NCBI RefSeq assembly: GCF_003938605.1
Contig: NZ_RHWX01000007.1
Coordinates: forward strand, 62,001 to 126,000
Direction of reading: 5' to 3'
Source of the DNA: Brevundimonas sp. 357
GTDB lineage: Bacteria > Pseudomonadota > Alphaproteobacteria > Caulobacterales > Caulobacteraceae
DNA: 64,000 nucleotides
Below the pieces are notes generated by a model. The model made no database searches and was not told the origin of the DNA. It saw only the letters and a program-made list of their open reading frames with translations. Every line of letters begins with the position of its first letter. Position 1 is the first letter of the stretch. Below, one piece after another: positions 1-64,000 of this stretch. A program made the translations under genes and the position numbers.

Positions 1-251
1 AGCCGCCCGGCCGACAGCGGCGCCGCGCGATGGGGGCAGATGTCGCGCATGCCATAGACCTCGCCCGCGCGGGTGCGCCCGATCAGGACCGGCTCGCCCA
101 TGATCTCATAGCGTTTCAGGCTGGCGACCGGCACGTCGCGCGCCAGGGCGACGAAATACCAGGCGTCGGTGACGAAGCCCTTGCCGAAGGCCGTCGGCGG
201 GGCTTTGGCTTCAGGCGTGGCGGATGATGCGGGCGCGGCGTCTGCGGTCAT
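1..251 (-). CDS. Rieske [2Fe-2S] oxygenase, N-terminal fragment (runs off window)
   Basis: The first 83 codons of a minus-strand gene that continues beyond the left edge. After about 20 Ala/Pro-rich residues comes FVTDAWYFVALARDV, typical of the start of the Rieske domain in ring-hydroxylating or demethylating monooxygenases of the vanillate O-demethylase (VanA) type. The last visible residues, DICPHRAAPLS, hold the first C-x-H pair that binds one iron of the Rieske cluster. The second Cys/His pair and the catalytic iron domain lie outside, so the substrate cannot be inferred. The ATG at 251 follows an AAGG ribosome site. It is transcribed divergently from the hydrolase at 351. Confidence 0.8.
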   Translation of the reverse strand, partial: MTADAAPASSATPEAKAPPTAFGKGFVTDAWYFVALARDVPVASLKRYEIMGEPVLIGRTRAGEVYGMRDICPHRAAPLSAGR

Positions 252-350
252 GGCCGCCTTGTAGCAGCAGGGACGGCTGGCCGTCCAAAGGCCATTCCCT
301 TCCTCAGCCGATGAATTAATCTGTCTCAAATTCTCTTTGGGAGAGACGCC

Positions 351-1295
351 TTGATCCGCACCGCCTCCGCCGCCTTCATCGCCGCCGCCCTGCTGCTGGC
401 CGCCGCGCCCGCCCTGGCTCAGGACGGCCACGTCAACCACGCGGCCCACGGCGCGGCGCACGCCGCCTTTGCGTCCGACCGCCTCAGCGTCCGCGTCGAC
501 GGGCCGGAAGGCGCGCCCGATCTGATCCTGATCCCCGGCCTGTCGTCCTCGCCCGACATCTGGCAGGGCACGGTCGAGCACCTGGCCGGGCGCTATCGCA
601 TCCACCGCATCCACGTCGCCGGTTTCGCGGGCGCCGCGCCGCAAGCCAACGCCCAGGGCGATGCGCCCCAGCCGGTCGGCGCCCCCGTGGCCGAAGAGAT
701 CGCCCGCTACATCCGCGAACAGCATCTGAACAAGCCCGCCGTCGTCGGCCACTCCATGGGCGGAACCATGGGCATGATGCTGGCCGCGCGTCACCCTGAT
801 CTGGTCGGCAAGTTGATGGTCGTGGACATGATCCCCTTCATGGGCGCCATGTTCGGCGCGCCGGGAACAACGGCCGAAAGCGTGACCCCCGTCGCCGACC
901 AGATCTGGACCGCCCAGTCCGCCAGCCCGCGCGAGGCCTACGTCGCCCAGGCCACCACCGCCATCAACGGCATGATCAATACCGAGAGCCGCCGCGAGGA
1001 GGCGCTTGAGGACATGCGCAACAGCGACCAGAAGGTCTCGGCCGCCGCCTTCCGCGAACTGGTCACGACCGACCTGCGCCCCGAACTGGCGAAGATCACC
1101 GTCCCGACCCAGGTGCTCTACGTCAAGTTCAACGACGCCCGCATGACCGACGCCGTCACCGACGCCATCTATCAGATGTCCTTCGCGACCCTGCCCGGCG
1201 CGAAGCTGAAGCGCATCGACGACAGCGCCCACTTCATCATGTTCGACCAGCCGACGGCCTTCTACGGCGAACTGGACGCCTTCCTGGCCAAATGA
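351..1295 (+). CDS. Secreted alpha/beta-fold hydrolase
   Basis: A 314-residue protein with an N-terminal signal peptide (hydrophobic core about residues 6-22, AxA-like cleavage near ALAQ). The mature part has the alpha/beta hydrolase pattern: an oxyanion segment LIPGLSSSPDIW, the nucleophile elbow GHSMGG, and a late His in DDSAHFIMFDQP that would complete the triad. The start is TTG, with a good GGGAGAG site 6 bases upstream. The substrate is unknown; esterase or lactonase activity is possible. The stop overlaps the next start by 4 bases (ATGA), so the two genes are probably translationally coupled. Confidence 0.85.
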   Translation: MIRTASAAFIAAALLLAAAPALAQDGHVNHAAHGAAHAAFASDRLSVRVDGPEGAPDLILIPGLSSSPDIWQGTVEHLAGRYRIHRIHVAGFAGAAPQANAQGDAPQPVGAPVAEEIARYIREQHLNKPAVVGHSMGGTMGMMLAARHPDLVGKLMVVDMIPFMGAMFGAPGTTAESVTPVADQIWTAQSASPREAYVAQATTAINGMINTESRREEALEDMRNSDQKVSAAAFRELVTTDLRPELAKITVPTQVLYVKFNDARMTDAVTDAIYQMSFATLPGAKLKRIDDSAHFIMFDQPTAFYGELDAFLAK

Positions 1296-1912
1296 GCCAC
1301 CCAGCCGCGGATCGGATCGTCGGCCTTTATCAGGACAAGGCGGCGGACTGGATTCGCGACCGGGGCGCTGTTCTGCGCCGTCATGACGGCGATTGGGACG
1401 AGGTCGCCTGGCTGGATCGCTTCACAGAAGGCTGGCCGCCCGTCGCCCGCGTGCTGGACGTCGGCTGCGGCTCGGGCTGGCCGATGGGCGCCGCCCTGCT
1501 GGAACGCGGCTTCGAGGTCGTCGGCGTCGACGCCTCGCCCGGCCTGATCGCCCATGCGCGCGAGACCCTGCCCAAAGGCGACTGGCGCGTCGGCGACATG
1601 CGCGACGGCCTGCCGGACGGCGCCTTTCACGGCGTGCTGGCCTGGCACAGCCTGTTCCACCTGACGCCGGAAGCGCAGACGGCGGTCCTGCCCGCCCTGG
1701 CCGCCCGTGTGACGCCCGGCGGACGGCTGATGTTCACCGCCGGTCCCGCCCACGGCGAGGCGATCGGCGAATGGCGCGGCGAAGCGCTCTATCACGGCAG
1801 CCTGGACCCCGACGCCTATCGCGCCCTGCTGGCCGAGGCCGATCTGACGGTGGAGAACGCCGGCGACAACGGCGTCTGGCTGGCCCGGCGCGCCATTCTT
1901 TCGGCGAAATAG
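1292..1912 (+). CDS. Class I SAM-dependent methyltransferase
   Basis: A 206-residue cytoplasmic protein with a Rossmann methyltransferase core. Motif I is LDVGCGSGWPMG, motif II ends in VVGVDASPGLI, and an acidic GDMRDGLP segment follows, as in the Methyltransf_11/25 families. The substrate cannot be told from the sequence. It begins inside the stop codon of the upstream hydrolase, so the two form a small operon. A strong-looking reading frame on the opposite strand here is a codon-bias shadow. Confidence 0.85.
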   Translation: MSHPAADRIVGLYQDKAADWIRDRGAVLRRHDGDWDEVAWLDRFTEGWPPVARVLDVGCGSGWPMGAALLERGFEVVGVDASPGLIAHARETLPKGDWRVGDMRDGLPDGAFHGVLAWHSLFHLTPEAQTAVLPALAARVTPGGRLMFTAGPAHGEAIGEWRGEALYHGSLDPDAYRALLAEADLTVENAGDNGVWLARRAILSAK

Positions 1913-2001
1913 GCGCTCACGCTGCCGTGATCGGAAACGGGGGCGTTTTCGTCGGCGACGCGAACGGCTAGGGTTCGCGCCGCTGGCATAGAGGGATGTT
2001 C

Positions 2002-4065
2002 ATGGCGCGCAAAGACCGCGGACCCGATGGGAACGATCAGGGCGGAGGAAAACCGCGCCGGACCTTCATGGGCCGCCTGTTCTATTGGAGCGCGGTTCTG
2101 GCCGTCTGGGGCCTGATCTTCGCCGTCGTCTTCTTCGCCGTCTTCGCGCGCGACCTGCCGGACACCTCCAGCCTGTATGAAGTCGATCGCCAGCCCTCGA
2201 TCACCTATCTGGACCGCTCCGGCGCCCTGATCGCGGTGCGCGGCACCCAGATGGCGCCGCCGGTCGATCTGGACGCCCTGCCCGACTACGTCCCCGCCGC
2301 CTTCGTGGCCATCGAGGACCGCCGCTTCTATCACCACCCCGGTTTCGACCCGATCGGCATGAGCCGCGCCATGGCTTCGAACCTGAAGGCCGGGCGCGTG
2401 GTCCAGGGCGGCTCGACCATCACCCAGCAGTTGGCCAAGAACCTGTTCCTGACGCCCGATCAGAACATGAAGCGCAAGGTCCAGGAGCTGATGCTGGCCG
2501 TGTGGCTGGAGATGAAGTTCTCCAAGAAGGAGATCCTCGCCCTCTATCTGAACCGCGTCTATTTCGGCGCCGGCGCCTATGGCATCGAATCCGCCTCGCA
2601 GCGCTATTTCGACAAGAGCGCCGACAAGCTGACGGTCGGCGAGGCGGCCCTGCTGGCGGGTCTGCTGAAGGCGCCCTCGCGCTATTCGCCCGTGTCCGAG
2701 AGCGAGCGCGCCGCTACCCGCGCCAACGTCGTGCTGAACGAAATGGTCGAGGTCGGCGCCATCACCCCGGCCCAGCGCGAAGCCGCCGTGGCCGAGCCGG
2801 TGCGGGTGTCCAAGACCCTGGCCAGCCAGCACGCCCAGTACTTCATCGACTGGCTGGACAAGCAGATCCGCGGCCTGGTCGGCGAACCGACCGAGGATCT
2901 GGTGGTCGAGACCACCCTGGACCTGACGCTGCAGACCGACGCCGAACGCGCCGTGCGCCGCATCCTGGATCGCGACAAGGGCAAGGGCGTCGAACAGGCC
3001 GCCCTGGTCGCTCTGGACGGCGACGGCCGAGTGCGCGCCATGATCGGCGGCGCCGCCTACGGCGACAGCCAGTTCAACCGCGCCGTCGATGCGCGTCGCC
3101 AGTCCGGCTCGGCCTGGAAGCCCTTCGTCTATCTGGCGGCGGTCGAGGCCGGCTATACGCCCGAGACCCCCGTGGTCGATCAGCCCGTGACCATCGGCGG
3201 CTGGTCGCCGCGCAACTATTCCGGCCGTTTCTCAGGCCAGATGACCCTGGCTCAGGCCGTGGCCCAGTCGACCAACACCGTCGCCGCCTATGTCGCCGAT
3301 CAGGTCGGCCGCGACAGCGTGGCCCGCGCCGCCAAGCGCCTGGGGATCACCAGCGAAATCGGCCTGCAGCCGTCCATGGCCCTGGGCGCCGTCGAGGTCA
3401 GCCCGCTGGAGATGGCCCAGGCCTATGACGCCTTCGCCAACGGCGGCCGCCGCGTTGACGCCTATGGCATCAGCCGCATCCGCACCCCGTCCGGGCGGGT
3501 GATCTACACCCACGGCCCGTCCGAAGGCGGCCAAGCCATCAACAATCCGCCGCTCTACTATATGAACCAGATGCTGCGCGGGGTGATCACCTCGGGCAGC
3601 GGCCGCTCGGCCGCCATCGGCGGGCGCGACATCGCGGGCAAGACCGGCACCACCTCGGACTACAAGGACGCCTGGTTCGTCGGCTACACGGGCGGCTTCG
3701 TCGCCGCCGTCTGGGTCGGCAAGGACGACAACAAGCCAATGGCCCGCGTCACCGGCGGCTCCTCGCCCGCCGCCATCTGGCGCGGCTTCATGGAGGCGGC
3801 CCTGCCCAAGCTGGCGGTCCAGGCCATCCCCAACGGCCCGCCCCTGCCCGAGGGCTGGATCCCGCCCGATCCCGTCGGCGACCTGATGGGCCAGGTCGAA
3901 GACCCCTACGCCACGGCGCAGCCCTATGACGACGCGCAACCGCCCGTCGTCATCGACGGCCAGGCTCCGCAGCCGGCTCAGCCGCAGCAACCCCCGGCGG
4001 CGCGCCCTGCTCCGCCGCAGGCCGCGCCTCAACAGGAACGCCGCCCCGACGCGCTGTTCTTCTGA
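2002..4065 (+). CDS. Class A penicillin-binding protein 1A (transglycosylase/transpeptidase)
   Basis: A bifunctional peptidoglycan synthase of 687 residues. A short basic cytoplasmic tail is followed by one membrane segment (about residues 24-46). The GT51 domain has the catalytic Glu in AIEDRRFYHHPGFD (about E105), GGSTITQQLAKNLFL and LYLNRVYFGAGAYGIE. The transpeptidase domain has SxxK (SAWK, about S370), SxN (STN) and KTG (GKTGTT). The C-terminus is a Pro/Gln-rich tail of about 50 residues ending in ALFF. I prefer the ATG at 2002: GAGGG lies 7 bases upstream of it but directly abuts the alternative ATG at 1996. It likely polymerises and crosslinks glycan strands at the cytoplasmic membrane. 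Confidence 0.95.
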   Translation: MARKDRGPDGNDQGGGKPRRTFMGRLFYWSAVLAVWGLIFAVVFFAVFARDLPDTSSLYEVDRQPSITYLDRSGALIAVRGTQMAPPVDLDALPDYVPAAFVAIEDRRFYHHPGFDPIGMSRAMASNLKAGRVVQGGSTITQQLAKNLFLTPDQNMKRKVQELMLAVWLEMKFSKKEILALYLNRVYFGAGAYGIESASQRYFDKSADKLTVGEAALLAGLLKAPSRYSPVSESERAATRANVVLNEMVEVGAITPAQREAAVAEPVRVSKTLASQHAQYFIDWLDKQIRGLVGEPTEDLVVETTLDLTLQTDAERAVRRILDRDKGKGVEQAALVALDGDGRVRAMIGGAAYGDSQFNRAVDARRQSGSAWKPFVYLAAVEAGYTPETPVVDQPVTIGGWSPRNYSGRFSGQMTLAQAVAQSTNTVAAYVADQVGRDSVARAAKRLGITSEIGLQPSMALGAVEVSPLEMAQAYDAFANGGRRVDAYGISRIRTPSGRVIYTHGPSEGGQAINNPPLYYMNQMLRGVITSGSGRSAAIGGRDIAGKTGTTSDYKDAWFVGYTGGFVAAVWVGKDDNKPMARVTGGSSPAAIWRGFMEAALPKLAVQAIPNGPPLPEGWIPPDPVGDLMGQVEDPYATAQPYDDAQPPVVIDGQAPQPAQPQQPPAARPAPPQAAPQQERRPDALFF

Positions 4066-4092
4066 TCCTTCTCCCCTTGTGGGAGAAGGGCT

Positions 4093-4806
4093 TTAGCCGC
4101 CGACGGCGTGCAGGGCCGCGCCGTGATCGCGCAGCCAGCGGCGGTGCGGGCGGTGATCTCCGACCAGGCGGGCGACCACCGCCCAATAGGCGGGGCTGTG
4201 GTCGGCGTGGACCAGGTGGGCGACCTCGTGCGCGGCCAGGTAGTCGGCGACGGCGGGCGGGGCCATGATGACGCGCCAGGAATAGCGGATCGAGCGATTG
4301 TGCGGGCTGCACGAGCCCCAGCGCGAGCGGGTGTCGACGATGGACACCTTCACCGGCTTCTGGCCCAGGGTCTTCAGATGGACGTCGGTTCGCTCGACCA
4401 GAAAGTCGCGCGCGGCGCGGCGGAACCAGTTCTCAATGCGGCGCGAGAAGGCCTCGCCCTCGCCGCCCGAACGCAACACCGGACCCTCCGGCGTGTCGAT
4501 CAGGCGCGCCGCCCCTGCGCCCCCGCTGGTTTCCAGGCGCACCGGGCGACCCAGCCAGGTCACGACCGCGCCCGGCGCAAACGCCAAGGTCTCGATCCGC
4601 GCGGCCAGTCGCTCGGCGATCCATCCGGCCTTGGTGCGGGCGAAGGCCACCACCTCGCCCAGGCGTCGCTCGCTGGGGGCCACGGCCACGGCTTCGCCGG
4701 CGCGGGCGTCGATGCGGATCGACAGCCGACGCGCGCGCGGATTGACCGATAGCCTCAGGGCGCCGCCGCCCTCAAGCGGCAGACGCTGACCGTTCCGGTA
4801 CGACAC
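4093..4806 (-). CDS. YgjP-like (DUF45) zinc metallopeptidase
   Basis: A 237-residue protein of the YgjP/DUF45 family, related to SprT and M48 metallopeptidases. The zinc motif is HEVAHLVHADHSPAYW (HExxH plus a downstream His), preceded by the family signature VDTRSRWGSCSPHNRSIRYSW. Members are single-domain cytoplasmic proteins of poorly defined function, some linked to DNA-protein crosslink repair. The start codon is GTG and lies 35 bases inside the upstream PHA depolymerase gene, so the two are probably co-transcribed. The family call is strong; the cellular role is unknown. Confidence 0.85.
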   Translation of the reverse strand: MSYRNGQRLPLEGGGALRLSVNPRARRLSIRIDARAGEAVAVAPSERRLGEVVAFARTKAGWIAERLAARIETLAFAPGAVVTWLGRPVRLETSGGAGAARLIDTPEGPVLRSGGEGEAFSRRIENWFRRAARDFLVERTDVHLKTLGQKPVKVSIVDTRSRWGSCSPHNRSIRYSWRVIMAPPAVADYLAAHEVAHLVHADHSPAYWAVVARLVGDHRPHRRWLRDHGAALHAVGG

Positions 4807-6052
4807 TGAGGGCTTCGTTGCTGGCGATGAAATCGCGCACGCGGGGATAGATCTCCTCGCGGAAACGACGGCCGTTGAAGACGCCGTAGTGGCCGACCTT
4901 GGGCTGGACGTAGAGCAGGCGGCGGTCGTCGGGAATATTGGGCGTCAGGCCGTGCGCCGCCTGGGTCTGGCCGACGCCGGAGATGTCATCCATCTCGCCC
5001 TCGATGGTGGCCAGGCCGATGTCCGTGATCGCGGTCAGATCAACCGTCTCGCCACGATGCTGCAACAGGCCGCGCGGCAGCAGGTGCTGCTGGAAGACGA
5101 TGTCGATGGTCTGGAGATAGAACTCCTCGGTCAGGTCCAGCACCGACAGATATTCATCGTAGAACTGCTCGTGCTTCTCGACCCCGTCGCCGTCGCCCGC
5201 CACCAGATCCTCGAAATAGCGGCGATGGGCGTCGACGTGCTTGTCCTCGTTCATCGACATGAAGCTGTAGAGCTGGACGAAGCCCGGATAGACCCGCCGC
5301 CCCGCGCCCGGATAGGGCCAGGGCACGGTGTGGATCATGTTCGACTTGAACCAGGTGAAGGGCTTTTCCTCGGCCAGTTGGTTCGTCACCGTCGGCGACA
5401 GGCGGGCGTCGATGGGCGAGCCCATGAAGGTCATGGAGGCGGGGCGGTTCGGGTCATTCTGCGCCGCCATCACGGCGCAGGCCGCCAGCACCGGCGGCCC
5501 CGGCTGGCAGACGCCGACGACGTGGGCGCGCGGCCCGACCGCCGCCAGCATCTCGCGCACGTGGTCGATGTAGTCGTTGAAGTCGAACCGCCCCTCCAGC
5601 ATCGGCACCTGGCGGGCGTTGGTCCAGTCGGTGACATAGACGTCGTGGTCCTGCAGGAAGGTCTCGACCGTGCCGCGCAGCAGGGTGGCGTAGTGGCCCG
5701 ACAGCGGGGCCACGATCACCACGGCGGGCGCCGCCGCGGGTTTGCCTGCGCGCTTCAAGTCGCCGATGTTGCGGGCGAACCGCACCAGACGGCACCAGGG
5801 CGAAGACCAGACGACCTGTTCGATGGTGCGAACCGGCTTGCCGTCGATCTCAAGCGTCTCCAGGCCCCAGTCAGGCTTGCCGTAACGGCGGGTCAGGCTC
5901 TCGAACACCTCGGCCGATGCATAGGCGGTGCGGCCGATCGCGGTGTCCGACGCCGGATTGAACGGAGAGGTCCAGAACTGGCGGGCCATCTGGGCCCCGA
6001 TCCGGAACGGCGTCGCCGAATGATAGGCGAGCTCGTGAAAAGCGTAGAGCAT
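4772..6052 (-). CDS. phaZ: Intracellular polyhydroxyalkanoate depolymerase
   Basis: A 426-residue protein without a signal peptide, matching intracellular PHB depolymerases (PhaZ): the N-terminus MLYAFHELAYHSATPFR, the DVYVTDWTNARQVP segment, and a lipase-like box GVCQPG in which Cys replaces Ser as nucleophile, as in the Ralstonia PhaZa1 group. A late Asp and the VGHYGVFNGRRFREEI segment supply the other triad residues. It mobilises stored PHB granules into 3-hydroxybutyrate oligomers. The gene lies upstream of and overlaps the DUF45 peptidase. No PHA synthase is in this window. Confidence 0.93.
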   Translation of the reverse strand: MLYAFHELAYHSATPFRIGAQMARQFWTSPFNPASDTAIGRTAYASAEVFESLTRRYGKPDWGLETLEIDGKPVRTIEQVVWSSPWCRLVRFARNIGDLKRAGKPAAAPAVVIVAPLSGHYATLLRGTVETFLQDHDVYVTDWTNARQVPMLEGRFDFNDYIDHVREMLAAVGPRAHVVGVCQPGPPVLAACAVMAAQNDPNRPASMTFMGSPIDARLSPTVTNQLAEEKPFTWFKSNMIHTVPWPYPGAGRRVYPGFVQLYSFMSMNEDKHVDAHRRYFEDLVAGDGDGVEKHEQFYDEYLSVLDLTEEFYLQTIDIVFQQHLLPRGLLQHRGETVDLTAITDIGLATIEGEMDDISGVGQTQAAHGLTPNIPDDRRLLYVQPKVGHYGVFNGRRFREEIYPRVRDFIASNEALSVVPERSASAA

Positions 6053-6149
6053 GAAACCCCGATTGCGGCCCCCGCCGATGCGGAACGCCGATCATACAGA
6101 GTGACGCGCCGCAAAAAAGACCGGTCGCGCTTCGTTCAGGGAAAGGTGA

Positions 6150-6770
6150 TCAGCCCTTCTCCATCGCATTCTCGATCAGGGTGGCGGTGCGGCTGGGCCC
6201 CAGGTCGTGGGCGACGGCGCTGCGGAACTTTCCGTCCGGCCCCATCAGATAGACGGTCAGGCCGTGGTTCATGGTGTAGCCCTCGCCCTCGCCGACCTTC
6301 TGATAGAAGGCGCGATAGGCCTTGGCGGCCTTGGCCACCTGCTCCGGCGTGCCGGTCAGGCCGATGACGCCGTCGGGGAAGCCGTCAGACGAGAGGTAGT
6401 CCTTCAGCATCTGCGGCGTGTCGCGCTCGGGGTCGATGCTGATGAAGACGATCTGCAGATCCTCAGCCTTGTCGCCCATCCGTTCCTGCACGGCGTTCAG
6501 CACGCCCAGGGTGGTCGGGCAGTAGTCGGGGCAATAGGTGAAGCCGAAGAAGACCAAGGTCCATTTGCCGTTCAGGATCGTCTGATCGATCGTCTTGCCG
6601 TCCTGATCCGTCAGGGTGAAGTCGCCGCCGACCAGGGGCTGGCCCGTCGCGACGTCCGTGGTCTGGGCCGCCTGCTGGCGGCCGCCGACGACCACCATGG
6701 TGATCAGGCCCAGCGCCAGGGCGATGACCGCGCAGGCGGCGGCGAACAGGATCACAGGACGGCGGGGCAT
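6150..6770 (-). CDS. SCO1/SenC copper chaperone for cytochrome oxidase assembly
   Basis: A 206-residue membrane-anchored periplasmic protein. One N-terminal transmembrane segment (about residues 8-28) precedes a thioredoxin fold with the copper-binding CxxxC in FTYCPDYCPTTL and the conserved His in MNHGLTVYLMG. Sco/SenC proteins deliver copper to the CuA site of heme-copper oxidases. The start has an excellent GAGGAG site. It is divergent from regB across an 89-bp gap. In Rhodobacter, senC is also adjacent to regB/regA, so this pairing supports both calls. Confidence 0.93.
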   Translation of the reverse strand: MPRRPVILFAAACAVIALALGLITMVVVGGRQQAAQTTDVATGQPLVGGDFTLTDQDGKTIDQTILNGKWTLVFFGFTYCPDYCPTTLGVLNAVQERMGDKAEDLQIVFISIDPERDTPQMLKDYLSSDGFPDGVIGLTGTPEQVAKAAKAYRAFYQKVGEGEGYTMNHGLTVYLMGPDGKFRSAVAHDLGPSRTATLIENAMEKG

Positions 6771-6859
6771 GGCGTCTCCTCATCAGGCACGGAGGTCATT
6801 TCGGCGGCCGCGACACGGCGAACCGTGCAGCCGCTCTTCGCCCGGTCTATAGAAGAGCG

Positions 6860-8392
6860 GTGAGCCGTACAGAAGCCCCCATCCCGTCGCACGCCCGCCC
6901 CCAGGCCCATCCGCATGACCTAATCCAGGCGGCCGGCGAACTGGCCGATCTGCCGGAACTGCCCCGACGCGGGCGGGGCCTGTCGCTGCGCACCCTGATC
7001 GTGCTGCGCTGGATGGCGGTGATCGGCCAGACCTCGGCCATCCTGACCGCCTATTTCGCCCTGCACTTCCCCCTGCCTCTGTGGGAATGCTTAACCGTGA
7101 TCGGCGCGGGCGTGGCGATGAACCTGGCCACCATGGCGCGGGCGCGGCGCATCGACGGCAGCCTGCCCGACGGGCCGAGAACCGCCGCCCAGCTCGGCTT
7201 CGACATCCTGCAGCTGGCCACGCTGCTGGCCCTGACCGGCGGGCTGGCCAACCCCTTCTGCCTGCTGCTGGTGGCGCCCGTGACCATCGCGGCGGCGGCC
7301 CTGCCTGCGCGCCAGGCGGTGATCCTGGGCGTCATGGCGCTGATCGCCGTGGGATTCCTGTTCTCCTGGTCCCTGCCCCTGCCGTGGCGGCTGCATGAGC
7401 ACCTGGAGCTGCCGGGCCTCTATCGACTGGGGCTGGGGCTGGCCCTCGTGACGGGGGTGCTGTTCACGGCCGGCTACGCCTGGAAGGTGGCGGCCGACGC
7501 CGACAAGCTGGAGCTGGCCCTGGCCACGACCCAGGACGTGCTGCAACGTGAACAGAGGCTGGCGGCCCTGGGCGGTCTGGCCGCCGCCGCCGCGCATGAA
7601 CTGGGCACGCCCCTGGCCACCATCCAGGTCGTCGCCAAGGAGATGCTGCGCGACGCGCCCGCCGACAGTCCGGCCGCCGAGGACGCCGCCCTGATCCTGC
7701 AGCAGGCGGAACGCTGCCGCGCCATCCTGAAACAACTGTCGGCCAAACCCGAGGAGGGCGACGCCCTGTTCGCCGACATCGGCCTGAAGGCTCTGCTGGA
7801 AGAAGTGGCCGAACCGCATCGGGGCTTTGACCTCGATTTCGACATCGCCTTGAAGATTCCGCTCGGCCACGACGCCCCGCGCCTGCGTCGCCTGCCCGAG
7901 ATCATCCACGGCCTGTCCACCCTGGTCGAGAACGCCGCCGACTTCGCCACCGCCCGCGTCCAGCTGACCGCCGTGGTCGACGCCGGATGGATCGAGATCG
8001 ACATCATCGACGACGGCCCCGGCTTCGCCTCCGAAATCCTGCCGCGTCTGGGCGAGCCCTATGTGACCAGTCGCCCCCAGGCCAAGGCGCGCCGCGCCCT
8101 GGCCGCCCAGATCGCCTCGGCCACCCGCCCCGGCCGGTCGGCGGTCAAGCGCGGACGCCGAGCGCCGCCGCCGGTCACCGCCCCCATCGCCCCCAGCCAG
8201 GGCGGCATGGGCCTGGGCTTCTTCATCGCCCGCACCCTGCTGGAACGGACCGGGGCCAAGGTCTCGGTCGGCTCCGGCGACGCCGCCAAGGGGCAGCCCG
8301 GCGGCGCGCTGGTCTCCGTGCGTTGGCCGCGACAGGCGCTGGAAGTCACCGCCTCGGCCATGGACGGGCCCGCAGACGAGAGCGGAACCTGA
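6860..8392 (+). CDS. regB: RegB/PrrB/ActS redox-sensing histidine kinase
   Basis: A 510-residue membrane kinase. Six hydrophobic segments lie in about residues 50-215 and include the quinone-sensing heptapeptide GGLANPF (about residues 126-132). The H-box AAAAHELGTPLATI (His about 246) is the RegB-type variant, and the redox-active Cys follows in QQAERCRAILKQL (about C286). The ATPase domain has N-box LVENAADFA, G1 IDDGPGF and G2 GGMGLGFF. About 42 Pro/Arg-rich residues (about 405-447) are inserted in the ATP lid. The start is GTG. With RegA downstream it should control respiratory and redox genes in response to quinone state. The family is certain; the target genes are inferred. Confidence 0.93.
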   Translation: MSRTEAPIPSHARPQAHPHDLIQAAGELADLPELPRRGRGLSLRTLIVLRWMAVIGQTSAILTAYFALHFPLPLWECLTVIGAGVAMNLATMARARRIDGSLPDGPRTAAQLGFDILQLATLLALTGGLANPFCLLLVAPVTIAAAALPARQAVILGVMALIAVGFLFSWSLPLPWRLHEHLELPGLYRLGLGLALVTGVLFTAGYAWKVAADADKLELALATTQDVLQREQRLAALGGLAAAAAHELGTPLATIQVVAKEMLRDAPADSPAAEDAALILQQAERCRAILKQLSAKPEEGDALFADIGLKALLEEVAEPHRGFDLDFDIALKIPLGHDAPRLRRLPEIIHGLSTLVENAADFATARVQLTAVVDAGWIEIDIIDDGPGFASEILPRLGEPYVTSRPQAKARRALAAQIASATRPGRSAVKRGRRAPPPVTAPIAPSQGGMGLGFFIARTLLERTGAKVSVGSGDAAKGQPGGALVSVRWPRQALEVTASAMDGPADESGT

Positions 8393-8461
8393 TGTCGCAG
8401 TTGCGAGCTTGGCCCTTGACCCTGCGTCGCTGACGCACGACCTGAACCGCAGGAGAATTTC

Positions 8462-9016
8462 ATGTCCGAACTCGAGACCCAGATCGCCGCCCTCAACGAC
8501 AAGTCCCTGCTGTTGCTGGACGACGATCAAGCCCTGCGCACCCGCCTGGGCCGAGCCTTGGAATCGCGTGGCTTCGCCGTCACCGTCGCCGGCTCAGTGG
8601 CCGAGGCGGGCGACGCCCTGCGCCAGTCGGTCCCGGCCTTCGCCGTTCTGGACATGCGGCTTGAGGACGGCAACGGCCTGAAGGTGGTCGAAATGATCCG
8701 CGAGCGGCGCGAGGACGCCCGCATCGTCATGCTGACCGGCTACGGCGCCATCGCCACGGCTGTCGCGGCGGTCAAGGCCGGCGCCGTCGACTATCTGCAG
8801 AAGCCCGCTGACGCCGACGACGTGGTCAAGGCCCTTCTGTCGTCCGGCGAAGCGCCCGAGCCGCCCGAGAACCCCATGTCGGCCGACCGAGTGCGCTGGG
8901 AGCATATCCAGCGCGTCTATGAGCTGTGCGACCACAACGTGTCCGAGACGGCGCGCCGCCTGGGCATGCACCGTCGCACCCTGCAACGCATCCTAGCGAA
9001 ACGCGCCCCGCGTTAA
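8462..9016 (+). CDS. regA: RegA/PrrA/ActR response regulator
   Basis: A 184-residue two-domain regulator of the RegA family. The receiver domain has the acidic pair LLLDDDQ, phospho-acceptor Asp in VLDMRLEDGNG (about D64), Thr in MLTGYG and Lys in YLQKPAD. A short Pro-containing linker leads to a Fis-type helix-turn-helix, NVSETARRLGMHRRTLQRI, nearly invariant in this family. The start has AGGAG 8 bases upstream. It follows its kinase by 69 bp in the same direction and is probably in the same operon. Its end converges on a HAD gene. Confidence 0.95.
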   Translation: MSELETQIAALNDKSLLLLDDDQALRTRLGRALESRGFAVTVAGSVAEAGDALRQSVPAFAVLDMRLEDGNGLKVVEMIRERREDARIVMLTGYGAIATAVAAVKAGAVDYLQKPADADDVVKALLSSGEAPEPPENPMSADRVRWEHIQRVYELCDHNVSETARRLGMHRRTLQRILAKRAPR

Positions 9017-9042
9017 GGCGGACCCGCCTCAGCCCGCTTGCT

Positions 9043-9897
9043 TCAGTCCGCCGGCATCCGGCCATAGTTGACGGCGATGCGGCCGATCAGCCCCTTGACG
9101 ATCAGGTCGACGGGCGAGCCTTCGCGATAGTCGCCCGCCGCGACGAAGTTGACCCGGTCCTCCGAGATCAGGCGGTGGATCTTGTCGTGGTCGCGCGGGG
9201 TGCTGTCGGGGTCGTAGACGGCGATGGAGAAGCCGCCCTTGGTGTGCATCATCTTCATGGTCGGCACATCGGTATCGCCGTCGCCGAGGAAGATCATGCG
9301 ATCAAAGGGAATGGGGCGTTCCTCGTCCGGGATGAAGCGGTTGATGCGCTCATCATCCCAGTGGTTGCGCACCCCCTTGTTGATGCGGAACAGATACTGG
9401 GTCTTGGTGGTGTAGTTGACGCCCACGGCGGGCCAGACCGCCACGTCTTCGTCGTCATAGGCGTACTTCGAGGCGAAGACGTGGGTGAAGGCTTCGGCGA
9501 TGGGGCAGCCCTCGATCATCTCGGTCAGGCCCGCCGAGATGATATAGTGCTCGATCTCCAGCCCGAACTGGGCGCCGAAGGCGTTCATCCGGTCGAACCA
9601 GGAGCGGTCGCGCAGGCCCTCGAACAGGGCCACGTCGCGGCCGTGGTCGCGCAGCGTCTGGCGCGTCACCGGGGCGCCCTGTTCGCGCGCGGCCAGCAGC
9701 ATCATCTGCATGTACATCAGGATGCCGTCGCCGTCCGAAGCGATGGTTCGTGGACGGACGGTCTCGTTCCAGAACTGGGCCGGCGTCATCCCGATCGAGG
9801 GAATGAAGCTGACCTCCTGCATGTTTCCTCGCGCCAGGGTGCCGTCGAAATCATAGATGACGGCGGTCTTGAGCAGGGGGCGGTTCGTGTCGGCCAT
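9043..9897 (-). CDS. HAD-superfamily hydrolase
   Basis: A 284-residue cytoplasmic HAD phosphatase. Motif I is YDFDGTLARGN (nucleophile Asp), motif II Ser/Thr is in YIISAGL, and motif IV acidic residues are in FLGDGDTDVP. The large middle region (about residues 40-130) is a helical cap, as in phosphoserine phosphatase-like subfamily I enzymes. The substrate is unknown. It converges on regA with 26 bp between and starts 55 bp downstream of divL, reading the same way, so it may share the divL transcript. Confidence 0.82.
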   Translation of the reverse strand: MADTNRPLLKTAVIYDFDGTLARGNMQEVSFIPSIGMTPAQFWNETVRPRTIASDGDGILMYMQMMLLAAREQGAPVTRQTLRDHGRDVALFEGLRDRSWFDRMNAFGAQFGLEIEHYIISAGLTEMIEGCPIAEAFTHVFASKYAYDDEDVAVWPAVGVNYTTKTQYLFRINKGVRNHWDDERINRFIPDEERPIPFDRMIFLGDGDTDVPTMKMMHTKGGFSIAVYDPDSTPRDHDKIHRLISEDRVNFVAAGDYREGSPVDLIVKGLIGRIAVNYGRMPAD

Positions 9898-9951
9898 GAG
9901 GACGTCCTGGAAGGCTTGGACACGCCCTCTAGCACGACTGGGCGGGTCAGA

Positions 9952-12276
9952 TCAGCCCAGCAGCAATTCCGGCGCGGCGGTCGGCGCCGTCGCCTCGACC
10001 GGCAGGTGCAGGATGAAGGCGGCCCCTTTGCCCGGTTCCGACTGGACCTCGGCCCAGCCTCCGTGCAGCTCGACCAGGGCCTTGACCAGGGCCAGGGCCA
10101 CGCCCGGTCCGCCGCGCTCGCGCCGCACGAAGCGATCGAAGACGTGCGCCTGAAGATGGTAGGGAATGCCCCGGCCGGTGTCCTCGACACGGATGCGGAC
10201 CTCGCCGGGTCCGGCCTCGGCGGTCAGGCTGACGGCGCCGCCTTCGGACACCGCGCGGCAGGCGTTCTCCAGCAGATGATCGACCGCCTGGGCTATGCGG
10301 CGGGCGTCGGCGCGGATCGGCTTTAGCCCCGTCGGACAGGCCAGATGCAGCGTCGCCCCGCGACCCTCGACCTTGGCCCTGATCTTTTCCGCCGCCTCGT
10401 CCAGCAGGTCGCAGACCCGCACGTCGCCCAGGGTCAACTCCATCTCCCCCGCGTCGATCTGGGCCATGTCCAGCACGTCGTCGATGGAGCGGGCCAGGTG
10501 GCTGGCCGCCACGCGGATAGCGCCTGCGTGCTGACGGCTGCGCTCGGGCAGGTCGCCCATGGCCTCCAGCAGTTCGGAATAGCCGACGATGGTCGTCAGC
10601 GGCGTGCGCAGCTCATAGGAGACGCTGCCGACGAACTCGCGCTTCAGCGCCTGGCTCTCGGCCAGGGCGGCCTCCTTGGCCGCCAGGGCTTGCTCCAGTC
10701 CACGCCGCGCCGTGACGTCCGAGAAGGCGACCAGGGTCGCGCCGTCCGGAAGAGGCCGGGTCTGCCAGGCGACGCTGCGGCCGTCCTCAGTTCGCCCCTC
10801 GCCCGCAATCGGCACCCGGCTTTCGGGATCGGGATCGGCCACCCGCGCCTTCAAGCCCAGCCACAGGGCCGCATCGGGTAGGATCGGACGGCACAGGGCC
10901 GCCACGGCGTCGAAGTCGGCGGCTTCGTTCAGCCGCTCGCCCGAGACGGCCCAGAAGGTCTCGAACGCCTCATTGTGCAGCCGCAGCCGCCCGTCCGAGC
11001 CGAACACGGCCACGGCGTCGTTCAGCTTGTCCAGGGTCGCGCGCTGGACCTGAATCTGGGCGTTGTAGCGACTACGCAGCTGCAGCTCGCCGGTGATGTC
11101 CGAGAAGATCAGCAGGATGCCGCCCAGCGGATGCGGCTGGCGCACCACCCGCAGCGTCCGCCCGTCCGGCAGGGACCAGCTATCGTCCGGCGAGGCCTCG
11201 GCGGCGCCGTAGAAGTCCAGCTCCTCGGCCTTCCAGGCGGCGTAGTCGACGACCTCGGGCAGCAGTCGCTTCTGACGCAGCCGGTCCAGCAGTTCGGCGT
11301 GGGTCGGGCGCTCGTCCAGCCAGGCCGGATCAACCCCGAACAACGACTGGAAGGCGGTGTTGTGGAAGGCCAGCCGCTTGGACGGGCCGAAGATCGCCAC
11401 GGCGTCCGCCAGGTGGTTCAGCGTTTCGTCATGGGCCTCGACATGACGACGCAAGGTGTCTCGGGTCTCCTCCGCCTCGGTCATCTCGACGGCGAAGGCG
11501 ATGACGGCGCCCCGTCCGCCCGCAAGCGGCTCGGCCAGGATCTTCCACGCCCGCCGCCGCCCGCCCGCGGTGGTCCAGCGAAAGCCCTCCTGGCGCGCGT
11601 TAAGGCGCAGGGCCTCGCCCACCACCCCGTCGGCGCCGCGATCAAAACTGAGCCCCCGCTCGCGCGCCTCGGCCAGGGTTTCGGCCCCCGTCTCGGCCAG
11701 CCAGGCGCTGTTGGCCCAGACCAGACGCCCGGCCCCGTCCACGACCCAGGTCGGCGCCGGCGACTGTTCGGCCAGAACCCCCGCGCCCACGCCGCCGTCC
11801 AGCGCGCCCTCCTCGCCCACGCCGGTCAGGCGCGACAGTCGCAGCCAGGCCGATCCGCCGTGCGGCCGCCCCTCGACCGCCCAGGCGCCCTCGGGCGTCT
11901 CCATCAAGGTCTCGAAAGCTTCACCGCCCTGAACCAGAGCTTCCATGCGCCCCGTATGCAACCGGTTCAGGACATCGACGACCGCTTCCGCCGCCGCAGT
12001 CCCTTCCATGCCAGGCGCCAGGATCGACAAGGCCTCGACCGATCCGAACACGGCCAGCGGCCTTCCTTCCGGGGTCAGGGCCAGACGCACGTCGTCAAAC
12101 GCGGTCAGGGCGCCCTCGCTGGCCGCGGCCGACGCCTGGGCGCCGCCCAGCCAGCGCTCGACCTCGACCTCGCGCGCGCCCAGCCGCGCGCGCAGCCGCC
12201 AGGTCCAGGCGCTGACCGCCAGCGCCAGACCGGCCGCCCCTGCTGTGGCTGCATAAGCGATGTCGGCCTCGGCCAT
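9952..12276 (-). CDS. divL: DivL-type cell-cycle sensor pseudokinase (Tyr replaces catalytic His)
   Basis: A 774-residue protein: one N-terminal membrane segment, then several PAS-like repeats (about residues 30-520; AIFGPSKRLAFHNTAFQ and AVFGSDGRLRLHNEAFE are near repeats), then a dimerisation and ATPase module. The H-box reads GSVSYELRTPLTTIVGYSEL, with Tyr (about residue 554) where kinases have His. This is the hallmark of Caulobacter DivL, whose Tyr is at 550 in a protein of almost the same length. N-box HLLENACRAV and G1 EDTGRGI are kept. DivL binds DivK~P and tunes CckA and hence CtrA. It is divergent from a small zincin gene. Confidence 0.94.
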   Translation of the reverse strand: MAEADIAYAATAGAAGLALAVSAWTWRLRARLGAREVEVERWLGGAQASAAASEGALTAFDDVRLALTPEGRPLAVFGSVEALSILAPGMEGTAAAEAVVDVLNRLHTGRMEALVQGGEAFETLMETPEGAWAVEGRPHGGSAWLRLSRLTGVGEEGALDGGVGAGVLAEQSPAPTWVVDGAGRLVWANSAWLAETGAETLAEARERGLSFDRGADGVVGEALRLNARQEGFRWTTAGGRRRAWKILAEPLAGGRGAVIAFAVEMTEAEETRDTLRRHVEAHDETLNHLADAVAIFGPSKRLAFHNTAFQSLFGVDPAWLDERPTHAELLDRLRQKRLLPEVVDYAAWKAEELDFYGAAEASPDDSWSLPDGRTLRVVRQPHPLGGILLIFSDITGELQLRSRYNAQIQVQRATLDKLNDAVAVFGSDGRLRLHNEAFETFWAVSGERLNEAADFDAVAALCRPILPDAALWLGLKARVADPDPESRVPIAGEGRTEDGRSVAWQTRPLPDGATLVAFSDVTARRGLEQALAAKEAALAESQALKREFVGSVSYELRTPLTTIVGYSELLEAMGDLPERSRQHAGAIRVAASHLARSIDDVLDMAQIDAGEMELTLGDVRVCDLLDEAAEKIRAKVEGRGATLHLACPTGLKPIRADARRIAQAVDHLLENACRAVSEGGAVSLTAEAGPGEVRIRVEDTGRGIPYHLQAHVFDRFVRRERGGPGVALALVKALVELHGGWAEVQSEPGKGAAFILHLPVEATAPTAAPELLLG

Positions 12277-12423
12277 GGATCCCCGAATGATGCGTCGCGC
12301 TGCGGCCGCCGCTGATCGTCAGCCAGCCGACCGATTCGCGTTTACCATAACCTGATTGCGCGATTTGCGATGCGGCGTCGCCGCCGATTGCCGGAGCGCG
12401 CCCGGCGCGCGATATCCAAAGGC

Positions 12424-12834
12424 ATGAGCCAGACCTGGAACAATCAGACCGCCCCTTCCCTCGACGACTTCGCCCGCCTGGCCGAAGAGGCCTTCGCCGC
12501 CCTGCCCGTCCTGTTCCGTCAGGCGGCGGGAGATGTCGTCATCCGCATCGACGATTTCGCCGACGAGGAGACCCTGCACGACCTCGGGATCGAGGATCCG
12601 TTCGAGCTGACCGGCCTGTATTCCGGCGTCCACATCGGCGAGCGCGACGCCATGGGCCCGGCGCCGGAGCCGTCGCGCGTCTTCCTCTATCGCCGCCCGA
12701 TCCTCGACGAATGGTGCGAGCGCGGCGACGTCGGCCTGGCCGAGATCATCGCCCACGTCCTGATCCACGAGATCGGCCACCACCTGGGCCTGGACGACGA
12801 CCAGATCCACGCCATCGAGGACGACGAGGACTGA
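12424..12834 (+). CDS. Small zincin-like metallopeptidase (DUF1025/MpaP type)
   Basis: A 136-residue acidic protein of the bacterial zincin-like family often annotated only as 'metallopeptidase family protein'. The motif HVLIHEIGHHLGLDDDQIH gives HExxHxxxxxD near the C-terminus; the N-terminus is rich in acidic and aromatic residues. No signal peptide is present. I use the ATG at 12424; 18 extra in-frame residues upstream are Arg-rich and look non-coding. The function of the family is not established. It converges on rsmB with 12 bp between stops. Confidence 0.82.
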   Translation: MSQTWNNQTAPSLDDFARLAEEAFAALPVLFRQAAGDVVIRIDDFADEETLHDLGIEDPFELTGLYSGVHIGERDAMGPAPEPSRVFLYRRPILDEWCERGDVGLAEIIAHVLIHEIGHHLGLDDDQIHAIEDDED

Positions 12835-12846
12835 GACACCCGCGTC

Positions 12847-14244
12847 CTAGTCCGCGATCCGCTCCAGCTTGGCGGCGAAGAAGCCGTCCAGCCCGCCCTT
12901 TTCCGCCCATTGCGACGGCAGGATGCGCAGCCAGCCTTCGGGGGTCAGGGCCTCGTCAGGGGCGCCGATCTCAGCCGTGACCGCTGCGACGGTGCGGAAG
13001 GCCGGGTTGCGGCGCAGGAAGGCGATGATCTGCGTCTCGCCCTCTTCGCGTTCCAGCGAGCAGACGCAATAGACCAGACGACCGCCCGGCTTCACCTTTG
13101 CGGCGGCCGTGTCCAGCAGACGGTGCTGCACGTCGGCCAGCTTGGCCACGTCGGCGGGGCGGGTGGCGCGCAGCACTTCCGGATTGCGGCGATAGGTGCC
13201 GGTGGCGGTGCAGGGCGCGTCCAGCAGGACGGCGTCGAACGTCCGGTCGTCCTCCCAGTCCTCGGCCGGGACGGCGACGACCTCGGCCTTGAGGTTCATG
13301 CGCTCGAAATTCTGGCGCAGGCGCTTCAGGCGCGCCTCGGAGCGGTCCAGGGCGACGACCTCGGCCCCGGCGGCGGCCAATTGCAGCGTCTTGCCGCCCG
13401 GCGCGGCGCACAGGTCCAGCACCGTCTCGCCCGCCTTGACCGCCAGCAGGCGCGCCGGGACGGCGGCGGCGGCGTCCTGCACCCACCAGTCGCCGGCCTC
13501 AAAGCCGGGCCATGAGGCGACGTCGCCGCGCTTGCCCGTGCGGACCGTGCCGCCGGGCAGGGCTTCGCCCTCGACCGACGCCGCCAGTTCGGCCGGAGCG
13601 ACGCCCGGCTTGGCCGTCAAATCGGTCGCCGGCTCTTCGCGCGTGGCCAGGGCCAGGCCGATCAGGGCCGCCTCGCCATAGGTGGCTTTCCAGCGCTGGG
13701 CCAGCCAGTCGGGTAGGTTGGATTCAGCAGTCGTCAAGCCGGGGCCGTCGCGACCGACGCCGCGCAGCACGGCGTTGACCAGATTCTTGTACGGCCGGGT
13801 CTTGGCGTCGCGTTCGGCCAGCTTGACCGCCGTCGACACCGCCGCAAACGCCGGGGTGTCCAGCACCAGGGTCTGGGCCAGGGCGACGCGCAGGATCGTC
13901 AGCACCGCCAGCGGCGGCGCCTTCTGCAGACGACGATCGAGGATCTGGTCGATCTCGCCCAGACGGCGCAGGGCGGCCATGGCCACGGCGCGGGCGAAGG
14001 CCCGGTCCTGGGGCGGCAGGTCGCGCGCGGGCGATTGCGACAGGGCCTCGTCCAGACCCGTGCGCTTCTCCAGCGCCGCGTTCAGCAGGATGCCTGCGAC
14101 CAACCGCGCCTCGACGCCGATGTCCGCGTGCGGATCGTGCGCGACGGGTTGCCGGGTCGGTTCACGACGCGGCCCGCGCGCCTTTTCGGCGATGCGGCGG
14201 CCGCGCGCGGCCGAGCTGCGCCCCTTGGGCGTTCCCCCGCTCAC
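12847..14244 (-). CDS. rsmB: 16S rRNA (cytosine-967-C5) methyltransferase RsmB
   Basis: A 465-residue enzyme. A basic N-terminal tail precedes a NusB-like RNA-binding domain (about residues 50-190) and a SAM-dependent RNA m5C methyltransferase domain: LDLCAAPGGKTLQLAA (motif I), motif IV DAPCTATGTYRRNPEV and motif VI YCVCSLEREEGE with the catalytic Cys. It methylates C967 of 16S rRNA. The GTG start overlaps the stop of kup by 4 bases (GTGA), so the two genes are coupled. Motif VI reads CVCS where many homologues have STCS. Confidence 0.92.
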   Translation of the reverse strand: MSGGTPKGRSSAARGRRIAEKARGPRREPTRQPVAHDPHADIGVEARLVAGILLNAALEKRTGLDEALSQSPARDLPPQDRAFARAVAMAALRRLGEIDQILDRRLQKAPPLAVLTILRVALAQTLVLDTPAFAAVSTAVKLAERDAKTRPYKNLVNAVLRGVGRDGPGLTTAESNLPDWLAQRWKATYGEAALIGLALATREEPATDLTAKPGVAPAELAASVEGEALPGGTVRTGKRGDVASWPGFEAGDWWVQDAAAAVPARLLAVKAGETVLDLCAAPGGKTLQLAAAGAEVVALDRSEARLKRLRQNFERMNLKAEVVAVPAEDWEDDRTFDAVLLDAPCTATGTYRRNPEVLRATRPADVAKLADVQHRLLDTAAAKVKPGGRLVYCVCSLEREEGETQIIAFLRRNPAFRTVAAVTAEIGAPDEALTPEGWLRILPSQWAEKGGLDGFFAAKLERIAD

Positions 14245-16208
14245 ACCGACACCTGGGTGCCGAGCTCGACCACGCGGCCGGGCGGAATGCGGAAGAAGTC
14301 GGTCGGATTGGCGGCGTTACGCATCAGGAAGATAAACAGCTTGTCCTGCCACAGAGGCATGCCCTGGCGGGCGGATGGAACGACCGAGCGTCGGCCGAGG
14401 AAGAAGCTGGTCGACATGATGTCGAACTTCAGCCCCTGCTTGCGACACAGACCCAGGGCGCGCGGCACGTTCGGCGTCTCCATATAGCCGAAGGTCAGGG
14501 TCAGTCGCTTGAAATCATCGCTGATCGGCTCGACCGCCACCCTTTGCAGGTCCGGCACGCGCGGCCGGTCGGACGTATGCACGGTCAGGATGATGTTCTT
14601 CTCGTGCAGCACCTTGTTGTGCTTGAGATTGTGCATCAGGGCCACCGGCGCCACGTCCGGGTCCGAGGTCAGGAAGATGGCCGTACCCGGCGCCCGGTGC
14701 GGCGGACGGGCGCGCAGCATCTCGATCAGATCATTCAGCGGCAGGCTGTCCTTGCGCGTCTTGTCAGCCAGGATCTGGGAGCCGCGCACCCAGGTCCACA
14801 TCAGCATGACCAAGCCCCCGCCCAGCACCAGCGGCATCCATGCGCCCGCCGGGATCTTCAGCAGGTTGGACGTCAGGAAGACCGCGTCGATGAAGCCGAA
14901 CGGCGCCAGCGTCAGCAGGATGGCCCACCACGACCACTTCCACTTGTGACGCACGACGGTGAAGGCCATCAGGGTGTTGACCATCATGGTCCCCGTCACC
15001 GCCACGCCATAGGCGGCCGTCAGGTTGTGCGACGACTGGAAGCTGACCAGAACGAACAGCACCCCGACCAGCAGCAGGCTGTTGATCGCGGGCACATAGA
15101 TCTGACCGGCCTGGGTCTCTGAAGTGTTGCGGATGTCGATACGCGGCAACAGGCCCAGCTGGACCGCCTGCTGCGTGACCGAGAAGGCGCCCGTGATCAT
15201 CGCCTGGCTGGCGATCACCGTCGCCGCCGTGGCCAGGATCAGCATGGGCCAATAGGCCAGCTGCGGCACCATGTTCCAGAACGGGTTATGCGCCGCGCCG
15301 GGGTGCGACAGCAGGAAGGCGCCCTGGCCCAGGTAACAGAGCGTCAGACACGGCAGGACGATGAACAGCCAGCTCTGGCGGATCGGCGCCTTGCCGAAAT
15401 GGCCCATGTCCGCATACAGCGCCTCGGCGCCGGTGACAGCCAGGAAGACGCTGCCCAGGATGACGAAGCCCAGGAAGCCGTCGGCGATCAGCAGCTTGAT
15501 CCCATAGTAGGGCGACAGGGCCTTCAGGATCGACAGGTCGTCGAAGATATGGACCACGCCCAGCAGGCCCAGCGACAGGAACCAGATCAGGGTGATGGGG
15601 CCGAAGAATTTGGCCAGGCCCGCCGTGCCGCGCGACTGCACCAGGAAAAGGGCGATCAGAATGCCCGCCGCCAGCGGCAGGATGAAGGGATCCAACCGCC
15701 CGTTCAGGCCGGGCGCCTCCTGCAGGCCTTCGACCGCCGACAGGACCGAGATCGCAGGCGTGATGACGCCGTCGGAGTAGAACAGGGCCGCGCCGCAGAC
15801 GCCCAGGACGAACAGCCAGGCGCTGCGTCGGCCGATGGCGTGCTGGGCCAGGGCCATCAGCGACAGGGTGCCGCCCTCGCCCTTGTTGTCCGCCCGCATC
15901 AGGAACATGACGTATTTGAACGTCACGACGATCATCAGCGCCCAGAAGGCCAGCGACACCACGCCGATGATCGCCAGATCGCCGCCGACGCCCTTCTGGG
16001 CGTGGGCCGTCGCCTCGCGCAGGGCGTAGATCGGGCTGGTGCCGATATCGCCGAAGACCACGCCGATGGCGCCCAGGATCAGGGCGCGATGGCTGGCCTT
16101 GCCCCCGCCGTGCCCGTCCGCCCCGCCGGAAGGCGGAGTCTGGGCGTTCGCAGAAGAGGAGGCGTTGGCGGTTGGCGCGGCGTCGCCGCGGGGCGTATCC
16201 CCGACCAT
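14241..16208 (-). CDS. kup: Kup-type low-affinity potassium uptake transporter
   Basis: A 655-residue polytopic membrane protein of the KUP/HAK/KT family. About twelve hydrophobic segments fill residues 35-470, with the family motifs GVVFGDIGTSPIYALRE, GGTLSLMALAQHA and SQAMITGAFSVTQQAVQLG, followed by a soluble C-terminal domain. It imports K+ with protons. The ATG at 16208 has GGAG nine bases upstream; an in-frame ATG at 16250 has no ribosome site. A Ser/Asn/Gly-rich cytoplasmic tail of about 30 residues precedes the first membrane helix. It lies in one operon with rsmB. Confidence 0.93.
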   Translation of the reverse strand: MVGDTPRGDAAPTANASSSANAQTPPSGGADGHGGGKASHRALILGAIGVVFGDIGTSPIYALREATAHAQKGVGGDLAIIGVVSLAFWALMIVVTFKYVMFLMRADNKGEGGTLSLMALAQHAIGRRSAWLFVLGVCGAALFYSDGVITPAISVLSAVEGLQEAPGLNGRLDPFILPLAAGILIALFLVQSRGTAGLAKFFGPITLIWFLSLGLLGVVHIFDDLSILKALSPYYGIKLLIADGFLGFVILGSVFLAVTGAEALYADMGHFGKAPIRQSWLFIVLPCLTLCYLGQGAFLLSHPGAAHNPFWNMVPQLAYWPMLILATAATVIASQAMITGAFSVTQQAVQLGLLPRIDIRNTSETQAGQIYVPAINSLLLVGVLFVLVSFQSSHNLTAAYGVAVTGTMMVNTLMAFTVVRHKWKWSWWAILLTLAPFGFIDAVFLTSNLLKIPAGAWMPLVLGGGLVMLMWTWVRGSQILADKTRKDSLPLNDLIEMLRARPPHRAPGTAIFLTSDPDVAPVALMHNLKHNKVLHEKNIILTVHTSDRPRVPDLQRVAVEPISDDFKRLTLTFGYMETPNVPRALGLCRKQGLKFDIMSTSFFLGRRSVVPSARQGMPLWQDKLFIFLMRNAANPTDFFRIPPGRVVELGTQVSV

Positions 16209-16285
16209 GCAATGTTCTCCGGGTCGCGCGAGGAGGCGCGCGCCCATCAAGAGCGGCGGGCCTTTAGACCTTTTCCGTCAGCGGT

Positions 16286-17038
16286 TCAATCGCGCCCCGG
16301 TTCCGGGCGCGCGGCCGACGACAGGATGCGGCGATCGTCCTTGGCCTGAAGCAGCACCACCACCCCGTCGTCGCTCCCTGCGTCCTGGGGCAGGGGGAAC
16401 AGCACCGGCCGCCCGTTCCAGTCGCCCAGACGGCGCACCTCGCGCACCACATTGACGTGGGTCACGGCCCGGCCGCGGTTATCGCCGCCCTTGACCTCGA
16501 CCGTCTGCTGCCCCGGTCGATAGACGACGGCGACGACCTCGGCTCCGCCTTCCGGAGGACGCCCTGAACCGACGCCGACGCGATCGCCGGTCTCGCGGAA
16601 CTCGATCTCGGGCGGCCAGCCCCGGCCCTGCGCCTCGGCCTCGACGGCGGCCTTCAGCTCCGGCGAGCGGGCGCCCGAGACATGACGGCGCCCGTCGATC
16701 ACCACCTGCGGCGTCGAGACGTTCCGCAGCTTCAAGGCCTGGCGATAGGCGCGCTGGCGCTCGGCGAACTCGGGCCGAGCGAAGGTGTCGGACCACCCCA
16801 GATAGTCCCAGTAGTCGACGCCGTAGGTCAGGACGATCACGCCCGGCTCAGCCGCCACCGTCTCGACCGTGCGGTTGGCGTCGGGACAGCCTGCGCAGCC
16901 CTGGGCGGTGAACAGCTCGACCACCACCGGCTGGACCGGGGCGTCCCGCTCGCGCGACGGCGCGGCGGCGACGGCCAGCAGGCCCACGCCCGCGACCGCC
17001 GCCGTCATTCCGTACCTGAACAGGCCCCGTGCCATCAT
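16286..17038 (-). CDS. Secreted DUF1223 thioredoxin-fold protein
   Basis: A 250-residue protein with a signal peptide (about residues 1-26, AxA at VAAAPS). The DUF1223 signature follows: VVELFTAQGCAGCPDAN with a CxxC pair, GVDYWDYLGWSDTFA and QVVIDGRRHVSGA. The fold is thioredoxin-like and the CxxC suggests a redox role in the periplasm, but no function is established. The N-terminus has two adjacent Met codons. It lies 77 bp upstream of kup on the same strand and may share its transcript. Confidence 0.85.
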   Translation of the reverse strand: MMARGLFRYGMTAAVAGVGLLAVAAAPSRERDAPVQPVVVELFTAQGCAGCPDANRTVETVAAEPGVIVLTYGVDYWDYLGWSDTFARPEFAERQRAYRQALKLRNVSTPQVVIDGRRHVSGARSPELKAAVEAEAQGRGWPPEIEFRETGDRVGVGSGRPPEGGAEVVAVVYRPGQQTVEVKGGDNRGRAVTHVNVVREVRRLGDWNGRPVLFPLPQDAGSDDGVVVLLQAKDDRRILSSAARPEPGRD

Positions 17039-17118
17039 GGCGGCGATCCTATCCCTTCGGCCCGATAACGCCGCTCATAAATGCGTGAGCGGCGCGTCGG
17101 GCGCGACGAGTGCTACAA

Positions 17119-19323
17119 TCAGTCCATCAGTTGCTGGCTGAGATAAACGTAATGGCGCGCCCAGCGGCGAGCGTTGGCGACCGGGTCGGCGTCGTTGGAG
17201 TGGCCGCCCGCCGTGTCCTCGAAATAGAGATGGTCGTGACCCTGGTCGCCCAGACGCGCCGCGAACTTGCGGGCGTGGCCGGGGTGCACCCGGTCATCGC
17301 GCGTATTGGTGGTGATGTAGACGCGCGGATACTTCACCTCGGGCCGCAGCTGCTGATAGGCCGAGTAGCGAGCGATGAATTCGGCGTCGCCCGGAATGCG
17401 CGGATCGCCGTACTCGCCCATCCACGAGGCGCCCGCCGGCAGCTCCTGATAGCGCAGCATGTCGATCAGCGGGCTTTCGATGACCGCCGCGTTGAACAGT
17501 TCCGGATGCTGGGTGATGGACACCGAGGTCAGCACCCCGCCGTTCGAGCGGCCGTAGATGCCCAGGTGGCGCGGGCTGGTGATGCGGCGCTGCTCCAGAT
17601 CGCGGGCCACGGCGGCGAAGTCGTCGAAGGCGCGCTGGCGGTTTTCGCGCAGAGCCGCCTGGTGCCAGCCGGGGCCGAACTCGCCGCCGCCGCGGATGTT
17701 GGCCTGAACGAAGACGCCGCCGTTCTCGAGCCACAGCTTGCCCATCTCGGGCTTGTAGGCGGGCGGGAAGCTGGCCTGGAAACCGCCGTAGCCGAACAGG
17801 ATGGTCGGGCCGGTCCCGTCCATCGCCAGGTTCTTGGGCCGGGTGACGAAGTAGGGGATCTTGGTCCCGTCGGTCGAAGTCGCCTCGAACTGCTCGACCA
17901 CATGGGTCGAGGCGTCGAACTTGGCCGGGGCCGATTTCAGCTCGCTCAGGGCGCCGGTGGCGACATCGGCCAGGCTGAGGGTCGGCGGCGTCAGGAAGCC
18001 CTGGGTCGAGACGAAGACCTGGCCCTTGGCCTTGGAGCTGTCGCCCAGGCCCACGGCGCTGTTAGCGGGGACATCCAGATCGGTCGCGATCCAGCCGTTC
18101 GCGCTCGGGGTGAACCGTTTCAGCGTGCCGACAACATTGTCGGCGATGACGGCGACGATGCTGTCCTCGAATACGCTGACGTTCTGCAGCGACTGGCGCG
18201 GACCAGGCGTGAAAATGGTCGCCGACTTCGCGTCGATGCGGACATGCAGACGGACATCGCCCAGCACGCCCAGCGGCAACGACAACAGCGATCCAGCGGC
18301 GTAGTCCTGGCCGTCGAAGCTCCAGGCCTGTTCCGGCGAGAAGACCAGCTTGCCATCCCTTACGCCTTCGATGGCGACGCGCTCAGGCAGGTTCAGCTTA
18401 TACGGCTTGCCGTCGCCGCCCAGAGCCCAGATTTCTGACCGGAAGGTGTCCAGCGGGCGGCTGAACAGCACCGCCTCGACCGCGCCCGCCTTGTCGCGGA
18501 ACACCATGGGCGAGACGCCGTAGCCGCCGTCGCCTTGCTCGCCGCGATAGACCTCGGTCGCATGCGCCAGCGGATGGCCGCGCGTCAGGGATTTGACGAT
18601 GAAGGGATAGCCCGACTCCGTCAGGCTGCCGGGACCGAAGTCGGTGGCGATCAGCAGGGTGTCGCGGTCCAGCCAGCTGATGCGGTGTTTGCCCTCGGGG
18701 ATGGCGAAGCCGCCGTCCACGAACCGCTTGGTCGTCAGGTCGAACTCGCGCACCGTCACGGCGTCCTTGCCGCCGTCCGACAGGTTGATCAGGCAGCGGG
18801 TCTCGTCCGGCGCCAGGCAGTTGGCGCCCTTGAACACCCAGTCCTTGCCCTCGGCCTTGGCCAGGGCGTCGATGTCCAGCAGCGTCTCCCACTGCGGCTG
18901 GGCCGTGCGGTATGAGGCCAGCGTCGTGCGGCGCCAGACGCCCTTGGGATTGGCCGCGTCCTGCCAGAAGTTCCCCAGGCCTTCGCCCAGGAAGCTGACG
19001 CCGGGGATGCGGTCGGTGGCGGTCAGGATGGCCTCGGCCTGCCGGCGGAACGGCTCATAGCGGGGGTCGCCGGTCAGGGCGGCCAGGGCCTTTTCGTTCG
19101 AGGCGGCGACGAAGGCGCGCGCTTCGGCGCCGTCCACCTCTTCCAGCGCCAGATGGTCATCGGCGGCCTTGACCCCCTCGGGCGACAGGTCGCGCGGGAA
19201 GTGCGGCGGCGGATTGGTCGCGGACGCGGCGACCGGATCGGACACGGCGCCCCCGGCCATAGCGGGCGCGTCGGCCAGCATCAGGGCGGGCAAGGCGACG
19301 GAGAGGAACAGGGACTTCATCAT
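17119..19323 (-). CDS. Secreted prolyl oligopeptidase family serine peptidase (copy 1)
   Basis: A 734-residue S9A-family peptidase with a signal peptide (cleavage near APAMA-GG). An N-terminal beta-propeller (about residues 100-460) covers the C-terminal alpha/beta hydrolase domain. Triad: Ser in GRSNGGVLTS, Asp in NTRDDRVHPGHARK and His in TAGGHSND. Such enzymes cleave after Pro in short peptides, here probably in the periplasm. It lies 18 bp downstream of a close paralogue in the same direction; the two share long stretches such as WRRTTL.SYRT and GGKDAVTVREFD. This is a tandem duplication. Confidence 0.93.
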   Translation of the reverse strand: MMKSLFLSVALPALMLADAPAMAGGAVSDPVAASATNPPPHFPRDLSPEGVKAADDHLALEEVDGAEARAFVAASNEKALAALTGDPRYEPFRRQAEAILTATDRIPGVSFLGEGLGNFWQDAANPKGVWRRTTLASYRTAQPQWETLLDIDALAKAEGKDWVFKGANCLAPDETRCLINLSDGGKDAVTVREFDLTTKRFVDGGFAIPEGKHRISWLDRDTLLIATDFGPGSLTESGYPFIVKSLTRGHPLAHATEVYRGEQGDGGYGVSPMVFRDKAGAVEAVLFSRPLDTFRSEIWALGGDGKPYKLNLPERVAIEGVRDGKLVFSPEQAWSFDGQDYAAGSLLSLPLGVLGDVRLHVRIDAKSATIFTPGPRQSLQNVSVFEDSIVAVIADNVVGTLKRFTPSANGWIATDLDVPANSAVGLGDSSKAKGQVFVSTQGFLTPPTLSLADVATGALSELKSAPAKFDASTHVVEQFEATSTDGTKIPYFVTRPKNLAMDGTGPTILFGYGGFQASFPPAYKPEMGKLWLENGGVFVQANIRGGGEFGPGWHQAALRENRQRAFDDFAAVARDLEQRRITSPRHLGIYGRSNGGVLTSVSITQHPELFNAAVIESPLIDMLRYQELPAGASWMGEYGDPRIPGDAEFIARYSAYQQLRPEVKYPRVYITTNTRDDRVHPGHARKFAARLGDQGHDHLYFEDTAGGHSNDADPVANARRWARHYVYLSQQLMD

Positions 19324-19341
19324 GATCTCGGGCTCCGTCGG

Positions 19342-21513
19342 TTACGGCTGGGCCGGCTGATCCATCAGCCGACGGGTCAGATAGGTGTATTCCAGCGCGA
19401 TGCGGCGGGCCGTCTCGCGCAGGTTGGCGCCGGCCGCGTGGCCGCCGTCGACGTTTTCATAGAAGAGCACCGGATAGCCCAGCTCCTCCATCCGCGCCGC
19501 CGCCTTGCGCGCGTGGCCGGGGTGGACGCGGTCGTCCTTGGTCGAGGTGTGGATGAAGACTTCCGGATAGGGCTGGCCCGCCGACAGCTTCTGATAGGGC
19601 GAATACTGCTCGATCCAGGCGCGCTGCTCCGGGACGTCCGGGTTGCCGTATTCGCCGATCCACGAGGCGCCGGCCAGCAGCTTGTGGAAGCGCAGCATGT
19701 CGAACAGGGGCACCTGGATGACCGCCGCATTGATCAGGTCCGGGCGCTGGGTCAGCATGGCGCCCATGAACAGGCCGCCCTGCGAGCCGCCCATGATCCC
19801 GAGGTGCGGCTGGGAGGTGACGCCGCGCGTGATCAGATCCTGGGCCACGGCCTGGAAGTCCTCGTGCGCGCGCTGGCGGTTTTCCTGCTGGGCCGCCTGG
19901 TGCCATTTCGGACCGAACTCGCCGCCGCCGCGGGTGTTGGCGATAACATAGACGCCGCCGCGCTCCAGCCACAGCTTGCCGACCGTCGGCGAATAGCCGG
20001 GCAGCAGCGACGACTGGAAGCCGCCGTAGCCGTACAGCAGCGTCGGGTTCGATCCGTCCATCGCCATGGCGTCCTTGTGGACGACGAAATAGGGAATCAT
20101 CGTCCCATCGGCGCTGCGCGCCTCGAACTGATCGACGCGCATGCCGCTGGCGTCGAACTTGTCCGGCAGGGCCTTGGTCAGGGCGACCGCGCCGGTCGCC
20201 GCGTCGGCCAGGTAGAGGCTGGACGGGTTCAGATAGCCGGTGACGCTGACGAAGATCTTGTCGTCCTGCTCGGAAGCCGAGCCGACGCCGACCGAGACGT
20301 TCTGCGGCAGGTCCAGGCGCGTGCGGCTCCAGTCGGCCGGGTCATAAACATAGACCGAGCCGCGCACGTTCTCGTACAGGGCGACGACCAGCTTGTTGCG
20401 GGTGGCGTTGATCCCCTCGATCGCCTCGCGTTCGCCGGGACGGATCACCAGTTGCGCCGGGGTCTTGGGGTCGGCCAGCCAGGCCTGCAGGTTCCAGGCG
20501 ATGACATCGCCGGTCTTGAAATCCTGGCCCGAGGGCGCGGTCCAGTCCTGATCCGTCGTCACCACCAGCTGGCCGGCGACCAGGGCGTTGATATTGCCCT
20601 TGAGCGGCAGCTCCAGCTTGGTCGTCGAGCCGTCGGCGTTCAGGCGCCAGGTCTCGCTCTCATAGAAGTTGATCCCCCGGTTCAGCAGCACCGCCTGAAC
20701 CACGCCGTCGGCGTCACGCAGGGTGTAGCCCGAAACTGAGACGTCGGTCTGCTGGCCGGCGAAGACCTCGATCGCCTGATCGACGCTCTGGCCGCGCTTC
20801 ATCAGACGCACCGTGCGCGGATAGCCCGAGTCCGTCAGCGAGCCCTCGCCGAAGTCGCGCGAGATCAGCAGGGTGTCCTTGTCGATCCAGCTGGCGCCGC
20901 CCTTGGATTCCGGCAGGTTGACGCCGCCCTCCACGAAGGTTTTCGTGACGCTGTCGAACTCGCGGACCGTCACCGCGTCCTTGCCGCCGTTCGACAGGGA
21001 GATCAGGCAGTAACGCTCGTCCGGCGGCAGGCAGGACGCGCCTTTATAGACCCAGTTGGCGCCCTCGGCCGCCGACAGGGCGTCGATGTCCAGGATGGTC
21101 TCCCACTGCGGCGCGTCGGTGCGGTAGGAGTCCAGCGTCGTGCGGCGCCAGATGCCGCGCACATGCTCGGCGTCCTGCCAAAAGTTGTCGACATGGCCGT
21201 CGTGGGTGAAGCCCGGTGACGGGATGCGGTCGCGCGACTGCACCAGGTCCAGCGCCTGCTGGTGCAGGCCCTCATAGCGCGGGTCGCCCTGCAGCACGCC
21301 CAGCGAGGTTTCGTTGTGCGCCTTGACCCACTCCATGGCGCGGTCGCCCTCGACCTCCTCCAGCCAGATGTAGGGGTCGGTAGCGTCGCTGGTGGCGAAG
21401 CCCGGAGCCGTCGAGGCGGCGGTTGCGGAAGCGGCGGCTTGGGCCATGGCGACGGGTGCGGCTCCGGCGGCGAAGGAAAGGACGGCGACGGACGCCAGGG
21501 TGCGGATGATCAT
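19342..21513 (-). CDS. Secreted prolyl oligopeptidase family serine peptidase (copy 2)
   Basis: A 723-residue S9A peptidase with a signal peptide ending near VAMAQA and an Ala/Ser/Thr-rich linker. The propeller domain begins at TDPYIWLEEVEGDRAMEWV. Catalytic residues: Ser in GGSQGGLFMG, Asp in STKDDRVHPGHARK and His in DGGHAAGAN. It is the first gene of a tandem pair and is likely co-transcribed with the paralogue that follows after 18 bp. The Ser elbow differs (GGSQGG against GRSNGG), hinting at different substrate preference. No partner transporter is adjacent. Confidence 0.93.
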   Translation of the reverse strand: MIIRTLASVAVLSFAAGAAPVAMAQAAASATAASTAPGFATSDATDPYIWLEEVEGDRAMEWVKAHNETSLGVLQGDPRYEGLHQQALDLVQSRDRIPSPGFTHDGHVDNFWQDAEHVRGIWRRTTLDSYRTDAPQWETILDIDALSAAEGANWVYKGASCLPPDERYCLISLSNGGKDAVTVREFDSVTKTFVEGGVNLPESKGGASWIDKDTLLISRDFGEGSLTDSGYPRTVRLMKRGQSVDQAIEVFAGQQTDVSVSGYTLRDADGVVQAVLLNRGINFYESETWRLNADGSTTKLELPLKGNINALVAGQLVVTTDQDWTAPSGQDFKTGDVIAWNLQAWLADPKTPAQLVIRPGEREAIEGINATRNKLVVALYENVRGSVYVYDPADWSRTRLDLPQNVSVGVGSASEQDDKIFVSVTGYLNPSSLYLADAATGAVALTKALPDKFDASGMRVDQFEARSADGTMIPYFVVHKDAMAMDGSNPTLLYGYGGFQSSLLPGYSPTVGKLWLERGGVYVIANTRGGGEFGPKWHQAAQQENRQRAHEDFQAVAQDLITRGVTSQPHLGIMGGSQGGLFMGAMLTQRPDLINAAVIQVPLFDMLRFHKLLAGASWIGEYGNPDVPEQRAWIEQYSPYQKLSAGQPYPEVFIHTSTKDDRVHPGHARKAAARMEELGYPVLFYENVDGGHAAGANLRETARRIALEYTYLTRRLMDQPAQP

Positions 21514-21624
21514 GATGGTCCCCCAACGGACGGTGTGTTTCGCGCGGCACCTTGGCGAGACCGGAGGCAGGGGGCAAGCGTGTGTAATCTTACAGGCTTG
21601 TAATCTTTCGCCGCAGGACGCGCC

Positions 21625-22428
21625 TCAGTCGCCGTCGTCGGGGATGCACAGGATCTGGCCGCAGGCCTTGCAGTGGACGGCGTCGGGATCGTGCTTCTGC
21701 AGCCCGCATGTGGGACAGGGGAACTTCACCTTGTGCGGCCGGATCAGGGTCTGGGCCAGGCGGATGAACAGGGTGATGCCCACCAGCATGACGACGATGG
21801 AGATGACCCGCCCCCAGTTACCCGGCAGGGTGATGTCGCCGAAGCCCGTCGTCGTCAGGGTGGCGACGGTGAAATAGAGGGCGTCCAGATAGCCGTTGAT
21901 GTGCTCGGCCTTGCCCCGGAAATAGGCGTAGACGAAGCCGGTGGTCACGAAGACGAAGGTGACCAGGGCGGTCAGGGCGCGCGTGACCTCCTCGACCCGC
22001 GTGTCGTCGAAGCGGCGGCCGATGGTGCGCCAGAACAGGTCGCTGTTCAGCAGGCTCCAGAAGCGCAACAGCCGCAGGAAGCCCAAATTGGCCAGCCAGG
22101 CCGGGAACAGCAGGGTCGCCAGGACGAACAGATCGACCCAGACGATCGGCCGCTTCAGCCACGACCGGATGTCGGAATAGGCGTAGGCGCGCGCCGCCAG
22201 GTCCAGCCCCAGGACGGCGGCGATCAGATAGTCCAGCACATAGAAGGCCCAGCCCGCCTCCTTCAGGATCGGCGTGGCCAGGAAGAAGCCGATGATGATC
22301 AGATCGATGACGATGACCATCAGGCGGAACTTCACCGCCGCCGGCTGTGAGCCGTGATAGAGGTAGCGCAAACGCGCCCTCAGCCGCAGCCCGTCGGATT
22401 TGGCGGTTTGGCTCTGGTCAGACGTCAT
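21625..22428 (-). CDS. Voltage-gated-like potassium channel with C-terminal zinc ribbon
   Basis: A 267-residue membrane protein with six hydrophobic segments: an S1-S4-like region (about residues 30-130), then a pore helix and selectivity filter TLTTTGFGDITLPG between the last two helices. This matches small bacterial K+ channels of the ion-transport family; the filter is GFGD rather than GYGD. The C-terminus carries four Cys in CPTCGLQ and CKACGQ, a zinc-ribbon-like knuckle. The Arg-rich S4 pattern is weak. I take the ATG at 22428; a GTG at 22437 is the alternative. It is divergent from dapF. Confidence 0.85.
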   Translation of the reverse strand: MTSDQSQTAKSDGLRLRARLRYLYHGSQPAAVKFRLMVIVIDLIIIGFFLATPILKEAGWAFYVLDYLIAAVLGLDLAARAYAYSDIRSWLKRPIVWVDLFVLATLLFPAWLANLGFLRLLRFWSLLNSDLFWRTIGRRFDDTRVEEVTRALTALVTFVFVTTGFVYAYFRGKAEHINGYLDALYFTVATLTTTGFGDITLPGNWGRVISIVVMLVGITLFIRLAQTLIRPHKVKFPCPTCGLQKHDPDAVHCKACGQILCIPDDGD

Positions 22429-22477
22429 CGCCGCCACCGATACATGAACCGGCGAAAAATCCTATATGAAGACGAAC

Positions 22478-23365
22478 ATGAGCCAGTCCGCCCGACCCTA
22501 CATCCGCATGAACGGCGCCGGAAACGCCTTCATCGTCGTCCAGGCCTTTGAAGCGCCGTTCCACCCGACTGAGGATCAGGTGCGCGCCCTGGCCGGTCCG
22601 GCGGCGGGTCTGGGCGGCTTCGACCAGTTGATCGGCGTCGAACCGTCCGAGACGGCCGACGCCTTCATGCGCGTCTGGAACGCGGACGGCTCCATGGTCG
22701 AGACCTGCGGCAACGCCCTGCGCTGCGTCGGCTGGCTGCTGCTGGAGGCGACGAACAAGGAAGAGGTGGTCATCGACACCCTGGGCGGACCGACGACGGC
22801 GCGCCGGGCGGCAGGCCGCGTCGGGTCCGGAAATCCCGAAGAGCCGACGACCGCAACCCATCAAGTCACCGTGGACATGGGCGCGCCGCGCCTCGACTGG
22901 GCCCAGGTGCCGCTGTCCGAAGAAATGGACACGCGCGGGATCGAGCTGCAGGTCGGGCCGATCGACGCCCCCGTGCTGCACACGCCGGGCGCCGTCTCGA
23001 TGGGCAACCCCCACGTCGTCTTCTTCACCGACCGACAGGACGACGCCTTCGTGCGCGGCTCCGGCTCCCTGATCGAACACCACCCCCTGTTCCCCGAAGG
23101 GGTCAACGTCGGCTTCGCCGACGTGCTGGCCCGGGATCACATTCGGTTGCGGGTATGGGAGCGCGGCGCGGGCCTGACCCTGGCCTGCGGCACGGGCGCC
23201 TGCGCCGCCCTGGTCGCCTCGGCGCGACGCGGTCTGACCGACCGAAAGGCCGCCGTGACGGTCGACGGCGGCGAACTGATCATCGACTGGGACGAGGCGT
23301 CCGGCCACGTTTTCATGACCGGCCCGGTCGAGATCGAAGGAACAGGACTCCTGCCCGCCGGGTGA
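22478..23365 (+). CDS. dapF: Diaminopimelate epimerase
   Basis: A 295-residue enzyme that converts LL- to meso-diaminopimelate for lysine and peptidoglycan synthesis. The N-terminus MSQSARPYIRMNGAGNAF matches the family start. The two catalytic Cys are in VETCGNALRCVGW and LACGTGACAALVAS. The usual GND after the first motif is GNA here. An alternative start at 22466 adds four residues. In many alphaproteobacteria dapF precedes mtaB; here maeB follows after 73 bp instead. Confidence 0.94.
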   Translation: MSQSARPYIRMNGAGNAFIVVQAFEAPFHPTEDQVRALAGPAAGLGGFDQLIGVEPSETADAFMRVWNADGSMVETCGNALRCVGWLLLEATNKEEVVIDTLGGPTTARRAAGRVGSGNPEEPTTATHQVTVDMGAPRLDWAQVPLSEEMDTRGIELQVGPIDAPVLHTPGAVSMGNPHVVFFTDRQDDAFVRGSGSLIEHHPLFPEGVNVGFADVLARDHIRLRVWERGAGLTLACGTGACAALVASARRGLTDRKAAVTVDGGELIIDWDEASGHVFMTGPVEIEGTGLLPAG

Positions 23366-23438
23366 CGGAGAAACCACGCAATCGGCCTTGACCCAGCGTC
23401 AGCGGTTGTCGCCGCCGATCCCACGATCTAGGAACGAA

Positions 23439-25745
<2,307 letters not shown>

Positions 25746-25771
25746 TCGTCCGCTCTGTCGCGACGACGTTG

Positions 25772-25797
25772 AGAGGCGGCCTTCGGGCCGCCTCTTT
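25772..25797 (+). terminator. Rho-independent terminator after maeB
   Basis: A perfect 10-bp stem (AGAGGCGGCC / GGCCGCCTCT) with a TTCG tetraloop and a short T run, 27 bp after the maeB stop. The palindrome may also serve the convergent AmpG-like gene. Confidence 0.85.
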
Positions 25798-25824
25798 GCG
25801 TTCCAACTCAGGGCGCTTCAGCCT

Positions 25825-27510
25825 CTAGGAATCGAGGTTGAGGCGACGACGCTCCATCGTCTGACGCCCCCACTCCATCGCGCAGAACACCACCGCCACC
25901 ACGCCCAGCCAGGCCGCGATGACGAACATGGCGGCATAGCCCTGACGTTCGATCAACTCGCCCAAGGCGCCGCGCCCCAGGGTGCCGATCAGCAGGGCCA
26001 GGGAGGTGAAGACGGCGAACTGCACCGCCCCGAACATCTTGTTCGACAGGGCCGACAGATAGGCCACGAAGGCCGCGCCCGCGAAGCCGCCGGCGATGTT
26101 CTCGCCCGCAATGGCCATCATCAGCCGCGCCAGGGGCTCGCCCACGCCGAAGGCGCCGAACAGCTTGTAGAGGCCGGTCGCGCTCATGAAGCCGCCGATC
26201 ACCGGCGCGCCCATGGCCAGATCCATCATCAGCAGATTGGTCGCCGCCGACAGGGCCGCGCCCAGCAGCAGGCTGGCCATCCGCCCGATGACCAGCAGCG
26301 CCCAGCCGCCCAGGGCGATGCCGACGATGGTCATGACCACGCCGAAGGTCTTGGACGCCAGGGCGATCTCGGTCTTGGTGTGGCCCAGCGCCCCGCCCGT
26401 GTCTCCCATGTAGAAGGGAAAGGCGAACGGGCCCCAGACGCCGTCGGTGATGCGATAGGTCAGGATCAGGCCGAGCACGATGACGGCGCCCCAGCCCAGA
26501 CGGCCCATCAGCTCGACGAGGGGCGCCAGGATGGCGTCGTAGAGGGTGTCGGCGAAACTCGTTCCCTTGGCGCTCGACGGCGACGATGATGGGGCCGACT
26601 TGCCGCCGCGCCAGACGATGATCCCGGCCAGGACGGCCGGCAGGATCACCGCCATGCCCACAATCCACGGCCCCCAGACGGCGGTGAACTCTCCGGCGCT
26701 GGGCGCAGGCTTGACCGTCAGGGCCGTGACCATGAAGCGCACCAGCATGAAGGCCGCCCAGGCCCAGGCGGCCAGGGTGACGACCAGGGCGGTCATGCGC
26801 AGGCGCGGCGAGCCGATGCGCTCGCGCGCGATCGCGGCGCGCGGCGCGGCCTTGGGCTCGGGCGCGATCAGCGTGCCCAGAACGCCCAGCCCCATCAGCC
26901 CGGCGCCGATGACGAAGGTCGCCGACCAGCCCAGCTGATCCGCCAGCACCAGGGCGCCCGCCCCGCCGACCAGGGCCGCCGTGCGGAAACCCAGCTGATA
27001 GACGGTCGACAGCAGGTCGACCGGCGTCCGCTCGTCGGCCACCTCGATCCGCCAGGTGTCGATGACGATGTCCTGGGTCGCCGAGGCGAAGGCGCCCAGG
27101 GCCGCGGCGCCCGCCAGCACCACGATGGCGCCCGTGCCCGGATGCGACAGGGAGATGGTCAAAAGCGCGCCCGCCAACACGATCTGGCACAGGATCAGCC
27201 ACGACCGACGCCGGCCCATCCGGCCGATCAGCGGCGGCGTCAGCCCGACCGCGGGCGACCACAGGAACTTGAAGGCCCCGAACAGCCCGACCCACGACAG
27301 GACGCCGATGGTCGCCACCGACACCCCCGCATCGGACAGCCAGGCGTTCAGCGTTCCGAACAACATGGCGAAGGGCAGGCCCGCCGAGAAGCCGAGCAGC
27401 AGCATGGCCAGGGTGCGCCGTTCGCGGAACGCCGCCTTGAGCACGCCCAGGCCCTTGGGAGACGGCTGCAACGCCGCGACCTCGGAAGCGGGCGTCTTGG
27501 AATCGGTCAT
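25825..27510 (-). CDS. AmpG-like MFS permease
   Basis: A 561-residue polytopic protein, twelve or more hydrophobic segments, of the AmpG branch of the major facilitator superfamily. LLGFSAGLPFAMLFGTLNAW, FLWSPAVGLTPPLIGRMGRR and DIVIDTWRIEVADERTP are typical of AmpG/PAT family members. AmpG imports anhydromuropeptides from cell wall turnover; homologues in alphaproteobacteria are not all proven muropeptide carriers. A Ser-rich loop (GKSAPSSSPSSAKG) splits the two halves. GGAG lies 7 bases before the ATG. A frame of about 495 codons in another register of this gene is a shadow. Confidence 0.85.
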   Translation of the reverse strand: MTDSKTPASEVAALQPSPKGLGVLKAAFRERRTLAMLLLGFSAGLPFAMLFGTLNAWLSDAGVSVATIGVLSWVGLFGAFKFLWSPAVGLTPPLIGRMGRRRSWLILCQIVLAGALLTISLSHPGTGAIVVLAGAAALGAFASATQDIVIDTWRIEVADERTPVDLLSTVYQLGFRTAALVGGAGALVLADQLGWSATFVIGAGLMGLGVLGTLIAPEPKAAPRAAIARERIGSPRLRMTALVVTLAAWAWAAFMLVRFMVTALTVKPAPSAGEFTAVWGPWIVGMAVILPAVLAGIIVWRGGKSAPSSSPSSAKGTSFADTLYDAILAPLVELMGRLGWGAVIVLGLILTYRITDGVWGPFAFPFYMGDTGGALGHTKTEIALASKTFGVVMTIVGIALGGWALLVIGRMASLLLGAALSAATNLLMMDLAMGAPVIGGFMSATGLYKLFGAFGVGEPLARLMMAIAGENIAGGFAGAAFVAYLSALSNKMFGAVQFAVFTSLALLIGTLGRGALGELIERQGYAAMFVIAAWLGVVAVVFCAMEWGRQTMERRRLNLDS

Positions 27511-27564
27511 GCGTGGCTCCGGCGGGGCGCCGCCGGACGATACGGACGACGGACTACTGGCAGA

Positions 27565-29148
27565 TCAGGAAACGGCGACCTTGGCGCGGTTGGCGGCGTT
27601 CGTCCAGCGGGCCAGGGCGACGCGCAGGGCGTCCGCCTCCAGCGGCTTGGCCAGATGATCATCCATCCCGGCCTCGAGGCAGGCGACGCGATCCTCGGCG
27701 AAGGCGTTGGCGGTCAGGGCGATGATCGGCGTCTGGTCCCCGCGCGCCCGCAGCGCCCGCGCGGCGCTCGGTCCGTCCAGGCGCGGCATCCGCATGTCCA
27801 TGAAGACCAGATCGAACCGCGCCGCCTTCAGGGCGTCCAGCGCCTCCTGACCGTCGGCGGCGGTCTGGACCACGCAGCCCTCGCGTCGCAGCAAGGTCTT
27901 GGCCAGAAGGGCGCCGACCGGATTGTCCTCGACCAGCAGCACCCGCACGCCCTTGAAGGCCACATGGGCCACGCGATCGTCGTCGCCGGGCCGCACCGGC
28001 GGCGAGGGCAGGCCCCGACGCGGCGCAGCGGCCGCCAGCACGCGCTCCGCCAGCGACTCGCGGCGCAGGGGCTTGATCAGATAGCCGCAGAAGCCCGCCG
28101 CCCGATAGCGGCTGATCAGGTCACGCTCGGACGGGCGCAACAAAATGATGGCCTGGCCCTGTCTGGGTCGAACCGCCAAGCCTTCCTCTTCGGCGCCCGC
28201 GTGGTCGATCAGCGTCACGCCGGCCTGACGCGCCACCCGACCGCCCGAAGCCTCGATCTGATCGGTCGCCGCCCGGCGCACGAAGGGATTCGGCGTGCGG
28301 ATCGCCACGGCCAGCCCGTCGAGAAGTCGCGCACGCGCTTCCACGTCGGCCACGACCGGAAACTCGGCTTCAAAGCGAAAGCGGGCGCCAGGACCGCCCG
28401 GCCGATCCTCGACCACGGCCTCGCCGCCCATGGCGCGGGCCAGCCGTCGCACCACCGCCAGGCCCAGGCCCGCCCCGTCGAACCGGGCGGCGTCCGAGAT
28501 GTCGGCGTGTCCGAACTCCTCAAAGATGCGGCCGCGCGCCGCTTCGGGCACGCCGGGGCCGGTGTCGTCGACGATGAAGGCCAGGCGCGCAGGCGCCCCA
28601 TCCATGCGTTCGCCGACCGCCTCAACCGCCAGGCGCACCCCGCCCCGGTCGGTGAACTTCACGGCGTTTCCCGCCAGGTTGAACAGGATCTGCCGCAGGC
28701 GACCCTCATCGGCGGCGACATCCGGGGCGTCGGCGGCGACCGACCAGACGATCTCCAACCCCTTGTCGTGGGCGCGCGGGCTGAGCAGTTCGGCCACGCC
28801 GCGCACCAGGCCTTCCAGATCAACCGGCGCAGGGTCGAATTCCAGCGCCTCGGCCTCCAGCCGAGCATAGTCCAGCAGATCGTTGACCAGGCCCAGAAGA
28901 TGCTCGGCCGACTTCTGCGCCGCCTCGGCATAGGCGCGCTGGGCGCCGTCCAGACGGGTGCGCGACAGCAGGCCCAGCATGCCGATCACCCCATTCAAGG
29001 GCGTGCGCATCTCATGGCTCATCAGTCGCAGGAACTGGTGTTCGGGCGAGACGCCGTCGGCGGACGCCTCTATCGCGGCCTGCGCGACGTCGGGCGCGAC
29101 AGGAAAGAGATCGCTCTGCGGCGACGGTTTGCGACGGGTCTGTCCCAT
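27565..29148 (-). CDS. Soluble hybrid histidine kinase (HisKA-HATPase-REC)
   Basis: A 527-residue cytoplasmic hybrid kinase without a sensor domain or membrane segment. H-box RLMSHEMRTPLNGVIGML is at about residues 41-60; the ATPase domain has N-box NLAGNAVKFTDRG and DDTGPGVP. A degenerate receiver-like segment (about 265-375, without clear Asp) is followed by a full C-terminal receiver: LLVEDNPV, phospho-acceptor Asp in FMDMRMPRLDG, and KPLEAD. Likely passes phosphate to a separate Hpt protein; the input signal is unknown. It follows yifB by 23 bp in the same direction. Confidence 0.88.
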   Translation of the reverse strand: MGQTRRKPSPQSDLFPVAPDVAQAAIEASADGVSPEHQFLRLMSHEMRTPLNGVIGMLGLLSRTRLDGAQRAYAEAAQKSAEHLLGLVNDLLDYARLEAEALEFDPAPVDLEGLVRGVAELLSPRAHDKGLEIVWSVAADAPDVAADEGRLRQILFNLAGNAVKFTDRGGVRLAVEAVGERMDGAPARLAFIVDDTGPGVPEAARGRIFEEFGHADISDAARFDGAGLGLAVVRRLARAMGGEAVVEDRPGGPGARFRFEAEFPVVADVEARARLLDGLAVAIRTPNPFVRRAATDQIEASGGRVARQAGVTLIDHAGAEEEGLAVRPRQGQAIILLRPSERDLISRYRAAGFCGYLIKPLRRESLAERVLAAAAPRRGLPSPPVRPGDDDRVAHVAFKGVRVLLVEDNPVGALLAKTLLRREGCVVQTAADGQEALDALKAARFDLVFMDMRMPRLDGPSAARALRARGDQTPIIALTANAFAEDRVACLEAGMDDHLAKPLEADALRVALARWTNAANRAKVAVS

Positions 29149-29171
29149 AAGGCCACGCTAGGGCCGAGGGG

Positions 29172-30782
29172 TTAATTCCAGACGAACGGCGTTTGTCCCG
29201 CCTCGCCTTCCTGCGCGGGAAACAGCGCGCGGCGACTGACCTGACGATCGAAGTCCTCATGGGCGCCGACCGTGCTGCGCCGATACATCAGCGCCTCGGC
29301 CACATGGCGGCGCAGCACGCCGTCCGCGCCGTCCAGATCGGCGATGGTGCGCGCCAGACGCAGGGTGCGGGTCCAGCCGCGCGCGGTCAGCCCCCCGGCC
29401 TCGCCCGCCTTCATCAACAGGGCGCGGCCGGCTTGATCCGGCGCGGCGAACCGCTCCAACGCCTCGCCCGAGGCCCGGGCGTTGAGCGCCTGCATTCCCG
29501 CCAACCCGGCCTCGGCCATGCGGGCCTCCTGCATCTGCATGGCGGCGACGACGCGGGCGGCGGCCTCGGCCGTCCCCTCGGCCGGGGCGGGCAGGATCAT
29601 GTCGGCCGCCGTCACCGCCGGGGTCTCCACCGTCAGGTCGATGCGGTCGAACATCGGGCCGGAGATGCGGTTCTGATAGTCCTTCTGGCAGCGCGGGGCC
29701 TTGCCGCAGGCGCCGCGCCCCGGCCCGCCCAGCCCGCAGCGACAGGGGTTCATCGCCGCCACCAGCTGGAAGCGCGCCGGATAGCGTACATGGGCGTTGG
29801 CTCGCGCCACCACGATCTCGCCTGTCTCCAGCGGCTGGCGCAGGCTGTCCAGCGCCTGGGGCGAATATTCGGGCAGTTCATCAAGGAAGAGGACGCCGTT
29901 GTGCGCCAGGGAGGCCTCGCCCGGCTTGGCCTTCAGCCCGCCGCCGGTCAGGGCCGCCATCGACGCCGAATGATGCGGCGCTCTGAAAGGCCGTTCGCGC
30001 GTCAGCCCTCCGCGTTCGATCAGTCCGGCCACCGACCACACCATCGACGTCTCCAGCCGCTCCATCGGCGTCAACGGCGGCAGCAGGCCCGGCAAGCGCG
30101 CCGCCATCATCGACTTGCCCGAACCCGGCGGGCCGACGAACAGCAGATTGTGGCCCCCGGCGGCGGCGATCTCCAGCGCCCGCTTGGCGCCCTCCTGTCC
30201 CTTGACCTCGCGCAGGTCGGGCACGGCGCGCCCTTCCAGCACCGGCCCCGGTTGAGGCGGGCGCAGCACCTGAGTTCCGCGAAAATGGTTGATCAGGCCG
30301 ATCAGGGAGCGCGGCGCCAGCAGCCGCGCCTCGCCCGCCCAAGCCGCCTCGGGCCCATTGGCCTCGGGGCAGATCAGGCCCAGCCCCATGGCGTTCACCG
30401 CCATCGCGGCAGGCAGAGTTCCGCCCACCGCCGCAATCTGGCCGTCCAGGCCCAGTTCGCCCACCGCCGCCCAGCCGTCCAGGGCGTCCGGCCCGATCAC
30501 CCCCATGGAGGCCAGCAGGGCCAGGGCGATGGGCAGGTCGAAATGGCTGCCTTCCTTGGGCAGGTCGGCGGGGGCCAGATTGGCGATCACCTTCTTGGCT
30601 GGCAGCGCCAGGCCGATGCCCGCAAAGGCGCCGCGCACCCGCTCGCGGCTCTCGGCCACCGCCTTGTCCGGCAGGCCGACGATGGCGAAAGCCCCAGCGG
30701 GGGAGCCGACCTGCTGCACTTCGACATCGACCCGGCGCGCATCGACGCCGTCGAAAGCCACCGTCACCACCCGCGCGACCAT
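29172..30782 (-). CDS. YifB/ComM family AAA+ Mg-chelatase-like ATPase
   Basis: A 536-residue protein of the YifB/ComM family. An N-terminal Lon-like fold (AFAIVGLPDKAVAESRERV) precedes an AAA+ domain with Walker A GPPGSGKSMMAARL, Walker B FLDELPEY and a zinc-knuckle-like CRCGLGGPGRGACGK. ComM is a hexameric branch-migration helicase acting in natural transformation; in non-competent bacteria its role is unclear. GGGAGGGAAC precedes the ATG. A GTTC-N7-GTTC box of the alphaproteobacterial LexA type lies 24 bp upstream of the start, so SOS control is likely. Confidence 0.92.
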   Translation of the reverse strand: MVARVVTVAFDGVDARRVDVEVQQVGSPAGAFAIVGLPDKAVAESRERVRGAFAGIGLALPAKKVIANLAPADLPKEGSHFDLPIALALLASMGVIGPDALDGWAAVGELGLDGQIAAVGGTLPAAMAVNAMGLGLICPEANGPEAAWAGEARLLAPRSLIGLINHFRGTQVLRPPQPGPVLEGRAVPDLREVKGQEGAKRALEIAAAGGHNLLFVGPPGSGKSMMAARLPGLLPPLTPMERLETSMVWSVAGLIERGGLTRERPFRAPHHSASMAALTGGGLKAKPGEASLAHNGVLFLDELPEYSPQALDSLRQPLETGEIVVARANAHVRYPARFQLVAAMNPCRCGLGGPGRGACGKAPRCQKDYQNRISGPMFDRIDLTVETPAVTAADMILPAPAEGTAEAAARVVAAMQMQEARMAEAGLAGMQALNARASGEALERFAAPDQAGRALLMKAGEAGGLTARGWTRTLRLARTIADLDGADGVLRRHVAEALMYRRSTVGAHEDFDRQVSRRALFPAQEGEAGQTPFVWN

Positions 30783-30805
30783 GTCGTTCCCTCCCGCAGT
30801 CGAGA

Positions 30806-30820
30806 GAACAAATCACGAAC
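30806..30820 (-). promoter_or_regulatory. LexA/SOS-type box upstream of yifB
   Basis: Read on the minus strand this is GTTCGTGATTTGTTC, an exact match to GTTC-N7-GTTC, the known alphaproteobacterial LexA operator. It sits 24 to 38 bp upstream of the yifB ATG, where a repressor could block transcription. The match is seen; binding is inferred. Confidence 0.65.
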
Positions 30821-30848
30821 CAATCAACACTGCAAGAGCGTTGTTCGG

Positions 30849-31553
30849 TCAGTTCGACGGCAGGTCAGCCTCCGGCGCGATCGTATGGATCACCTGACCC
30901 TCGGCGTTCAGGAACTGGATGGCGCCGAAGCCTTCCTCGGTCACGGTCAGACGCAGGCGCGGCTTGTCGTTCCTGTCCGACAGGGCGACGGCGGGCGTCC
31001 CGTCGGCCGCCAGCGACAGGCGCATCCGCGTCGGCGTCTGCACGCCCGGAACCAGCGCCCCGCCCAGCCCGGGTTCGCGCACCAGCGGCGGCGCCTGGTT
31101 GAAGACGAAGCTGACCGAGCCGTCGGGCGACACCCGCCAGCCGACGGCGTCCATCGCCGGGTGATCCAGCGCCAGAACGGCCATGCCGCCCTCGACGTCG
31201 GCCGTGCCGAAACCGCCGCGCTCGCTGCCCTTGTCGTCGTAAAGGATCAGTCCGGCGACGTTGAAGGCGCGCTTATATTGAACGCCGTCGATGATCGGGG
31301 GCGGGGTCGCGCCCGACAGGGTCATGCGGATGGTCCCGTCGGCGTCGACGATGTCGATGCGGCGGGCGCTGATGCGGTCATGGTCCGGCGTCTCGATCCG
31401 GGTTTCGGGCGTGCGGGTCTCGATGATCCGCTCCAGCACCTCCAGCGACGGGCGTTTCGGGGCGACGTCTGGCGAGGCTTCCTGGGCCGCCGCCGGGCAG
31501 GCGATCGCCAGCGCCAGGGCGGCGGACGCCCCGGCCTTGTTCAGTACGCTCAT
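30849..31553 (-). CDS. Secreted hypothetical protein
   Basis: A 234-residue protein with a clear signal peptide (about residues 1-21, cleavage at PAAAQ-EA). The mature part is rich in beta-forming residues, with repeated units of the form RLDIVDADGTIRMTLSG, RAFNVAGLILYDDKGSERGG and RLRLTVTEEGFGAIQFLNAE, which resemble strands of a repetitive beta sheet. I do not recognise a named family. The ATG at 31553 has GGGAGGAG nearby; a longer frame upstream lacks this. It lies between gshB and yifB on the same strand. Confidence 0.72.
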   Translation of the reverse strand: MSVLNKAGASAALALAIACPAAAQEASPDVAPKRPSLEVLERIIETRTPETRIETPDHDRISARRIDIVDADGTIRMTLSGATPPPIIDGVQYKRAFNVAGLILYDDKGSERGGFGTADVEGGMAVLALDHPAMDAVGWRVSPDGSVSFVFNQAPPLVREPGLGGALVPGVQTPTRMRLSLAADGTPAVALSDRNDKPRLRLTVTEEGFGAIQFLNAEGQVIHTIAPEADLPSN

Positions 31554-31579
31554 AAAGTCTCCTCCCGTGCAGCGCGGCG

Positions 31580-32530
31580 TCAGGCGGCCGCGCGTTTCCT
31601 TTGCTCGATGACCTCCCACATGCGCTCGGTCGCATCGATCCCGGCGAAGTTCAGCAACTGCTGGGCGCCGGTGGGCGAGGTCACGTTGATCTCGGTCAGA
31701 TAGTCGCCGATCACGTCGATGCCGACGAAGATCAGGCCGCGTTCCTTCAGATAGGGGCCGATGGCGGCGCAGATCTCCAGATCGCGCGGCGTCAGCTCGA
31801 CCGGCGCCGCCGTGCCGCCGACGCGCAGGTTGGAGCGCACCTGGTCCTTGGCCGGAATGCGGTTGATGGCGCCGACCGGCTCGCCGTCGATCAGGATGAT
31901 GCGCTTGTCGCCCGCCGAGACGGCCGGGATGAATTTCTGGATCACCAGAGGATCGCGCGACCCGGTCGCGTGAATCTCGATCAGGGCCTCCAGGTTCGGA
32001 TCGTCCGCCTTCAGCCGCACCACGCCCGACCCGGCCGCGCCGTGCAGGGGCTTGAGCACCACGTCCCCGTGACGGCGGTGGAAGTCCACCAGGGCCTCGG
32101 GGTCGGACGACACCAGGGTCGGCGGCTGCAGGCCGGGGAAGAGGGTGGCGATCAGCTTCTCGGGCGCCGAGCGCACCTCGGCCGGGTCGTTGACCACCAG
32201 GGTCTTGGGATGCACCCGCTCCAGCAGATAGGTGGCGGTGACATAGGCCATGTCGAACGGCGGATCCTGACGCATCAGGATGACGTCCACGTCCTCGGCC
32301 AGGTCCAGCCGCTGCTCGGGGCCGAAGTCGGCGTGGTTTCCCTGCTCGCGCTTCACCGTCACCGGACGGGCGCGGCAGAACAGGCGGCCGTCCTCAAGCG
32401 CCAGGGCGCGGAAGTCATAGACCCACAGCTTGTGGCCGCGCGCCTGCCCGGTCAGGGCCATCAGGAAGGTGGTGTCCGACTCGACGTTGACCGCCTCGAG
32501 CGGGTCCATCTGGATGGCGACCTTGAGCAT
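31580..32530 (-). CDS. gshB: Glutathione synthase
   Basis: A 316-residue ATP-grasp enzyme that joins gamma-glutamylcysteine and glycine. The family start is [18 protein letters not shown]-grasp features are [17 protein letters not shown] and [17 protein letters not shown], and the C-terminus has [13 protein letters not shown]. It lies in the conserved alphaproteobacterial order rsmI-yraN-(sirB1)-gshB-yifB. The 170 bp upstream holds two palindromic repeats, so it may be transcriptionally separated from sirB1. Confidence 0.95.
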
Positions 32531-32544
32531 GGGGTGTCCTTCTT

Positions 32545-32588
32545 GGTGGCGCTATCGCTCGCGCCGCGGGCGCTCGCTGCTTGAGCTG
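32545..32588 (+). repeat. Dispersed palindromic element, copy 1
   Basis: A GC-rich imperfect palindrome with the family core ATCGC..GCTGCTTG between short arms (GCT / AGC here, shorter than in other copies). It is 15 bp upstream of the gshB start and a few bases from copy 2, which has the same orientation. Confidence 0.7.
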
Positions 32589-32593
32589 ATTTT

Positions 32594-32639
32594 AGTGGCG
32601 CTAACGTTCGCCCCGCGGGCGCGCGCTGCTTGAGCGCCC
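32594..32639 (+). repeat. Dispersed palindromic element, copy 2
   Basis: Arms GGCGCT and AGCGCC are perfect complements around the core AACG..GCTGCTTG. It is a direct repeat of copy 1, in the gap between sirB1 and gshB. The following 60 bp to the sirB1 stop holds a further degenerate GC-rich stretch and no gene. Confidence 0.75.
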
Positions 32640-32699
32640 GAGCAAGAGCGCCGCTGGGCGTTACTTGAGGCCCGACAGCGCCCGCCGCAAGGCCGCGCT

Positions 32700-33512
32700 T
32701 CAGTTCAACCGCATCCGCACGCGGTCCAGCCGGGCGTCGCAGGCGGCGATCGGCTCGCCCAGGCTGCGGGCGCGCGACAGGGCCTGCATGGCGCCGGTCA
32801 GAGCGCCCTGCTTCTCGCGGGCGGCGGCCACGTCCAACCAGGGGCGGTGATCCTCGGGGTCCAGCAGGGCGCGACGCAGGGCCGAGCGCTCGGCGCCTTC
32901 GTAGTCGCGGGCCTGAAGCGCGCGGGTGAACAGGATGTTCTGCAGACGGATCAAGGCCTGACGCTCGCTGACCGGCGCCATCAGCAGGTCCAGACGGTCG
33001 GCCACATGCGGGGTCAGGCCCGCCAGCAGGGCCCGGCGCGTCAGCTCCGACGGTAGGACCAGCCGCCCCTGGCTGAACGGGTCCAGCGCCACCGGCCCCT
33101 CAGGCGTCTCGACCCGCAGCAGGACGTGGCCGGGAAAATCGACCGGCGCCGCCGTCAGCCCGGCCCGCCGCGCCGCGTCCAGATAGAAGATGACCAGCAC
33201 CGCCGACAGGCCGCGCCGCCGCTCGGCCACGTCGATCACGTCCGTGTTGGCCGGATGGTCGTAGTTCAACAGGTCGCCGTTCAGACGCAGGTCGCCGGCC
33301 AGGGCCTCGGTCAAAGCGTCGTCGGGGCTTTCGTTGGCGGCCCGCTCCTTGAGCCGCTGGGCCGCGTGGTCGGCCAGAATGCGCACGCAGTCGGCGTCGC
33401 GGAACGGATAGTCGTGGATGGCGCAGGCGATGGCGCAATCCAGCAGGGGGAAGGCCTCGTCCGCCCCCTGCCCCGCCTGGGCCAGCACCGCCTCTGCTTC
33501 CTCGCGCGTCAA
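32700..33512 (-). CDS. SirB1-type transglutaminase-like/TPR protein
   Basis: A 270-residue cytoplasmic protein of the SirB1 N-terminal (transglutaminase-like) family. LNYDHPANTDVIDVAERRRG, a Leu/Ala-rich LSAVLVIFYLDAARRAG, DFPGHVLLRV and DPFSQGRL fit the family core, followed by a short TPR-like C-terminal region. The active-site Cys typical of transglutaminases is not obvious. The start is the TTG at 33512, which overlaps the yraN stop (TTGA); about 108 upstream in-frame codons are a shadow of yraN. The role of SirB1-like proteins is not well defined. Confidence 0.78.
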   Translation of the reverse strand: MTREEAEAVLAQAGQGADEAFPLLDCAIACAIHDYPFRDADCVRILADHAAQRLKERAANESPDDALTEALAGDLRLNGDLLNYDHPANTDVIDVAERRRGLSAVLVIFYLDAARRAGLTAAPVDFPGHVLLRVETPEGPVALDPFSQGRLVLPSELTRRALLAGLTPHVADRLDLLMAPVSERQALIRLQNILFTRALQARDYEGAERSALRRALLDPEDHRPWLDVAAAREKQGALTGAMQALSRARSLGEPIAACDARLDRVRMRLN

Positions 33513-33937
33513 CGCCGGTCCGCTCCCGTGGAGATCACGCCGCGAAGATGGCGCGGAAAGCGTCCGGGGGCCAGCGCCACCATGTCGATTCTCAGCTCCA
33601 GCCCCGACAGGGCCGGTCGCCCGCGCGCCGCCGCCTCGGCCGCGCGGATCAGGCGCTGGTGCTGGTCCGGCCCCAGGGCCAGGGTCGCGGCCTCCAGCGT
33701 CGCGCGGCGCTTGACCTCGACGGCGGCCAGGACGCGCCCGCGCCGGGCCAGGATGTCGATCTCTCCGCCCCGCCCCTTCAGGCGGAAGGCCAGCACCTGA
33801 TAGCCTTTGAGCATCAGCCACACGGCGGCGATCCACTCGGCGTCATGCCCCTGACGATGCGACCGCCCGCCCAGGCTGCGGCGCCAGCCCGCCTTGGACG
33901 TCTTCGGCGGCGGATGCGGTCGCAGGGCCTGACTCAC
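33509..33937 (-). CDS. YraN/UPF0102 family predicted endonuclease
   Basis: A 142-residue basic protein with the YraN nuclease-fold signature: GHDAEWIAAVWLMLKGYQVL, then RGGEIDILARRGRVLAAVEVK, containing the E..D..E-x-K residues of the restriction-endonuclease-like fold. The GTG start at 33937 overlaps the rsmI stop by 4 bases (GTGA); longer in-frame extension is antisense-like and rejected. Yra N-type genes commonly sit directly after rsmI, as here. The function is unproven. Confidence 0.87.
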   Translation of the reverse strand: MSQALRPHPPPKTSKAGWRRSLGGRSHRQGHDAEWIAAVWLMLKGYQVLAFRLKGRGGEIDILARRGRVLAAVEVKRRATLEAATLALGPDQHQRLIRAAEAAARGRPALSGLELRIDMVALAPGRFPRHLRGVISTGADRR

Positions 33938-34806
33938 CGCCCCTTCAACTCCAGCGCGCGCTTGTAGAGCGGCTTGCGCGGCAGGCTCAGCGCCTTGGAC
34001 ACCTCGGCGGCCGCCTCGCCGGGCGGCAGGCGGGTCAGGGCCTCGGCCAGGGCGGCGTCGGCGTCGGCGGCGCTGGCCGTCTCGGCCTCGCCGGGGCCGA
34101 CCACCACCACGATCTCGCCCTTGGGCGCGTCCAGACGCGGATCGACAGCCAGATCGGCCAGGTCGCCGCGCACGCATTCTTCATAGAGCTTGGTCAGTTC
34201 GCGGGCGACGGCGGCCGGGCGGGCGCCCAGCACCTCGGCCATGTCGGCCAGGCTGTCGCGCAGGCGCGGCCCGCTCTCGAAGAAGACGAGGGTCTGACGG
34301 CCGGGCCGCAGCTCTTCCAGCGCCGTGCGGCGCGCCGCCGACTTGGGCGGCAGGAAGCCCGCGAACAGCACCCGGTCGGCGGGCAGGCCGGCGATGCACA
34401 GGGCGGCCAGCAGGCTGGACGGACCCGGCACGGGATGAACCGGCAACCCCTCGGCCACGGCCGCCCGCGCCACCACATAGCCGGGGTCTGACACCAGCGG
34501 CGTGCCGGCGTCCGACACCAGGGCCACCACCTCGCCCGCCTTCAACCGTTCGACGGCGATCTCGGCGGCGCGGTTCGAGGCGTGGTCGTCGCAACGCTCC
34601 AGCCTGGCCTTCAGCCCGTAGGCGGTCAGCAGCTTGGCCGTCACCCGCGTGTCCTCGGCCAGCACCAGGTCGGCCGCCGCCAGCACGTCCAGCGCCCGCA
34701 GCGTCATGTCGCGCAGATTGCCGATCGGCGTCGCCACCAGATAGAGGCCCGGCGAAACGGGGCGCGCGGGCGGGGCGATCAGCGGGAACAGGGAGGCGTC
34801 GGACAT
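33934..34806 (-). CDS. rsmI: 16S rRNA (cytidine-1402-2'-O) methyltransferase
   Basis: A 290-residue SAM-dependent tetrapyrrole-methylase-fold enzyme. LYLVATPIGNLRDMTLRALD, AEDTRVTAKLL and VSDAGTPLVSDPGY are the RsmI signatures. It 2'-O-methylates C1402 of 16S rRNA. It heads the minus-strand block rsmI-yraN-sirB1 with 4-base overlaps, which implies translational coupling. It is divergent from the hydrolase at 34931. Confidence 0.95.
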   Translation of the reverse strand: MSDASLFPLIAPPARPVSPGLYLVATPIGNLRDMTLRALDVLAAADLVLAEDTRVTAKLLTAYGLKARLERCDDHASNRAAEIAVERLKAGEVVALVSDAGTPLVSDPGYVVARAAVAEGLPVHPVPGPSSLLAALCIAGLPADRVLFAGFLPPKSAARRTALEELRPGRQTLVFFESGPRLRDSLADMAEVLGARPAAVARELTKLYEECVRGDLADLAVDPRLDAPKGEIVVVVGPGEAETASAADADAALAEALTRLPPGEAAAEVSKALSLPRKPLYKRALELKGR

Positions 34807-34930
34807 GACGCCATCCTAGTCACCGTCACGGTGTCGTGAAAGCGGCGACCATCAGGGAACGCGAGCGGCCTTGACACATTTCAGCCACACGCGGCGTCAG
34901 AGCCGCTGAACTCCAAGGAAAACCGAGCCG

Positions 34931-35620
34931 ATGTCCAAATCCGCCTCCATCGTCCTCGTTCACGGTTTCTGGGGCGGCGCCGCCCATTGGGGCAAGGTCA
35001 TCACCGAACTGGCCAAGCGCGGTTACACCTCCCTGCACGCGGTCGAGATGCCGCTGACCTCGCTTGCCGACGACGCCGAGCGCGTGCGCAAGATGGTGCG
35101 TCAGCAGGAGGGGCCGGTCATCCTGGTCGGCCATTCCTACGGCGGAGCCGTGCTGTCCGAGGCCGGCGACCTGCCGAACGTGGCGGCCCTGGTCTTCGTC
35201 GCCGCCTTCGCGCCCGACGCAGGCGAAAGCCCCGGCGCCATCACCCAGCAGGATCCCCCGGTCGCCGCCCCCAACCTGGCCCCCGACAGCGACGGCTATC
35301 TGTGGGTGAAGGCCGACAAGTTCCACGAGAGCTTCTGCCAGGATCTGACGGCGGACGAGGCCCTGGTCATGGCGGTGACGCAGAAGGCGCCCCTGGCCAC
35401 CACCTTCGGCGACGCGGTCACGGCGCCCGCCTGGCGCAGCAAGCCGAGCTGGTATCAGGTCTCGAGCCAGGACCACATGATCGCCCCGACCAACCAGCAA
35501 CGGATGTCGGCGCGGCTGAACGCCCGCAAGGTCATCACCCTGGACGCCAGCCACGCCTCCCTGGCGTCGCATCCGTCCGAAATCTGCGACCTGATCGAAG
35601 AGGCGGCGGCGACCGTCTGA
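34931..35620 (+). CDS. Alpha/beta-fold hydrolase (EstC-like)
   Basis: A 229-residue cytoplasmic protein. SIVLVHGFWGGAAHWGKV supplies the HG oxyanion motif, the nucleophile is in VGHSYGGAVLSEAG, and the late acid/His are in SQDHMIAP and LDASHASLASHP. It resembles small salicylate esterase/EstC-type hydrolases found next to unrelated genes in many proteobacteria. The substrate is unknown. A TTGACA hexamer at 34871 could be its -35 element, but no good -10 follows. It is monocistronic and converges on hemW. Confidence 0.85.
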   Translation: MSKSASIVLVHGFWGGAAHWGKVITELAKRGYTSLHAVEMPLTSLADDAERVRKMVRQQEGPVILVGHSYGGAVLSEAGDLPNVAALVFVAAFAPDAGESPGAITQQDPPVAAPNLAPDSDGYLWVKADKFHESFCQDLTADEALVMAVTQKAPLATTFGDAVTAPAWRSKPSWYQVSSQDHMIAPTNQQRMSARLNARKVITLDASHASLASHPSEICDLIEEAAATV

Positions 35621-35632
35621 TCGTCTGATCGT

Positions 35633-36886
35633 CTAGACCAGCAGGCTCTTCAGCACCGCGTCCAGCAAGGGACGGCCCGTCGCCGTGGCGGCGACGCGGC
35701 CGTCCTTCAGACTCAGGAAGCCGTCCGTCAGAAGGTCGAACAGCCGGCCCTCAACCGCCGACAGGCCCAGCCGCTGCAGCAGGGCCAAGGGCACGCCCTC
35801 GACGGTGCGCAGGCCCAGCAGCACGCGCTCCTCATCGGCGTCCTGCGGCTCCAGAACCTCGCGCTCGGCCCAGGGCGAACCGGCGGCGACGCCCGCCACA
35901 TAGTCGCCGATGCGGCGCGCAGCCACGGTGGCGATCCGCCCCTCGGCCAGGGTCAGCCGCCCATGCGCCCCCGGCCCCAGGCCCAGATAGTCGCCGCCGC
36001 GCCAGACATGCAGGTTGTGGCTGGAGCGGGCGGCCACGTCGCGCGCGTGGTTGGACACCTCATAGGCCTCGAACCCCGCCGCCTCGAGCGTCGTCTGCGT
36101 GGCTTCATAGAGGGCGGCGGCCAGATCCTCGTCCGGCGGCGACCAGGCGCCGCGCGCCACGGCCCGGCCGAAGGCCGTCGTCCCCTCGATGGTCAGCTGA
36201 TAGGGCGAGACGTGCTCGAACCCCAGATCGAGCGCCGTGGTCAGCTCGGCCGTCCAGTCGGCGACGCCCTGGCCCGGCCGGGCGTAGATCAGGTCAATCG
36301 ACAGCCGCGGAAAGGCCTGCGCGGCCAGGGCGATGGCGCGACGCGCCTCGGCGGCCGAATGATCGCGGCCCAGGAACTTCAGCGCCGCGTCGTCAAACGA
36401 TTGCACCCCCATCGACAGGCGGTTGATCCCGGCCTGGGCCAGAGCGGCGTAGCGCCCGGCCTCCGCGTCGGTGGGATTGGCCTCCAGACTGATCTCAATA
36501 TCGCCAGAAGGAGGGAACAGCGCCCTAGCCCGCGCCGTCACCGCCGCCACGGCGTCGGGCGGCATCAAGGACGGCGTGCCCCCGCCGAAGAAGATCGAGG
36601 CCAGGGCGCGCGGCCCGACCAGGGCGGCCTGCGCCTCCAGGTCGTTCAGGATGGCCTGCGCCAGCTCCGCCTGCTCCTGCGTCCGCCCCCGGTCGCGCAC
36701 CACGTTGAAGTCGCAATAGGGACAGATGCGCGCGCAGTAGGGCCAGTGGACATAGAGGGCGATGGAGTCTTTTTCGTCCCTATCGCCGCCCTCGCGGAGG
36801 GCGGCTGCTTGAGGGACAGATTGATGCTCGCCTCGATCGCCGCCTTGGCGCAGGGCCGCGGCTTGTGGGGCGGTCCTCTCAGTCAA
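35633..36886 (-). CDS. hemW: HemW-type radical SAM heme chaperone with repeat-derived N-terminus
   Basis: A 417-residue radical SAM protein. [18 protein letters not shown] has the CxxxCxxC cluster motif, followed by [10 protein letters not shown] and the C-terminal HemW region ([25 protein letters not shown]). HemW inserts or protects heme for respiratory enzymes; it is often misnamed coproporphyrinogen oxidase HemN. The only usable start is TTG at 36886, overlapping the rdgB stop. The first 36 residues are two tandem 18-residue units, [18 protein letters not shown] and [18 protein letters not shown], encoded by two palindromic elements. The rest is a normal HemW. Confidence 0.9.
36776..36817 (-). 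repeat. Dispersed palindromic element, copy 3, in frame in hemW
   Basis: Arms GTCCCT and AGGGAC, core ATCGCC..GCTGCTTG and an inner GCCGCCCTC/GAGGGCGGC stem. On the hemW coding strand it reads [14 protein letters not shown]. The arm sequence is identical to that of copy 7 at 53205. Confidence 0.75.
36829..36874 (-). repeat. Dispersed palindromic element, degenerate copy 4, in frame in hemW
   Basis: A diverged copy with arms CGCC../..GGCG and inner GCCGC..GCGGC, placed 54 nt from copy 3 and in the same frame. It encodes [15 protein letters not shown], almost the same peptide as copy 3. Confidence 0.6.
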
Positions 36887-37481
36887 TCAGCGCCGCCTTG
36901 AGGCGGGCGAAGGCGCGCGCGCGGTGGCTGAGAGCGTCCTTCTCGACCGGGTCCATCTCGCCGAAGGTCAGGGCGGAGCCTTCCGGCCGGAAGATCGGAT
37001 CATAGCCGAAGCCCCGGTCGCCGCGCGGCGGGAAGACCAATTCGCCGTCAATCCGCCCCTCGACCACTACGCAAGGGCCGTCGGGCCAGGCCACGGCCAG
37101 GGCCGAGGTGAACCAGGCGCGGCGGTCGGTCGAGGCGATCTCCTCCAGCCGCTGCTCCACCTTCTTCATGGCCAGTGCGAAATCCTTGGTCGGCCCGGCC
37201 CAGCGCGCGGAATAGATGCCCGGCGCCCCGTCCAGGGCTGCGACCGACAGGCCGGAATCGTCGGCCAGGGCGACCTCGCCCGAGGCCTGGGCCGCGTGGC
37301 GCGCTTTCAGCATGGCGTTGCCGACGAAAGTGGTCTCCGTCTCGTCCGGTTCAGGCAGATTCAGCTCTCCGGCGGTGACGATCGTGTAATGTCCGTCAAG
37401 CAGCGCTTCGATCTCGCGCGCCTTGCCCGGATTGTGGGTGGCGGCGACGAGCCGCATCCCCTTGATCAGCTTGAGATTCAT
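36879..37481 (-). CDS. rdgB: Non-canonical purine NTP pyrophosphatase (RdgB/HAM1)
   Basis: A 200-residue housekeeping enzyme that hydrolyses dITP, XTP and similar to monophosphates, keeping them out of [22 protein letters not shown] is the family N-terminus; [25 protein letters not shown] and GFGYDPIF are the substrate and metal-binding signatures. The ATG at 37481 or an internal ATG at 37457 are both plausible. Its stop overlaps the TTG start of hemW by 8 bases, a pairing conserved in alphaproteobacteria. Confidence 0.95.
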
Positions 37482-37523
37482 GGCCCGACCTTAGCCCCGT
37501 CCGATCCATTGCGAAATGGTAAC

Positions 37524-37572
37524 ATCGTTAAACGATATGTAAGTTGGCTTTGGCCGGCGCACGACCTATCTT
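37524..37572 (+). promoter_or_regulatory. Promoter and operator-like dyad for the small peptide/DUF2975/XRE module
   Basis: A 13-bp dyad ATCGTT-A-AACGAT (37524-37536) overlaps TTAA-N7-GTAA (37528-37542), one base short of the CtrA consensus TTAA-N7-TTAA. Directly after lies TTGGCT (37544), a 17-bp spacer and TATCTT (37567), a plausible sigma-70 promoter. The region is visibly AT-richer than its surroundings. Confidence 0.4.
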
Positions 37573-37683
37573 CATTTTCAAGGACGGGCGGCCGCACCGT
37601 TCAAACGAGAGAAACATCTCGCAACAATGATCCAGCGGCACAACAGATACGCACAAAAAACGTGCATCGATGGAGAGACCGAT

Positions 37684-37800
37684 ATGCAAGCCATGCACAA
37701 AACCAATCTGATGGACCGTCTGGCGCACAGCCTGGGCAACGCCTTCCTGCTGGCCTCCCTGCCGGCCGCCGCGATCGCCCTGATCATCCAAAGCTTCTGA
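37684..37800 (+). CDS. Small membrane peptide, 38 residues
   Basis: A short frame with a good GGAGAG site 6 bases before the ATG. It encodes a polar start (MQAMHKTNLMDRLAHSLG) and then one hydrophobic helix (about residues 19-36) ending in IIQSF. No named family is recognised. It sits between a candidate promoter and a DUF2975-XRE gene pair in the same direction, so it is probably part of that unit. An in-frame ATG 57 bases upstream (37627) lacks a ribosome site. Confidence 0.55.
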   Translation: MQAMHKTNLMDRLAHSLGNAFLLASLPAAAIALIIQSF

Positions 37801-37835
37801 CCGCTCCTGCGAGCGAGGAGGCTTTGACGATCGCC

Positions 37836-37913
37836 ATGAACGCCATGAAGAATAGAGCCGTGCGCGGGTCGGCCGGACCCGCCGCGGCGACGGCGCCCCT
37901 GTCCCCGGCCTGA
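37836..37913 (+). CDS. Possible short peptide, 25 residues
   Basis: A frame with ATG at 37836 (or TTG at 37824 just after GAGGAG) ending 8 bp before the DUF2975 start. It encodes an Ala/Pro/Gly-rich peptide with two early Met and Lys residues. It may be a leader that couples translation to the next gene, or may not be coding at all. Weak evidence. Confidence 0.25.
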   Translation: MNAMKNRAVRGSAGPAAATAPLSPA

Positions 37914-37921
37914 GACGCCCG

Positions 37922-38527
37922 ATGACGCGCTTGCGGAAACCGAAACCTCTCGGCCATCAGACCCCGCTGCGCGCGCCTCATTTCCGCACCCCGTTGCGCA
38001 CTCTGGGCCCCGGCTCGGTCTCCAGCCTGCTGAAGATCGCCCTGGACGTGGCCTATGTGGTGATGATCCTCGTCACCGGCCTGCTTCTGCTCTTGTGGGT
38101 CGCCTCGATCTTCATTCCGATCGACAACCTGAATGTCACCGTCTCGGACGGCGCGGACGGCCGCGAAATGCCGCTGACCCGTCCGCTGCTGCTGTTCGGC
38201 CTGGGCGCGCTGACCGCCTATTTCGGCGGATTCCTGATGATCCTGCGCCATCTGCGCAAGATTTTCCGCACCCTGACCCTGGGCGATCCGTTCCAACCGG
38301 ACAACGTCCGTCGCCTGCGCCAGATCGGCCTGATCCTGGCCGTCGTCACCGGCGGCGTCTGGATCGTACAGGGGTTGGTCGCCGCGCGTCTGGCGCCCGG
38401 GGTGATGGAGCCGCAAGGGATCAGCGATCTGCTCACCCCCGTCTTCTCCGTCCTGGTCGTCTTCGTCCTGGCCGAGGTGTTCCGCGAGGGCGCGCGCCTT
38501 CGTCGCGAATCCGAACTGACGATCTGA
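37922..38527 (+). CDS. DUF2975 membrane protein
   Basis: A 201-residue membrane protein with four predicted helices (about residues 40-65, 90-115, 135-160, 170-190), typical of DUF2975. DPFQPDNVRRLRQIG between helices two and three resembles the family signature. Such proteins are usually paired with a small XRE regulator of the YozG type, as is the case 24 bp downstream; the membrane protein may sense or control the regulator. Function unknown. Confidence 0.82.
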   Translation: MTRLRKPKPLGHQTPLRAPHFRTPLRTLGPGSVSSLLKIALDVAYVVMILVTGLLLLLWVASIFIPIDNLNVTVSDGADGREMPLTRPLLLFGLGALTAYFGGFLMILRHLRKIFRTLTLGDPFQPDNVRRLRQIGLILAVVTGGVWIVQGLVAARLAPGVMEPQGISDLLTPVFSVLVVFVLAEVFREGARLRRESELTI

Positions 38528-38551
38528 TCGAGAAACGCTAAAGCTCACCCC

Positions 38552-38785
38552 ATGGCCATCCGCGTCCAACTCGACCGTATCCTCGCCCAGCGCCGCATGT
38601 CGCTGACGGAGCTCGCCGACCGCGTCGGCGTGACCGTCGCCAACCTGTCCATCCTCAAGACGGGCAAGGCGCGCGCCGTGCGTTTCTCCACCCTGGACGC
38701 CCTGTGTCGCGAGCTGGACTGCCAGCCCGGCGACCTGCTGGCCCATGAGCCCGGTCCGCCGGACGCCTTCGACGACGAGGGCTGA
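38552..38785 (+). CDS. Small XRE-family (YozG-like) transcriptional regulator
   Basis: A 77-residue single-domain Cro/C1-type helix-turn-helix: MSLTELADRVGVTVANLSIL is the HTH, and the ending LCRELDCQPGDLLAHEP is typical of the YozG/HTH_26 group that partners DUF2975 membrane proteins. It could autoregulate at the dyad near 37530. It is followed after 2 bp by the Smr gene. Confidence 0.88.
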   Translation: MAIRVQLDRILAQRRMSLTELADRVGVTVANLSILKTGKARAVRFSTLDALCRELDCQPGDLLAHEPGPPDAFDDEG

Positions 38786-38787
38786 GC

Positions 38788-39408
38788 GTGGCCCGCCCCC
38801 CTTCGGGCAAGGGACCGCCGAAAGCCGCCTCCGCGACCGGCGACGACGACAAGCGCATCTGGAACCGAGTGACGTCCACGGTGACGCCGCCCGTCCGCCG
38901 CAAGGCCGCGCGCGTGACGCCCGGCGCCGTTATTCCTGCGCTTGGAGACGAAGCCGCGCCTCTCATCGCGCCGCCGCCGCGCGGCGTCGCGGGCAAGAAG
39001 CGCGCGACCGCCCTGACGACCGCCTCGGCCGGACGGGCGGCGACGCCTCCGCCCCCGAAGGCCGCTGCGCCACGGCCTCGTTCCGCGCCCGAAGAGCTGG
39101 AGCCGCGCCGCCAGCGCCGCCTGTCGCGCGAGCGCGATCCGATCGAGGCGCGCATCGACCTGCACGGCTTCGGCCGCTTCGAGGCCGAGGATCAGTTGCG
39201 CGGCTTCCTGATCGGCTGCCAGATGCGCGGCCTGCGCTCGGTGTTGGTTATCACAGGCCAGGGCAGGCGTGGCGGCGGGGTCATCCGCGCCTCGGTGCAC
39301 GAATGGCTGACCAGTCCGCACCTGCGCGGAGTGGTGTCGGGCTTCGCCTCCGCTCACCAGCGCCACGGCGGCGACGGCGCGCTTTATGTCACGCTGAAAC
39401 CGCGCTAG
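38788..39408 (+). CDS. Smr/MutS2-C domain protein
   Basis: A 206-residue basic protein. A long Pro/Ala/Arg-rich, probably disordered N-terminus (about residues 1-110) leads to a C-terminal Smr domain: ARIDLHGFGRFEAEDQL (DLHG motif), then LVITGQGRRGGGVIR (the TGxG motif) and a final ALYVTLKPR. Smr domains have endonuclease or nucleic acid binding activity. The start is GTG, 2 bp after the XRE gene. Its stop overlaps that of convergent ccmB by 4 bp. Confidence 0.88.
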   Translation: MARPPSGKGPPKAASATGDDDKRIWNRVTSTVTPPVRRKAARVTPGAVIPALGDEAAPLIAPPPRGVAGKKRATALTTASAGRAATPPPPKAAAPRPRSAPEELEPRRQRRLSRERDPIEARIDLHGFGRFEAEDQLRGFLIGCQMRGLRSVLVITGQGRRGGGVIRASVHEWLTSPHLRGVVSGFASAHQRHGGDGALYVTLKPR

Positions 39409-40070
39409 CCCTGCGCGTTCCTGACCGCCGCCGCGCCCGCGATCGGCGCGATCACCAGGGCGAACAGGACGTAAGCGCCCAGCAGGGCCAGCGCCGAGGT
39501 CGGGCTCTGACCGCTGGCCGCGCGGGTCAGGGCGCCCGCCCCGAACACCACCGGCGGGATGAACAGCGGCAGCACCACCACGGCGATCAGCAGCCCGCCG
39601 CGCCGCGCGCCCAGCGCCAGCGCCGCGCCCAGCGCCCCGGTGAAGGCGAACCCCAGACCGCCCAGCGCCGCCGACAATCCTGTCAGCACGATCAGCTCCG
39701 GCGGCTGGCCCAGGGCCAGGGCCGCGACGGGCGCGGCCAGCGCTAGGGGCAAGCCGCTCGCCAGCCATTGCGCCAGCGCCTTGATGCCCACCACAGCCTC
39801 CAGCGGCAGCGGCCCTGTCGCCAGCAAGTCCAGCGCCCCGTCATCCAGATCGCGCTCGAACATCCGCTCCAGCGACAGCAGGGAGGCCAGAGCCAGCGCC
39901 ATCCAGCTGGCCCCCGAGGCCGCCGGGGCCAAGACGCGCGGATCGCCCCCCGCCGCCAGCGGCAGGATGGCCGTCAGACACAACAGGAAGCCGCAGGCCA
40001 GCAGCGGCCCGCCGCCGCCGCCCCAGGCCAGCGACAACTCGCGCGCGAACAGGGCGCGGACGGCCTTCAT
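39405..40070 (-). CDS. ccmB: Heme exporter permease CcmB
   Basis: A 221-residue membrane protein with six hydrophobic segments, subunit of the CcmABCD complex for cytochrome c maturation. The family signature is [21 protein letters not shown], followed by hydrophobic stretches with [12 protein letters not shown]. The ATG at 40070 overlaps the ccmA stop (ATGA). Longer in-frame extension upstream is a shadow of ccmA. ccmC and ccmD, usually next, are absent here: a convergent Smr gene follows. Confidence 0.92.
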
Positions 40071-40687
40071 CGCGACCCCTTTAGATTCAGCGACCGAGCC
40101 GGGACGGGCAAGGGATCGTGCACGGCGGCCAGGATCATGCCCCCGCCCGCCAGATGCTCGGCCATCAACTCGGCGGCGACGCCGCGCCAGGCCTCGTCCA
40201 GCGGCGCCAGCGGCTCGTCCAGCAACCACAGGGCGCGCGGGGCGGCGACCAGGCGCGCCAGCGACAGCCGCCGCCTCTGCCCCGCCGACAGCTTGCGCGT
40301 TTCGAGGTCCAGCAAGGGCGCCAGCTTCAACCGTTCCACGGCGGCGCCGAAGGCCTGCGCAGAACCGCCCAGCCACTCAACCTGAAAGCCCAGCTCCTGC
40401 CGGGCCGTGCGCTGGGGCTTCAACCCTTCGTGATGGCCCAGCAGATGCAGGGCGGACCGCCTGGCCGTCTCAGCCTCCATCTCGCCGTCGGCGTCATGAA
40501 AGACGACTGAGCCCGCATCCGGGCGAATGAACCCCGCGACCGCGCGCAGAAGGCTGGTCTTCCCTGCCCCATTGGCCCCGGTCAGCGCCGCCGCCTCGCC
40601 TGCCGAAAGGGCGAAAGACAGGTCGCTGAACAACCGCCGCTCGCCGCGCGACAGGCTCAGACCTGCGATCTCCAGACGGGTCAACAC
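40067..40687 (-). CDS. ccmA: Heme exporter ATP-binding protein CcmA
   Basis: A 206-residue ABC ATPase. Walker [20 protein letters not shown], signature [15 protein letters not shown] and Walker [13 protein letters not shown] are present, and its length matches CcmA. With CcmB it powers release of heme-loaded CcmE during cytochrome c assembly. The start is GTG at 40687 (TTG at 40684 possible); longer in-frame sequence upstream runs through the divergent acnA promoter. Overlaps ccmB by 4 bases. The divergent acnA-ccmA arrangement is common in alphaproteobacteria. Confidence 0.92.
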
Positions 40688-40729
40688 TTGCGAGTCTCTC
40701 TCAATGTCCACGTCGAGGGTGTGGATACA

Positions 40730-40758
40730 TGGACGGCTCTCGCGCGCGGGACTATATG
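40730..40758 (+). promoter_or_regulatory. Candidate acnA promoter
   Basis: TGGACG, a 17-bp spacer and TATATG lie 116 bp before the acnA ATG in the 186-bp divergent gap with ccmA. It resembles a sigma-70 promoter (TTGACG-type -35 with one mismatch). Confidence 0.4.
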
Positions 40759-40873
40759 CGCAAGCGCCGCAGCAGGCTTTCGCCGCGCGCGCCGGGGACC
40801 TGTGCGCCCCGACGTCCAGCGCGCGAAGGCGCAACCGAATTGTCGGGCGGCGTTTGTCAGAGGACTACTCTCC

Positions 40874-43579
<2,706 letters not shown>

Positions 43580-43622
43580 GCGGTCTCAAGCCGCGCGAAA
43601 GCGCGTTAGACCAACCAGAATG

Positions 43623-43654
43623 AAGGCCGGCGGAGCGATCCGCCGGCCTTTTTT
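43623..43654 (+). terminator. Rho-independent terminator after acnA
   Basis: A perfect 12-bp stem AAGGCCGGCGGA / TCCGCCGGCCTT with a GCGA tetraloop and a run of six T, 43 bp after the acnA stop. One of the clearest terminators in the window. Confidence 0.93.
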
Positions 43655-43702
43655 CTTGGACGCCGACCGGCACATTCCACTCATCCCTTGCCGCATCGTC
43701 GC

Positions 43703-43730
43703 TTGACGCCCATATTGTCGTCATATGACG
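43703..43730 (+). promoter_or_regulatory. Candidate operator/promoter of the Xre-RES module
   Basis: TTGACG at 43703 looks like a -35. The perfect 12-bp palindrome CGTCATATGACG (43719-43730) covers the first possible ATG of the antitoxin gene, and a TGACG half-site lies 10 bp before it. Such a layout suits autorepression by the Xre protein; it also hints that translation starts at the ATG at 43743. Confidence 0.4.
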
Positions 43731-44210
43731 AAAGCCGCCGCCATGACCGCCCTCGACCTCTACGCCTCGCCCGAGACCCTGCCCGCCAGCGACGCGGCGC
43801 GGATCGGCAAGCTGCTGGGCCTGAACGACAATGAGACGATGGACGACGTGGCCCTGGCCGAGCGGGTGTCGCAGGGGCTGAAGCCCGCCGCCGCCGCCGC
43901 CCTGGGTCAGGTGATCGGCATGCCCCGCGTGGTCGGCCAGATCATCCCCGAGGCGACGCTGCGGCGCGCCCGCACCAGCCGCAAGCCCCTGTCGCGCGAG
44001 ATGAGCGAGCGCCTGTACGAGGTCGGCCGCGTGGTCGACGCCGTGGGCCGCGCCTATCGCGGCGACAGCGCCGCCGTGGTCCGCTTCCTGAACCGCCCGC
44101 ATCAGCTGCTGAACGGCCGCACCCCCCTGGCCATGGCCCAGTCCAGTTCGGCGGGGGCCGAAGCGGTGATCAATCTGGTGCGCCGCGCCGACGCCGGCTT
44201 CGCGGTCTAG
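43725..44210 (+). CDS. Xre/MbcA/ParS-type antitoxin (DUF2384)
   Basis: A 161-residue protein. The N-terminal part contains a degenerate Xre-like HTH region; the C-terminal DUF2384 toxin-binding domain is seen in MSERLYEVGRVVDAVGRAYR and VVRFLNRPHQLLNGRTPLAMAQSS. These proteins neutralise RES-domain toxins and repress their own operon. The gene for a RES toxin starts 8 bp downstream. Translation could begin at the second ATG (43743) because the first has no ribosome site and lies in a palindrome. Confidence 0.9.
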   Translation: MTKAAAMTALDLYASPETLPASDAARIGKLLGLNDNETMDDVALAERVSQGLKPAAAAALGQVIGMPRVVGQIIPEATLRRARTSRKPLSREMSERLYEVGRVVDAVGRAYRGDSAAVVRFLNRPHQLLNGRTPLAMAQSSSAGAEAVINLVRRADAGFAV

Positions 44211-44218
44211 GCCCTCCC

Positions 44219-44695
44219 ATGCACCGTCGGCTGGACGACGCGCTCAAGGGATTCCGCATCGGCGATCCGCGCGGCGAATATCCCATCTGGAGCGACGGCG
44301 GTTCGCGCCGAGCTTCCGGCCGCTGGCACGAGGCGGGCCAGAGGGTGATCTACGCCGCCGAGCACTATTCCACCGCCATGCTGGAGAAGCTGGTCCACTT
44401 CGGCGGCGAACTGCCGCTGGGCCAGCACCATGTGGAGATCCACATCCCGGCGGGCGTCTCCTATGAAGTGGTCAACCCGGACCTGGTCCCCGGCTGGGCC
44501 GAGCCGGGCGGGGCGGCCGCCCGCGCCTTCGGCCGCGCCTGGCATGCGGAAGGCCGCTCGGCCCTGCTGATCACGCCCTCGGTCGTGGCGCGGATGGAGC
44601 GCAACTTCGTCTTCAACACCGCCCATCCCGACTTCGCCCGCATCAAGCCGGGGCTGGAGACGCCGGTCTGGTGGGACAGCCGCCTGTTCGGCTGA
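44219..44695 (+). CDS. RES-domain NAD+-degrading toxin
   Basis: A 158-residue RES-domain protein. GRWHEAGQRVIYAAEHYSTAMLE carries the conserved Arg, Glu and Ser region named in the family; HVEIHIPAGVSYEVV and the ending FNTAHPDFARI..PVWWDSRLF are typical. Characterised members (MbcT, ParT and Xre-RES toxins) break down NAD+ or ADP-ribosylate targets when free of antitoxin. No strong ribosome site is seen, so coupling to the antitoxin gene is likely. It converges on oxyR with a 6-bp gap. Confidence 0.92.
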   Translation: MHRRLDDALKGFRIGDPRGEYPIWSDGGSRRASGRWHEAGQRVIYAAEHYSTAMLEKLVHFGGELPLGQHHVEIHIPAGVSYEVVNPDLVPGWAEPGGAAARAFGRAWHAEGRSALLITPSVVARMERNFVFNTAHPDFARIKPGLETPVWWDSRLFG

Positions 44696-44701
44696 CGCGG
44701 C

Positions 44702-45631
44702 TCAATCCAGCTTCAGCGCCTCGGCCAGCAGGCGCGCCTCAGCGGCGCGGCTGGATCCGGCCCGCCAAGCGACGACGATCTCGCGGTGCGGGGCGTTCTC
44801 GGCGATGGGGCGCATGACCACGCCGGGATGATCGGCCAGGCCCGCCTTCACCGCCATATTGGGCAGGAAGCTGACCCCCAGGCCGGACGAGACCATCTGC
44901 ACCAGCGTCGGCAGGGTGGTCGCTGCGAAGACGTCCTCGCCGCGCGGCGCCTCGATCTTCACCGCCGCCAGGGCCTGGTCGCGCAGACAGTGGCCGTCCT
45001 CCAGCAGGATCAGATCCTCGGACTTCAGCAGGCCTTCAGGGATGGGTCCGGCGCCGTCCAGGGCGTGACCGGCGGGCACGGCGGCCAGGATTTCATCGTC
45101 GCCGATACGGGCGTGGTCGATGCCCGGCGCATCGTAAGGCAAGGCGATGACGGCGGCGTCCAGCTGTCCCGCCTTCAGGGCGCTGATCAGCCGCGGCGTA
45201 AGATCCTCGCGCAGGAACAGGCGCAGGCCCGGATAGCGGTCTCGCAGGCCCGGCATGGTCCTGGGCAGCAGGAAGGGCGCGACCGTCGGAATGACGCCCA
45301 GGCGGAACCGGCCCGACAGGGGCTTGCCGGCGTTACGGGCCGCCTCGACCAGATCTTCGGTGCGCGCCAGAACGTCCTCGGCCCGCTTGACCGCCTCGGC
45401 GCCCACGGCGGTCAGGATCACCGCTCCGCGCGTGCGCTCGACGACGGGCGCGCCCAGGATCTTCTCCAACTCCTGAACGCCGGCCGACAGGGCCGGCTGG
45501 CTGACGTGAGCGGCCTCGGCGGCGCGGCTGAAGGAGCCGTGCTCGGCCAGGAGCTTGAGATACTGAAGCTGGCGCAGAGTGGGGAGCATGCGAGCGACAT
45601 AGGGGCTCGCGGCCCAGAGAGCAAAATCCAT
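44702..45631 (-). CDS. oxyR: OxyR-type LysR regulator lacking the second redox Cys
   Basis: A 309-residue LysR-family protein whose HTH (LPTLRQLQYLKLLAEHGSFS, AHVSQPALSAGVQELE) and effector domain match OxyR. The peroxidatic Cys is kept in LLEDGHCLRDQALAAV (E. coli C199), but the position of E. coli C208 is Val, and no other Cys lies in the loop. It should activate katG and ahpC in response to peroxide. GGAG lies 7 bases before the ATG at 45631; the ATG at 45589 gives the common MLPTLRQLQ start. It follows katG by 71 bp in the same direction. Confidence 0.9.
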   Translation of the reverse strand: MDFALWAASPYVARMLPTLRQLQYLKLLAEHGSFSRAAEAAHVSQPALSAGVQELEKILGAPVVERTRGAVILTAVGAEAVKRAEDVLARTEDLVEAARNAGKPLSGRFRLGVIPTVAPFLLPRTMPGLRDRYPGLRLFLREDLTPRLISALKAGQLDAAVIALPYDAPGIDHARIGDDEILAAVPAGHALDGAGPIPEGLLKSEDLILLEDGHCLRDQALAAVKIEAPRGEDVFAATTLPTLVQMVSSGLGVSFLPNMAVKAGLADHPGVVMRPIAENAPHREIVVAWRAGSSRAAEARLLAEALKLD

Positions 45632-45702
45632 GATGCAGCTCCGAACACTTGCGGGCGCCGCCGATCGACGGCGCCCGCGTGGAGTTCGGCCTCGCAGCCC
45701 TT

Positions 45703-47943
<2,241 letters not shown>

Positions 47944-48026
47944 TCAGGTTCGAAGCCTCGAGGCTATGACCGCTCAGGAGGAAAGGAAAATCGATTAACT
48001 TGTTCGCGATCACAGAAGAAACTTAT

Positions 48027-48059
48027 AGCGAAGCCTGAATTTGCTTTGCAGGCCTCGCT
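48027..48059. promoter_or_regulatory. Imperfect inverted repeat in katG-ahpC intergenic region
   Basis: Arms AGCGAAGCCTG and CAGGCCTCGCT pair with one mismatch around an 11-base AT-rich loop. It could form a hairpin in the katG leader or act as a protein site. Function unknown. Confidence 0.35.
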
Positions 48060-48078
48060 TATCAAGCACGACCGGTTT

Positions 48079-48121
48079 GATAGATTAAATCTATCGTCAT
48101 GCGTCAAATCATCGATTTGAC
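48079..48121. promoter_or_regulatory. Two perfect dyads, first matching an OxyR half-site
   Basis: GATAGATT-A-AATCTATC (48079-48095) contains ATAG-N7-CTAT, exactly the OxyR half-site. GTCAAATC-ATC-GATTTGAC (48103-48121) is a second perfect 8-bp dyad 25 bp further, centre to centre. Both lie 92-135 bp before ahpC and 148-190 bp before katG, so one OxyR tetramer could serve both. The region is AT-rich relative to its surroundings. Confidence 0.6.
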
Positions 48122-48213
48122 TTCAAGCCGGGAAAAGCCGATCCCCTGTCCATCGACGGCGTCCTCCCCAATCGACGCCGCCGAAATCTTTTATCATCGG
48201 ATGGAGAAGCGCG

Positions 48214-48768
48214 ATGCTCGGCGTCGGTAAAAAACTGCCTGAATTCAAGATTATCGGTGTGAAGCCGGGCTTCAACGCTCACGAAGAGAACGGCGTCTCG
48301 GCGTTTGAAGCCGTCACGCAGGACAGCTTCGAGGGCAAGTGGAAGGTCATCTTCTTCTACCCGAAGGACTTCACCTTCGTCTGCCCGACCGAAATCGCCG
48401 CCTTCGCCAAGCTGGGCAAGGACTTCGAGGACCGCGACACCGTGGTTCTGGGCGGCTCGACCGACAATGAGTTCACCAAGCTGGCCTGGCGCCGCGACCA
48501 CGCCGACCTGAACAAGCTGCCGATCTGGCAGTTCGCCGACAACGGCGGCAAGCTGGCCCGCGCCCTGGGCGTGCTGGACGAAGAAGAAGGCGTGGCCCTG
48601 CGCGCGACCTTCGTCGTCGACCCGCACAACGTCATCCAGCACGTCTACGTCACCAACCTGAACGTCGGCCGTTCGCCGGAAGACACCCTGCGCGTCGTCG
48701 ATGCTCTTCAGACCGACGAGCTGTGCGCCTGCAACCGCCCGGTCGGCGGCGACACTCTGGCCGCGTAA
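48214..48768 (+). CDS. ahpC: Alkyl hydroperoxide reductase AhpC (2-Cys peroxiredoxin)
   Basis: A 184-residue peroxiredoxin. The peroxidatic Cys is in PKDFTFVCPTEIAAF and the resolving Cys in ELCACNRPVGG. It belongs to the AhpE/AhpC branch that partners with AhpD rather than AhpF, and an ahpD gene follows. It reduces H2O2 and organic peroxides. GGAG precedes the ATG. A terminator-like hairpin and two palindromic elements separate it from ahpD. It is likely OxyR-controlled through the dyads upstream. Confidence 0.96.
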   Translation: MLGVGKKLPEFKIIGVKPGFNAHEENGVSAFEAVTQDSFEGKWKVIFFYPKDFTFVCPTEIAAFAKLGKDFEDRDTVVLGGSTDNEFTKLAWRRDHADLNKLPIWQFADNGGKLARALGVLDEEEGVALRATFVVDPHNVIQHVYVTNLNVGRSPEDTLRVVDALQTDELCACNRPVGGDTLAA

Positions 48769-48825
48769 GTACTGGCCCAGACAGGCCCGGACCGCGTGAG
48801 TAGGGTCCGGGCCGCCCCTCGAAAG

Positions 48826-48857
48826 AGGCGGCGGCGGGCGACTGTCGCCGCCTTTTT
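48826..48857 (+). terminator. Terminator between ahpC and ahpD
   Basis: AGGCGGCG / CGCCGCCT stem (8 bp) with a 12-base loop and five T, 58 bp after ahpC. A second dyad CCCGGACC/GGTCCGGG lies just before it. It should reduce read-through into ahpD. Confidence 0.75.
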
Positions 48858-48878
48858 CATGCCTGCTTCGTTATTCTT

Positions 48879-48921
48879 GGGCGCTATGCTCGGCTCGCGG
48901 AGCCTCGCGGCTTGAGCGCCC
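48879..48921 (+). repeat. Dispersed palindromic element, copy 5
   Basis: Arms GGGCGCT and AGCGCCC pair perfectly (7 bp); the core ends in GGCTTG. It is in the ahpC-ahpD gap, followed after 11 bp by copy 6 in opposite orientation. Confidence 0.75.
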
Positions 48922-48932
48922 ATCCAAGCCGT

Positions 48933-48974
48933 GCGGCTCAAGCAGTGAGCGACCGCGTCGCGAACGATAGCCGC
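48933..48974 (-). repeat. Dispersed palindromic element, copy 6 (inverted)
   Basis: On the minus strand: arm GCGGCT, core ATCGTTCGC..TCACTGCTTG, arm AGCCGC. Together with copy 5 it makes a head-to-head pair just before the ahpD ribosome site. Confidence 0.75.
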
Positions 48975-48994
48975 TTCCTGAAAGGAACACGAAA

Positions 48995-49528
48995 ATGTCC
49001 ATCGACGCCCTGCGCGACCTGATCCCGGCCTATGGCAAGGACATCTCGCTGAACCTGTCCTCGCTCGCCAACGAGACCGTGCTGAACGATCAGCAGAAGT
49101 GGGGCAGCTTCCTGGCCTCGGCGCACGCCATCGGCGTCGGCCCCGTGGTCAAGCTGATCGAGGCCCAGGCCGCGACCGTCATGACGCCCGAAGCGATGAA
49201 CGCCGCCAAGGCCGCCGCCGCCATCATGGGCATGAACAACATCTACTACCGCTCGCTGCACCTGATGAAGAACCAGGAGTACACGACGCTGCCGGCCAAG
49301 CTGCGGATGAACATCATCGCCAATCCGGGCGTCGACAAGCTGGACTTCGAACTGTGGTCGACCGCCGTCTCGGCCATCAACGGCTGCGGCGCCTGCCTGG
49401 ACGCCCACGAAGGCGAACTGCGCAAGCACGCCGTGCCGAACGTCCAGATTCAGGCCGCCCTACGCATCGGCGCCGTCGTCCACGCCGCCAGCCGCATCAT
49501 CGCCTCGGAGACGGCGCTGACCGCCTGA
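48995..49528 (+). CDS. ahpD: Alkylhydroperoxidase AhpD
   Basis: A 177-residue carboxymuconolactone decarboxylase-fold protein that regenerates AhpC. The active site is INGCGACLDAHEGELRK (CxxC and the His of the proton relay). The start MSIDALRDLIPAYGKDI matches AhpD, and AAGGAA precedes the ATG. It is separated from ahpC by 226 bp with a terminator and two palindromic elements, so it may have its own weak promoter or depend on read-through. Confidence 0.96.
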   Translation: MSIDALRDLIPAYGKDISLNLSSLANETVLNDQQKWGSFLASAHAIGVGPVVKLIEAQAATVMTPEAMNAAKAAAAIMGMNNIYYRSLHLMKNQEYTTLPAKLRMNIIANPGVDKLDFELWSTAVSAINGCGACLDAHEGELRKHAVPNVQIQAALRIGAVVHAASRIIASETALTA

Positions 49529-49551
49529 TCCCGAGCGAATTCCAAGACAGG

Positions 49552-49579
49552 AAAAGGCGCGGATCGCTCCGCGCCTTTT
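49552..49579. terminator. Bidirectional terminator between ahpD and XRE gene
   Basis: Perfect 12-bp stem AAAAGGCGCGGA / TCCGCGCCTTTT with a TCGC loop; T run on both strands, so it can end both the ahpD and the convergent XRE transcript. Confidence 0.9.
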
Positions 49580-49604
49580 CTTTGTCCGCCGGCTCGCGGC
49601 GCCC

Positions 49605-50024
49605 TCAGCCGTCGTTGTCGGCGCCGTCTTCAACCAGTTCACGCATCAGATCGACCACCAGCTTCTGTTGGCGTGACGACAGGCGCGGCGCCAGGCGGCC
49701 GATCTCGATAGTCTGACGGGTCGCGGGGAAGTCATGCACGAAGGGCTCGGCCTCGCCCTCGGCCATACCGGGCTGGGCCGCGCCGGTCAGCCCATCGAAG
49801 AAGTAGCCGATGTCGACGCGAAAGAAGCGGGCGATGTCCCATAGCTTGGACGCCGAGATTCGGTTGGCGCCCTTTTCGTATTTCTGCACCTGCTGGAAGG
49901 TGACTCCCAGCGCCTGGCCCAGATCGGTCTGATTATAGCCCAGGGCGATGCGCTTCTCGCAGACGCGCCGCCCCACATGCCGATCCACCAGATGGGGACC
50001 ATCAGCCCCGGAACCCCTGACCAT
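49605..50024 (-). CDS. XRE-family transcriptional regulator (downstream of lnt)
   Basis: A 139-residue protein with an N-terminal HTH (ALGYNQTDLGQALGVTFQQV followed by QKYEKGANRISASKL), of the group widespread in alphaproteobacteria next to lnt and metK. The C-terminal half is acidic with no known domain. The gene is the last of the minus-strand series. Target unknown; in other alphaproteobacteria this gene precedes metK, which is not found here. Confidence 0.87.
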   Translation of the reverse strand: MVRGSGADGPHLVDRHVGRRVCEKRIALGYNQTDLGQALGVTFQQVQKYEKGANRISASKLWDIARFFRVDIGYFFDGLTGAAQPGMAEGEAEPFVHDFPATRQTIEIGRLAPRLSSRQQKLVVDLMRELVEDGADNDG

Positions 50025-50122
50025 GTCCTGCCCTCTTCCCTGATTTTCTTTTCGACATGCCGCCGCTCTCGGCTTCTGTCATGCGTTTTCGCGTCACAGG
50101 GGCGCCGCGGCTCTCGATAGGG

Positions 50123-51715
50123 TTAACGCTCCAGCAGCGCATTTCCGGCGCGGCGTCGCCCCGCGATCAGCATTATAACCAGCAGGACGGCGAACCCCAT
50201 ATCGCCCCACCGGCCGTAAAGCGTCGGCGCCGCCGCCTGAGGCAGACGCACATCGATGATCCCGGCCTGACCGGGGTCCAGCCGCTTGCCTTCGACGATG
50301 CGGCCCCACGGATCGATCATGGCCGAAACGCCGGTCGGCGTGGCCCGCGCCACCGGCAGGCCCGTCTCCAGCGCGCGATAGGAGGCCAGGTTCAGATGCT
50401 GGCGCGGGCCCGACGTCTTGCCGAACCAGGCGTCGTTGGAGACGTTGACGATCCACGCCGGGCGCGTCGCCCCCGTCGCCGGCGTAAAGCCCGGATAGAG
50501 GGCCTCGTAGCAGATCAGCGGCTGCACCGGCGGCGCGTTGACCAGGCTGATCGGCGCGGGCGTCGGTCCGGCGGTGAAATCGGCGGGAACGTGAACCAGG
50601 CTACGCACGCCGATCTTGCTCATCAGTTCGCCCATCGGCAGGTATTCGCCGAACGGCACCAGCCGGTGCTTGTCATAGATGGGGCCGATGCGCAGCCCCG
50701 CCTCGCCGCCTTCGTCGTGCAGGGCGAACAGGCTGTTGTAATAGCGGGCGCCGGTCTCGGCGCTCGGGTCCGACTCGCCCCGGCTCAGGCCCGCCAACAG
50801 GGTCTGGCCGGTCTGCAGCGCAGCGGCCACCGCATAGGCGTCGTTGGTGGCGAACAGGTCATTGGCCGTCGTCGGCAGGGCGCCCTCGGGCCAGATCACC
50901 ACGTCAGGCAGGGCGGCGGCGGGCTGGGCCGTCAGCTCCAGATAACGGCCCAGGATGGCGTGATAGGCCTCGGGGCTCCACTTGTAGTCCTGGGCGATGT
51001 CGGCCTGGACCAGGCGCACCAAGGTCGGGGTCTCCACCACCTGCGCCGATGACAGACGCACGGCGCCGAAGGCAAACAGGCCGATCAGGGTCGACACGCC
51101 CAGCCCCGCCGCGATCAGGCGCGGGCGACGCGGCCCGGCGTCGGCCAGAGTCGCAAACGCGCTGACCGCCGCCACCGTGACCAGGCCCAGCCCATAGACC
51201 CCGCCGATCGAGGCGAACTGGGACATGGCCGATCCGGCCGCCCAGCTCGCGCCCGCCGGGTTCCACGGAAAGCCCGTCAGCACATGGCCGCGCGTCCATT
51301 CCAGCAGGGCGAACAGGGCCGCGAACAGCAGGACGCGCCACACGCCTGCCGGACTGAGCCGGCGATAGGCCATGGTCGCCAGCCCCCAGAACAGCCCCAT
51401 GCCCGCCGGCAGCAGGCTGGCCGCGAAGGGCGCCATCCACGCCTGGGCCGGATTGACCAGGAAGGCCTCGGCCACCCACCAGCAGCCGATGAAGAAATAG
51501 GCGAAGCCGGCCAGCCAGCCGACCCAGAAGCCGCCCTTCATGCCGCCTGAACGATCCGCCAGCAGCAGCAGCAGCGGATAGCCCAACAGCCCCGGCAGGA
51601 AACCGAACGGCGGATGCGCCAGGGCGGCGCCCGCCCCGGCCAGAAGCGCCAGAACGATCCGGCCCCAGCGGTTGTTCAGAAGGCCCGCGAACCGGGCGGC
51701 GATCGCCCCGCTCAC
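50123..51715 (-). CDS. lnt: Apolipoprotein N-acyltransferase
   Basis: A 530-residue inner-membrane protein. About seven N-terminal transmembrane helices (residues 15-215) precede a nitrilase-fold periplasmic domain with the Glu-Lys-Cys triad: VIWPEGALPT, DKHRLVPFGEYLP and PLICYEALYPG. It adds the third acyl chain to lipoproteins. The start is GTG, overlapping the ybeY stop by 4 bases. In many relatives a CorC-like gene stands between ybeY and lnt; it is missing here. Confidence 0.95.
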   Translation of the reverse strand: MSGAIAARFAGLLNNRWGRIVLALLAGAGAALAHPPFGFLPGLLGYPLLLLLADRSGGMKGGFWVGWLAGFAYFFIGCWWVAEAFLVNPAQAWMAPFAASLLPAGMGLFWGLATMAYRRLSPAGVWRVLLFAALFALLEWTRGHVLTGFPWNPAGASWAAGSAMSQFASIGGVYGLGLVTVAAVSAFATLADAGPRRPRLIAAGLGVSTLIGLFAFGAVRLSSAQVVETPTLVRLVQADIAQDYKWSPEAYHAILGRYLELTAQPAAALPDVVIWPEGALPTTANDLFATNDAYAVAAALQTGQTLLAGLSRGESDPSAETGARYYNSLFALHDEGGEAGLRIGPIYDKHRLVPFGEYLPMGELMSKIGVRSLVHVPADFTAGPTPAPISLVNAPPVQPLICYEALYPGFTPATGATRPAWIVNVSNDAWFGKTSGPRQHLNLASYRALETGLPVARATPTGVSAMIDPWGRIVEGKRLDPGQAGIIDVRLPQAAAPTLYGRWGDMGFAVLLVIMLIAGRRRAGNALLER

Positions 51716-52182
51716 GCGGCGCCCTCATGCTCGATCGCACCATTCTCGGCGGCATAGGGGTCGGCGACGCCCAATTCGGCCAGGATCTCGCGCTCCTCGG
51801 CCTCCATCTCCTCGGCCTCGGCGTCGTCCTCGTGATCGCGGCCCAGCAGGTGCAGCACGCCGTGGACGACCAGATGGCTCAGATGATCCGACAGGGTCTT
51901 GCCCTGCGCCGCAGCCTCAGCCGCGCAATAGGCGTAGCCCAGCACCACGTCGCCCAGATGCGGAAAGGCGCTTTCCGCGGCGGGGAAGGACAGGACGTTC
52001 GTCGGCCGGTCCTTGTCGCGGAACCGCTTGTTCAGATCCTGCACCGCCGCGTCATCGGCCAGCAGCACCACCACATCGCCCTCGATGGCTCCAAGGGCGG
52101 CCACGGCCGCGCGCTCGGCAACCGCCGCCGCCTCGGGCAGGGCCTCGGTCCAGCCTTCGCTGTCGATCTCGACCTCGATCAT
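51712..52182 (-). CDS. ybeY: Endoribonuclease YbeY
   Basis: A 156-residue metal-dependent RNase for 16S rRNA 3'-end maturation and ribosome quality control. The zinc site HLVVHGVLHLLGRDHED (HxxxHxxxxxH) and RFRDKDRPTNVLSFP are diagnostic. The ATG overlaps the phoH stop by one base and its own stop overlaps lnt by 4, so phoH-ybeY-lnt is one operon. Confidence 0.96.
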   Translation of the reverse strand: MIEVEIDSEGWTEALPEAAAVAERAAVAALGAIEGDVVVLLADDAAVQDLNKRFRDKDRPTNVLSFPAAESAFPHLGDVVLGYAYCAAEAAAQGKTLSDHLSHLVVHGVLHLLGRDHEDDAEAEEMEAEEREILAELGVADPYAAENGAIEHEGAA

Positions 52183-53189
52183 CAGGCGTCGTCCTCAAGG
52201 TCGGGGAAGGGGCGGCTGCGCGCCGCATCGGAATCATAGGCGCGCACGATGCGCTCGACCATGGCGTGGCGCACCACGTCCTCGGACTTGAACTGCTGAA
52301 CGCCGACGCCCTCCACGTCCTTCAGGATGCGCAGGGCGTGAGCCAGGCCGGAATCGCGCGGGTTCAGCAGGTCGACCTGCGACGGATCCCCCGTCACCAC
52401 CATGCGCGCGCCCTCGCCCAGACGGGTCAGCACCATCTTCATCTGCATGCGCGAGGTGTTCTGCGCCTCATCGACGATGATGAAGGCGTGGCTCAGGGTG
52501 CGGCCGCGCATGAAGGCGATGGGGGCGGCCTCGATCTCGCCCTTCTCGCGACGGCGGCGCACGTCGTCAACGCCGAGGATGTCGTTCAGCGACTCCCAGA
52601 TCGGGGCCAGATAGGGGTCGACCTTCTCGTTCAGGTCGCCGGGCAGAAAGCCCAGCTTCTCGCCCGCCTCGACCGCCGGACGGGTGATGACCAGCCGGTC
52701 CACCTGCCCCCGCTTCAGCAGGGAGGCGCCGTAGGCCGCCGCCAGGAAGGTCTTGCCCGTGCCCGCCGGGCCGACGCCGAAGGTCAGCTCGCAGCGGCCC
52801 AGCATCTCCAGATAACGCGCCTGAGACGCCGTCTTGGGAGCGATGGCGCCGCGACGGCCGACCGGGAGAGCCGCGCCTTCGGGTACGCTGCGACCTGGGC
52901 TGCGGCCCGCCGGTTCGGCGCGCGGCTGGGTCACGGCCGCGCCCAGGGCGGTGCGCACGTCGGCCTCGGTGATCTCTGCGCCCGCCTCGGCCCGGTTCGA
53001 CAGGGCCTCGATCACCCGGCGCGCCTGGGCGCGATCCCGCGTCGAGCCGTTGATCGACACCCCGCCGCCCGGCGTCTCGACCAGCACCTTGAAGGCGTCC
53101 TCGATCAGGGCCAGGTGACGGCTCTGCGGCCCGATGACGGCGCGCAGGGCCTCATCGCTGAGGGACAGGAACTCGGACTCTCGCGCCAT
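52182..53189 (-). CDS. phoH: PhoH family ATPase/predicted RNA helicase
   Basis: A 335-residue P-loop protein: an N-terminal KH-like part (residues 10-80), then the PhoH domain with Walker A FGVGPAGTGKTFLAAAYG, Walker B AFIIVDEAQNTSRMQMK and the sensor VVTGDPSQVDL. It is thought to act with YbeY in RNA metabolism and is adjacent to ybeY in most proteobacteria, as here. Confidence 0.95.
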   Translation of the reverse strand: MARESEFLSLSDEALRAVIGPQSRHLALIEDAFKVLVETPGGGVSINGSTRDRAQARRVIEALSNRAEAGAEITEADVRTALGAAVTQPRAEPAGRSPGRSVPEGAALPVGRRGAIAPKTASQARYLEMLGRCELTFGVGPAGTGKTFLAAAYGASLLKRGQVDRLVITRPAVEAGEKLGFLPGDLNEKVDPYLAPIWESLNDILGVDDVRRRREKGEIEAAPIAFMRGRTLSHAFIIVDEAQNTSRMQMKMVLTRLGEGARMVVTGDPSQVDLLNPRDSGLAHALRILKDVEGVGVQQFKSEDVVRHAMVERIVRAYDSDAARSRPFPDLEDDA

Positions 53190-53204
53190 GAGGTCTCCTT
53201 AAGA

Positions 53205-53246
53205 GTCCCTGTCGCCTCGCACGCGGTGCGAGGCTGCCTGAGGGAC
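53205..53246 (+). repeat. Dispersed palindromic element, copy 7
   Basis: Arms GTCCCT and AGGGAC with an inner GCCTCGCAC / GTGCGAGGC stem (9 bp) and GCTGCCTG in place of GCTGCTTG. It fills the phoH-miaB gap and would form a hairpin in the shared transcript. Confidence 0.75.
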
Positions 53247-53293
53247 GTTGTTGCGTGTTCCCATCCCGCACACGGCGCGTGGCGGAAAAGGCG

Positions 53294-54697
53294 TCAGTTC
53301 GTCTGGATCAGTCGGCCGGACAGGCTGTTCTGCTGACCGCTGATGATCTCGACCGGAACGATCCGGCCGATCAGTTGATCCGCGTCGTCGACGTGGACCG
53401 ATTGCAGATAGGGGGAGCGGCCGATGGCCTGGGCGCCGTGGCGGCCCTTCTTCTCGAACAGCACCGGCAGGACGCGCCCGGCCAGCGACTGGTTGAAGGC
53501 GACCTGTTGCCCGGTCAGCAAGCCTTGCAGGGCGTGCAGACGCTCCTTGGCCACGGCGTCCGGAACCTGGGCCGCCATGGTCGCGGCGGGCGTGCCGGGA
53601 CGCGGCGAATACATGAAGGAGAAGGCGCTGGCGTAGTTCACCCGCCGCACCAGATCCATCGTGTCCTCGAAATCGCGATCCGTCTCGCCGGGGAAGCCGA
53701 CGATGAAGTCGCCCGCCATCGCCATGTCGGGCCGCGCCTCGCGGATGCGGTCAATCAGGTCGAAATACTTCTGACGCCCATGCTTGCGGTTCATCAGGCG
53801 CAGAATGCGGTCCGAACCCGCCTGAACCGGCAGGTGCAGATAGGGCATCAGGGCGTCCAGTTCGCCGTGCGCCGCGATCAGGTCGTCCGACATGTCGTTC
53901 GGGTGGCTGGTCGTATAGCGAATACGGTCGATGCCCGGGATGGCCGCCAGGGCGTAGGCCAGCTTCGCCAGGGTGAACGGCTTTCCGTCCGGCCCTTCGC
54001 CGTCATAGGCGTTGACGTTCTGGCCCAGCAGGGTGACTTCGCGCACGCCCCGATCAGCCAGGGACCGGGCCTCGGCCAGCACCGCCGCGACCGGCCGCGA
54101 CCACTCGGCGCCGCGCGTATAGGGCACGACGCAGAAGGTGCAGAACTTGTCGCAGCCCTCCTGCACCGTCAGGAAGGCCGTCACCCCCTCCGTGCCGCGC
54201 GTCGCGGGCAGGGCGTCAAACTTCTCATTCGGCGCGAAGTCGGCGCCGATGCGCTCGCCCCGCGCCCGCGCCGTGCGGGTCAGCAGTTCCGGCAGCTGGT
54301 GATAGGCCTGAGGCCCGACCACCAGATCGACCGCCGGCTGGCGTTTCATGATCTCCTCGCCCTCGGCCTGGGCGACGCAGCCGGCCACGGCGATGGTCAT
54401 GCCGCCCTGACCCGCCGCCATGCGCCGGTCCCGCATTTCCCGCAGCTTGCCCAGCTCGGAATAGACCTTCTCCGCCGCCTTCTCGCGAATGTGGCAGGTG
54501 TTCAGGATGACGAAGTCGGCGTCTTCCGGCGTTTCGGTCGGGGCGTAGCCCAACGGCCGCAGCACATCGGCCATGCGCTCGGAGTCATAGACGTTCATCT
54601 GACAACCATAGGTCTTGATGAACAGGCGCTTGGGCGCGGCGCTCGCCTCAGATGCGCCAGCGTCCGCCGAGGCGGGAGTGTCGAGCGTATCAGTCAT
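53294..54697 (-). CDS. miaB: tRNA-2-methylthio-N6-dimethylallyladenosine synthase
   Basis: A 467-residue radical SAM methylthiotransferase. The N-terminal UPF0004 domain has [15 protein letters not shown], the radical SAM motif is [18 protein letters not shown] (CxxxCxxC), and a C-terminal TRAM domain ends in LIQTN. It modifies A37 of tRNAs reading U-starting codons. About 30 N-terminal residues are Ala/Ser-rich. It is followed by phoH after 104 bp containing a palindromic element. Confidence 0.96.
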
Positions 54698-54767
54698 GCA
54701 CGGCTTATGATCGCCGAAATCGACGACGGCAAGCGCGAGCGCGGCTCGGGACGAACGGCGACCGAAG

Positions 54768-55235
54768 TCAGCCTTCGTCCTCGGCGCGATGACGCTTGTA
54801 GATCAGGCCTTCGCGCTCGCTCGGCTCGACGCCGGGGATGGCGTGGCCGTACAGCTCCAGCTTGTGGCCGACCAGTTCGAAGCCCAGGCGCTTGGCGATC
54901 TCGGTCTTCAGCCGTTCGATCTCGGCGTCGAAGAATTCGATGACCTCGCCCGTCTTGGTGTCGATCAGGTGATCGTGGTGGTCGTCGCCGGCCTCTTCAT
55001 AGCGGCTGCGGCCGTCGCCGAAGTCGTGCTTCTCGACCACGCCCGCCTCTTCGAACAGGCGCACGGTGCGATAGACCGTGGCGATGGAGATATGCGGATC
55101 GATCGCCGAGGCCCGGCGATACAGTTCCTCCACATCGGGATGGTCTTCGGCGTTCGACAGGACGCGGGCGATCACCCGACGTTGCTCAGTCATGCGCATG
55201 CCGCGCTCGGCGCAGAGTTTTTCGATCCGGTCCAT
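54768..55235 (-). CDS. fur: Ferric uptake regulator Fur
   Basis: A 155-residue metalloregulator. The winged-helix part has [14 protein letters not shown] and [17 protein letters not shown]; the metal site includes DDHHDHLID and the Glu/His residues near [11 protein letters not shown]. The C-terminal Cys pairs found in many Fur proteins are absent. It controls iron uptake genes. Its position between rimI and miaB is conserved in alphaproteobacteria. Confidence 0.95.
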
Positions 55236-55272
55236 GGCGGCGAAGATAGGCTGTACCGTCGCCTTATGGAAG

Positions 55273-55707
55273 CTATCGAGGAAAGTTCAGGACAAGCGTC
55301 AACGCATCCTCTCCGCTTCCGTCCGCATACGAATAATAGCCGCGACGACGTCCCATCTCGACGAAGCCGCTTCGGGCGTAGAGGGCGCGGGCGGCGACGT
55401 TGCCCTCGGCCACCTCCAGGAACATCCGCTCGGCTCCCAGGGCGGCGGCCCGCACCACCGCCGCCTCGACCAGGCGAACGCCCAGACCCGCGCGACGCGC
55501 CGAGGGCCGCACCGCCAGGGTCAGGATCTCGGCTTCGTCGACCACGACGCGGATCAGGATGAAGCCGTCCTGCTCAGCCACGGCGAACACGCCCGGCGCG
55601 GCCAGCAGTTCGGTCAGGGCCGCTTCATCCCACGACGCCGCAAAGGCCTCGGCGTGGATCGCCGCCAGACGCCCAGGATCGACCGCCTGAAAGAGCGGCG
55701 CGCTCAC
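55273..55707 (-). CDS. rimI: Ribosomal protein alanine N-acetyltransferase RimI-type
   Basis: A 144-residue GNAT acetyltransferase. The acetyl-CoA loop is VRPSARRAGLGVRLVEAAV, and EVAEGNVAARALYARSGFVE is the RimI-type C-terminal signature. It acetylates the N-terminus of S18 in model bacteria. The start is GTG, overlapping the tsaB stop by 4 bases, a standard gene order. Confidence 0.92.
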   Translation of the reverse strand: MSAPLFQAVDPGRLAAIHAEAFAASWDEAALTELLAAPGVFAVAEQDGFILIRVVVDEAEILTLAVRPSARRAGLGVRLVEAAVVRAAALGAERMFLEVAEGNVAARALYARSGFVEMGRRRGYYSYADGSGEDALTLVLNFPR

Positions 55708-56411
55708 GCGGCGGGCTGGCGCGGCTGGCCCGGCAGGCGGCTGGGCGGCGTAGCGTCGGGCGCGCGCAGATAGAGGGGAACAGGCGGCGAGGTCGCCGGA
55801 TCGGCGGCCAGTGTCAGGGCGGCCAGCGCCTCTGGCGCGGGCGCCGCCAGAAGCGACCGCCGCGCGGCGGTGAAATCCTCAGGGAAGGCCTCGGACAGAA
55901 CCGCCGCTCCCGATCCGACCAGGACCGGCGTCCCCGCCCCCGCCTCGGCCAGGATGCGGTCGCGCGCCGTCTCCAAAGGCCAGGCTTCGGCTTCGCCCAG
56001 CGGCGCGCCGCCGCGGAACAGCCGCGCATAGACCTGACCCCGGCGGGCGTCGATCACGGCGGCGACCAGCCCTTCGGCCTCGACCGAGGCGGCCAGGGCG
56101 TCCAGCGTCGAGACCCCGATCACCGGTCGATTCAGCGCCGCCCCCAGACCCAGGGCGAAGGCCAGGCCCACGCGCAGGCCGGTGAACGAGCCCGGCCCCA
56201 CCGTCACCCCGATGCGGTCCACGCCGTCGAAGCCCCCCGCCTCATCCGCCGCGTCGCGGGCCAGACCGCCCAGCCGCTCCTGATGGCCCTTGGTCATCTG
56301 TTCGCTGCGCAGTCCCAGAATGCGCAAACCCGCGCCCGCGTCGACTCCGCCGTCCGCGAACACCCCGGCGACGCAAGCGCCCAGCGCCGTATCGATGACC
56401 ATGACCTTCAT
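55704..56411 (-). CDS. tsaB: tRNA threonylcarbamoyladenosine biosynthesis protein TsaB
   Basis: A 235-residue ASKHA-fold partner of TsaD in t6A37 synthesis. The start MKVMVIDTALGACVAGVF and the motif GPGSFTGLRVGLAFALGLG are diagnostic; the C-terminus has PLYLRAPDA. It is coupled to rimI. No tsaD or tsaE is in this window. Confidence 0.94.
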   Translation of the reverse strand: MKVMVIDTALGACVAGVFADGGVDAGAGLRILGLRSEQMTKGHQERLGGLARDAADEAGGFDGVDRIGVTVGPGSFTGLRVGLAFALGLGAALNRPVIGVSTLDALAASVEAEGLVAAVIDARRGQVYARLFRGGAPLGEAEAWPLETARDRILAEAGAGTPVLVGSGAAVLSEAFPEDFTAARRSLLAAPAPEALAALTLAADPATSPPVPLYLRAPDATPPSRLPGQPRQPAA

Positions 56412-56432
56412 GGCCTGTCCCTAGCGCGTCGT

Positions 56433-56819
56433 TCAGGCCGCCGCCAGCGGCGCCGGTTCGGCCAGAGCCTGAACCACCCGCGTCAGGGCGCGACGCACCT
56501 CGGGGTCGGCGATACGGGGGAAGGCGTCGGCCAGACCCCGCCCCTCGACGCTGCCCAGCAGCGCCGCCGCCGGATTCTCCGTCTCGACCGCATCCGGCCG
56601 GACGGGAAAGAAGTCGGCCACCGAACAGCCCAAGGCCGTCGCCACCTGATGCAGACGCGACGCCGAGACCCGGTTGGCGCCCGCCTCATACTTCTGAACC
56701 TGCTGGAAGCTGACGCCCAGCTCGCGCGCCAGCGCCGACTGCGACAGGCCCAGGGCGGACCGTCGGGCGGCGATCCTCAAGCCGACGGCCTGGTCGATCT
56801 GTTGAACGCTGCGGGACAT
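56433..56819 (-). CDS. XRE-family transcriptional regulator
   Basis: A 128-residue protein with an HTH (LGLSQSALARELGVSFQQVQ followed by KYEAGANRVSASRLHQVATA) very like that of the gene at 49605, then an acidic C-terminal segment ending in LAEPAPLAAA. GGAGG precedes the ATG at 56819; eight upstream codons are rejected for lack of a site. It lies 21 bp upstream of tsaB on the same strand. Target unknown. Confidence 0.86.
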   Translation of the reverse strand: MSRSVQQIDQAVGLRIAARRSALGLSQSALARELGVSFQQVQKYEAGANRVSASRLHQVATALGCSVADFFPVRPDAVETENPAAALLGSVEGRGLADAFPRIADPEVRRALTRVVQALAEPAPLAAA

Positions 56820-56882
56820 GACGACGCCTCCGATTGCAATCACAACGTTTCACAACCCGCCGCAGAACGCAACTATTTCGTT

Positions 56883-57476
56883 TCATTCCTCATCAAGACG
56901 CGCCGTTACAGCCGACACCGCACGCACGGCTGCGCGCGCCATGCGCTCGATTCCGTCCAGCCCGCCCGCGCCGCGCACGATGATCTCGTCCTCGTCGGCG
57001 CGCTCATAGATCCGCACCCGCACGTGGCCGTCTTCGGTCTCGATCACGCATCCCTGGTCCCGCCGCGGCCAGCGCCCGGGCGCGTACTCCAGCACCGTCC
57101 CCGCCGCCGCCCAGGGCGCCAGTTCATCGGTCTCCAGCCGGAGGCGCCGGCGGTCGGCGACCGCGCCGTCGAACGCCCGCCCCCGCGCCTCAAGGCCGCG
57201 CACGTCCCGCGTCGGTATCGGCGTCGCCGGCGCGCCCAGCATAGCCAGAGCCAGATCCTCGGGCGTCATGTCCAGCGCCCCGGTCAGGCGTCGCTGCACG
57301 TCGGGCCGGAACAGGCCGGGACGCTTGCCGGCTTCATAGAGACCCCAGCCCTGGCTAGTCATGCCGATCTTCTGGCCGGCCTCGGCCTGGCTCAAGCCGC
57401 GTTCGCGGCGCAAGGCCGCCAGGGCCTCGCCCAGAAGGCGGGCCTCATTTTCGGTCTGATCGTCTGATGCGCGCAT
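56883..57476 (-). CDS. XRE-HTH protein with degenerate S24/LexA-like C-terminal domain
   Basis: A 197-residue protein. The N-terminal HTH is RGLSQAEAGQKIGMTSQGWG; the C-terminal region (about 110-170) with ETDELAPWAAAGTVLEY and CVIETEDGHVRVRIYER resembles the S24 peptidase fold of phage-type repressors, but the nucleophile Ser of the xSM motif is replaced (DEL), so self-cleavage is not expected. The role is unknown: a sensory repressor with a dead peptidase domain is one reading. Confidence 0.75.
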   Translation of the reverse strand: MRASDDQTENEARLLGEALAALRRERGLSQAEAGQKIGMTSQGWGLYEAGKRPGLFRPDVQRRLTGALDMTPEDLALAMLGAPATPIPTRDVRGLEARGRAFDGAVADRRRLRLETDELAPWAAAGTVLEYAPGRWPRRDQGCVIETEDGHVRVRIYERADEDEIIVRGAGGLDGIERMARAAVRAVSAVTARLDEE

Positions 57477-57540
57477 GACGTCACCATGCCCCGCGCCGTC
57501 GCCCGGCGCGAGCGTTTCATGTGAAACGCCCTCGAACGGA

Positions 57541-58101
57541 TCAGAGCACCTGTTCGACGCTCGTCACCTCGGGAACATAGTGGCGCATCATCTGCTCCAC
57601 CCCGGCCTTCAGCGTGGCCGAGGACGACGGACAGCCGGCGCAGGCGCCGCGCATCCGAAGGCGCAGAACCCCGGTGTCTTCGTCGAAATGATCGAACAGG
57701 ATGTCGCCGCCGTCCTGGGCCACGGCCGGACGGATGCGGCTGTCCAACAGGCCCTTGATCTCGGCCACGATCTCGCTGTCCGGCGCGCCGTCGTCATCGA
57801 CCGCCGCCGCGCCCGCCCGCACCAGCGGCGCGCCCGAGACGAAATGATCCATCACCACCGACAGGATCGGCGCCTTCATCGCCGGCCAGTCCGGGCCGTC
57901 CGCCGCGCGCGTGACCGACACGTAGTCGGCGCCGAAGAAGACGCCCTCGACGCCTTCCAGCTCGAACAGAGCCTCGGCCAGGGGCGAGGCCGCCGCCTCG
58001 TCGATGGTGCGGTATTCCAGAACCTCGTCCGTCGCGACCTCGCGGCCGGGCAGGAACTTCAGGACGTTCGGATTGGGCGTGGCTTCGGTCTGGATGAACA
58101 T
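57541..58101 (-). CDS. NfuA-type iron-sulfur carrier (NifU domain)
   Basis: A 186-residue Fe-S protein. The N-terminal Nfu_N domain begins MFIQTEATPNPNVLKFLPG; the C-terminal NifU domain has the CxxC cluster site GACAGCPSSSATLKAGVEQM. It carries 4Fe-4S clusters to apo-enzymes (candidates here would be AcnA, MiaB and HemW). It is the first gene of the minus-strand series that runs to lnt. Confidence 0.93.
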   Translation of the reverse strand: MFIQTEATPNPNVLKFLPGREVATDEVLEYRTIDEAAASPLAEALFELEGVEGVFFGADYVSVTRAADGPDWPAMKAPILSVVMDHFVSGAPLVRAGAAAVDDDGAPDSEIVAEIKGLLDSRIRPAVAQDGGDILFDHFDEDTGVLRLRMRGACAGCPSSSATLKAGVEQMMRHYVPEVTSVEQVL

Positions 58102-58287
58102 GGCCCGCAGATGCGCCCTGACGCGCGCCGGTTCAAGAGCCCCGCCGCCCGGCCTCTTGCGCTTTCATGCAAGGTCACGCTTGCGCTTCGTCCGCGACGC
58201 CCCCACCGTGCGCCCCATCTCCGGTCGCTCCCGGCCGGCGAGTTCTTAGTCTGACGGGCGCGCCCGTCGCCTGCCGGAGCCCCCCTC

Positions 58288-58761
58288 ATGTCCCGCCTGA
58301 CTCTCGCCGCCGCTGTCGCGGCCCTGACCGTTTGCGCCGCCCCCGCCTTCGCACAGGACGCCCCGCCAGCGCCGCCGGCCGCCGCGCCTGCGCCCGCCCG
58401 CACCCCCTCGCCGGAAGAAGCCGCCTTTGAAGCCAGGGGCGAGGCCTTCAACGCCGAGGCCGAGCGGATGAAGGCCGAACTGGACGCCGTAATCGAGGAT
58501 CCGGCTCTGGACGCCGAGACCAAGAAGACCCGTACCGACGCCATCATCACCCGCTACGAACCCGCCTTCAACGCCTTCGCCGACGACCTGGGCGCCTTCT
58601 TCCGCACCTTCGCCGAGAAGCCAGAGAACGCCGAGAAGAAGACCGAAATCCTGGCCGCCGCCGAAGCCGCCCCGGCCCAGATCCGCGCCATTCCGGCCCA
58701 GATCCGTCAAGCCGTCGCCCAGGCCGTGACCGCTCCGCCTGCTCCCGCCGCTGCGGACTGA
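58288..58761 (+). CDS. Small secreted helical protein (paralogue 1)
   Basis: A 157-residue protein with a signal peptide (cleavage at AFAQ-DA) and a Pro/Ala-rich linker. The mature part is highly charged and probably helical (EARGEAFNAEAERMKAELDA), ending in a second Pro/Ala segment. I recognise no family. It is followed after 100 bp by a similar gene. A perfect 16-bp palindrome GACGGGCGCGCCCGTC lies 20 bp upstream of the start (58253-58268). Confidence 0.72.
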   Translation: MSRLTLAAAVAALTVCAAPAFAQDAPPAPPAAAPAPARTPSPEEAAFEARGEAFNAEAERMKAELDAVIEDPALDAETKKTRTDAIITRYEPAFNAFADDLGAFFRTFAEKPENAEKKTEILAAAEAAPAQIRAIPAQIRQAVAQAVTAPPAPAAAD

Positions 58762-58821
58762 TCCCACGGATTGTGGCGTCGTCTTTCGCGCCTTACCGCG
58801 ATTTCACTTGAGCGTTCGCGC

Positions 58822-58853
58822 CCTTCGGCGGACCTTGCAGCGTCCGCCGAAGG
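58822..58853 (+). promoter_or_regulatory. Hairpin overlapping the Shine-Dalgarno of the gene at 58862
   Basis: A perfect 12-bp inverted repeat, CCTTCGGCGGAC / GTCCGCCGAAGG, with an 8-base loop. The 3' arm ends in AAGG, the first four bases of the AAGGAG ribosome site (58850-58855) that lies 6 bases before the ATG. There is no T run, so a terminator is unlikely. Confidence 0.65.
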
Positions 58854-58861
58854 AGCTTCCC

Positions 58862-59395
58862 ATGGTCCGCGCCCTCTCGCTCGCCCCCCTCTCGCTCGCC
58901 GCCGCCCTCGCCTTGCTGCCGGTTTCCGCTGCGGTGGCTGAGGAACAGAAAACCTCCGCTGATATCCAGCTCGAAAACGCCGCCGCCGCCTTCGAGCAGA
59001 AGATGGAGGAATTCGGCGCGCGCGCTGAACGCATCCAGGCGGACGAGAACCTGACCGAGACCCAGAAAGGCCTGCGTGTCGCGGCTCTGTGGTCCGACTA
59101 TCAACCGCACGTGGTCGATTTTACCGCCGAGGCGACCCGCCAGGCCGGCCTGATCGCCGAAGCCGCACTGGCCGAGATCGACGTCGAGGCGATCGTCCGC
59201 GAGGCCATGGCCGGCGTCGAACCTGCGATCGAAGGCATGGCGACCAACGGCGCCTGGGCCCAGGCTGACCCGGAACAGATGATCACCTACGGGCTGATCG
59301 CCCAGTACGGCATGGATCAGGCCCTGGACGCCATGGACGAAGTCGAGGCCGCCCTGACCGTTCCGCCGACGCCGCCGATCCCGGCCGAAATCTGA
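58862..59395 (+). CDS. Small secreted helical protein (paralogue 2)
   Basis: A 177-residue protein with a signal peptide (hydrophobic core about residues 5-20, cleavage near VAEEQ). The mature part is acidic and helical: AAAFEQKMEEFGARAERIQA matches AAFEARGEAFNAEAERMKAE in the preceding gene, and LWSDYQPHVVDFTAEA matches ITRYEPAFNAFADDL. The ATG at 58862 has AAGGAG at ideal distance; 18 upstream in-frame codons are rejected. Its ribosome site lies in a stable hairpin. No known family. Confidence 0.75.
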   Translation: MVRALSLAPLSLAAALALLPVSAAVAEEQKTSADIQLENAAAAFEQKMEEFGARAERIQADENLTETQKGLRVAALWSDYQPHVVDFTAEATRQAGLIAEAALAEIDVEAIVREAMAGVEPAIEGMATNGAWAQADPEQMITYGLIAQYGMDQALDAMDEVEAALTVPPTPPIPAEI

Positions 59396-59448
59396 CGTCG
59401 GCGCCCGCGACGGCTTGACGCAGAACGCACCGGGCCCGAAAGGGCCTT

Positions 59449-60081
59449 ATGGCCGCGCTTCCCGTTGATCCGCATCTGTATCTGGCCTTTCTCGGCGTCA
59501 TGGCCGTGATGGCCGTTACGCCGGGCCCGGCCAACATCTTCGCCGTCGCCACAGGCATGGATAAGGGCAAGGCCGCCGCCCTGACCGCCGTCCTGGGCAT
59601 GAACGCGGCCACCCTGGTCTGGTTCGCCGCCGCCGCCCTGGGCCTGGGCGCGCTGGTCGCGGCCTTTCCTCAGGTCTTCCGCATCATCGCCGTCCTGGGC
59701 GCCCTCTATGTCGCCTGGCTGGGGATCAAGGCCCTGCACGGGGCCTTCAACACCGCCGCCGAACCCGATCACGCCCAGGTCCGGCGCGGCCGCAACGCCC
59801 TGATCGACGGCTTCATGGTCCAGATCGCCAATCCCAAGGCCATCCTCTTCTTCACCGCCGTCCTGCCGCCTTTCCTCGATGTCAGCCGCCCCGTCGCGCC
59901 GCAGCTGGCCCTGTTCGCCGTCGGCACGATCAGCCTCGATCTTCTGGGCATGTCCGCCTACGGCCTGGGCGGGGCGGCTCTGGCGCGACAGATGACCGCG
60001 CCGCGCTTCCGCAAGGGTTTCGGCATTGTGGTCGGATGCCTTCTGCTCCTCGCCGCCGTTCTCATCGTCTCGCGTCTGTGA
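59449..60081 (+). CDS. LysE/RhtB-type amino acid exporter
   Basis: A 210-residue membrane protein with six hydrophobic segments. The family start YLAFLGVMAVMAVTPGPANI, AWLGIKALHGAF and QIANPKAILFFTAVLPPFLD are typical of the LysE/RhtB superfamily. It likely exports an amino acid or homoserine-lactone-like compound; the substrate cannot be told. It is followed by a lipoprotein gene after 88 bp. Confidence 0.9.
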   Translation: MAALPVDPHLYLAFLGVMAVMAVTPGPANIFAVATGMDKGKAAALTAVLGMNAATLVWFAAAALGLGALVAAFPQVFRIIAVLGALYVAWLGIKALHGAFNTAAEPDHAQVRRGRNALIDGFMVQIANPKAILFFTAVLPPFLDVSRPVAPQLALFAVGTISLDLLGMSAYGLGGAALARQMTAPRFRKGFGIVVGCLLLLAAVLIVSRL

Positions 60082-60169
60082 TGGGTGCGGGATGAGCGGT
60101 TTGGAACTTGACCATTCACCCCTCGTTCAGACCGACGGGCGTTCAATGAACGCTCAAGGAGAGTTTTCC

Positions 60170-60721
60170 ATGATGAAGCTTCGCAAAACCCCGGTGCTGA
60201 TCGCCCTGGCGGGCGCGCTCGCCCTGGGCGCCTGCGCGACGGCCACCCCCTATCAGCCGATCGGCTCGAAGGGTCAGGGCGGCTATGCCGAGCAGCGCCT
60301 GGAGTCCAACCGCTACGCCGTCAGCTTCTCGGGCAATTCGGTCACCTCGCGCGACCAGGTCGAGATGTCCCTGCTGCTGCGCTCGGCCGAACTGACGGTC
60401 GAGAACGGCTACGACTGGTTCGCCACCGTCACCCGCGCCACCGACCGCGATACCCGGTTCTACACCACGCCGGATCCCTTTTACTACGACCGCTACGGTC
60501 CCTACTGGGGTCCGTCCTGGCGCTTCTACCAGCGCGGCTACTGGAGCACCTGGGATCCCTACTGGGGCCGGGAGCGCGATATCCGTCAGGTCGACCGCTA
60601 TGAGGCCACGGCCGAGATCGTCATGGGCCGCGGTCCCAAGCCCGCCGGCGACCCCAACGCCTTCGACGCCCGCGAGGTCATCAACAACCTCGGCTCGCGC
60701 GTGACCCGTCCGGCTTCTTAA
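60170..60721 (+). CDS. CC0125/CC1285-type lipoprotein
   Basis: A 183-residue lipoprotein. The lipobox is LALGACATA (Cys about residue 23). The mature part has the family pattern YAVSFSGNSVTSRDQVEMSL and LRSAELTVENGYDWF, then an aromatic stretch (YYDRYGPYWGPSWRF and YWSTWDPYWG). This group is known mainly from Caulobacterales and relatives. AAGGAG precedes the ATG. Location is probably the outer membrane periplasmic face; function unknown. Confidence 0.82.
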   Translation: MMKLRKTPVLIALAGALALGACATATPYQPIGSKGQGGYAEQRLESNRYAVSFSGNSVTSRDQVEMSLLLRSAELTVENGYDWFATVTRATDRDTRFYTTPDPFYYDRYGPYWGPSWRFYQRGYWSTWDPYWGRERDIRQVDRYEATAEIVMGRGPKPAGDPNAFDAREVINNLGSRVTRPAS

Positions 60722-60725
60722 GCGG

Positions 60726-60752
60726 GCCGCTAACGCTCGCGACTTGAGCGGC
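60726..60752 (+). repeat. Dispersed palindromic element, short copy 8
   Basis: Arms GCCGCT and AGCGGC with a shortened core AACGCTCGCGACTTG. It follows the lipoprotein stop directly. Confidence 0.6.
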
Positions 60753-60763
60753 GCTAGATATGA

Positions 60764-60797
60764 CAACGCCCGCTTCCGGCGACGGAGGCGGGCGTTG
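60764..60797. terminator. Terminator-like hairpin between convergent genes
   Basis: Stem CAACGCCCGC / GCGGGCGTTG (10 bp) with a 14-base loop, lying between the lipoprotein gene and the convergent DUF6065 gene. No long T run. The 3' arm is duplicated in the tandem repeat that follows. Confidence 0.5.
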
Positions 60798-60833
60798 CTG
60801 CATCAGGCGACGGAGGCGGGCGTTGCTGCATCA
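60778..60833 (+). repeat. Exact tandem duplication, 2 x 28 bp
   Basis: GGCGACGGAGGCGGGCGTTG plus 8 more bases occurs twice without a mismatch or spacer. Each unit holds one copy of the hairpin 3' arm. Confidence 0.9.
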
Positions 60834-60844
60834 GGCGCTTGGCC

Positions 60845-61585
60845 TCAGCCGATGCGCGGGTTCTTCAGGCGGCGCTTGTTCGCGTGGGTCGCCGGGGCCG
60901 TGCCCAGGGCCTCGGGCACCTCGCCCTTGAAATAGAAGCGTTGCCACGCCTCCTTGGCCGCGTCGGGGTCGCCCGAGGCCAGGCGGGTGTTGAAGTCGGT
61001 GCGCGAGCGGTTCCAGGCCTCGAACTGCCCCTTCATGCCGGGGTTGGACTCCAGCGAACGGATCACCGGCTCGAACTGCTCCACCTTGCGGTGCTCGACC
61101 GGCAGGATGAAGCAGAAGGGCTCGCCCTTCTCGAACTTGACCCGGCCCGGCCGCGTGAAGATCCAGTTCATGGTGAAGGGGAAGGGCAGCCAGTCCGTCT
61201 CGATCAGGCCGCTCAGCGGCTGCATGCCGTCCTTGACGTGGTTGGGCGAGCCCTGCGCGATCAGGCCCCAGCCCGGCGGCGTACGGAACAGATACTGCGG
61301 ATGCATGGTCAGCACCCCGCGCGAGAAGTGCGAGCTGACAAAGTGATCCAGCTCGGGCTGCGGCCGGTCCGGCGTGATCTTGATATCGGTCTGCGACGGC
61401 CCGCCGTTCCACTCGGCCGTGAAGCCGAAGGGACACAGGATCTCCCACCCCGTGGTGTTGGCCATGGTCAGCGGCAGACAGCGATAGGGGTGACGGCTGG
61501 CGAAGGCGTCCATCCAGTTGCGCGACTGGCGGCCCGGCACCAGGTCGCACGGACGCGCATTCATCGGATAGCATTCCAGTTCCAA
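60845..61585 (-). CDS. DUF6065 family protein
   Basis: A 246-residue cytoplasmic protein without signal peptide. Aromatic- and Pro-rich motifs [35 protein letters not shown] and [20 protein letters not shown] match what I know as DUF6065. The C-terminus is basic ([15 protein letters not shown]). No function is assigned to the family. It is transcribed divergently from the YbaK-like gene. Confidence 0.7.
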
Positions 61586-61676
61586 GACGCGGCTCCCAAG
61601 CTTGACGAATAAGGCGGCGACCCTGAGGGTCGGCTTCCTCCCCTATCGCCCTCGCCGCCCGCCCGACAAGACCGAG

Positions 61677-62222
61677 ATGACCGCCATCGCCGCCGATCCC
61701 GCCTCCGACGTCCTGCACGAGCCCGCGTATGACCGCGCCCGCCTGCTGGCCTGGATGGCCGAGCACGGGATCGAACAGGCCACCCACGACCACCCGGCCG
61801 TCTTCCGCGTCGAGGAAGGGCTGGACCTCAAGGCCGACCTGCCGGGCCTGCACACCAAGAACCTGTTCCTCAAGGACAAGAAGGGTCGCCTGTGGCTGAT
61901 CTCGGCGGCCCAGGACACGGTCATCGACCTGAAGCGCGCCCACCGCGCCATGGGCTCGGACCGCCTGTCCTTCGGCAATGAGACCCTGCTGTGGGAGACG
62001 TTGGGCGTGCGCCCCGGCTCGGTCACAGCGCTGGGCCTGATCAACGATGCGGACCGCCGTGTGACCTTCGTGCTGGACCGCCGCCTGTGGGAGGCGGCCG
62101 TCGTCAACTTCCACCCCCTGGCCAATACGGCGACCACCGCCCTGAGCCAGGACAGCTTCCGCCGCGTCCTAGCGCTGCTGGACCGCGAGCCGATCGTAGT
62201 GGACTTCGACGCGCTGGACTGA
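61677..62222 (+). CDS. YbaK/ProX-type prolyl-tRNA deacylase domain protein
   Basis: A 181-residue free-standing aminoacyl-tRNA editing domain of the ProX/PrdX group. [20 protein letters not shown] followed by [15 protein letters not shown] contains the conserved Lys-rich segment of Ala-tRNA(Pro) deacylases, and [14 protein letters not shown] carries the catalytic-site HPLxN. It likely clears Ala-tRNA(Pro). I use the ATG at 61677; 25 upstream in-frame codons lack a convincing start site. Confidence 0.9.
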
Positions 62223-62300
62223 ACGGCGACTTCGCAGACTGTAGGCTATGTCTGGAATCGACCCGTTGCGGACATTAGCCCTTTCGCGTTCACTGAAGAC

Positions 62301-62651
62301 ATGGCCGACGACATTGATCGATCAGGAAATGCTATCCGCGACCATGTGTTCAGCGCGCTGAAGCAGGTCACCATGTGCGCGGCCCCAATCACCGACACAA
62401 CGGAACTGTATTACGATCTGGGTCTGGCCGGTGAGGATCTGGGCGATGCCATCGATGCGATTAGGGAGCCGTTCGGCACTGACTTCAGCCTCATGGACTT
62501 GAGGAAATACGCGCCAAACGAGGTAGCACATAACTTCGGCCTGAACCTCGTTCGAGAGTTTCGCGAATGGCGCGGCGAGCGAACCTATCGCAGTCTGACG
62601 GTTGGAAGCCTTATCACGGCGGTTCAAGCCGGATCTTGGAACGACCGCTAA
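62301..62651 (+). CDS. DUF1493-like protein, low-GC orphan
   Basis: A 116-residue acidic protein. TDTTELYYDLGLAGEDLGDA followed by IDAIREPFGTDFS resembles DUF1493 and, loosely, acyl-carrier-like folds with a DLG turn, though no phosphopantetheine Ser is clear. The G+C content is visibly lower (roughly mid-50s percent) than in the flanking genes and the codon use differs, hinting at horizontal gain. The family assignment is tentative. Confidence 0.62.
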   Translation: MADDIDRSGNAIRDHVFSALKQVTMCAAPITDTTELYYDLGLAGEDLGDAIDAIREPFGTDFSLMDLRKYAPNEVAHNFGLNLVREFREWRGERTYRSLTVGSLITAVQAGSWNDR

Positions 62652-62829
62652 CCACCCTCTGCAGACCCCAACCGCTTCCGTCTGTGAACCGCCCGCCCTG
62701 GAAAGTCCCGTTTCCCGGAATCGCCCTGTCTAAGGGGCGCGCCGAGGCGTAATATCGCTGTTCTCGACTTCATCACGCGCGCCTGTGCGGCGGACGTTCA
62801 TCGCGTCAGGCCCTGAAAGGGGACGGTGC

Positions 62830-64000
62830 ATGAGACTGTTCTGGAAAGCCTTCGCCGTGGGCGGAGCGGGTCTGGTTCTGGCCGGGCCGATGACCGCCCT
62901 CCCTGCGTCCGACGCCGCAACGGCGCTGCGCCTAGAGCGCCTGTTCGGCGGCGTCTGCGGGCCGGGTTCCGCCGGCGGCGCCCTGGCCCGCAGCCTGCTG
63001 GTCGCCTCGGCCGTCGCCGCGCCCGCCAGCCAGGCCCAGCCCATCCCTCTCTATCCCGACCTGACGACCTCGCCGTTCAAGGCGAGCACCGACGACGCCG
63101 GCGCCCAGGCCTATTTCAGCCAGGGGCTGACGCTGGCCTACGGCTTCAACCACGCCGGGGCCGTGCGCTCCTTCCGCGAGGCGCAGAGCCGCGATCCCGC
63201 ATGCGCCGCCTGCTGGTGGGGCGAGGCCATGGCCCTGGGCCCCAACATCAACGCTCCGATGGACGAACGCGACCGGGCGGCGGCGCTCAAGGCCCTGAAC
63301 CGCGCCCTGGTCCTGAGCGCCGGGGCCGCGCCGCACGAGCAGGCGCTGATCGACGCCCTGGGCCTGCGCTATTCCGACGACCCGGCGGCCGACCGCGCCG
63401 CCCTGGACGCCGCCTACGCCGACGCCATGCTGGTCGCCGCGCGCCGCTTTCCCGACAACGACGACGTCGCCGTCCTGGCCGCCGAGGCGGCGATGGACAC
63501 CACGCCGTGGAACTATTGGGAGGCCGACCAGCGCACGCCGATCGGCCGCATCGGCGACGCGATCCGCCTGATCGAGACGGTTCTGGACCGCAGCCCCGAC
63601 CATCCGCAGGCGGCCCACCTCTATATTCACCTGATGGAGGCCGCCGATCCCGCGCGGGCCGAGGCGGCGGCCGACCGCATGACCGCCTCCCGCCCCGCCA
63701 GCGCCGGCCATCTGGTGCACATGCCGGGCCACATCTATCTGCGGCGCGGCCGCTACGCCGAGGCCATGCGCCTGAACCTCGCGGCGGCGCGCGCGGACGA
63801 GGCCTTCATCCGCGACACGAACGACGAGAGCCTGGTCCGCTACGGCTACTATCCGCACAACATCCACTTCATCGTCGCCTCGGCCCAGATGGCCGGCGAC
63901 ATGGACACCGCCCTGCGCGAGGCGCGGCGGCTGCGCACGGTGCTGGACTCGGCGACCTCGGCCCGCATCGCCTGGGTCCAGGTCATCGACGCCGCCCCCT
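62830..64000 (+). CDS. Secreted TPR-repeat protein, 5' part (runs off window)
   Basis: 390 codons without a stop, open at the right edge. The N-terminus has a membrane-spanning stretch (about residues 8-28), then a second hydrophobic, signal-peptide-like stretch ending ASQAQPIP (about residue 70). TPR-like repeats follow: AYFSQGLTLAYGFNHAGAVR, CWWGEAMALGPNINAPMDER, and HMPGHIYLRRGRYAEAMRLN. GHLVHMPGHIY with paired His is conserved in this uncharacterised group and may bind metal. GAAAGGGGAC precedes the ATG. Function unknown. Confidence 0.82.
   Translation, partial: MRLFWKAFAVGGAGLVLAGPMTALPASDAATALRLERLFGGVCGPGSAGGALARSLLVASAVAAPASQAQPIPLYPDLTTSPFKASTDDAGAQAYFSQGLTLAYGFNHAGAVRSFREAQSRDPACAACWWGEAMALGPNINAPMDERDRAAALKALNRALVLSAGAAPHEQALIDALGLRYSDDPAADRAALDAAYADAMLVAARRFPDNDDVAVLAAEAAMDTTPWNYWEADQRTPIGRIGDAIRLIETVLDRSPDHPQAAHLYIHLMEAADPARAEAAADRMTASRPASAGHLVHMPGHIYLRRGRYAEAMRLNLAAARADEAFIRDTNDESLVRYGYYPHNIHFIVASAQMAGDMDTALREARRLRTVLDSATSARIAWVQVIDAAP

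Follow-up and report, generated by a model that had tools for sequence, protein, structure and literature searches.

The window, the whole 64,000-nucleotide stretch of Brevundimonas DNA analyzed here, carries the gene pair rdgB and hemW on its minus strand. The hemW gene (positions 35633-36886) encodes a radical SAM heme chaperone and is composed of 417 codons plus stop. Its open reading frame matches TIGR00539, Radical_SAM and HemN_C, and the TIGR00539 score of 263.2 bits, against a cut-off of 205.4, identifies the product as HemW. The cysteines of the CxxxCxxC motif (C51, C55 and C58) are invariant across the 38 rows of the alignment. The preceding gene, rdgB (36879-37481), encodes an XTP/dITP diphosphatase recognized by TIGR00042 and Ham1p_like. 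The two genes overlap by 8 nt. The hemW start TTG (36884-36886) is located inside the last rdgB codons, ATT GAC TGA, and is itself preceded by an in-frame TGA. It is the sole canonical in-frame start of the gene, and the stretch from the rdgB end to the radical-SAM cysteine motif CARICPYC contains neither ATG nor GTG in the hemW frame. A preliminary description of the locus had correctly stated that hemW lacks an ATG and that this TTG is its only start; it had placed the TTG in the rdgB stop, which is inexact, as the codon sits just 5' of the stop TGA (36881-36879).

The beginning of hemW is formed by two 36-nt repeats on the minus strand, REP1 (36832-36867) and REP2 (36778-36813), separated by a linker (36814-36831). 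The repeats are 79% identical to each other, and each is read as 12 residues. The translation of the open reading frame agrees with the earlier proposal that both repeats are read in the hemW frame as two peptides. They had also been described as two palindromic elements 54 nt apart; the spacing holds from start to start, but of the two, REP2 alone has remained a good palindrome. Its RNA forms a perfect hairpin, with a folding energy of -24.1 kcal/mol and a z of -3.69, whereas that of REP1, a decayed copy, folds no better than shuffled sequences (z +0.41).

HemW residues 1-37, which are mostly derived from the repeats, precede the confidently folded core. In an AlphaFold model built from the 38-row alignment, the first core strand comprises residues 41-47, and 320 of the 417 residues reach a pLDDT of at least 90, with weaker blocks at 51-70. 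Residues 1-37 have pLDDT values below 50, which may stem from the few alignment rows that carry the tail.

The hemW start codon across the genus

We compared the junction in a sample of 131 Brevundimonas genomes, 128 of which yielded a hemW locus (G005, G013 and G070 did not). Both genes could be placed in 124 of the 128, the other four junctions being unplaceable. In 100 of the 124 junctions, an in-frame start overlaps the end of rdgB and leads into a frame that stays open as far as the core; it is TTG at -5 in 91 and at -8 in 9, with spacers of 16 to 124 nt. In 83 of these 100 it is the sole canonical start. Since membership of this class of 100 requires such a start, its whole-codon spacers and its ATT codons are partly circular as evidence, and the figures free of circularity are those of a frame-blind test and of the rdgB isoleucine codon. 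In the frame-blind test, which covered the first 96 junctions, TTG is present at -5 in 75, of which 72 are in phase with the core and 71 open. The isoleucine codon of rdgB that supplies the TTG is ATT in 99 and ATC in 3 of the 102 junctions with isoleucine among the last three rdgB codons. ATT is rare elsewhere, making up 29 of 364 isoleucine codons (8%) in 30 hemW bodies, and all three ATC junctions belong to the 24 that start elsewhere. We read the excess of ATT as selection on the hemW TTG, in repeat-bearing and repeat-free genomes alike.

The other 24 of the 124 junctions have spacers of 123 to 218 nt (one of 47), with phases distributed 10/10/4, and their nearest start lies inside the spacer, as ATG in 20 and TTG in 4. 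Comparison of the junctions places the start of the repeat-free relatives at the same position. A start codon conserved downstream of the repeats was looked for in the relatives, and such codons occur in scattered genomes only. An extra canonical start is present in the spacer of 12 of the 71 open TTG junctions, at varied positions, none of them conserved; an example is the GTG before ALYVHW in loci L013, L027, L170, L201 and L203. Among the REP-bearing junctions, an ATG within the repeat could act as a start in two of twelve (L019 and L143), and L013 has a GTG adjoining the core. This also concerns HemW annotation: across most of the genus, translation probably begins at the TTG within rdgB.

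Several junctions are filled by other sequences. In L008, L009, L011, L012 and L015, a different repeat-like insert occupies the rdgB-hemW spacer, and hemW apparently starts at an ATG inside it, encoding M... PPHPSGSAAHLLP.GEKG before the core; the insert is apparently a second repeat-like sequence that supplies the HemW start codon and residues. The spacers of L017, L018, L021, L023, L029 and L030 are 137-174 nt long, and hemW starts near the core at ATG (TTG in L018). Some of these spacers contain short repeats, of the GTGATTGG kind on one side and of the AATCACCAACC kind on the other, and perhaps represent a MITE-like element.

Repeats in the hemW junction

REP is present in 12 of the 124 junctions, as two copies in eight and as one copy in four, and was not seen in the remaining 112. 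All twelve REP-bearing junctions have the repeat on the same strand and the reading frame intact, and the eight two-repeat junctions differ in length by a single codon, in L007. Brevundimonas naejangsanensis (L037), a repeat-bearing strain, shares the 121-nt spacer and the start of the present junction. The single repeat of L019 and L143 is flanked by two near-copies of the DPGTDVA codons, resembling a target-site duplication.

The changes in REP1 between the two subclades with two repeats are mostly synonymous, for example CGA versus AGG for one arginine. The pN/pS of REP1 is 0.26 in frame and 1.9 and 2.0 in the other frames, and that of the first 250 core codons of hemW is 0.39. Under a simple mutation model, P for REP1 ranges from 0.001 to 0.17 over five pairs, which are non-independent; for the stretch that runs from REP1 up to the core, the same model gives 0.001 to 0.06. 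Taken by itself, the REP1 selection test is moderate evidence for coding, and weak evidence where single pairs are considered. REP2 shows no coding constraint by itself: its pN/pS is 0.79 in the hemW frame and 0.56 in one of the others. Its hairpin is strong in seven of the eight genomes (-21 to -24 kcal/mol; -16.9 in L007), and in L003 and L005/L006 paired changes preserve it, with L replaced by F and E by K. For REP1, four of the eight genomes have a weaker hairpin, with MFE values of -13 to -17 versus -19 to -24 kcal/mol.

A single origin of the hemW repeats was considered and rejected: the eight two-repeat genomes are not one clade in the hemW-body tree (AU p 3e-5), because L008 and L009, inside the group, carry the other insert. 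Repeat presence requires six or more changes among 30 loci, and gains and losses are not separable.

The REP family in the genome and in other genes

The pattern CTCAAGCAGC-N17-GCGATAGGG, with up to three mismatches, has 38 matches in this genome, and its reversed control has 2. Setting aside two non-palindromic matches leaves 36 copies; REP1, with more than three mismatches to the pattern, is not among the 38. The arms of the 36 copies match each other in 82% of cells; shuffling the arms among copies gives 61% on average and never more than 68%. The family ends near CTCAAGCAGC and GCGATAGSG, and its arms are variable and self-complementary. It thus has the form of a REP, a 20-40 bp palindrome in many dispersed copies. 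At up to one mismatch, it is present in 127 of the 131 Brevundimonas genomes, with one match in the control column (G101). The idea that the two hemW palindromes arose by chance or by local duplication, outside any dispersed family, might draw on their adjacency and 79% identity, but it is already refuted by these counts and by the identical 36-mer in tsaE, and we give it almost no weight.

The RAYT (Y1 transposase, PF01797), sought as a mobilizer of REP, is absent from this genome; it was detected in 4 of the 131 genomes of the genus and in 5 of 14 control genomes.

Four of the 36 copies were recognized in genes, namely hemW, gspJ, tsaD and tsaE, the latter three families being named from NCBIfam and Pfam. 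By a crude codon score, the remaining copies have no convincing gene across the element. Further copies are located in the window on the minus strand, at 32550-32585 and 32599-32634, which form a close pair, and at 53207-53242; the same score finds no convincing gene across them. Open frames across the own-genome repeats L120, L118, L127 and L130 have no Pfam match and were regarded as spurious. In trxA (L119) and a DUF1428 gene (L136), REP lies in an open frame a few codons 5' of the likely ATG. These two genes and a FabH-like gene (L211) were rejected as repeat-coding, since the repeat precedes the family match and probably also the start codon. The trxA and DUF1428 repeats are probably 5' untranslated and could be misannotated as N-terminal coding sequence.

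For each of the other three host genes we compared 30 loci, the best-scoring of 127 (tsaE), 130 (tsaD) and 95 (gspJ) matching genomes, which lean to near relatives; two weak matches of the repeat scan away from the site (one of two in L327, one in L347) were left uncounted. In tsaE (L032), a 36-mer identical to REP2 (G000:C11:96612-96647) is located at codon 152 of 188 and is read as 12 residues, with conserved residues after it. The repeat occupies this site in 8 of the 30 loci, always in the same frame and stop-free. It is found in L270-L273 and L276 and, with other arms, in the farther loci L278, L279 and L283, whereas L277 and L286 carry EDGEGRLA, a short form. In tsaD (L034), the copy is at codon 294 of 401, inside the Pfam match, and is read as LKQPSPVGEAIG. 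Seventeen of the 30 loci carry the repeat, all in one frame, which differs from that of tsaE; of the other thirteen, ten show a short form like AEAHEHRLFVVAGGV, and another insert is present in three (L310, L312 and L315). By sequence match, TsaD residues 282-310 are matched against five residues in the solved chain 3zet_B. At this one site, tsaD has 15 distinct copies, which differ in their arms, yet 87% of cells are paired, compared with a shuffled mean of 76%; none of 2000 shuffles reaches 87%, which is no true probability as the sequences are related. In gspJ, 8 of the 30 loci have one or two copies that separate the ATG from the GFTLVE motif, and L337 has only MKSRT there. In L335 and L336, two tandem REPs are present in the GspJ prepilin leader, upstream of GFTLVE.

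Probable coding repeats, their rivals and known systems

We interpret the hemW repeats, with a probability of about 0.9, as REP copies translated from the rdgB-overlapping TTG as a tolerated N-terminal tail. As members of a genus-wide family of 36-nt REPs, two copies would have entered, in an ancestor of the clade, the short spacer between the TTG start and the first HemW β-strand. Their 36-nt length and stop-free frames would have left hemW open, so that ribosomes could start at the overlapping TTG, probably coupled to the termination of rdgB, and read both repeats. The product would carry a 37-residue, probably disordered tail, which HemW may tolerate as cargo. More generally, a REP with two open sense frames in use could enter a permissive spot with the frame unbroken; in hemW, this spot would be the linker from the start codon fixed in rdgB to the first barrel strand. 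We infer the use of the TTG, the re-initiation after rdgB driving it, the neutrality of the tail and the movement of the repeat to this site from sequence comparison.

The preliminary description had offered two readings, a mobile palindrome turned coding, as in Rickettsia, or untranslated repeats followed by an unusual start further in. In the latter, the repeats would be 5' untranslated and translation would begin beside the core, for example at the ATC of I42 or at a CTG. The absence of an ATG from hemW speaks for it, and TTG is generally a weak start codon. Di Nocera et al. 2013 also caution, in their survey, that many N-terminal REPs may be extragenic (PMC3733652). However, all eight two-repeat genomes, which lack a canonical start from the TTG to the core other than the TTG itself, would need a non-canonical one, and the rdgB-overlapping start is the only one in 83 of the 124 junctions. 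Such a start also leaves unexplained the ATT bias in rdgB, the conservation of the TTG in repeat-free relatives, the frame kept in twelve of twelve REP-bearing junctions, and a REP1 peptide that is held while the REP1 palindrome decays. Copies of the same family are in frame inside tsaD and tsaE and downstream of the gspJ ATG, beside repeat-free orthologues, and a purely 5' untranslated account therefore fails for the family. We regard it as very improbable for hemW, and these observations favor translated repeats.

It is also conceivable, and compatible with translation from the TTG, that the repeats persist chiefly because they form an RNA or DNA hairpin, an attenuator or mRNA-stability element that adjusts hemW relative to rdgB. 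The paired changes that keep the REP2 hairpin despite residue changes (L003, L005/L006) and the palindromy of the tsaD copies (87% versus 76% when shuffled) are consistent with this, but four of the eight genomes have a weaker REP1 hairpin and L007 a weaker REP2 hairpin (-16.9), and 112 of the 124 junctions were without a REP. Template-switch repair can moreover maintain palindromes without selection. We consider such a hairpin role rather unlikely as the main reason for the repeats. The palindromes may have been re-perfected by renewed insertion, hairpin selection or template switching. We tentatively speculate that a RAYT-less REP family repeatedly inserts in frame at the same small set of permissive sites in conserved genes, with hairpins continually re-perfected even in coding sequence, by a mobilizer or by replication template switching, as a DNA-level process that would rewrite housekeeping proteins.

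Brevundimonas is a free-living genus. The Rickettsia hosts of the Rickettsia palindromic elements (RPE), in contrast, are described as obligately intracellular (PMC3767692). Intracellular Rickettsia and Wolbachia provide the best-known cases of protein-coding palindromes, and weak selection offers a ready explanation there. In the present case, the same pattern is found in hemW, tsaE, tsaD and gspJ beside repeat-free relatives, in a free-living genus sampled by 131 genomes. With such relatives alongside, the gain, loss, frame choice and cost of the repeats are directly testable in Brevundimonas. We found no report of in-gene REPs of Brevundimonas in the openly licensed literature, which is no proof of absence.

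The Caulobacter intergenic repeats (CIR) resemble the REP family in being dispersed repeats, in a related genus. They differ from it, as described, in their length of about 110 bp, their GANTC, their stops in all six frames and in not being found inside genes (PMC2229807). The in-ORF REPs of the GTAG and CGTC super-families resemble the Brevundimonas family in being palindromes of 20-40 bp with many copies, some of them within ORFs; most of theirs are intergenic (PMC3733652). The CGTC families are reported as commonest in Alphaproteobacteria and as having no dedicated transposase (Di Nocera et al. 2013, PMC3733652). The literal tags of the super-families are, however, missing from most copies of this genome, with GACG on the right flank in 1 of 36 and CGTC on the left flank in 3 of 36; positions 31-34 are ATAG in 22 of 36 and GTAG in 2 of 36. 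The main text of the survey by Di Nocera et al. 2013 names neither Brevundimonas nor Caulobacter (PMC3733652), and our analysis differs from it in testing the start codon against repeat-free relatives.

The RPEs and their Wolbachia equivalents are likewise short palindromes in frame in conserved protein genes, with intergenic copies too (PMC2229807, PMC3733652); the likeness drawn here is one of behavior. RPE hosts are described to include tRNA-modification genes, such as that of tRNA pseudouridine synthase B, to which tsaD and tsaE correspond here. The elements differ in size, 36 nt in Brevundimonas versus 105-146 bp in Rickettsia (PMC2229807). R. conorii proteins with an N-terminal RPE-1 are reported to be expressed in vivo (PMC3733652), and a Rickettsia guanylate kinase with an RPE to be active with altered affinity (PMC2229807). 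As with RPEs, hemW, tsaE, tsaD and gspJ combine in-frame insertion with insert-free orthologues, and one element is read in different frames, frame 1 in hemW, tsaE and gspJ and frame 0 in tsaD (LKQP..EAIG). By this analogy, the behavior of the Brevundimonas repeats is that of the Rickettsia palindromic elements and of the surveyed in-ORF REPs.
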